Assembly: GCF_000382285.1 (NCBI RefSeq)
Contig: NZ_KB907952.1
Location: 1 to 33,549 of the forward strand
Source: Solimonas variicoloris DSM 15731
Lineage (GTDB): Bacteria; Pseudomonadota; Gammaproteobacteria; Nevskiales; Nevskiaceae
Direction: 5' to 3'
DNA length: 33,549 nt
Part shown: positions 1 through 33,549 of the stretch, piece after piece
How the letters are laid out: every line of letters starts with the position of its first letter
Numbering within the stretch: position 1 is the first letter of the stretch
The notes under the pieces: generated by a model
The model's input: only the letters and a program-made list of their open reading frames with translations
Database searches by the model: none
Told to the model about the DNA's origin: nothing
Position numbers and translations under genes: made by a program

Positions 1-187
<187 letters not shown>

Positions 188-271
188 GTGTCTGATTGCA
201 CCTCTTGGTGGAAGCCGCGTCCCGGCCCGGCGCTGGCATCGCGCCGGCCCGCACGGCCCCCGCAACGAAAG

Positions 272-311
272 ACGCACGCCGCCGCAGCGAAGTGCCGGCG
301 GCGGCGTGCGT
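272..311 (-). terminator. Hairpin with short T-run after the TonB receptor gene
   Basis: A 14-bp perfect stem pairs 272-285 with 298-311 around a 12-nt loop. On the minus strand it is followed by TCTTTCG. It sits between the receptor stop and the start of the NUP gene at 187, so it could end the receptor transcript, but the T-run is short and termination may be partial. Confidence 0.5.
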
Positions 312-333
312 GCGAAGAAACCAGTTCCCGAGG

Positions 334-369
334 CGCGGCGTGATCGGCGCGGGCACCGATCACGCCGCG
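334..369 (-). terminator. Perfect 14-bp hairpin just after the receptor stop codon
   Basis: CGCGGCGTGATCGG at 334-347 pairs with its exact reverse complement at 356-369, leaving an 8-nt loop. It begins 5 bases beyond the receptor stop. There is no following T-run, so it may stabilise the 3' end of the mRNA or assist the second hairpin at 272-311. Confidence 0.45.
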
Positions 370-374
370 AACCT

Positions 375-2876
375 TCAGAACTTGTACGTCAGAGAAGCCG
401 TCCAGTTGCGCGGCACTTCCGGCAGCACGACCGACGAGCCGAACAGGTCCGGGAAGTTGGCGCGGAAGTACTTCTCGTTGGTCAGGTTCTTTCCTTGCAC
501 GCCGAGCTTCCAGCTCTTCGTCTCGTAGTTGATGCCGGCGTTGAGCAGCCTGTATGCCGGCAGCTTGACGGCCTGCGAGAAGCCCGAGTACGTCGAGTCG
601 ACCCAGGTCATGCCGACCGTGCCGGTCAGGCCGTCCAGAACCGTGCCGTCGAAGCTGTAGATCAGATACAGCGAGTAGATGTTCTCCGGCACGCCCTGCT
701 TGCGGCCATCCTTGGTCGGCACGATGCCCATCGCCACGCCGCCGAAGATGTCGGCGCCGGTCACGTACGGTTGCTGCGTGCTGGGATCGATGTCGGTCGG
801 CAGATCCCCCGCCCCGAGGAAGCTGAACTGCCCTCCGTTCTTGGCGGCGGTGAGGTTGTAGACCTCGGTCTTGCTGTAAGTGGCGGACAGCGCGATGTTG
901 TTGGTCACCACCGCGCGCAGCTCGGCTTCCCAGCCCTTGCCTTCGGTGGTGTTGTTGGTCACCGTGTTCTGCGCGCTGTAGTCGAGGCGCTGCTGCTTGT
1001 AGTTCGACACCGAAGCGTAGATCCGGTTGTCCCAGAAGCTGCCCTTCAGGCCGTACTCGGTCAGCGTCGAATCGGCGACGGCGGTGCCGGAAGCGATCAT
1101 GTCCGAGGGAATGTCGCCACCCTGATCCATCACCATCGTCGACTGCTTGGCGCGCGTGAAATACGGCGTCATGCCGACGACCGGAATGTCGTAGCTGATG
1201 CTCACGGACCACGAAACCGCATCGTCGGTATCCTGATGCTTGTCGTTGTCCGTGCAGTCCACGCCTTGCGTGCAGGTCGACTCCATGTCGATGGAGTCAT
1301 AACGGCCGCCGCCCGTGATGTGCAGGTCCTCGATGACCGTGAAGTCGGTCATCAGCGCGACGCCGAGATCGGTATAGCTGCCGACGTAATAGGCCGACCA
1401 CGGCTCGAGCGCCGAGTTGCGCGTCGACAGCGTACGACGATCGAAGGCCGAATCCGGCTTGGTGATGTCGCGGCGATCGAAGTACTCGTACGCGAAGTTG
1501 CTGCCGTGCTCGAAATCCTGATGGCGGACGGAGGGGCTGAACTGATAGGCGGCGCTGGCCCAGTCGCCGATATCGTGCTTGAACGAGAAGATCAGCTGAT
1601 CCTCGAAGACCCAGGTGTCCGCGGCCTGCGAGAAGCCGTAGACGTTCTCGTTGTTGTTCTTCAGCGACTCGTAGAACGACTTGTTGACCATCTTCAAGTT
1701 GTTGCCGAAGTCATGGATGACGTCGAAATACAGCGTCGCCACCTTGTCGGTCAGCTCGTCGTCCGGCGCGACCAGCACCTGGCTGCGGCGCAGCTTGGCG
1801 GTGCCGGGATTCTCGAGCTTCATGTTCGGGTGCGCTGCCAGCGCGGTCGCCCAGTCCTGGCCCGTCGAGCCGTACGGCATGAAGGCCGACAGATTGGCGG
1901 CGCCCGCTTCGTGCGCGGAGATCTGGCCGTCCAGATCGGTATCGATGGAAGCCGGACGTCCGGTGATGTAGGTCCCGTGGTTGATGAGGTCCTGCGTCAG
2001 ACGGTTCCAGCCGGCGACCTGATTGCCCTCGTACTCCTGATACATGCCGCCGAACTCGATGCGGGTCGATTCGGACAGATCGGTGTCGAACGAAGCCTGG
2101 TAGATGCTCTGGTCGGTCGACGTATTCTCGTAGTACGAACCCGAGTCTTCCGTTTCGGCGTACAGGTAGTAGCCGAAGTTCTTGCCGAACAGCTGGCCCG
2201 GGCCGCCAACCTCGCCGTGGATCACGTCCTTGTCCCAGCTGCCGCGCACCACGCCGAATTCGCCCGACGGCTTCTTCATGTACGCACCGTCCTGCGCCCG
2301 CGCCGACTTCGGCACGAAGTTCAGGTAACCGCCGATCTTCGACGGACCGTAGATCGGCGAGGCCGGGCCGCGCACGATGTCGATGCGATCCGAGGCGCCG
2401 ATCGGCTGCGGATAGTTGCCCGGGTTGTCGATGCGGCGCACGCCGCGGAAATAGTTCTCGCCCGGCGTGCCGCGCACGTCGAGCGAACCGGCGACGCCGA
2501 AGAACGACTGCGTGAACGAGCCGGGCGTCAGCGCGACCATGTCGTCGAGTTCGGTGATGTTGAACTTCGTCAGCATTTCGTTGCTGATCGAGGTGATCGA
2601 ACGCGGCGTGTCCTTGATGCTCTTGTCGAAGCCGAACACCGAGTTGTTGTCCTCGTTCGGCAGAATGTTCACCTCACGGTTGACGCGCGCCTTGACGACA
2701 ACCGTTTCGATATTGTCACCCGCCGCTTCGGGAGCCGCATCGGCTGCCGCCACCTCGGCCGGTGCGCTGGCCTGCGCGAGTTCCTGCGCGGATGCCAGCG
2801 TCGGCAGCGCGAAGCCGCCACCCAAAGCCATCAGCGCGATCGCGCGCATCTTGAAAGCCGGTACTGCACGTTTCAT
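375..2876 (-). CDS. TonB-dependent outer-membrane receptor, probably for purine compounds
   Basis: An 833-residue TonB-dependent receptor. I start it at ATG 2876, preceded by GGGAG at 8 bases; upstream in-frame codons have no signal peptide. Residues 1-30 are a Sec signal ending LPTLASA before QELA. ETVVVKA at about 57-63 is a TonB-box-like segment. The plug domain follows (about 75-195, with DTPRSITSIS, FRGVRR, DRIDIVRGPASPIYG), then a long beta-barrel ending in the aromatic signature LTYKF. C535 and C541 may bridge in an outer loop. Family knowledge: such receptors use the proton motive force through TonB-ExbBD to import scarce ligands. Placement in a purine cluster and the sigma-54 promoter upstream suggest purines, nucleosides or urate, although the plug resembles siderophore-type receptors. 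Substrate is inference. Confidence 0.9.
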   Translation of the reverse strand: MKRAVPAFKMRAIALMALGGGFALPTLASAQELAQASAPAEVAAADAAPEAAGDNIETVVVKARVNREVNILPNEDNNSVFGFDKSIKDTPRSITSISNEMLTKFNITELDDMVALTPGSFTQSFFGVAGSLDVRGTPGENYFRGVRRIDNPGNYPQPIGASDRIDIVRGPASPIYGPSKIGGYLNFVPKSARAQDGAYMKKPSGEFGVVRGSWDKDVIHGEVGGPGQLFGKNFGYYLYAETEDSGSYYENTSTDQSIYQASFDTDLSESTRIEFGGMYQEYEGNQVAGWNRLTQDLINHGTYITGRPASIDTDLDGQISAHEAGAANLSAFMPYGSTGQDWATALAAHPNMKLENPGTAKLRRSQVLVAPDDELTDKVATLYFDVIHDFGNNLKMVNKSFYESLKNNNENVYGFSQAADTWVFEDQLIFSFKHDIGDWASAAYQFSPSVRHQDFEHGSNFAYEYFDRRDITKPDSAFDRRTLSTRNSALEPWSAYYVGSYTDLGVALMTDFTVIEDLHITGGGRYDSIDMESTCTQGVDCTDNDKHQDTDDAVSWSVSISYDIPVVGMTPYFTRAKQSTMVMDQGGDIPSDMIASGTAVADSTLTEYGLKGSFWDNRIYASVSNYKQQRLDYSAQNTVTNNTTEGKGWEAELRAVVTNNIALSATYSKTEVYNLTAAKNGGQFSFLGAGDLPTDIDPSTQQPYVTGADIFGGVAMGIVPTKDGRKQGVPENIYSLYLIYSFDGTVLDGLTGTVGMTWVDSTYSGFSQAVKLPAYRLLNAGINYETKSWKLGVQGKNLTNEKYFRANFPDLFGSSVVLPEVPRNWTASLTYKF

Positions 2877-3054
2877 TACACCACTCCCAATTGCGTATGT
2901 CGGATCCAGAGAGCCCACCGCGGCATCCGCATCTGACGATGCGGTCTGCCACGCGAAGCGCCGGGCATCGAAGCGCGTCTGCTTGCGCGTCCCTTCGTTC
3001 GCTGCGCCGCGCGGCGGACCGCGCGCGCTCCAGCTCCGGAAGATCAGGACGCCG

Positions 3055-3086
3055 CTGTATGCAGTTCAAAAAGACATTGCATACAG
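3055..3086. promoter_or_regulatory. Paired TTGTATGCAA-like operator just downstream of the receptor promoter
   Basis: CTGTATGCAG (3055-3064) and TTGCATACAG (3077-3086) form an inverted pair with centres 22 bp apart. They lie at roughly +8 to +39 of the predicted sigma-54 start site, a position that suits a repressor. The sequence resembles operators of FadR/FCD-type GntR regulators, and a GntR protein is encoded at 13358-14104. The assignment is inference. Confidence 0.5.
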
Positions 3087-3104
3087 ACTCGGGACTGACG
3101 TTCC

Positions 3105-3119
3105 GCAAAGGTCGTGCCA
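3105..3119 (-). promoter_or_regulatory. Sigma-54 (RpoN) promoter for the TonB receptor
   Basis: The minus strand reads TGGCACG-ACCT-TTGC, a full match to the -24/-12 consensus with the right GG to GC spacing. Transcription would start near 3093, about 217 nt ahead of the receptor start codon. The upstream palindromes at 3255-3288 are at about -162 to -195, a usual distance for an activator of sigma-54 polymerase. Confidence 0.75.
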
Positions 3120-3254
3120 TGGAAAAGTTCAGCGCTGGATGCGGGAAATCCCGCGATGAAAGGCGCTTGCGGGGCGCATGAAGCGCGCATCGAGGCTCGA
3201 TGGTGTTCGAGCACGGAGCAGGTGCGATGCTTTTTGGCGCGCATGCCCCGACTT

Positions 3255-3288
3255 ATTGCATGCAATCTGCACACGGATTGTGTGCGAT
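3255..3288. promoter_or_regulatory. Tandem palindromic enhancer-like sites
   Basis: ATTGCATGCAAT (3255-3266) is a perfect 12-bp palindrome, followed by ATTGTGTGCGAT (3277-3288) with its centre 22 bp away. GCACAC/GTGTGC (3269-3274 and 3280-3285) forms a second, overlapping inverted repeat. The same arrangement occurs at 25543-25599. Spacing of two helical turns upstream of a sigma-54 promoter suggests the binding site of a bacterial enhancer-binding protein. It does not match the NtrC consensus TGCACC-N5-GGTGCA. Confidence 0.6.
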
Positions 3289-3344
3289 CAGGAATCCTGT
3301 CCTGTCGCCGTCCGCGCGCCGCGACCTCTGCCGGCACGCATCAG

Positions 3345-3380
3345 AAAAAAGGCGCGCCCCGCGGTGAGGCGGAGCGCGCC
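3345..3380 (-). terminator. Intrinsic terminator of the exported nucleoside-enzyme operon
   Basis: On the minus strand GGCGCGC (3380-3374) pairs with GCGCGCC (3357-3351), with further pairing of 3369-3372 to 3359-3362, and the hairpin is followed by six T (3350-3345). It begins 25 bases beyond the stop codon of the nucleoside hydrolase gene. It is the clearest Rho-independent terminator in the window. Confidence 0.9.
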
Positions 3381-3404
3381 GGATTCAGGCAGCCGCGGGC
3401 CGTG

Positions 3405-4553
3405 TCAGTGCGCCGAAGACGGCAGCGGACGCGTCATCAGTTCGACCATGAGCCGTTCGAGGCGCGGCACGTCGACCTCGCGCACCACGGTCTCGATGCG
3501 CTCGCCGACGCCGGGCTGGTAGTGCGGTGCCCACGACAGCGTGTCGCCGTAGCCGGGCCCGAACTGGGTGTTGACGTCGATGTAGAGTTCGTCGGCGGCG
3601 GCGATCAGCGATGGATCGAGCCAGACGGCGGCGGCGATCTCGTCCCACAGCGGAAAGCCGAGCTCCTTGCGGGCCTTGAGCTGGCGCGCCAGCACCGTGT
3701 CGCGCGCCGTCATGCGCCGCATCAGATCCGCTGACAGCTCGGTCGCGGTCGACGGATCGACCGGCACCATGACGATCTTCCGCCACGGCGCGCGCAGGGC
3801 GATGCGCGCCGCTTCCGGGTCCCAGCGGAAATTGAACTCGCGGCGCGGCGTGTTGACGAATTCGCGCGCGAACTGTCGCGCCGACACGGTGTCGAGCCGG
3901 CGCTGCGGATTGAGGCTGCCGCCCATGTAGACGAGTTCCTTGGCGAGCGCGGCGAACTGCGGATCGCGCTGCTGCGCGAGCGCGATGTTGGTCATCGGCC
4001 CGGTCGCGACGATGCTGACCTGGCCCGGAAACTCGCGCACCTTGCGCACCAGGAAGTCGACCGCGTTCTCTGCCGAGGCCTTGATCGCCGGCATGCCCTC
4101 GGCGAGCGGCGGCACGACGTCGGGCGCGTGGTAGTTCGGCGCCGTCTGCACGGTGTCCTCGACCCAGCGCTTCATCCATGCGCCCTTCCAGATCAGCTTG
4201 CCGTACAGCGCTTCCCAGCGCTCGGTCTCGGTCTCGGTATTGAGCAGCGGCAGCTCGGCGCCGGCCATGACCGGAATGTCGGCACGACCGACGATCTCCA
4301 GCATGCGCAGCATGTGCGCGACATTCTCGTCGCGCCAGGTCGAGCCGCTGACGATGGTGACGCCGAGCACCTCGACGTCCGGCGCCAGCACCGCCATGAA
4401 CTGCGCGAGGCCCAGACTCGGCACGTCGTCATCGAGGATCACCAGGCGCTTGCCGGCGGCCTGCGCCTGCACGGCGAACGCGAGCAGGCCGAGCGCCAGC
4501 CAGCGCAACAGGCCGAAGCGGCGGGACATCGGCAAGGTTCGCATCGGGGACAT
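3405..4553 (-). CDS. Exported nucleoside hydrolase-like protein with altered metal motif
   Basis: A 382-residue protein of the inosine-uridine nucleoside hydrolase family, which cleaves nucleosides to base and ribose. Start ATG 4553, with GGAG 10 bases before it. Residues 1-33 form a Sec signal ending AVQAQA. Family marks: GVTIVSGS near 65, ATGPMTNIAL (183-192), NFRWDPEAA (241-249) and PLWDE with D304, the usual late metal ligand. The N-terminal calcium loop, normally DxDPGxDDA, reads DDDVPSLGLA (41-50), so the two adjacent Asp are Leu and Gly. Activity may therefore be changed or lost. It is last in an operon of exported nucleoside enzymes and is followed by a strong terminator. The fold is clear; catalysis is uncertain. 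Confidence 0.85.
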   Translation of the reverse strand: MSPMRTLPMSRRFGLLRWLALGLLAFAVQAQAAGKRLVILDDDVPSLGLAQFMAVLAPDVEVLGVTIVSGSTWRDENVAHMLRMLEIVGRADIPVMAGAELPLLNTETETERWEALYGKLIWKGAWMKRWVEDTVQTAPNYHAPDVVPPLAEGMPAIKASAENAVDFLVRKVREFPGQVSIVATGPMTNIALAQQRDPQFAALAKELVYMGGSLNPQRRLDTVSARQFAREFVNTPRREFNFRWDPEAARIALRAPWRKIVMVPVDPSTATELSADLMRRMTARDTVLARQLKARKELGFPLWDEIAAAVWLDPSLIAAADELYIDVNTQFGPGYGDTLSWAPHYQPGVGERIETVVREVDVPRLERLMVELMTRPLPSSAH

Positions 4554-4576
4554 ATCGTCGTTTCTCCGTCCGGGGC

Positions 4577-6136
4577 TCAGAGTCGCTGCTGCAGCACGCG
4601 GGCCTCGAACGAGGCCGAGTCGAGTTCGTGCTGCCATTGCAGCCGCGCCTTGTCGCTGCGCTTGAGCCAATCGGCGCAGCCGGCGTCGGCCTTCAGCGCC
4701 GCGAGGCTCGCCGCGCAGACCGCGACCGGCGTGCGGCCGTCGGCCTGCCACAGGCTGTCGCCGGCGATGAACGCATGGCTCAGGCCGTTGCGCGCGATCT
4801 GCTTGAGCGTCGGGTAGTCGAGCCCCTGCTCCTGCGCGGCGCGGATGTATTCCCAGGTCATGTCGCTGCGCGACACGCCCTCGTCGTCGGTCGACAGCAC
4901 GACCGGCACGCCGGCGGCGAGATACAGCGGCAGCGGATGGTCGCGCCCTTTCACGCCGAGGATCACGTCGTTGCTCGTCAGGTTGATCTCGACGGCGATG
5001 CGGTCGCGCGCCATCGCCGCGAGCAGCTTCGGCGCGTCTGCCTCGTAGGCGATGTCGACGCCGTGACCGATGCGCAGCGCGCCGGCGATCACCGCGTCGC
5101 GGATGTGGAAGCCGAGATCCGCCGGCGGCACCAGGCCCATGGTCAGCTCGCCGGCGTGCAGCGTCTTCTTCACCTGCGGCGCGCGCGCGCTGAAGAAGCG
5201 GAACATGTCCATGTGCACGCCGTAGTCGGCGAGCGCGGTCGGGTTGTCTTCCGGATCGACGATGTTGATGCCGACGAAGCGCGGATCGGCCTGCACCAGC
5301 GCGTAGCCGAGCGCCATCTCGGCGAATGCGAACGGCTGCGGCATCGCGCGGTCGACGTAGGCCAGATAGCGGAACTGCACGGCGCAGGCGGCATCGGCCT
5401 GCGCCGTGCCGCAGCGCAGGCGCTCGCGGATCACGGCGTCGGCGGCGTCGAACTCGGCACGCGCCTCGGCGACCAGCTTCGGCAGCTCGGCCTCGATCTG
5501 CTTGTAGTTCTCCGCATAGTCACCGGCCTGCCACGGCTTCTTCGTCGCGCGCGGCGCGAAGCTATAGGCATTGCTCGGGTTGACCATGATCTCGACGTAG
5601 CCGACGCGGTCGTGGGCGGCGAGCTTCAGCGTCTCGACGACGGTGTCGCCGAGCCGCGTCGCGGCCAGCGGCATGAACTTGCCGAACACCGAGAAGAAGC
5701 GGTCGTGCCCGCTCGCGAAACCGACGCCGGGCACGAAGTTGCGCATCGACAGCGCATCGACGACCTGTTCGTAAAGCGCCGGATCGCGCGTCGCCAGGCC
5801 GCGCGCCGGCGCCTCGCCGGCCTTGCACGGCGGCGCGACCAGGCCCTTGTCGGCGAGCTTCACGCAGTAACCGTCTTCGTCGGCCCAGCGCAGGTAATCC
5901 TCGGCGTAGACGCTGCCGACCAGGTGGTTGTGCAGATCGCCGCCCTTGGGCATCTGCTGCAGGAACGCGCGCAGCCTTGCGCTCTGGCCGACCAGCGTCT
6001 GGAACTGCGCGGCGACACGCTGCTCGCGGCGCGCGTCGTCGTAGGCAGCCTGCGCGGTGCAGGCGGCGGTGCCGAGCAGCGCCGCGGCGGCGAGCGCGGC
6101 GCAGCGCCGAAAACGGGAGCGGGAACGAGTCTTCAT
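4577..6136 (-). CDS. Exported ADGF/ADA2-type adenosine deaminase
   Basis: A 519-residue metal-dependent deaminase of the secreted ADGF-like branch of the adenosine deaminase family, converting adenosine (or deoxyadenosine) to inosine outside the cytoplasm. Start ATG 6136 with GAGG upstream. The N-terminus is basic, then hydrophobic, ending TAQA before AYDD; a nearby Cys does not have a full lipobox. Catalytic marks are all present: GGDLHNH with H69 and H71, LHAGE with H327 and E330, GHG with H358, and STDDE with D417 and D418. The long N-terminal extension and length over 500 residues fit ADGF rather than cytosolic Add. It lies 9 bases after a NUP gene and 23 bases before the nucleoside hydrolase, so inosine made here could be cleaved by a neighbour. 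Confidence 0.88.
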   Translation of the reverse strand: MKTRSRSRFRRCAALAAAALLGTAACTAQAAYDDARREQRVAAQFQTLVGQSARLRAFLQQMPKGGDLHNHLVGSVYAEDYLRWADEDGYCVKLADKGLVAPPCKAGEAPARGLATRDPALYEQVVDALSMRNFVPGVGFASGHDRFFSVFGKFMPLAATRLGDTVVETLKLAAHDRVGYVEIMVNPSNAYSFAPRATKKPWQAGDYAENYKQIEAELPKLVAEARAEFDAADAVIRERLRCGTAQADAACAVQFRYLAYVDRAMPQPFAFAEMALGYALVQADPRFVGINIVDPEDNPTALADYGVHMDMFRFFSARAPQVKKTLHAGELTMGLVPPADLGFHIRDAVIAGALRIGHGVDIAYEADAPKLLAAMARDRIAVEINLTSNDVILGVKGRDHPLPLYLAAGVPVVLSTDDEGVSRSDMTWEYIRAAQEQGLDYPTLKQIARNGLSHAFIAGDSLWQADGRTPVAVCAASLAALKADAGCADWLKRSDKARLQWQHELDSASFEARVLQQRL

Positions 6137-6145
6137 GATCGGGCC

Positions 6146-7246
6146 TCAATCCTTGTTCTTCGCCGGCGCGCTGCCCGGCACCGTGTTCTCGTAGCGATCC
6201 CAGTGCGCGAGGATCTCGCGGATCACCGGCACGCCGACGCGATAGTTCGCCTCATACGCGGCGAGCTGGCCCGGCGCCTCGTCGCCGATGGTGGCCAGCG
6301 GATCGACGCCCGGCGGCGGCATCGACGGATTGCTCGCCGTGCGCAGCACCAGCACGCGCTGCGGATCGACGTAACCGAGCTTGCCGAACTCGGCCATCAT
6401 CCGCGCCGCGTCCTGGCTCTCCATGTTGGTCATCACGAACTGGCCCTGGCCGTGCGTCCACAGCTTGACCCAGTCCTCGGCCCAGTGCGTGCGCGCCGGC
6501 CCGTGCCAGTAGCGCCTGGCGCCGAGCGTTTCGCCGAGCAGCACGAATGGCGGCTTCTGCGCGTTCGGATAACCCTTCCAGGCCTTGCGCTGCCCGGCGA
6601 GCGCCGGCGTGTCCGGAATCTTCACCGTACGCGTCAGTGCGTAGGCCCACTGCGTCAGCGCCGGATTCATGCGGTAGGCCATGCCCAGATCGTCGGCGGA
6701 TTCGGCTTCGCCGAAGCTGTTCGGATCGCTCGGCAGCGCGTTCGGTTTCAGCGCGCCGATCGCGAACAGGCCGTAAGGCCAGTCGGCCGGAATCTCGCGA
6801 TCGTCGAACTCGCGCAGCTCGTCGCCGTTGACGACCCAGCGCGCCCACGCGGCGCTGCCGACCGACGCGACGTTCGGGTCGGCGCCGGAGATGCCGGTGA
6901 ACAGCCAGTAGGTGCGGGTCAGGTCGAAGCGCGGATCGAGCACGAAGGCGTCGAGATCGCGCAGCAGCAGGCCGTAGAGACCGTCGGCGTTGCGGCGGAT
7001 GCCGCGCGTCGCGCCGCGCACGTCGCCGATCGTTTCGTCGAGATGCTCGCGCTCGACCCACAGCTGGTATTCGCCGGGCTTGTCGCCGCGATCCTGGCCG
7101 TTCTCGAAATTGGCGACGACGACCATGCGCACGGCGATGCGCGCGGCGGGCTGCGCCGGCGGCGGCAGCGGCGGTTCGGCAGCCGCGGCGGTGACGCTGG
7201 CGCCGAGCAGCAGCGCCGCGCGAACGGAACGGGATGAAATTCGCAT
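6146..7246 (-). CDS. NUP-family exported protein (annotated by family as purine nucleoside permease), copy 1
   Basis: A 366-residue NUP-family protein. Start ATG 7246 with GGAG 9 bases upstream. A Sec signal (about residues 1-23, ending TAAAAE) is followed by a Pro-rich linker and a soluble domain with no further membrane segment. Family marks shared with the other two copies: VVVANFENGQD, DPRFDLTRTYWLF, GSAAWARWVVNGD, YWHG, VLVLRTASN and MPPPG. FVMTNMESQDAA resembles the Met-Glu ribose-binding motif of nucleoside phosphorylases. The name permease comes from a fungal homologue; an exported protein without transmembrane helices is more likely a nucleoside-binding or nucleoside-cleaving protein. 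It sits between genes for an alpha/beta hydrolase and an adenosine deaminase. Its exact reaction is unknown. Confidence 0.8.
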   Translation of the reverse strand: MRISSRSVRAALLLGASVTAAAAEPPLPPPAQPAARIAVRMVVVANFENGQDRGDKPGEYQLWVEREHLDETIGDVRGATRGIRRNADGLYGLLLRDLDAFVLDPRFDLTRTYWLFTGISGADPNVASVGSAAWARWVVNGDELREFDDREIPADWPYGLFAIGALKPNALPSDPNSFGEAESADDLGMAYRMNPALTQWAYALTRTVKIPDTPALAGQRKAWKGYPNAQKPPFVLLGETLGARRYWHGPARTHWAEDWVKLWTHGQGQFVMTNMESQDAARMMAEFGKLGYVDPQRVLVLRTASNPSMPPPGVDPLATIGDEAPGQLAAYEANYRVGVPVIREILAHWDRYENTVPGSAPAKNKD

Positions 7247-7299
7247 CGGTTTCTCCGGTCGTGGGACTCGACTTCGAACGGCGGCAGGCGCAGCGCCGC

Positions 7300-9359
<2,060 letters not shown>

Positions 9360-9376
9360 GTGCCGCGACCCCCGGC

Positions 9377-9402
9377 GCGCCGCGGCTTTCACGCCGCGGC
9401 GC
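9377..9402. terminator. Hairpin between convergent adenine deaminase and M20 genes
   Basis: A 10-bp stem (9377-9386 with 9393-9402) with a 6-nt loop lies 18 bases after the adenine deaminase stop and overlaps the 3' end of the M20 gene. No T-run follows on either strand, so it may act as a bidirectional mRNA-end structure rather than a strong intrinsic terminator. Confidence 0.45.
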
Positions 9403-10675
9403 CCGCGTCGGCCAGCAGTTCGGCCAGCGTGCAGGCGATGACCTTGGTCGCGCGACGCAGGTCTTCGAGGCGCAGCTTTTCGTTCGCCGCGTGGCCGTTG
9501 GCCTCGCCGAGCGTGCGCGGGCCGGCGCCGTAGAGCACGGTCGGAATGCCGGCAGCGGCGTAGTGGCGCGCGTCGGTGTACAGCGGCACGCCGTGCTCGC
9601 CGACCGGCGTGGCGAAGATCTCGCTTCCGTAACGCTCCAGCGCGTCAATCAGCCGGCCGGCGCCGGGCAGACGCAGCAGCGGCAGCGCCTGCAGCACGCG
9701 GCGGATCTCGACGCGAATGCCCGGCAGCGCCGCGGCGGTATCGCCGATCAGCGCGCGCAGCTGGGCCTCGACTGCATCGAAGGACTCTTCCGGAATGATG
9801 CGGCGGTCGAGGCGGAAGCGGACGAGGTCCGGCACCACGTTGGTATTGATGCCGCCGGAGATCAGGCCGACGTTGAGCGTCGGATGATCGATGCCCGGCG
9901 TCTGCGAATGAATCTTCGCCATCTCGGCGCGCGCGGCGTAGAGCACGCCGAGGATGCGCGTCGCCGCTTCGAGCGCGTCGACGCCGGACGCCGGCATCGC
10001 GGCGTGGCCCTGCTTGCCGTGCACCGTCACTTCGAGGTGCAGGCAGCCGTTGTGCGCGGTCGTCACCGCGTACGGGAAGCCGGCGCAGATCGCGTAGTCC
10101 GGCCGCGACAGCTTCTGTTCGAGCAGGCGCCGCGGGCCGATGTCGCCGCCGGTCTCCTCGTCGTAGGTGAAGTGCAGCTCGACCTGGCCGCGCAGCGGCC
10201 AGCTCGCGGCGACGCGCTGCAGCGCGCGCAGCGCGTAGGTGTAGGTCGCGAAATCCGATTTGCTGACGGCGACGCCGCGGCCGTACATCGTCGGCCCGTG
10301 GCCCGGCTCGTCGCGCACCACGGCGCCGTACGGGTCCTCGCTCCAGCCCAGGCCCGGCGGCACCACGTCGCCGTGCGCGTTCAGCGCGATGCACGGCCCG
10401 CCGTCGCCGAAGCGCTGGCGGACGATCAGATTGGTCGCCGCGATCATGCCGACCGCCTCGACCTCGGCCTGCGGCACCGGATCGGTTTCGACGGCATAGC
10501 CGAGCGCTTCGAGCAGCTGCTGCGCGCGCGCGGCATGCGCGACGCAATCGCCCGGCGGATTGTCGCTGGGCACGCGCACCAGCTCGGCGAGGAACGCGCA
10601 GGCGGCGTCGAACTCGGCATCGACGGCGGCGCCGAGCGCGGCCTGGACGGAAGACGGAAGAGAAACGGAAGTCAT
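9389..10675 (-). CDS. M20-family amidohydrolase/deacylase, last gene of the purine operon
   Basis: A 428-residue metallohydrolase of the ArgE/DapE type in family M20. Start ATG 10675, 8 bases after the preceding stop. Metal-site residues: NAHGD with H101 and D103, YDEETGG with E173 and E174, and a late NGHAANE His. The bridging Asp usually found in GRGxxDxK is not in place: the protein has GRGVAVSKSD (132-141), with V137 at the usual position and D141 four residues later. The protein is cytoplasmic. Ending the allantoate branch, it could hydrolyse ureidoglycolate or another carbamoyl intermediate, a step otherwise missing here; this is inference from position only. It could equally be an unrelated deacylase. 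Confidence 0.78.
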   Translation of the reverse strand: MTSVSLPSSVQAALGAAVDAEFDAACAFLAELVRVPSDNPPGDCVAHAARAQQLLEALGYAVETDPVPQAEVEAVGMIAATNLIVRQRFGDGGPCIALNAHGDVVPPGLGWSEDPYGAVVRDEPGHGPTMYGRGVAVSKSDFATYTYALRALQRVAASWPLRGQVELHFTYDEETGGDIGPRRLLEQKLSRPDYAICAGFPYAVTTAHNGCLHLEVTVHGKQGHAAMPASGVDALEAATRILGVLYAARAEMAKIHSQTPGIDHPTLNVGLISGGINTNVVPDLVRFRLDRRIIPEESFDAVEAQLRALIGDTAAALPGIRVEIRRVLQALPLLRLPGAGRLIDALERYGSEIFATPVGEHGVPLYTDARHYAAAGIPTVLYGAGPRTLGEANGHAANEKLRLEDLRRATKVIACTLAELLADAGAAA

Positions 10676-10683
10676 GTCGGGAT

Positions 10684-12429
10684 TCAGGGAGTGTCGTCCT
10701 GCAGGAACTGCGCGAACGCCGCCGCGGCGAGCGTGGCGTCGTCGGCGCTGAGGCTTTCTTCGGGGTTGTGGCTGACGCCGCCGGCACCGCAGCGCACGAA
10801 CAGCATGCCGATCCCGGTCAGCGTCGCCATCATCATCGCGTCGTGACCGGCACCGCTCGGCAGATAGCGGCTTTGCGCGGCGCCGGTGACGGCGCGGATC
10901 GCCGCGTCGAGGCGTCGCTGCAGCGCCGGCGCGCAGGGCGTGGCGTCGGCGTGCACGATCTCCTCGTATTCGATGCGCAGCCTGCGCCGCGCCGCGATCG
11001 CCGCGATCTCGGCCAGCACCGCATCGACCGCGGCGTCGCGCGTCGCGTCGCTCGGCGCGCGAATGTCGATGCTCAGTTCGCAGCGGCCCGGCACCACGTT
11101 GACGGCACCGTCCGGCACCTCAAGACGGCCGACGGTACCGACCAGACCCGGCGTGCCGCTGCACAGGCGCTCGACGGCGAGCACGATCTCGGCGGCGCCG
11201 GCGGCGGCGTCCTGGCGCAGATACATCGGCACCGTGCCGGCATGTCCGGCGCGGCCGCGGATCGCGACGCGGAAGCGGCGGCTGCCGGCGATCGCGGTGA
11301 CAACGCCGAGCGCAAGGTTCTCGTCGAGCAGCACCGGTCCCTGCTCGATATGCACCTCGACGTAGCCGCACAGCTGCGCCGGATCGCGCGCCAGCGCCGC
11401 GATCCGCGCCGGATCGTGGCCGGCGCCGCGCAGCGCCTCGGCGAGCGTGACGCCGGCGGCGTCGGTGCGCTGCAGCAGCGCCGGATCGAAGCGCCCGGCG
11501 ACCGCACTGCTGCCGAGGAAGGTGGACTTGAAGCGCACGCCCTCCTCTTCGGCGAAGCCGATGATCTCCAGATCGAACGGCAGCGCCACGCCGCGGCGGC
11601 GCAGCAGGCCGGCGACGACGATCGGCAGCAGGATGCCGAGCCGGCCGTCGTAGCGGCCGGCGTCGGTGACGGTGTCGTAATGCGAGCCGCTGATCAGCGT
11701 CCTGGCGCCCGGCGCGGCGCTGACCCAGCGGCCGACGACATTGCCGACGTCGTCGATGTGCGCGTCGAGCCCGGCCTGCAGCATCCAGTCGCGCAGCTTG
11801 CGCGCCGCGGCCTGATGGGCGGCGGACAGATAGGTGCAGCACAGCGCGTCGTCGCGCTCGCTGTAGCGGGCCAGCGCGTCGGCCATCGCCAGGATCTCGG
11901 GCCCGGCCGCCGCCAGATCATCGATGGCGAAGCGCTCGGCGAGCCGGAAGTCGGCAATGCGCGCGATCTCGACCAGCGCCGTGTGCAGCTCGGCCTCGGC
12001 CTCGTGCGCGAGACGGCGGCTCAGCTCGACGACGATGTCGGCGCGCTGCCGGCCCTTGACCGAAATCACGAACGGAAAACCGAACTTCTCGCGGTAGGCG
12101 GCATTGAGCGCCTGCAGCTCGCCGAGCGCGTCGGCCGGCGCCTGCGTCAGCCCTGCGCCGGCCTGCTCCGAGGTCGAAGCCGCGGTCAGCTCGCCGCGCA
12201 TCGCCGCGCTGCCGGCCAGCTCGGGGTGCGCGCGAACCAGCGCCAGCTGCGCCTCGCGCGGCGCGTCGAACATCGTCGCGCACAGCGCGTCGAGCAGCGC
12301 GAAGCGCGTCGCGAACGGGCGCCGCGCGGCGGTCTGCTCGGCGATCCACGGCGAGTGCTCGAAGATGCCGTCGAGCGCCGCGACGAACGCCGGCAGCGGA
12401 CAGCGGTTGAGAACGTCGAGATCGATCAT
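10684..12429 (-). CDS. uraD/allC: OHCU decarboxylase / allantoate amidohydrolase fusion
   Basis: A 581-residue bifunctional enzyme. Residues 1-165 are an OHCU decarboxylase (UraD) making S-allantoin: H68 in RAHPEL, E88 in TSEQ, R162 in ADFRL and the FGFPF segment are all present. Residues about 175-581 are an allantoate amidohydrolase of family M20: GSHYDTV and GRYDGRLG for metals, EEEGVRF, EVHIEQGP, GRAGHAGTVPM, SGAGHDAMM and GGVSHNPEES. The fusion joins two steps that are not adjacent, because PuuE acts between them; the puuE gene is immediately upstream with an ATGA overlap, so all three activities are made together. ATG 12429 is the only sensible start. Both active sites look intact. Confidence 0.93.
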   Translation of the reverse strand: MIDLDVLNRCPLPAFVAALDGIFEHSPWIAEQTAARRPFATRFALLDALCATMFDAPREAQLALVRAHPELAGSAAMRGELTAASTSEQAGAGLTQAPADALGELQALNAAYREKFGFPFVISVKGRQRADIVVELSRRLAHEAEAELHTALVEIARIADFRLAERFAIDDLAAAGPEILAMADALARYSERDDALCCTYLSAAHQAAARKLRDWMLQAGLDAHIDDVGNVVGRWVSAAPGARTLISGSHYDTVTDAGRYDGRLGILLPIVVAGLLRRRGVALPFDLEIIGFAEEEGVRFKSTFLGSSAVAGRFDPALLQRTDAAGVTLAEALRGAGHDPARIAALARDPAQLCGYVEVHIEQGPVLLDENLALGVVTAIAGSRRFRVAIRGRAGHAGTVPMYLRQDAAAGAAEIVLAVERLCSGTPGLVGTVGRLEVPDGAVNVVPGRCELSIDIRAPSDATRDAAVDAVLAEIAAIAARRRLRIEYEEIVHADATPCAPALQRRLDAAIRAVTGAAQSRYLPSGAGHDAMMMATLTGIGMLFVRCGAGGVSHNPEESLSADDATLAAAAFAQFLQDDTP

Positions 12430-13361
12430 GCGGCGGGCGCCGGGAAATGCCGTTGCCAGTGGCGGGCGATGTCGATGCGCCGGCAGATCCAGACCTTGTC
12501 GTGCGCCTGCACGTAGTCGAGGAAGCGCTGCAGCGCGGCGATGCGCGCCGGCCGGCCGACCAGACGGCTGTGCAGGCCGATCGACAGCATCTTCGGCGCG
12601 TCGAGGCCGTCCGGATCGCCTTCCGCGTAGAGCGTGTCGAAGGCGTCCTTGAGGTAGTCGAAGAACTCGGCGCCGGTCGCGAAGCCCTGCGCCGAAGCGA
12701 AACGCATGTCGTTGCTGTCGAGCGTGTACGGCACGACCAGATGCGGCACGCTGCCGCGCGCGGTCTCGACCCGGGTCCAGTACGGCAGGTCGTCGGCGTA
12801 GGAGTCGGCGTCGTAGACGAAGCCGCCGTGCTCGACGACCAGGCGCCGCGTGTTCGGGCTGTCGCGGCCGGTATACCAGCCGAGCGGCATCTCGCCGGTC
12901 AGCTCCTGCATCAGCGCCACCGCCTCGTGCAGGTGCGCGCGCTCGCTCGCCTCGTCCATCGTCTGGTAGCTGATCCAGCGCAGGCCGTGGCAGGCGATCT
13001 CGAAATCCAGTTCCTTGGCGACGGCGACCACGTCCGGCGTGCGCGCCAGCGCCCTGGCGACGGCGAACAGCGTCAGCGGCAGGCCGCGCGCCTCGAAGGC
13101 GCGCACCACACGCCAGAAGCCGGCGCGCGAGCCGTACTCGTACAGCGATTCCATGCTCAGGTGGCGCATCGGGAACGCCTGCGGATTGAACATCTCCGAC
13201 AGGAAGGTTTCCGACGCGGCGTCGCCGTGCAGCACGCAGTTCTCGGCGCCTTCCTCGACGTTGAGCACGAACTGCAGCGCGATGCGCGCGCCGCCCGGCC
13301 AGCGCGGATGCGGCGGCCGCCGTCCGTAGCCGATCAGATCGCGCGGATAGGCGGCGCTCAT
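12426..13361 (-). CDS. puuE: Allantoinase PuuE (polysaccharide-deacetylase type)
   Basis: A 311-residue cofactor-independent allantoinase of the PuuE type, hydrolysing allantoin to allantoate. It belongs to the polysaccharide deacetylase (NodB) fold. Characteristic segments: N-terminal YPRDLIGYGRRPPHPRWPGG, then VEEGAENC, MESLYEYGSRAGFWR, EIACHGLRWI, GWYTGRDSPNTRRL, YTLDSNDMRF and SIGLHSRLVGRP. It has no signal peptide. ATG 13361 overlaps the gntR stop as ATGA, and its own stop overlaps the uraD/allC start the same way. Length and motifs are normal for the family. Confidence 0.93.
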   Translation of the reverse strand: MSAAYPRDLIGYGRRPPHPRWPGGARIALQFVLNVEEGAENCVLHGDAASETFLSEMFNPQAFPMRHLSMESLYEYGSRAGFWRVVRAFEARGLPLTLFAVARALARTPDVVAVAKELDFEIACHGLRWISYQTMDEASERAHLHEAVALMQELTGEMPLGWYTGRDSPNTRRLVVEHGGFVYDADSYADDLPYWTRVETARGSVPHLVVPYTLDSNDMRFASAQGFATGAEFFDYLKDAFDTLYAEGDPDGLDAPKMLSIGLHSRLVGRPARIAALQRFLDYVQAHDKVWICRRIDIARHWQRHFPAPAA

Positions 13362-14104
13362 GCCGGCTCCCCGAGCACGGCGAGCAGATCGACGCCCGGC
13401 GCCGGCGGCTCCTGCAGGCGCAGGTCGGCGAGCACGTGATCGAGGTGATGCAGCATGTGCTGGGCGGCGTCCGGGCTGCGCTTCTCGAGCGCGCTGACCA
13501 GATCCTGATGCTCGTCCGGCGGACAGCAGGTGGTGGCCGCCTCCTGGTAGACGGCGATGATCAGCGACGAGCGCGAGACCAGCTCGCGCAGCAGTTCGAG
13601 CAGCGTCGCGTTGCCGGCGCACTCGGCGATGATCAGGTGGAACTCGCCGGACAGGCGGATCGCCACGCGCCGGTCGTTGCGCTTGGCCACGGCCTTTTCC
13701 TTCTGCAGGTGATCGCGGATGCGCTGCAGGTCGGCGCGCGAGGCCTTCTCGACGAAGCGCGCGACGATCGCCGGTTCGAGCAGGCGTCGCGCCTCGAAGA
13801 TGTCGAGCGCTTCCTGCACGGTCGGCAGGGTGACGATCGCGCCGCGGTTCGGCAGCAGCGTCACCAGCCGTTCGCTGGCGAGCTTCTGCAGCACCTGGCG
13901 CACGCGCGTGCGGCCGAGACCGAAGATCTCGCACAAACGGTTCTCGACCAGACGCGCGCCCGGCGGCAGGCTGTGATCGATGATCGCCGCGTAGATGCGC
14001 TCGTAGGCCACGTCGATGGCGCTGGCGCCCGGCACCGCGGCCGCCGCTTCCTTCGCCGCCGCGCGCTTGGCGGTCTTGCGCCCGCTCGTCGCTGTCTTGC
14101 TCAT
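13358..14104 (-). CDS. GntR-family (FCD domain) transcription regulator of purine catabolism
   Basis: A 248-residue regulator. A basic Ala/Lys tail (1-27) precedes a winged helix (about 28-97: YERIYAAIIDHSLPPGARL, LGRTRVRQVLQKLASERLV, GAIVTLP) and an all-alpha FCD ligand domain (about 100-235) with potential metal/ligand residues in EFH, DEHQ and HHLDH. It is encoded within the catabolic operon, coupled by ATGA to guaD before and puuE after, so it would be auto-regulated. Likely a repressor relieved by a purine intermediate. TTGTATGCAA-like sites at 3055-3086 and 25297-25306 are plausible operators. Homologues of the HpxS kind sit in other purine clusters. Target and ligand are inference. Confidence 0.88.
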   Translation of the reverse strand: MSKTATSGRKTAKRAAAKEAAAAVPGASAIDVAYERIYAAIIDHSLPPGARLVENRLCEIFGLGRTRVRQVLQKLASERLVTLLPNRGAIVTLPTVQEALDIFEARRLLEPAIVARFVEKASRADLQRIRDHLQKEKAVAKRNDRRVAIRLSGEFHLIIAECAGNATLLELLRELVSRSSLIIAVYQEAATTCCPPDEHQDLVSALEKRSPDAAQHMLHHLDHVLADLRLQEPPAPGVDLLAVLGEPA

Positions 14105-15423
14105 GCCGTTCCTCCGTCCTGTCCGGCTCTGGCGGCGGCTTCCGTGCCGCCGATGTAGGTACGCCGCACCGCGCGCTCGTCGCCGAGCGTCATCAGCACC
14201 AGCAGCTTCTCGCTCAGGCTCCGGCAGCCGGCGATGCGCCGCGCGAGCAGCGGCGTCGCCTGCCAGTCGATGGCGATGAAGTCCGCCTCGCAGCCGGCCG
14301 CGAACGAGCCGATGCGGTTCTGCAGCTGCAGCACGCGCGCGTTGCCGAGCGTCGCCAGATAGAACGCGCGCAGCGGCGTCAGGCGCTGGCCGCGCAGCTG
14401 CGCGACCTTGTACGCCTCGCCGAGCGTGCGCAGCATCGAGAAACTGGTGCCGCCGCCGACGTCGGTGGCGACGCCGAAACGCAGGCCGGCCTCGTCGCTG
14501 GCGGCGAAGTCGAACAGGCCGCTGCCGAGATACAGGTTCGAGGTCGGCGCATGCGCGGCGCAGGCGCCGCAGTCGGCCATGCGCCGGCGGTCGACGCTGT
14601 CGAGATGGATGCAGTGCGCGTAGACCGCGCGCTCGCGCAGCAGGCCGTAGTGGTCGTAGACGTCGAGGTAGCTGCGCCGCTCCGGGAACAGCTCGCGGAC
14701 CCAGGCGATCTCGCCGAGGTTCTCGGCCAGATGGCTGTGGATGTAGGTGTCGTGATACTCGCGCGCCAGGCGTCCGGCGGCGGCCAGCTGCGCCGGCGTC
14801 GAGGTCGGCGCGAAGCGCGGCGTGATCGCCACCGCGAGGCGGCCGCGGCCGTGCCAGGTCTCGATCAGCTCGCGCGTCTCGCGCTCGCCGTCCTCGGCGG
14901 TGTCGCGCAGGTTGGCCGGGCAGTTGCGGTCCATCAGCACCTTGCCGGCGATCATGCGCAGGCCGCGGCGCTCGGCGGCGGCGAAGAACGCTTCGACCGA
15001 GGCCTTGTGCACGGTGCAGAACACCAGCGCCGTGGTCGTGCCGTTGCGCAGCAGCTCGTCGAGAAAGACCTCGGCGACCTCGCTGGCGTAGGCGTAATCG
15101 CCGAAGCGCGCCTCGACGGCGAAGATGTAGTGCTCCAGCCAGTCGAGCAGATCGCGGCCGGCCGAGCCGATCACTTCGGTCTGCGGAAAGTGGATGTGCG
15201 TGTCGATCAGGCCGGGCAGCAGCAGATCGGTGCCGTGATCGACGATCGGCGTGCCGTCCGGCAGCGCCGGCAGCAGTTCGGCGGCGGAACCGGCGGCGGC
15301 GACGCGCCCGTCCTCGACCAGCAGCAGGCCGTCCTCGTGGTGGTGGTAGCTGCCGGCGTCGTCGTGATCGCCGGGGTCGCCGGAGAAATGCAGCAGCGCG
15401 CCGCGGTGGGCCTGCAGGCTCAT
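14101..15423 (-). CDS. guaD: Guanine deaminase
   Basis: A 440-residue amidohydrolase-superfamily guanine deaminase, converting guanine to xanthine plus ammonia. Marks in order: PGLIDTHIHFPQ (zinc His-x-His, then the guanine-specific Phe-Pro-Gln), NGTTTALVFCTVH, KVLMDRNCP, ITPRFAPTST, HSHLAEN, AHCIHL and ATDVGGGTSFSM with the catalytic Asp. Cytoplasmic, no signal. Start ATG 15423 lies 40 bases after puuD, the widest gap in the operon; its stop overlaps the gntR start as ATGA. Full-length and apparently intact. Confidence 0.95.
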   Translation of the reverse strand: MSLQAHRGALLHFSGDPGDHDDAGSYHHHEDGLLLVEDGRVAAAGSAAELLPALPDGTPIVDHGTDLLLPGLIDTHIHFPQTEVIGSAGRDLLDWLEHYIFAVEARFGDYAYASEVAEVFLDELLRNGTTTALVFCTVHKASVEAFFAAAERRGLRMIAGKVLMDRNCPANLRDTAEDGERETRELIETWHGRGRLAVAITPRFAPTSTPAQLAAAGRLAREYHDTYIHSHLAENLGEIAWVRELFPERRSYLDVYDHYGLLRERAVYAHCIHLDSVDRRRMADCGACAAHAPTSNLYLGSGLFDFAASDEAGLRFGVATDVGGGTSFSMLRTLGEAYKVAQLRGQRLTPLRAFYLATLGNARVLQLQNRIGSFAAGCEADFIAIDWQATPLLARRIAGCRSLSEKLLVLMTLGDERAVRRTYIGGTEAAARAGQDGGTA

Positions 15424-15463
15424 GCCCCGCCCTCCGCGCCGCCGCGATGGCCGATGCGCGTCT

Positions 15464-16672
15464 TCATTGCGGCGCTCCGCGGTCGATCCAGTCGAGCACG
15501 GACTGCCGCTCGGCGTCCGTCATCTGCGTCAGGTTGCCGAGCGGCATGGTTTTGGCCAGCAGCTGCTGGCGCATCGTCGTCAGGTGCTGCTGCAGATGCT
15601 CGGGCGTTTCCAGCATCACGCCCTTGGGCGGCGCGACGAAGCCGGCGAAGCTCGGGTGCTCGGCATGGCAGCCGGCGCAGCGCTGCGCGACAATCGCCTC
15701 GACCTGCGCGAACGGCGGCGCCGCGGCCGCGCCGGCGGTGGCGGCGGCCGGCGCCGGGCGCAGCAGCACGATCACCGCGGCGATCGCCGCCAGGCCCAGC
15801 AGCGCCGGCCACAGCGGCGTGCGGCCGCCGCGCTCGTGCGCCTTGTGGCGCATCACGAACCAGGCGCGGATCGCGGCGCCGGCCAGCGCCAGGCCGATCA
15901 GCGCCAGCACCTTGTGCTCGGAGCCGTAGGTCGAGGCGTAGTGGTTGCTGATCATCGTGAACAGCACCGGCAGCGTGAAATAGGTGTTGTGCACCGAGCG
16001 CTGCTTGCCGCGCGCGCCGTCGCGCGGATCGGGCTCGCGGCCCTCGCGCATCGCCGCGACCGAGCGGCGCTGGCCGGGAATGATCACGAAGAACACGTTG
16101 GCGACCATCATCGTGCCGAGCAGCGCGCCGAAGTGGATGTACGCGCCGCGGCCGCTGAACACCGCGCACAGGCCCCAGGCGGCAAGACCGAGCAGCACCG
16201 CGAGCACCGCGGCCAGCGCGCGCTCGTTGCGGCCCAGCGGCGAACGGCAGAGGCCGTCGTAGACCAGCCAGCCGCCGGCCAGCGTGGCGAGGCCGATCGC
16301 GATCGCCTGCCACGGCGCCAGCGCCAGCACCGCGGGGTCGATCAGGTACAGCGTCGGCGCGCCGTAGTACAGCACGCAGAGCAGGAAGAAGCCGGTCAGC
16401 CAGGTGCTGTACGCCTCCCAGTAGAACCAGTGCAGCTGCGCCGGCAGCTGCGCCGGCGCGACGCGATATTTCTGCGAGTGGTAGAAGCCGCCGCCGTGCA
16501 CCGCCCACAGCTCGCCGGCGACGCCGCGCCGCGCCGCGGCCGGATCGGCCGGCGTCAGCAGATGGTTGTCGAGCCAGACGAAGTAGAACGACGCGCCGAT
16601 CCAGGCGATGCCGACGATCACGTGCGCCCAGCGTCCGATCAGGTTCAGCCATTCGAGCAGATAGGCTTCCAT
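15464..16672 (-). CDS. puuD: Membrane urate oxidase PuuD with C-terminal cytochrome c domain
   Basis: A 402-residue integral-membrane urate hydroxylase/oxidase. It oxidises urate to 5-hydroxyisourate and passes electrons to its own cytochrome c rather than to oxygen directly. The N-terminal region has about eight hydrophobic helices (first WAHVIVGIAWIGASFYFVW; HGGGFYHSQKY at 59-69 and SVHNTYFTLPVLFTMISNHY at 226-245 are family segments). The C-terminal domain carries the haem motif CAGCH (332-336) with M376 as likely axial ligand. It follows the ABC permease genes by 16 bases. Being in the respiratory membrane, it couples urate use to electron transport. Start ATG 16672. Length is typical. 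Confidence 0.93.
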   Translation of the reverse strand: MEAYLLEWLNLIGRWAHVIVGIAWIGASFYFVWLDNHLLTPADPAAARRGVAGELWAVHGGGFYHSQKYRVAPAQLPAQLHWFYWEAYSTWLTGFFLLCVLYYGAPTLYLIDPAVLALAPWQAIAIGLATLAGGWLVYDGLCRSPLGRNERALAAVLAVLLGLAAWGLCAVFSGRGAYIHFGALLGTMMVANVFFVIIPGQRRSVAAMREGREPDPRDGARGKQRSVHNTYFTLPVLFTMISNHYASTYGSEHKVLALIGLALAGAAIRAWFVMRHKAHERGGRTPLWPALLGLAAIAAVIVLLRPAPAAATAGAAAAPPFAQVEAIVAQRCAGCHAEHPSFAGFVAPPKGVMLETPEHLQQHLTTMRQQLLAKTMPLGNLTQMTDAERQSVLDWIDRGAPQ

Positions 16673-16688
16673 GGGGTGGTTCTTGGCC

Positions 16689-17615
16689 TCAGGCGTCCGG
16701 GTGGAAGCTCTTGCCGAGCGAGGCCGGCTGGTTGAGGAGGATGGTGCGACCGTCGCGGCAGATCAGCACCAGCACGACGATGGTCGCGAGGTACGGCAGC
16801 ATCGACAGGAACTCCGACGGGATGTGCAGGCCGAAGCCCTGTGCGTACAGCTGCAGCACGGTGACGCCGCCGAACAGGTAGGCGCCGGCCAGCACGCGCA
16901 GCGGCTTCCAGGTCGCGAACACGACCAGCGCCAGCGCGATCCAGCCGCGCCCGGCCGACAGGCCCTCGACCCACATCGGCGTCAGCGCCGTCGACAGATA
17001 CGCGCCGGCGATGCCGCTGCAGGCGCCGCCGAACAGCACCGCCGCGTAGCGCACGAGCTGCACCGGGTGGCCGATCGCGTGCGCGACCGCCGGCGACTCG
17101 CCGACCGCGCGCAGCAGCAGGCCGCCGCGCGTGCGCGTCAGGAACCACTGCACGGCAAAGAACAGCGCGAACGAGGCGTAGACCAGCACGTCGAAGCGGA
17201 ACAGCAGCGGTCCGAGCAGCGGCAGATCGCTGAGCACCGGCAGCGACAGGTGCGGCACCGCGGCGATCGGCTGGCCGGTGTAGGCCTTGCCGATGAAGGC
17301 CGACAGGCCGACGCCGAACAGCGTCAGCGCCAGACCGGTCGCGACCTGATTGGTCTGCAGCTGCAGCGTCAGCACCGCGAAGATCAGCGCCATCGCCATG
17401 CCGGCGCCGGCCGCGGCGAGATAGCCGAGCAGCAGGCTGCCGCTGTGCAGGCCGACCGCGAAGCCGGCGATCGCGCCGACCAGCATCATGCCCTCGACGC
17501 CGAGGTTGAGGACGCCGGCGCGCTCGGTGACCAGTTCGCCCATCGCCGCGAACACCAGCGGCGTCGCCGCCGCGGCGGTGCTCGCCAGCATCGCAACGAG
17601 AAGTTCGGGACTCAT
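16689..17615 (-). CDS. Nucleoside/purine-type ABC transporter permease 2
   Basis: A 308-residue BPD_transp_2 permease of the BMP/nucleoside (YufQ-like) kind, with about eight to ten hydrophobic helices. The family segment GELVTERAGVLNLGVEGMML lies near residues 26-45 and is followed by GLHSGSLLLG and LTLFGVGLSAFIGK. Start ATG 17615 overlaps the stop of permease 1 as ATGA. With permease 1 and the ATPase it forms the inner-membrane transporter, and the substrate-binding BMP protein is encoded divergently at 25770-26879. Substrate by context is a nucleoside, purine base or urate-related compound. Confidence 0.9.
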   Translation of the reverse strand: MSPELLVAMLASTAAAATPLVFAAMGELVTERAGVLNLGVEGMMLVGAIAGFAVGLHSGSLLLGYLAAAGAGMAMALIFAVLTLQLQTNQVATGLALTLFGVGLSAFIGKAYTGQPIAAVPHLSLPVLSDLPLLGPLLFRFDVLVYASFALFFAVQWFLTRTRGGLLLRAVGESPAVAHAIGHPVQLVRYAAVLFGGACSGIAGAYLSTALTPMWVEGLSAGRGWIALALVVFATWKPLRVLAGAYLFGGVTVLQLYAQGFGLHIPSEFLSMLPYLATIVVLVLICRDGRTILLNQPASLGKSFHPDA

Positions 17616-18673
17616 GCGCGCCTCACGCGGCGGATGCGCCAGGTGACGAAGGCGTCCATTGCCAGCAGGTAGAACAGCAGCAGGCCCTGGAACAGGCCGG
17701 TGATCGCCGACGGCAGCGCCAGATCGATCTGCGCCTGCTCGCCGCCCAGATAGAGCAGCGACATCAGCAGCGACGCGAGCACGATGCCGAGCGCGTGCAG
17801 GCGGCCGACGAAGGCGACGATGATCGCGGCGAAGCCGTAGCCCGGCGACACCGAAGGCTGCAGCTGGCCGATCGGCCCGGCGACCTCGCCGATGCCGGCG
17901 AGCCCGGCGCAGGCGCCGCCGATCAGCAGCGCCAGCCAGACGTTGCGCTTCTCGCTGAAGCCGGCGTAGCCGGCGGCGGCCGGCGCCAGACCGGCGACCT
18001 GCAGACGGTAGCCGGCGTAGGTCTTCTCGGTGAAGAACCACGACAGCGCCGCGACCGCGAGCGCGAAGACGATGCCGAGATTGACGCGCGTGCCCTCGAC
18101 CAGCAGCGGCAGCAGCTCCCAGTCGTTGAACATGCGCGACTGCGGAAAGTTGAAGCCTTCCGGATCGCGCCACGGTCCGTGCACGAAGTAGCTCAGCAGC
18201 AGCTGCGCGACGTAGACCAGCATCAGACTGGTGAGAATCTCGCTGGTGCGAAAACGCGTGCGCAGGAAGGCCGGAATCGCCGCCCAGGCCATGCCGCCGA
18301 GCGCGCCGGCGAGCAGCATCGCCGGCAGCACCCAGTGCGATTCGGATTCGCCCCAGGCCAGCGCCACGCCGCTGCCGGCGAGCGCGCCGACCACCAGCTG
18401 GCCCTCGGCGCCGATGTTCCAGACGTTGGCGCGAAAGCCGATCGCCAGACCGAGCGCGCACAGCAGCAGCGGCGCGGTCTTCACCAGCAGTTCGCCGAGC
18501 CCGTACATCGAACTCAGCGGCTTGACGAAAAAGACCTCGAACGCCACCAGCGGCGCCTTGCCGAGCACCGTGAAGATCACGAAGCCGGTCACGAACATCA
18601 GCAGCGCCGCGATCAGCGGCGCCAGCACGCGCATCGTGCGCGAGGGCTGCGTGCGCCGCTCAAGCCGCAGCAT
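17612..18673 (-). CDS. Nucleoside/purine-type ABC transporter permease 1
   Basis: A 353-residue BPD_transp_2 permease (YufP-like), with a basic cytoplasmic N-terminus and about ten hydrophobic helices. The family segment LAIGFRANVWNIGAEGQLVV (about 75-95) is clear, followed by FRTSEILTSLMLVYVA and VSPGYGFAAIIVAFVGRLHA. Start ATG 18673 lies inside the end of the ATPase gene (14-bp overlap), and the stop overlaps the permease 2 start. The pair of unequal permeases is the standard heterodimer of BMP-dependent nucleoside ABC importers. Confidence 0.9.
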   Translation of the reverse strand: MLRLERRTQPSRTMRVLAPLIAALLMFVTGFVIFTVLGKAPLVAFEVFFVKPLSSMYGLGELLVKTAPLLLCALGLAIGFRANVWNIGAEGQLVVGALAGSGVALAWGESESHWVLPAMLLAGALGGMAWAAIPAFLRTRFRTSEILTSLMLVYVAQLLLSYFVHGPWRDPEGFNFPQSRMFNDWELLPLLVEGTRVNLGIVFALAVAALSWFFTEKTYAGYRLQVAGLAPAAAGYAGFSEKRNVWLALLIGGACAGLAGIGEVAGPIGQLQPSVSPGYGFAAIIVAFVGRLHALGIVLASLLMSLLYLGGEQAQIDLALPSAITGLFQGLLLFYLLAMDAFVTWRIRRVRRA

Positions 18674-20192
18674 GGGACACCTCCGTGTGGGCCGTGCCGA
18701 AATCGCCGGCCATCCAGCGGCCGATCTCGGCGACGCTGGTCGTGGCCGGATCGCACAGCGGCGACAGCCGTCCGCCGGCGAGTACGCCGAGCCGGTCGCT
18801 GACTTCGAACAGCTCGTCGAGTTCTTCGGAAATCACCAGCACCGCGGCGCCCTGGTCGCGCAGGTCGATCAGCGCCTGGCGGATCAGCTGCGCGGCGCCG
18901 ACGTCGACGCCCCAGGTCGGCTGCGCGACGACCAGCACCTTGGGCGCGAGCAGGATCTCGCGGCCGACGATGAACTTCTGCAGATTGCCGCCGGACAGGC
19001 TGTCGGCGGCCGAACGCTCGTCGCGGCATTTCACGCCGAAGCGTTCGATGATCATGCGCGCGAACGCGCGCGCCGCCGCCGGCCGCACCAGACCGCGCCG
19101 CACCAGACCCTTGCCGGCGCCGGTCAGCAGCGCGTTCAGCGCCAGCGACAGCGACGGCACCGCGCCGCGGCCGAGGCGTTCTTCCGGCACGAAGCCGAAG
19201 CCGCGACGGCGGCGCTGGGCCGGATCGAGATCGCCGACCGGCTGGCCGCCGAGGCGCACCATGCCGCGCTCGGCGACGCGGCTTTCGCCGGACAGCGCCG
19301 CGAGCAGTTCCTGCTGGCCGTTGCCGGAAACGCCGGCGATGCCGACGATCTGGCCGCCGCGCACGCGCAGGTCGATGCCCTGCAGCGCGGTGCCGAACGG
19401 ATCGGCACTCGGCAGCGAAAGGTTGGTCAGTTCGAGTTCGACCGGCCCCGCCTCGCGCGGCGTCAGCCGGCACGGCGCCAGCTCGCGGCCGATCATCATC
19501 TGCGCGAGGCTGTCGTTGCTCTCCTCGCGCGGCAGCGCGCGGCCGCCGACGCGGCCGCCGCGCAGGACCGTGGCGACGTCGCAGAGCGCGCGGATCTCGT
19601 CGAGCTTGTGGCTGATGTAGAGGATGCTGATGCCTTCCGCCGCGAGCCGGCGCAGCGTCACGAACAGCTGCTGCACCGCCTGCGGCGTCAGCACCGAGGT
19701 CGGCTCGTCCATGATCAGCAGGCGCGGCGCCTGCAGCAGGCAGCGCACGATCTCGACGCGCTGGCGCTCGCCGACCGACATGCTGTGCACGAGGCGGTCC
19801 GGATCGACCGGCAGGCCGTAGCGCTCGGACACCTCGCGGATGCGCGGCGCCAGCGCCGCCGGCGAGTCCGCCCCGTCCATCGCCAGCGCGATGTTCTCGG
19901 CGACGCTCAGCGTCTCGAACAGCGAGAAGTGCTGGAACACCATGCCGATGCCGAGCGCGCGGGCGCGCGCCGGACTGTCGATGCGCTGCTCGCGGCCTTC
20001 CCACTCGATGCGGCCTTCGTCCGGGCGCGTCACGCCGTAGACGATCTTCATCAGCGTGCTCTTGCCGGCGCCGTTCTCGCCGAGCAGCGCGTGAATCTCG
20101 CCGGGCTGCACGACCAGGCTGACGCCGTCGTTGGCGACGACGCCGGGGTAACGCTTGCTGATGCCGTGCAGCGCGAGGCGGGGCGTGCTCAT
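18660..20192 (-). CDS. Nucleoside/purine-type ABC transporter ATPase (double domain)
   Basis: A 510-residue ATPase with two ABC domains, as in YufO and RbsA-type sugar/nucleoside importers. First domain: Walker A GENGAGKST (38-46), a Q-loop in MVFQHFSLF, signature SMSVGERQR and Walker B LLIMDEPTS. Second domain: a degenerate Walker A (GVSGNGQQEL), signature DSLSGGNLQK and Walker B VLVVAQPTWGVD. One-sided degeneracy is normal in this family. Start ATG 20192 overlaps the xdhC stop as ATGA, so transport genes are translated together with xanthine dehydrogenase maturation. Confidence 0.93.
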   Translation of the reverse strand: MSTPRLALHGISKRYPGVVANDGVSLVVQPGEIHALLGENGAGKSTLMKIVYGVTRPDEGRIEWEGREQRIDSPARARALGIGMVFQHFSLFETLSVAENIALAMDGADSPAALAPRIREVSERYGLPVDPDRLVHSMSVGERQRVEIVRCLLQAPRLLIMDEPTSVLTPQAVQQLFVTLRRLAAEGISILYISHKLDEIRALCDVATVLRGGRVGGRALPREESNDSLAQMMIGRELAPCRLTPREAGPVELELTNLSLPSADPFGTALQGIDLRVRGGQIVGIAGVSGNGQQELLAALSGESRVAERGMVRLGGQPVGDLDPAQRRRRGFGFVPEERLGRGAVPSLSLALNALLTGAGKGLVRRGLVRPAAARAFARMIIERFGVKCRDERSAADSLSGGNLQKFIVGREILLAPKVLVVAQPTWGVDVGAAQLIRQALIDLRDQGAAVLVISEELDELFEVSDRLGVLAGGRLSPLCDPATTSVAEIGRWMAGDFGTAHTEVSHAAA

Positions 20193-21271
20193 GGCGCGGG
20201 CTTCCGGCAGCCGGCGCAGTCGCGAGCCGCATCGCCGGCGCAATCCTCGGGCGCCGCCTTGCGCGGCGGCGGCTCCGGCAGCGTGTCGAGCAGCTGCGCG
20301 GCGATGCTGACGGCGATCGCCGCCGGCCACTTGCTGCGCGACGCGCCGAGGCCAACCGGACAGGTCAGGCGCGCGATGCGCGCGGCATCGACGCCGTCGC
20401 GCGCGAGCCGCGAGCGGAAGCGCGCCGCCTTGCTCTTCGAGCCGATCAGGCCGGCGAAGGCGAAGTCGTCGCGCGCCAGCAGCGCGCGGCACAGCTGGTA
20501 ATCGAGTTCGTGATCGTGCGTCATCACCAGGAAACGGGTGCCGGCCGGCGCCTGCGCGACGGTCTCGAGCGGATCGCGCGGCACCAGCACGCGGGTGCCG
20601 CCGGGCAGCATCGGCGGGAACAGTTCGGCGCGCGCGTCGATCCAGGTCAGGCGCAGCGGCAGCTCGGCGACGATGCGCGCCAGCGCCTGACCGACGTGGC
20701 CGGCGCCGTACAGCCACAGCGGCGCACCGCTGGCCAGCCGTTCGCGCAGTTCGACGCCGTCGGCGAGGCGCGTCAGCGTCGCGGCGCCGGCGTCGTTGGC
20801 GGCGACGCCCTGCCAGTCGCGCTGCACGGCGCCGCGCTGCAGGCGGCTGCGCAGTTCGAGCGCCGGCTGTTCGTGCAGCGCCAGCGCCAGATCGTCGAGC
20901 CAGGCGATGTCGTCGGCGTCGTAGCGTTCCAGCCACAGCTCGACGACGCCGCCACAGCACTGGCCCAGCTCGGTGCCGAGCACGTAGCGCTGCAGGCGCG
21001 CCTGCGGCGTGCGCGGCGCGTCGAGCAGCGCGCGCGCCGCCTGCAGCGCCTGCCATTCGAGATGGCCGCCGCCGATCGTGCCGAGCAGCGCGTCGGCGCC
21101 GACCAGCATGCAGGCGCCCGGCTCGCGCGGCGCCGAACCGCGCACCACCGCGACCACCACGCGCACGCACGGGCCCTGGCGGCGCAGCAGCGCGGCGGCG
21201 GCGCGCGGCCAGTCGCCGAGCGCCAGCAGCGTCAGCGTCGACGACAGCTCCGAGCGGGCGAGCGCGCTCAT
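20189..21271 (-). CDS. xdhC: XdhC, molybdenum-cofactor chaperone of xanthine dehydrogenase
   Basis: A 360-residue XdhC-family accessory protein that binds molybdenum cofactor, supports its sulfuration and inserts it into XdhB. The N-terminal domain has VVVAVVRGSAPREPGA, the conserved GTIGGGHLEWQA and a GQCCGG segment. The C-terminal Rossmann domain starts at LWLYGAGHVGQALA and contains MTHDHELD and FAGLIGSKSKAARF. The tail is Pro/Cys-rich (CAGDAARDCAGC), slightly longer than usual and of unknown purpose. Start ATG 21271 overlaps the xdhB stop. Confidence 0.93.
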   Translation of the reverse strand: MSALARSELSSTLTLLALGDWPRAAAALLRRQGPCVRVVVAVVRGSAPREPGACMLVGADALLGTIGGGHLEWQALQAARALLDAPRTPQARLQRYVLGTELGQCCGGVVELWLERYDADDIAWLDDLALALHEQPALELRSRLQRGAVQRDWQGVAANDAGAATLTRLADGVELRERLASGAPLWLYGAGHVGQALARIVAELPLRLTWIDARAELFPPMLPGGTRVLVPRDPLETVAQAPAGTRFLVMTHDHELDYQLCRALLARDDFAFAGLIGSKSKAARFRSRLARDGVDAARIARLTCPVGLGASRSKWPAAIAVSIAAQLLDTLPEPPPRKAAPEDCAGDAARDCAGCRKPAP

Positions 21272-23610
21272 GCGGCCCAGGCCTCGCCGCGCAGGCGCGC
21301 GACCGCGCGCAGCACGGCCTCGGGCGTCGCCGGCGCCGGCAGCTCGACCGGCTGTCCCGGCGTGCCGCAGGCGGCGACCGCGTCGCGGATCGCGTGGTAG
21401 ACCGACATGCCGAGCATCAGCGGCGGCTCGCCGACCGCCTTCGAGCGATGGATGCTGGCCTCGCGGTTCGGCAGTTCGAGCAGGCGCACCGTGGTGCGCG
21501 CGGCCCAGTCGTAGGCGGTCGGAATCTTGTAGGTCGACGGCGCGTGCGTCTTCAGCTCGCCGCGCGCGTTCCACCACAGCTCCTCGGACGTCAGCCAGCC
21601 GACGCCCTGCAGGAAGCCGCCCTCAACCTGGCCGCGGTCGATCGCCGGATTCAGCGAGCGGCCGGCGTCGTGCAGGATGTCGGCGCGCAACAGCTTCGTC
21701 TCGCCGGTCAGCGTGTCGATCGCGACCTCGGCGACGGCGGCACCGTACGCGTAGTAATAGAACGGCCGGCCGTGCAGACGCTCGCGGTCCCAGTGGATCT
21801 TCGGCGTGCGGTAGAAACCGGTCGCCGACAGCGGCACGCGCGCGAAATAGGCCTGCTGCACGAGCTGCTGGAAGCTCATGTGCTGCGCGCCGGCGCTGAC
21901 CGTGCCGGCCGCGAAGCGCACCGCGTCGGCGTCGACGCCCCAGTTTGCCGCCGCCAGCCGCGCGAGGCGGCGGCGGATGCGGCGCGCCGCGTGCTGCGCG
22001 GCCTTGCCGTTCAGGTCCGAGCCGCTCGACGCGGCGGTCGCCGAGGTGTTCGGCACCTTGCTGGTGTCGGTGGCGCTGACGCGGATCGCCGTCAGCGGCA
22101 GGCCGAGTTCCTGCGCGACCACCTGCTGGACCTTGGTGTAGAGGCCCTGCCCCATCTCGGTTCCGCCGTGATTGAGCAGCACGGTGCCGTCGCTGTAGAC
22201 GTGCAGCAGCGCGCCGGCCTGGTTGTAGTGCGTGGCGTTGAACGAGATGCCGAACTTCACCGGCGTCAGCGCCAGGCCGCGCTTGACGACCGGGCTGGCG
22301 GCATTCCACTCGGCGATCGCCGCGCGGCGCTGCCAGTATTCGGCATCGGCTTCGAGGCGGCCGGTGATCTCGTGCAGCACGTTGTCCTCGACGCGCTGCC
22401 CGTACGGCGTCGTGTCGCGCTCGCCGATGCCGTAGAAATTCAGCTTGCGCACGTCGAGCGGGTCGCGGCCGAGCGCGCGGGCGATGTCGTCGACGATCTT
22501 CTCGATCACCATCATGCCCTGCGGACCGCCGAAGCCGCGGAACGCGGTGTTCGACACGGTGTGGGTCTTGCAGCGGTGCGAGACGACCTCGACGTGTTCG
22601 AGGAAGTAGGCGTTGTCGATATGGCACAGCGCGCGGTCGTTGACCGGGCCGGACAGATCGGCCGAGTAGCCGCAGCGCGAAGCGATCATCAATTTGAGCG
22701 CGCGAATGCGGCCGTCGGCGTCGAAGCCGACGTCGTAGTCGGCGATGAAGTCGTGGCGCTTGCCGGTCGCCAGCATGTCGACGTCGCGGTCGAGGCGCAG
22801 CTTCACGGCGCGGCCGGTCTTGCGCGCGAGGATCGCCGCCGCCGCCGCGATCAGCGCCGGCTGGCTTTCCTTGCCGCCGAAGCCGCCGCCCATGCGCCGG
22901 CACTGCACGACGACGTCGTGCGCGTGCACGCCGAGCGCGTGCGCGACGATGTGCTGGACCTCGGTCGGATGCTGCGTCGAGCTGATGATCTGCACCGCGC
23001 CGCCTTCCTGCGGCAGCGCGATCGCGATCTGGCCTTCGAGATAGAAGTGATCCTGGCCGCCGATCGCGGCGCTGCCGCGCAGGCGCCGCGGCGCCGCTTC
23101 GAGCGCCGCCTCCGGCTCGCCGCGCCGCATCGTGCGCGTCGGGATCACGAAGCTCTGCGCGGCGATCGCGTCGCGCGTGTCGAGGATCGCCGGCAGATCC
23201 TCGTACTCGATCTTCGCCGCGCGCACCGCGCGGCGCGCCGCCTCGTAGCTGGTCGCCGCGACCGCGAAGATCGGCTGGCCGGCGTACTGCACGAGCGCGT
23301 CGGTGAAGATCGGGTCGTCCTGCAGGATGCCGCCGTAGTTGTTGTCGCCGGGCACGTCGGCCGGCGTGGCGACGGCGATCACGCCGGGCTGCGCGAGCAC
23401 CGCCGACAGGTCGAGCGCGGTGATCGTCGCGTGCGCGCGCGTCGACAGCCCGAACGCCGCGTGCAGGGCGTTGCCCGGCAGCGGCAGATCGTCGGCATAC
23501 GGCGCGCGGCCGGCGACGTGCAGATGCGCGCTCTCGTGCCGCGTCGCGACGCCGACCGCCGGACCGATCGCGTCGCCGCTCATTTCGCTGTCCTTCGCGG
23601 CCGCGCTCAT
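21268..23610 (-). CDS. xdhB: Xanthine dehydrogenase molybdopterin-binding large subunit
   Basis: A 780-residue large subunit that hydroxylates hypoxanthine to xanthine and xanthine to urate. Seen: the N-terminal ald_xan domain (HVAGRAPYADDLPLPGN), GGQDHFYLEGQ for substrate contact, MGGGFGGKES for cofactor binding, NTAFRGFGGPQGM with the substrate Arg, NHGGTEMGQGL, TSATAASSGSDLNG and VGEPPLML with the catalytic Glu. Everything expected for an active enzyme is present. Start ATG 23610 overlaps the xdhA stop as ATGA; an alternative Met nine residues later cannot be excluded. Confidence 0.95.
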   Translation of the reverse strand: MSAAAKDSEMSGDAIGPAVGVATRHESAHLHVAGRAPYADDLPLPGNALHAAFGLSTRAHATITALDLSAVLAQPGVIAVATPADVPGDNNYGGILQDDPIFTDALVQYAGQPIFAVAATSYEAARRAVRAAKIEYEDLPAILDTRDAIAAQSFVIPTRTMRRGEPEAALEAAPRRLRGSAAIGGQDHFYLEGQIAIALPQEGGAVQIISSTQHPTEVQHIVAHALGVHAHDVVVQCRRMGGGFGGKESQPALIAAAAAILARKTGRAVKLRLDRDVDMLATGKRHDFIADYDVGFDADGRIRALKLMIASRCGYSADLSGPVNDRALCHIDNAYFLEHVEVVSHRCKTHTVSNTAFRGFGGPQGMMVIEKIVDDIARALGRDPLDVRKLNFYGIGERDTTPYGQRVEDNVLHEITGRLEADAEYWQRRAAIAEWNAASPVVKRGLALTPVKFGISFNATHYNQAGALLHVYSDGTVLLNHGGTEMGQGLYTKVQQVVAQELGLPLTAIRVSATDTSKVPNTSATAASSGSDLNGKAAQHAARRIRRRLARLAAANWGVDADAVRFAAGTVSAGAQHMSFQQLVQQAYFARVPLSATGFYRTPKIHWDRERLHGRPFYYYAYGAAVAEVAIDTLTGETKLLRADILHDAGRSLNPAIDRGQVEGGFLQGVGWLTSEELWWNARGELKTHAPSTYKIPTAYDWAARTTVRLLELPNREASIHRSKAVGEPPLMLGMSVYHAIRDAVAACGTPGQPVELPAPATPEAVLRAVARLRGEAWAA

Positions 23611-25064
23611 GCGTCCAGCTCCGACAGGCGCAGCACCGCGCCGCCGCGCAACTCCAGCGCGTAGCGGCGCAGCAGGTTGCCGGCGGTCTGCAGACGGTAG
23701 GCGCCGCTGGCGCGCATGTCGCTGAGCGGCTGGAAGTCCTCTGCCAGCGCCACCACCGCGGCCTCGAGCGCGGCCTCGTCCCAGACACGGCCGCGCAGCA
23801 CGGCCTCGGTCTTCGCGGCGCGCCTGGGCGTCGCCGCCATGCCGCCGTAGGCAAGGCGCAGATCGGCGACGCGGCCGTGTTCGAGCTTGAGCGCGAACGC
23901 GGCGCAGACCGCCGAGATGTCCTGGTCGTAGCGCTTGGCGAGCTTGTAGCTGGCCAGCCGCCAGCCGTCCGCCAGCGGCGGCACGATCAGCGCGGCGACG
24001 AACTCGCCAGGCTGCAGCGCCTTCTTCTGGTAGCCGAGATAGAACTGGTCGAGCGGCAGGCGCCGCGTGCGCTCGCCGTGGCGCAGCTCGACGCTGGCGC
24101 CGAGCGCGAGCAGCGCCGGCATCGAATCGCCGATCGGCGAACCGTTGGCGACGTTGCCGACCAGCGTGCCGGAGTTGCACACCGGCGGCGAAGCGAAGCG
24201 CCGCGCCAGTTCGGCGAGCGGCGGATGACGGGCGACCAACGCCGGCCAGGCCTCGGCGAGCAGCACGGCGGCGCCGATGCGCAGGCCGTCGGCGCCGTCC
24301 TCGATGGTGCGCAGTTCGGCGACCTCGCCGACATAGATCAGCGGCGGCAGCTCGCGCAGGTGCTTGGTGACCCAGAGCCCGACGTCGGTGCCGCCGGCGA
24401 GCAACAGCGACTGCGGCGCCGCCGCGTAGCGCGCCGCCAGCTCATCGACGCTGCGCGGCGCGCAGAAGCCCGGCAGCTCCAGCGTCGTCTCGCGGCGCAG
24501 GCCGTCGAGCGCGGCCGCCCATTCGGCGTCGCGCGACGGCGGCGGCGGGTAAGCGCCCATGTGCAGGCCGGCGTCGATGATCGGCCGGTAGCCGGTGCAG
24601 CGGCACAGGTTGCCGGCGAGCGCGTCGACCACCGTCGCCCGCGCCGGCGCGGTTTCGCGTGCGTACAGCGCGTACAGCGACATCACGAAGCCCGGCGTGC
24701 AGAAACCGCACTGCGAGCCGTGGTGATCGACCATCGCCTGCTGCACCGGATGCAGCGTGCCGTCGGCATCGGCCAGGCCGTCGGCGCTGAGCACGGCCTT
24801 GCCGTCGACCGTCGCCAGGAAGCGGATGCAGCTGTTGATCGCGCGGTAGCGCAGGCCGCCGCGGCCATCGGGCTCGCCGAGCGCGACCGTGCAGGCGCCG
24901 CAGTCGCCCTCGGCGCAGCCTTCCTTGACCGCCGTGCAGCCCGCGTCCTCGCGCAGAAACTGCAGCAGCGTGCGGGTCGGCGCCGGCGCGTGCGCCTCGA
25001 CGACCTTGCCGTCGAGCAGGAAGCGGACCGTCGCCTCAGCGAAACGTGAATCCTGGGTGGGCAT
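23607..25064 (-). CDS. xdhA: Xanthine dehydrogenase small subunit (2Fe-2S and FAD)
   Basis: A 485-residue small subunit that carries electrons from molybdenum to NAD. The plant-type 2Fe-2S cluster uses C50, C55, C58 and C79 (KEGCAEGDCGACT). The second cluster uses C119, C122, C154 and C156 (QCGFCTPGF and NLCRCTGYRP). The FAD domain (about 195-370) has LLAGGTDVGLWVTK and GNVANGSPIGDSMPALLAL, and the C-terminal CODH-type domain follows. ATG 25064 shares its A with the uraH stop (TGATG), so translation is probably coupled. Confidence 0.95.
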   Translation of the reverse strand: MPTQDSRFAEATVRFLLDGKVVEAHAPAPTRTLLQFLREDAGCTAVKEGCAEGDCGACTVALGEPDGRGGLRYRAINSCIRFLATVDGKAVLSADGLADADGTLHPVQQAMVDHHGSQCGFCTPGFVMSLYALYARETAPARATVVDALAGNLCRCTGYRPIIDAGLHMGAYPPPPSRDAEWAAALDGLRRETTLELPGFCAPRSVDELAARYAAAPQSLLLAGGTDVGLWVTKHLRELPPLIYVGEVAELRTIEDGADGLRIGAAVLLAEAWPALVARHPPLAELARRFASPPVCNSGTLVGNVANGSPIGDSMPALLALGASVELRHGERTRRLPLDQFYLGYQKKALQPGEFVAALIVPPLADGWRLASYKLAKRYDQDISAVCAAFALKLEHGRVADLRLAYGGMAATPRRAAKTEAVLRGRVWDEAALEAAVVALAEDFQPLSDMRASGAYRLQTAGNLLRRYALELRGGAVLRLSELDA

Positions 25065-25414
25065 CAGCTACCGCGGTAGGTGGAATAGCTCCATGGAGAG
25101 AGCAGCAGGGGCACGTGGTAGTGCTGGGCGGCGTCGGCGACGCCGAAGCGCAGGCGCACCTCGTCGACGAACGGCGGCTCCGGCAGCACCTCGCCGCGGG
25201 CGCGGAAGTACGCGCCGGCCTCGAAGCGCAGTTCGTAAACGCCGGCGACGAAGGCCTCGCCCTGCAGCAGCGGTTCGTCGACACGTCCGTCGGCGTTTGT
25301 ATGCAATCGCTTGACGAGCTCGCAGGACTGGCCGCAGCGATACAGGCTCAGGGCCATGCCGGCCGCCGGGCAGCCGTTGGCCGTGTCGAGCACATGTGTG
25401 GTCAGTTTTCCCAT
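25064..25414 (-). CDS. uraH: 5-hydroxyisourate hydrolase
   Basis: A 116-residue transthyretin-related hydrolase that converts the PuuD product 5-hydroxyisourate to OHCU. H7 (TTHVLD), R44 (ADGRV), H98 (HYHVPLLLSP) and the C-terminal signature YRGS are all present. No signal peptide. I start it at ATG 25414, where the family sequence begins; in-frame codons further upstream run through the promoter. It is the first gene of the 13-gene operon, about 53 nt downstream of the predicted sigma-54 start site. Codons 37-40 (TTG CAT ACA AAC) are unusually AT-rich for this DNA and contain an operator-like palindrome. Confidence 0.94.
   Translation of the reverse strand: MGKLTTHVLDTANGCPAAGMALSLYRCGQSCELVKRLHTNADGRVDEPLLQGEAFVAGVYELRFEAGAYFRARGEVLPEPPFVDEVRLRFGVADAAQHYHVPLLLSPWSYSTYRGS
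25297..25306. promoter_or_regulatory. TTGTATGCAA operator-like site inside uraH
   Basis: TTGTATGCAA lies within codons 37-40 of uraH, about +161 to +170 from the predicted start site. It is built from codons rarely used in this GC-rich DNA (TTG for Leu, ACA for Thr), which hints at selection on the DNA. It matches the pair at 3055-3086. Candidate GntR operator; single copy, so uncertain. Confidence 0.35.
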
Positions 25415-25478
25415 CGCCGAAGCATCCCTGGAATCGTCTGGCGGCACCTGCTGTTGCAGGCATCGTAGCGCCGTAGGA

Positions 25479-25493
25479 GCAAAGCGCGTGCCA
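25479..25493 (-). promoter_or_regulatory. Sigma-54 (RpoN) promoter for the uraH-xdh operon
   Basis: The minus strand reads TGGCACG-CGCT-TTGC, a full match to the -24/-12 consensus with correct spacing. The start site would be near 25467, giving a leader of about 53 nt before uraH. Palindromic sites lie at about -76 to -132. Confidence 0.8.
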
Positions 25494-25542
25494 TCGGCGG
25501 AAAATGTCGCCCTGGCGCACGGCAGCGGCGCTTGCGGCCGAG

Positions 25543-25599
25543 ATTGCATGCGATGCCATTGCAGATTGCATGCAATCCGTGCGTCCGATTGTGTGCGCG
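25543..25599. promoter_or_regulatory. Triple palindromic enhancer-like array shared by divergent promoters
   Basis: ATTGCATGCGAT (25543-25554), ATTGCATGCAAT (25565-25576) and ATTGTGTGCGCG (25588-25599) have centres 22 and 23 bp apart. The perfect copy and its weaker ATTGTGTGCG neighbour repeat the arrangement at 3255-3288. The array is 76-132 bp upstream of one sigma-54 start site and 107-163 bp upstream of the other, fitting an enhancer-binding activator that serves both directions. That protein is not encoded in this window; GntR binding is the alternative. Confidence 0.65.
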
Positions 25600-25679
25600 A
25601 CGCGCTAAAGCGGGGCATGGATGTCCGCGCCGGCGCGGCCGCGCCACCGACACTACTCTGGGCGACGACGGCGCGCGCG

Positions 25680-25694
25680 TGGCACAGGCTTTGC
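25680..25694 (+). promoter_or_regulatory. Sigma-54 (RpoN) promoter for the BMP binding-protein gene
   Basis: TGGCAC-AGGCT-TTGC matches the -24/-12 consensus with correct spacing; only the G after TGGCAC is A. The start site would be near 25706, 64 nt ahead of the start codon, which has a good SD (GAAGGAGT). Confidence 0.75.
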
Positions 25695-25769
25695 GGTTGC
25701 GAAAAAGCCGCGCGACCGGCCCGTCGCCGGCAATCGGCCCACTTACGTTCCCGAAGGAGTCACCCCGCG

Positions 25770-26879
25770 ATGCTCGATCTTGCCGTGTTGCGGCGCGCCC
25801 TGCGCCCGCGCCTGACCGCCCTCGCCGCCCTGCTCGCCGCCGCGGCGGGATTGTTCGGCGCCGGCGCGGTCGCCGCCGAGCCGCTGAAGGTCGCGTTCGT
25901 CTACATCGGCCCGGTCGGCGACGCCGGCTGGACCTACGCCCACGAGCAGGGCCGCCTGGCGCTCGAAAAAGCCCTGCCCGGCCAGGTCAAGACCACCTAC
26001 GTCGAGAGCGTGCCCGAGGGCGCCGACGCCGAGCGCGTCATCCGCCAGCTCGCCGCCGACGGCAACAAGCTGATCTTCACCACCTCGTTCGGCTACATGG
26101 AAGCGACGCTCAAAGTCGCGCGCCTGTTCCCGAAGACCGTGTTCATGCACGCCACCGGCTACAAGACCGCAAAGAACGTCGGCGTCTACGAAGCGCGCGC
26201 CTACGAATCTTCTTATCTCCTCGGCGTGCTTGCCGGCGGCAAGACGAAGAGCAACACGCTCGGCTTCGTCGCCTCGTTCCCGATTCCGGAAGTGATCCGC
26301 AACATCGACGCGTTCACGCTCGGTGCGCAGAGCGTCAATCCGAAAGTGCGCACCAAGGTCATCTGGGTCAACACCTGGTACGACCCGGGCAAGGAGCGTC
26401 AGGCCGCCGAGACGCTGATCGCGCAGGGCGCCGACGTGCTGAGCCAGAACACCGATTCCGCCGCCGTCCTGCAGACCGCGCAGCAGAAAGGCGTCTACGC
26501 CTGCGGCCGCAACTCGGACATGTCGCGCTTCGCGCCGAGCGCGCAGCTCGCCGCCGGCATCGTCGACTGGGGCCCGTTCTACATCCAGACCGCCAGAGAC
26601 GTGATCGCCGGTACCTGGAAGAGCGCATCGACCCGATGGGGCGTCGCCGAAGGCATGGTCGACGTCGCGGCGCTGCTGCCCGGCCTGCCCGCGCCGACGC
26701 TGAAAGCCTACGGCGACCAGAAGAAGGCGCTCGCCGAACATCGCTTCGAGGTCTTCCAGGGCCCGATCAAGGATCAGAGCGGCGCGCTCCGCGTCGCCGC
26801 CGGCAGTCAGCTGACGACCGAACAGCTGATGGCGCTCGACTGGTACGTGCACGGCGTCGACGCGCCGCTGCCGCGATAA
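25770..26879 (+). CDS. BMP-family periplasmic purine/nucleoside-binding protein
   Basis: A 369-residue substrate-binding protein of the BMP (basic membrane protein, PnrA-like) family, which binds purine nucleosides for ABC import. ATG 25770 follows GAAGGAGT. Residues 1-36 form a signal peptide ending GAVAAE, without a lipobox Cys, so it is probably a soluble periplasmic protein rather than a lipoprotein. Family segments: VAFVYIGPVGDAGWTYAHEQGR, TTSFGYMEATLKVA, GVYEARAYESSYLLGVLAG and VDWGPFYIQTARDVIAGTW. Its ATPase and permeases are encoded at 16689-20192 in the divergent operon under the same control region. Binding of nucleoside, base or urate cannot be told from sequence. Confidence 0.92.
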   Translation: MLDLAVLRRALRPRLTALAALLAAAAGLFGAGAVAAEPLKVAFVYIGPVGDAGWTYAHEQGRLALEKALPGQVKTTYVESVPEGADAERVIRQLAADGNKLIFTTSFGYMEATLKVARLFPKTVFMHATGYKTAKNVGVYEARAYESSYLLGVLAGGKTKSNTLGFVASFPIPEVIRNIDAFTLGAQSVNPKVRTKVIWVNTWYDPGKERQAAETLIAQGADVLSQNTDSAAVLQTAQQKGVYACGRNSDMSRFAPSAQLAAGIVDWGPFYIQTARDVIAGTWKSASTRWGVAEGMVDVAALLPGLPAPTLKAYGDQKKALAEHRFEVFQGPIKDQSGALRVAAGSQLTTEQLMALDWYVHGVDAPLPR

Positions 26880-26905
26880 ACCCCGAATTCCGGAACCAGA
26901 CCGTG

Positions 26906-27991
26906 ATGAAACCGCACACCGCCCTCGCCGCTCTCGCGCTGGCCTTCGCCGCGACGTCCGCAGCCGCCGCGACGCCACCGGCTGCGCCGCCCGCGTCCGC
27001 GCCGATGCCGATCCGCGCCGTCGTGCTCGTCAACTTCGAGATCGGCGCCGACAGCGGCGACGCGGCCGGCGAGTTCCAGCGCTGGTACGAGCGCGGCATC
27101 GACGGCAAGGGGCCGCTCGACTGCGTGCCGCTGCCGCAGAGCACGCACGCCGCCTGCCTCGACCGCGCGCGCGGCGTGCTCGTCACCTACACCGGCCTCA
27201 CCGCCGACCGCGCCGCGGCCAGCGTGATGGCGATGGGCATGGACCCGCGCTTCGACTTCCGCCACGCGTACTGGCTGATCGGCGGCATCGCCGGCATCGA
27301 CCCGCACGACGGCACGCTCGGCTCGGCGGTCTGGGGCCGCTGGGTCGTCAACGGCGACTGGGCGCACGAGATCGACGCCCGCGAAATGCCGAAGGACTGG
27401 AAGACCGGCTATCTGCCGTTCGAGCGCAAGACGCCGTACGCGCAGCCGGTCGGCAACGACTACGGCAAGGTCTACGCGCTCAACGGCGCGCTGCGCGACT
27501 GGGCCTACGCCCTGACCCGCGATCTCCGGCTCGACGACGACGACAAGATCGCCGCGATCCGCGCCGCCTATACCGAGGACGCCGCCGCGCGCGAGGCGCC
27601 GAAGGTGATGCGCGGCGACAACCTGTCGGCCGGGACCTTCTGGCACGGCCGGCTGCTCAACGACTGGGCCAACGACTGGGTGAAGTACTGGACGCGCGGC
27701 GACGGCGAGTTCGTGACGACCGCCGTCGAGGACAGCGGCATTCTCGAAGCGGTCCGCTTCCTCGATGCCGGCGGCAAGGCCGACTTCTCGCGCGTGATGC
27801 TGCTGCGCACGGCGAGCAACTTCAGCATGCAGCCGCCCGGACTGAGCGCCGCCGACAGCCTCGCGCGCGAACTCGACGGCTTCGGCGCGATGCAGCCGGC
27901 CTGCGAGGCGCACTGGCGTGTCGGCAGCGCCGTGGTGCGCGAGCTGACCGCGAACTGGGCGAAGTACCGCGACGGATCGTTCGCGCCGTAA
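26906..27991 (+). CDS. NUP-family exported protein, copy 2
   Basis: A 361-residue NUP-family protein, 26 bases after the BMP gene and so probably in its transcript. A Sec signal (about 1-22, ending SAAAA) and a Pro/Ala linker precede the soluble domain: VVLVNFEIGADSGDAAGEF, DPRFDFRHAYWLIGGIAG, GSAVWGRWVVNGDWAHEID, FWHGRLLNDWAND, VMLLRTASNFSMQPPG. It is closer to copy 3 than to copy 1 in these segments. FVTTAVEDSG occupies the place of the Met-Glu motif of copies 1 and 3, with Val for Met. Start ATG 26906; GTG 26903 is possible. Pairing with a binding protein suggests it supplies the ABC importer with a base freed from nucleosides, which is inference. Confidence 0.82.
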   Translation: MKPHTALAALALAFAATSAAAATPPAAPPASAPMPIRAVVLVNFEIGADSGDAAGEFQRWYERGIDGKGPLDCVPLPQSTHAACLDRARGVLVTYTGLTADRAAASVMAMGMDPRFDFRHAYWLIGGIAGIDPHDGTLGSAVWGRWVVNGDWAHEIDAREMPKDWKTGYLPFERKTPYAQPVGNDYGKVYALNGALRDWAYALTRDLRLDDDDKIAAIRAAYTEDAAAREAPKVMRGDNLSAGTFWHGRLLNDWANDWVKYWTRGDGEFVTTAVEDSGILEAVRFLDAGGKADFSRVMLLRTASNFSMQPPGLSAADSLARELDGFGAMQPACEAHWRVGSAVVRELTANWAKYRDGSFAP

Positions 27992-28033
27992 GGCGCCGGC
28001 GGGGCAATCGCACTTGGCGGGCTTGCGGCGGCA

Positions 28034-28055
28034 GCCGCAGGCGGTGCGGCCTTTT
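28034..28055 (+). terminator. Probable terminator after the BMP-NUP transcript
   Basis: GCCGCA (28034-28039) pairs with TGCGGC (28045-28050) around a 5-nt loop, followed by CTTTT. The T-run is the left arm of the first HipB-like operator, so termination and hipBA control overlap here. Confidence 0.55.
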
Positions 28056-28166
28056 CCCGATCGGGAAATTTTTCTTGCATTTCGGCCGATGAGCGCCAAA
28101 ATATCCCGATCGGAAAAATCATCAGCCTGAATCCGGCTTTCGGATCGACTTTTCCCGATCGGGAAA
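28053..28166. promoter_or_regulatory. Three phased palindromic operators for HipB
   Basis: TTTCCCGATCGGGAAA occurs exactly at 28053-28068 and 28151-28166, with a two-mismatch copy TATCCCGATCGGAAAA at 28102-28117. Centres are exactly 49 bp apart each time. The last copy ends 5 bases before the hipB start and its GGGAAA belongs to the likely SD. The TATCC/GGATA-like cores resemble the E. coli HipB operators, which also occur as several copies upstream of hipBA. Autoregulation by HipB, cooperative with HipA, is expected. Confidence 0.8.
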
Positions 28167-28171
28167 GAGCC

Positions 28172-28396
28172 ATGCACGATCGAAGCCCCATCAACGACGC
28201 CACCGACCTCGGCCTCGCCATCCGCGCCGCCCGCAAGCGGCAGCGGCTCACGCTGGCGCTCTGCGCCGCGGCCAATGGCGTCAGCGTGCGTTTCCTGTCG
28301 GAGCTGGAGCGCGGCAAGCCCGGCGCTTCCGTCGGCACTGCGCTGCGGATCGCGCGCTCGGTCGGCCTGCGACTGTCCGTCGAGGTCATCGACTGA
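28172..28396 (+). CDS. hipB: HipB-like antitoxin/repressor (XRE helix-turn-helix)
   Basis: A 74-residue protein with one helix-turn-helix domain (about 12-70: LGLAIRAARKRQRLTLALCA, VSVRFLSELERGK, GTALRIARSVGLRLS). As HipB it would repress its own operon at the three upstream palindromes and neutralise HipA. ATG 28172 follows GGGAAAGAG. Its stop TGA shares one base with the hipA start (TGATG), which keeps production coupled. It is short but of normal size for HipB. Confidence 0.85.
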   Translation: MHDRSPINDATDLGLAIRAARKRQRLTLALCAAANGVSVRFLSELERGKPGASVGTALRIARSVGLRLSVEVID

Positions 28397-29664
28397 TGCC
28401 CGGCCGGCTCTGGGTCTTCCTGTCCGGACAGCGCGTCGGAACGCTGGACGAACGCCACGGCAGGCTGTCGTTCACCTACGAAGCCGGCGCTCACGCGCCC
28501 TTGTCGGTGCGGCTGCCGCTGCGCGCCGAGCCTTACGACGACGCGTCCTGCCGCAGCTTCTTCGACAACCTGCTGCCCGAAGGCAGCTGGCGGCAGTCGA
28601 TCTGCCGCCAGCTGCGCATCGACGAGCGCGACGATTTCCGCCTGCTGGCGGCGATCGGCGCCGAATGCGCCGGTGCCGTCTCGCTGCATGCCGACCCGGC
28701 ATGGACACCGGTACGGGGCGTCTACCGGCCGACGACGGAAGTCGAGCTGCGCCGCTGGGTGCTGAATCCCGCGGCGCGCCCGGCACTGCAGAGCAGCCCC
28801 GGCCTGCGGCTGTCGCTGGCCGGGGCGCAGGACAAGCTGCTGCTGCATTTCGACGGCCAGACCCCTTGCCTGTGCGAGGGCGGCGCGCCCAGCACCGTCA
28901 TCCTCAAGCCCGACATCCACGATCCGGCCAACGCGATCGAACTCAGCGCGTTCAACGAACGGCTCAGCGTGTGTCTCGCCCGGCAATGCGGCATCGATGC
29001 GGTCGACGCGTTCTGGTACGCGGGCGCCTATGCCGTGCACCGCTACGACCGCGTGCTGCGTCCCGACGGCTGGCAGCGTCTGCACCAGGAAGACTTCGCG
29101 CAGATCGCCGGCGTGCCCGCCGTCGCCAAGTACGAGGAGCACGGCGGGCCGGGCTGGCAGCAGTGCTTCGCGATCGTCGACGACTGGATCGCGGCGCCGG
29201 CGGCATCCCGCCTACAGCTGCTGCAACGCCTGTTCTTCAATCTGTGCCTCGGCAATAACGACGCCCACGCGAAGAATTTCGCACTGCTGCACGAGCTCGA
29301 CGGCCGCCGTCCGCGTCTGGCCCCGGCCTATGACCTGCTGTGCACGCAGGTTTACGGACCGCTATCAAAGACCATGGCCATGGCGATCGGCGGCGAAGCA
29401 GATCCGACGCGGCTGAACCGCGCAGCCTGGGCGCAGTTCGCCAAAACCAGCGGCTTCACCATCACGATCCTGCAGCGCTTCGCGGCGCAGATGGCGGCGC
29501 AGGTCGCCAAGGCCCTGCCCGATCTGCTCGCGCGGACCGAGGCCGCCCATCCTGCGCTCAAATCGGATCTCTATCCCGCACGTCGCCGGCTCGCGTTCTT
29601 CCGCCGCTATGCTGCCACGGTCGCCGGCAACGGCGAGCGCCTGGCGGCCTCGTTCGCCGCGTGA
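28396..29664 (+). CDS. hipA: HipA-like serine/threonine kinase toxin
   Basis: A 422-residue HipA-family kinase. The N-terminal HipA_N domain (about 5-105) includes FFDNLLPEGSW. The kinase domain has LSLAGAQDKLLL, with S140 in the place of the autophosphorylated P-loop Ser of E. coli HipA, then VILKPD (nucleotide-binding Lys), YAVHRYDR, HQEDFAQ, the catalytic NNDAHAKNF (D289, N294) and LAPAYDLL with the metal Asp D313. All needed residues are present, so it is probably active. E. coli HipA phosphorylates glutamyl-tRNA synthetase and slows growth; the target here is unknown. The gene has no link to purine metabolism and may be a mobile passenger, though no transposon is seen. Confidence 0.88.
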   Translation: MPGRLWVFLSGQRVGTLDERHGRLSFTYEAGAHAPLSVRLPLRAEPYDDASCRSFFDNLLPEGSWRQSICRQLRIDERDDFRLLAAIGAECAGAVSLHADPAWTPVRGVYRPTTEVELRRWVLNPAARPALQSSPGLRLSLAGAQDKLLLHFDGQTPCLCEGGAPSTVILKPDIHDPANAIELSAFNERLSVCLARQCGIDAVDAFWYAGAYAVHRYDRVLRPDGWQRLHQEDFAQIAGVPAVAKYEEHGGPGWQQCFAIVDDWIAAPAASRLQLLQRLFFNLCLGNNDAHAKNFALLHELDGRRPRLAPAYDLLCTQVYGPLSKTMAMAIGGEADPTRLNRAAWAQFAKTSGFTITILQRFAAQMAAQVAKALPDLLARTEAAHPALKSDLYPARRRLAFFRRYAATVAGNGERLAASFAA

Positions 29665-29700
29665 CGCGCAGCGCCGTCCGGCGCCGGCGAAGAACCCGGT

Positions 29701-31602
29701 TCAGGCCGCCGGCGCGAAGCGGATCTCGCGCGCGGCATCGATCGGGTTGGCGTCGGCGACGAGATCGTTGAAACGGTAACTGGCGATGCGCGCCGCCTCG
29801 ACGACGCCGGCGGCACGCTCGACGGCCGGCGAGTTGGCGAGTCGCTCCCGGCCCTGCGCGAGCACGCGCTCGTAGCGCTCGACCTCGCGCGCGCAGACCA
29901 CCAGCGGGAAGCCGAAATGGCGGCGGTAGGCCTGCGCCAGCTCGCGCACCTCGTGATGCGCGTCCTCGCCGAGCGTGCCGAGCCCGGCGGCGTCGTGATC
30001 GAGGATGTAGGCATTGCCGGCGTCGGCCTCGCTGCCGAGGTCGGCGTAGGCGTTCAGCAGCGCGAGCTGCTGCGCCGTGTCGCCGGCCAGCAGCGCCTCG
30101 CCGAACGCCGCGCGCAGCGCGCGCGTATCGGCGTACGGGCGCTGCGCCCAGGCCCGCTCCAGGACCCAGGGCACATGCTCGACGAGGCCACCGAAGGTGC
30201 GCGCGAACGCGTCGTACGACATCGCGTTGACCTGCTCGAGCATGACGAGCCCATGCTCCGGCCGCCCGGCGACGGCGGCGTGCGCGCCGCCGACGTGGTG
30301 GAACAGCGCGTTGAGCAGGATCGCGGTGAGCGCGCCGAGCGTGATGCCGCTGCCGAAGATGATCTGCGCCCAGTCCGGCACGCCGGTCGCCACGAAGGGC
30401 TGTGCGGTGACGAGCATGGCCAGGCCGAGGCTGGTGCCGACGATGACGAGATTGCGGTGATCGTTGAAGTCGACCTTGGCCAGCGTCTGGATGCCGACCA
30501 CGGCGACCGCCGCGAACATCGCCAGCGCGGCGCCGCCGAGCACCGGATGCGGAATGCCGGCGACGATCGCCGCCGCCTTGGGCATCGAGCCGAGGATCAG
30601 CATGATGACGCCGGCCGCGCAGACCACCCAGCGGCTCTTGACCTGCGTCAGGCGCACCAGGCCGACGTTCTCTGCGTAGCAGGTGTACGGAAACGAATTG
30701 AGCACGCCGCCGAGCATCGTCGCCAGGCCGTCGGCGCGCAGCGTGCGCGCGATGTCCTCGCGGCGGATGCGCTTGCGCACGATTTCGCCGGTCGCGTAGA
30801 CGTCGCCGGTGCTCTCGACCATGGTGATCAGCATGACGACGATCATCGACAGGATCGCGGTGACGCTGAAGCTCGGCCAGCCGAAGTAGAACGGCAGCGT
30901 GTAGCCGAGCGGCGCCGCGCTCTCGACCGCGTCGAAGTGCGCGTCGCCGAGCAGCCACGCGACCAGCGTGCCGGCGACCAGACCGGCGAGCACCGCGATC
31001 GTGGCCATGAAGCCGCGGAAGAAGCGCTGGATCGCGACGATCAGCGCCAGCGTGCCAAACGCGTACAGCAGGTTCTTCAGCAGCACCGGATTCTGGATCG
31101 CGTTCGGGCCGCGGCCCATGACGACGTCGTTGGCGGCGACCGGCAGCAGACCGATGCCGATGATGAGGATCACCGTGCCGGTGACGACCGGCGGAAAGAA
31201 GCGCGCGAGCCGCGCGAAGTACGGCGCCGCGAAGAACGCGAACAGGCCGCCGGCGAGCACGGCGCCGTAGATCGACGCCAGCCCCGCGCTGCCGCCGCCG
31301 GCGGCAAGGCCGATGCTGATCATCGGCCCGACCGCGGTGAAGGTCACGCCCTGCAGCAGCGGCAGGCGCACGCCGATCTTCGGGCCGAGACCGACCGACT
31401 GGATGATCGAGGCGATGCCGCAGGTGAACAGATCGGCGTTGATCAGGTGGATCAGCTGCCCGGTCGACAGACCCAGACCGCCGGCGACGAGGATCGGCAC
31501 CAGCACCGCGCCGGCATAGAACGCCAGCACGTGCTGCAGGCCGTAGGCCGCCAGCTTCGGCAGCGGCAGAACCTCGTCGACCGGATGGATGCGCGCGTTC
31601 AT
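29701..31602 (-). CDS. NCS2 urate/xanthine permease fused to an OHCU-decarboxylase-like domain
   Basis: A 633-residue protein. Residues 15-437 are an NCS2 (nucleobase-cation symporter 2) permease with about 14 membrane segments: QGVTFTAVGPM (84-94), ESTGD (263-267) and NSFPYTCYAENVGLVRLT (302-319) place it with urate/xanthine transporters. Residues about 453-616 form a cytoplasmic OHCU-decarboxylase-like domain: MSYDAFARTFGGLVEHVPWV, YRRHFGFPLVV and ARIASYR with R610. The catalytic His, H68 in the intact enzyme at 10684-12429, is replaced by Y519 in NAYADL, and the catalytic Glu has no clear match (perhaps D535). The domain is therefore probably not a decarboxylase and may sense or bind an intermediate. 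Start ATG 31602. It is probably co-transcribed with the cupin_5 gene 27 bases upstream. Confidence 0.88.
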   Translation of the reverse strand: MNARIHPVDEVLPLPKLAAYGLQHVLAFYAGAVLVPILVAGGLGLSTGQLIHLINADLFTCGIASIIQSVGLGPKIGVRLPLLQGVTFTAVGPMISIGLAAGGGSAGLASIYGAVLAGGLFAFFAAPYFARLARFFPPVVTGTVILIIGIGLLPVAANDVVMGRGPNAIQNPVLLKNLLYAFGTLALIVAIQRFFRGFMATIAVLAGLVAGTLVAWLLGDAHFDAVESAAPLGYTLPFYFGWPSFSVTAILSMIVVMLITMVESTGDVYATGEIVRKRIRREDIARTLRADGLATMLGGVLNSFPYTCYAENVGLVRLTQVKSRWVVCAAGVIMLILGSMPKAAAIVAGIPHPVLGGAALAMFAAVAVVGIQTLAKVDFNDHRNLVIVGTSLGLAMLVTAQPFVATGVPDWAQIIFGSGITLGALTAILLNALFHHVGGAHAAVAGRPEHGLVMLEQVNAMSYDAFARTFGGLVEHVPWVLERAWAQRPYADTRALRAAFGEALLAGDTAQQLALLNAYADLGSEADAGNAYILDHDAAGLGTLGEDAHHEVRELAQAYRRHFGFPLVVCAREVERYERVLAQGRERLANSPAVERAAGVVEAARIASYRFNDLVADANPIDAAREIRFAPAA

Positions 31603-31629
31603 GCTCTGCCCCTGCGCTGCGGCGTCCGT

Positions 31630-32480
31630 TCAGGGCGCCTTCTGGATGTCGACCTCGATGCCGGCGTCGCGGGCGACGCCGCGCAGGCGCTGCAGCAGCG
31701 CGTCCGGCGCGCCGCGTTCGACGCGGATGTGCAGCGGTCGCGACGGTCCGGCGCCGGCGTGCTTGCGGATCTCGATCGCCGCCTGCTGCTCGGTCAGCTG
31801 CAGCCCGGCCCAGAGAATCTGCCCCTGCGCGTCGAGCACCAGCGACAGGTCCTGGCCTTCGGCGCCGAGCACCTGGCCGAAGTTCGGACCGATCAGCGCG
31901 CGCAGGAACGCCGGCGTCGCCCACGCGGCCTTGCCCGCGTAGCGCTCGATGAACGCGGCGTCGCCGCCGATGCGCTCGCGGCCCGGACTCCAGGCCGGCG
32001 TCAGCACCGAGCCGACCAGCAGGTACGGCGCCTCCGGCCGCAGCACGATGGCCTTGGCGGCGCCGGCCGGCACCGGCACGAACGGCGTCTGGCCGTGCGC
32101 GACGTCGCGGCCCATCACGTAGTGCGCAACGCTGCCGTCGGCGAGGAACAGGTAGTAGTCGGCCGGGCCGCCCTCGATCAGCGACTGGTAGTCGTCCGAG
32201 TACAGCCAGTGCAGATGGTTCTGCGGCGAGGCCGGCGTCAGCATGAAATAGATCGCGTTGCTGGCCGGCGAACGGCCGTCGCCGGCCGTGACTTCGAGAT
32301 CCGAAACGCGCAGCACGCGGAACAGGCCCGCCTCGCCGTTCAGGGGCACCAGGCCGAGCCGCTCGATCAGCTCGTCGCGGCGCGCGTCGGCCGCGACCGA
32401 CGGCGCCGCGGCCGAGGCCGCCATCGCCGCCGGCGCGGCGCACAGCGCCGCGGCGAAGAGGACTTTGCGCAGCGCCCGCC

Positions 32481-32484
<4 letters not shown>
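31630..32484 (-). CDS. Exported cupin_5 (DUF985) protein with ExbD-like C-terminus
   Basis: A 284-residue protein. I start it at GTG 32484, which overlaps the NUP stop as GTGA and gives a clean signal peptide (1-22, ending AAPAAMA). Residues about 36-190 match the DUF985/cupin_5 fold: DELIERLGLVPL, SNAIYFMLTP, LHWLYSDDYQS, YYLFLADGS, FVPVPAGA and YLLVGSVLTPAWSP. Residues about 212-281 (LVLDAQGQILWAGLQL, RPLHIRVERGAPDALLQRLR, ARDAGIEVDI) resemble the periplasmic domain of ExbD/TolR. No membrane helix lies between them. DUF985 proteins have no settled function; small-molecule binding is likely for cupins. Gene order NUP, cupin_5, urate permease suggests a purine ligand. The ExbD likeness is a pattern judgement and less certain. 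Confidence 0.75.

Positions 32485-33549
<1,065 letters not shown>

Follow-up and report, generated by a model that had tools for sequence, protein, structure and literature searches.

In Solimonas variicoloris DSM 15731, a single reading frame encodes an NCS2 purine permease that continues into a relative of the urate-pathway enzyme UraD (OHCU decarboxylase), and the catalytic histidine of UraD is missing from this tail as it is from every fusion of the kind sampled. The fused domains form one clade, are under purifying selection as judged from dN/dS, and are retained in many genomes in which the urate pathway was not found. The tail is probably a cytosolic module without catalysis through which the carrier is stabilised or gated, by analogy with the STAS domain on SLC26 transporters. 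The window analysed here is the whole 33,549-nucleotide stretch of contig NZ_KB907952.1, for which a sequence-only reading was already at hand.

A fused permease gene in a purine-catabolism island

The fusion gene starts with an ATG at position 31602 and its product of 633 aa is encoded in a single frame (Table 1); coding on the plus strand was considered for this interval and rejected, as the gene reads on the minus strand. The Pfam family Xan_ur_permease covers residues 17-402 (E 4e-101), and OHCU_decarbox (PF09349) covers residues 459-612 (E 7e-34) over the full length of its model (1-155), passing the Pfam cut-off (118 vs 24). Against the NCBIfam models, the permease part scores 490.5 bits with TIGR03173 (pbuX; curated cut-off 414.15), and the tail scores 93.7 bits with the UraD model TIGR03164, slightly below its curated cut-off of 96.25. 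The permease that carries the domain looks intact, and by family is predicted to be of the xanthine/urate type; its residues 311-320 read ENVGLVRLTQ, which we take to be the NAT-type motif. No STAS domain is present among the Pfam matches of the protein.

An AlphaFold2 model of residues 440-633 (mean pLDDT 90, pTM 0.85) was matched by Foldseek to zebrafish UraD (2o70_A) with a TM-score of 0.85 by target, an rmsd of 2.2 Å and 27% identity, and each of the 14 structures found at E <= 0.001 is a UraD protein or includes a UraD domain. The full-length model is of a single chain (mean pLDDT 83, pTM 0.66), with no predicted interface between domain and permease, and its Foldseek matches begin with UapA (5i6c), UraA (8omz/5xls) and the vitamin C carriers, with SLC26 and SLC4 later, among others. 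The whole permease domain and its fold are common to the fusion and to NCS2/NAT permeases (TIGR03173 pbuX; UapA 5i6c, UraA 3qe7), but among the NCS2 chains of solved structure that were listed, every match is confined to the permease part and none extends to the tail. The earlier description of an NCS2 permease running in frame into a UraD-like domain is borne out by the domain models and fold matches, and structure prediction of the tail region, which had been proposed as a check, finds the UraD fold retained.

The window is a purine-catabolism island which, besides the genes in Table 1, codes for an amidohydrolase, a nucleoside hydrolase and a polysaccharide-deacetylase-type protein; we infer the first of these to be guanine deaminase and the last PuuE. 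PF09349 has only two matches in this genome, namely the fusion tail and the UraD domain joined to an allantoate amidohydrolase. The latter protein, which is PRK13799-like, likewise couples UraD to a purine-pathway protein, but its UraD domain is N-terminal on an enzyme and has the His, the Glu and the Arg. The window does therefore hold an intact UraD, as had been claimed, and the fused copy is redundant with it. Two other reading frames lie close to the fusion: one for a HipA-type protein with HipA N and C domains (28396-29664, plus strand), placed between the purine genes on the opposite strand, and one directly upstream on the same strand (31630-33393, minus) with a Cupin_5 (DUF985) part at approximately 31987-32373.

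Table 1. Features of the window, with positions counted from its first nucleotide.
Feature	Position	Strand	Basis
NCS2 permease and UraD-like (pseudo-OHCU decarboxylase) fusion	29701..31602	-	translation, Pfam, NCBIfam, AlphaFold2 model
NCS2/SLC23 permease part, residues 1-435	30298..31602	-	TIGR03173 pbuX score, Foldseek
Pseudo-UraD domain, residues 459-612	29767..30228	-	PF09349, model, Foldseek
Tyr519 codon, position of catalytic His67 (zebrafish numbering)	30046..30048	-	alignment
Asp535 codon, position of Glu87	29998..30000	-	alignment
Arg610 codon, retained pocket Arg161	29773..29775	-	alignment
UraD with His, Glu and Arg fused to allantoate amidohydrolase-type M20 peptidase	10684..12429	-	Pfam, NCBIfam, alignment
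PuuD-type membrane urate oxidase with cytochrome c-like tail	15464..16672	-	PF06181 E 2.2e-130
Xanthine dehydrogenase molybdenum-binding subunit (ORF probably includes a non-coding 5' extension)	21268..24180	-	MoCoBD_1, MoCoBD_2, Ald_Xan_dh_C
Purine nucleoside permease (NUP), close to the fusion gene and co-oriented with it	32481..33455	-	PF06516 E 1.7e-114

Active-site positions of the fused domain

His67, Glu87 and Arg161 have catalytic roles in UraD, known from crystal-structure work. The sequence-only reading had placed Tyr519 at the catalytic His and had held the conserved Arg to be kept, and alignment to zebrafish UraD agrees on both points. It had also stated that the Glu is not matched; the Glu is indeed absent, but the position is aligned and is better given as a change from Glu to Asp535. 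Compared with UraD (PF09349, TIGR03164; PDB 2o70, 3o7h), the fusion tails share the fold, Arg161, the FGFP loop and most structural residues, but have Tyr or Phe for the His, mostly Asp for the Glu, and Ser84, Gln88 and Asn108 mostly altered; they also sit behind a permease and have an Asn-Pro near the C end.

Position 67 is Phe in 39 and Tyr in 35 of 74 distinct NCS2-UraD fusions and His in none, whereas His, Pro68, Glu87, Gln88, Asn108 and Arg161 are all present in 94/94 UraD domains not fused to NCS2. This comparison drops UraD matches of fewer than about 120 model positions (among them the broken gene of L097 and Streptomyces-like paralogs that have no His-Glu segment), duplicates, and, in a fixed list of loci, fusion fragments truncated at locus ends. 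A smaller alignment gives Phe 38, Tyr 25 and His 0 among 63 fusions, against His in 34/34 other UraD sequences. Misalignment of the His was considered and rejected, the 63 fusions showing no gap in the 15 residues around it. In Corynebacterium this position is Tyr in 40/40 fusion frames, a count that takes in one frame of a broken gene and two (L209, L211) from genomes sampled before. Whether the His is always lost in proteins combining NCS2 with OHCU_decarbox had been raised as a check, and within the sample it is (His in 0/74, and in 0/40 from Corynebacterium); no His-bearing fusion was found among those sampled across the Actinomycetota, Pseudomonadota and Corynebacterium sets.

The Glu87 position is occupied by Asp in 64 of the 74 fusions, by Phe in six and by Glu in four, and in the 40 Corynebacterium frames by Asp (25), Ala (6), Phe (4), Glu (3), Asn (1) or a gap (1), although this column is less secure, as six Corynebacterium rows with Phe have an insertion directly after it. 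Arg161 and Pro118 are present in 74/74 fusions, and Tyr111 and Phe115 in 73/74 each. Other residues are conserved in the fusions and not in the enzymes: Pro620 (63/63), Asn619 (58/62), Gly584 (62/63) and Arg497 (60/63), counted with the piece from L097 excluded. With the His found in none of the 74 fusions, the tail is a conserved UraD relative, very probably without catalysis, in keeping with the earlier suggestion of a probably inactive domain.

Distribution, descent and selection

The same fusion occurs in two other genomes of the genus (G002 and G004; tail identity 94% and 82% over 194 aa) and, in a scan of genome contigs, in Solimonas flava, S. marina and many other genera; the scan patterns represent the permease end, and divergent fusions are missed. 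An assembly or frame error was rejected as unlikely, since the fusion recurs in many genomes. From 396 Actinomycetota genomes, 20 regions were read; not counting G110, on which the search was centred, 11 genomes yielded 12 fusion genes, in a set that left out four matching frames of at least 600 aa (G364, G394, G404, G414) and three of 500-599 aa (G216, G326, G356). The matches listed for 397 Pseudomonadota genomes extend down to approximately E 5e-44, a range from which no fusion rate can be derived. Both families are already in domain databases, and a plasmid record labels one NCS2-UraD fusion 'solute carrier family 23 protein'; in the open literature, a body that excludes most subscription journals, we found neither the fusion nor the loss of its active site described.

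Of 75 fusion genes, 26 have an intact UraD domain in the same orientation whose start falls anywhere from 51 bp before the fusion frame ends to 105 bp beyond it; in Rhodococcus, for instance, the fusion and the adjoining intact UraD are followed by uraH and uricase. Several other arrangements were observed. L060 resembles these 26 loci but falls outside the distance limit. L166, L167 and L168 have another NCS2 permease, without a tail, after the fusion, together with an intact UraD overlapping its end. In Acetobacter and Gluconobacter (L088-L096, L100) a short distance separates an intact standalone uraD from the unfused NCS2 permease that comes after it. The fusion gene is broken into several frames in L097 (Arcanobacterium pluranimalium) and L240 (G973), where decay or sequencing error is possible. 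Some Actinomycetota loci (L191, L192, L195, L196, L197 and the shorter L193), mostly from large genomes, encode a second UraD-like protein of approximately 200 aa without the His-Glu segment, in L196 inside a longer frame; judged by its sequence, this protein is a separate dead UraD paralog.

In a UraD tree of 96 rows, in which the window's domain is present twice, the 39 fused rows form one clade (100/98), and in a tree which includes the early-branching fusions the 41 fused domains again form one clade (SH-aLRT 99, by a quick method). The fused clade is joined (96) with a set of intact UraDs: those encoded next to or close by the fusions of L166-L169 and L173-L175, plus zebrafish UraD on a long branch. 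Near-duplicates were thinned for the UraD and permease trees. Proteobacterial fused domains are nested among actinobacterial ones in both UraD trees, and this position suggests that the fusion moved from Actinomycetota into Proteobacteria, a direction that would fit the nesting. The early-branching fusions (L166-L175, L068, L177) have Tyr at position 67, Glu (four genes) or Asp at 87 and Gln or Arg at 88, and keep Ser84 and Asn108 or Thr; most later fusions have Phe or Tyr together with Asp, and Ser84, Gln88 and Asn108 replaced. The His was therefore the first residue to be lost, because the early branches without it still hold most of the pocket.

The permease tree (67 rows, SH-aLRT only) requires four changes of fusion state, and places L169, L174 and L175 apart, beside unfused permeases. 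Unfused permeases are also nested among fused ones, in Austwickia (L101), a gammaproteobacterial MAG (L102) and five Acetobacteraceae rows. These are best read as later losses of the domain, although more than one joining would also be possible; since some nested permeases go without it, the domain is not indispensable. For the dead domain, dN/dS ranges over 0.06-0.22 in ten pairs and 0.03-0.37 in 12 further pairs, compared with 0.05-0.26 in eight pairs of intact UraD. In the window's genus, the values are 0.14, 0.22 and 0.22 for the dead domain and 0.13, 0.26 and 0.22 for intact UraD. On these values the fused dead domain is under purifying selection, although in 18/22 pairs its dN/dS exceeds that of the permease to which it is joined.

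Coupling to the urate pathway and the role of the tail

The fusion tracks the urate pathway only loosely. A search of 49 genomes found 32 with the fusion and another UraD, 14 with the fusion alone, one with a broken fusion (L097), one with a standalone UraD only and one with neither. No other UraD is present in 14 of the 47 fusion genomes, and all 14 also lack HIU hydrolase and uricase, a share that is overstated because 49 of 65 loci were taken and the 16 omitted were mostly Gordonia and Williamsia with an adjoining intact uraD. In 38 of these genomes, HIU hydrolase is present in 21 of the 22 with another or standalone UraD and in none of the 16 without; uricase, of the urate oxidase type searched, is found in seven of the 38, none of them fusion-only.

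Across 151 Corynebacterium genomes, 45 have a fusion-length frame, one a frame at a contig edge (L258) and one a broken gene (G973), all 47 sequences having been checked. Standalone UraD is found in 15 of the 151 and HIU hydrolase in the identical 15 (Fisher, p = 6e-21), and the standalone gene from each of them has the His; L256, L257, L259 and L260 carry a second standalone UraD type, AHPVLG, besides AHPPIG. HIU hydrolase is found in ten of the 46 genomes with unbroken or contig-edge fusions, and 36/46 have neither standalone UraD nor HIU hydrolase. The fusion is commoner where HIU hydrolase is present (9/45 vs 6/106, p = 0.014, with 45 fusions used); both p values are too small owing to related species, the genome counts being phylogenetically non-independent. 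C. glutamicum, one of the control genomes, has a PF09349 match, which may be the fusion, and does not match PF00576 or PF01014. PF09349 matches on NCS2 proteins should not be annotated as OHCU decarboxylase, nor taken as evidence of urate breakdown. The history can be read unusually well here: the ancestral enzyme is known together with its active-site residues and the pathway it serves, intermediate stages of loss persist in living genomes, and the dead domain is retained in many lineages from which the pathway is absent. Conversion of a metabolic enzyme into a transporter part thereby becomes testable.

Because the domain is kept in many genomes without the urate pathway, sensing of a pathway intermediate and tethering of urate-processing enzymes, two of the roles offered by the sequence-only reading, are not supported as general ones (14/47 fusion genomes and 36/46 Corynebacterium ones lack the pathway); in genomes that have the pathway, that of the window among them, either could still operate. 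With urate decarboxylation and pathway tethering argued against as the general role, a role for the permease itself remains, and gating (the third role offered) or stabilising the transporter is the reading that we prefer by analogy.

NCS2 carriers function as dimers. A UraD domain is dimeric in its crystal (PMC2834698), and SLC26 carriers combine the 7+7 fold of SLC23 with an additional, regulatory STAS domain (PMC6497670). SLC26/SulP proteins with a C-terminal STAS domain are like the fusion in joining an added domain to a 7+7 membrane fold, but the tail of the fusion has the UraD fold and not that of STAS, and the likeness is in plan rather than in tail ancestry. On the preferred reading, a permease gene would have fused with an adjacent uraD copy in an actinobacterial urate operon, the catalytic His would have been lost at fusion or soon after, and the fusion would later have been transferred into Proteobacteria, including Solimonas. 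The dead UraD domain would then serve as an accessory module of the NCS2 purine permease, presumably on the cytosolic side, where a UraD-fold dimer may be placed beneath the carrier like a cap and may stabilise or gate it.

A pseudoenzyme domain carried by a transporter is a candidate for an allosteric site, and a bolder account, tentative and in our view rather unlikely, is that the protein is a transporter-receptor whose dead pocket would bind a purine or ureide without turnover and report cytosolic purine status to the carrier. The allosteric site would then derive from a killed pathway enzyme, specific at first for a pathway compound and later serving the permease only; if so, the early-branching pockets with Tyr, Ser, Glu/Asp and Asn would represent the stage of specificity. 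Ligand sensing by the remnant pocket, in which Arg610, the FGFP loop and the Tyr or Phe in place of the His bind urate, xanthine, allantoin or OHCU and gate the permease, is the most interesting rival and an unlikely one. It draws on the near-invariance of Arg161, Pro118, Tyr111 and Phe115, and on the early fusions, which lost the His first and hold Ser84, Asn108 or Thr, and Glu/Asp87. Against it, Ser84, Gln88 and Asn108 are altered in most later members, the Glu/Asp position has become Ala, Phe or Asn in some Corynebacterium frames, and the domain persists in genomes without HIU hydrolase or another UraD, where a pathway intermediate is unlikely to be the ligand.

That the dead domain is a membrane tether, which pairs with an intact UraD or another urate enzyme and channels imported urate to it, is decidedly improbable: the intact UraD that overlaps or adjoins the fusion end in 26/75 genes and the crystal dimer of a UraD domain (PMC2834698) are consistent with such pairing, but many fusion genomes have no other UraD with which to pair, and the window's intact UraD is itself fused to an amidohydrolase. 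Continued enzyme activity, with Tyr or Phe and the Asp sustaining decarboxylation or a new reaction, might be read from the frequent Asp and the invariant Arg, but is hardly credible given that every one of the 94 other UraD domains has the His and that Phe, found in 39/74 fusions, is incapable of acid-base chemistry. A passive relic without function, to which the permeases lacking the domain and the gene broken in two genomes might point, is very improbable in view of a dN/dS well below 1 in 22/22 pairs and of residues invariant across two phyla.
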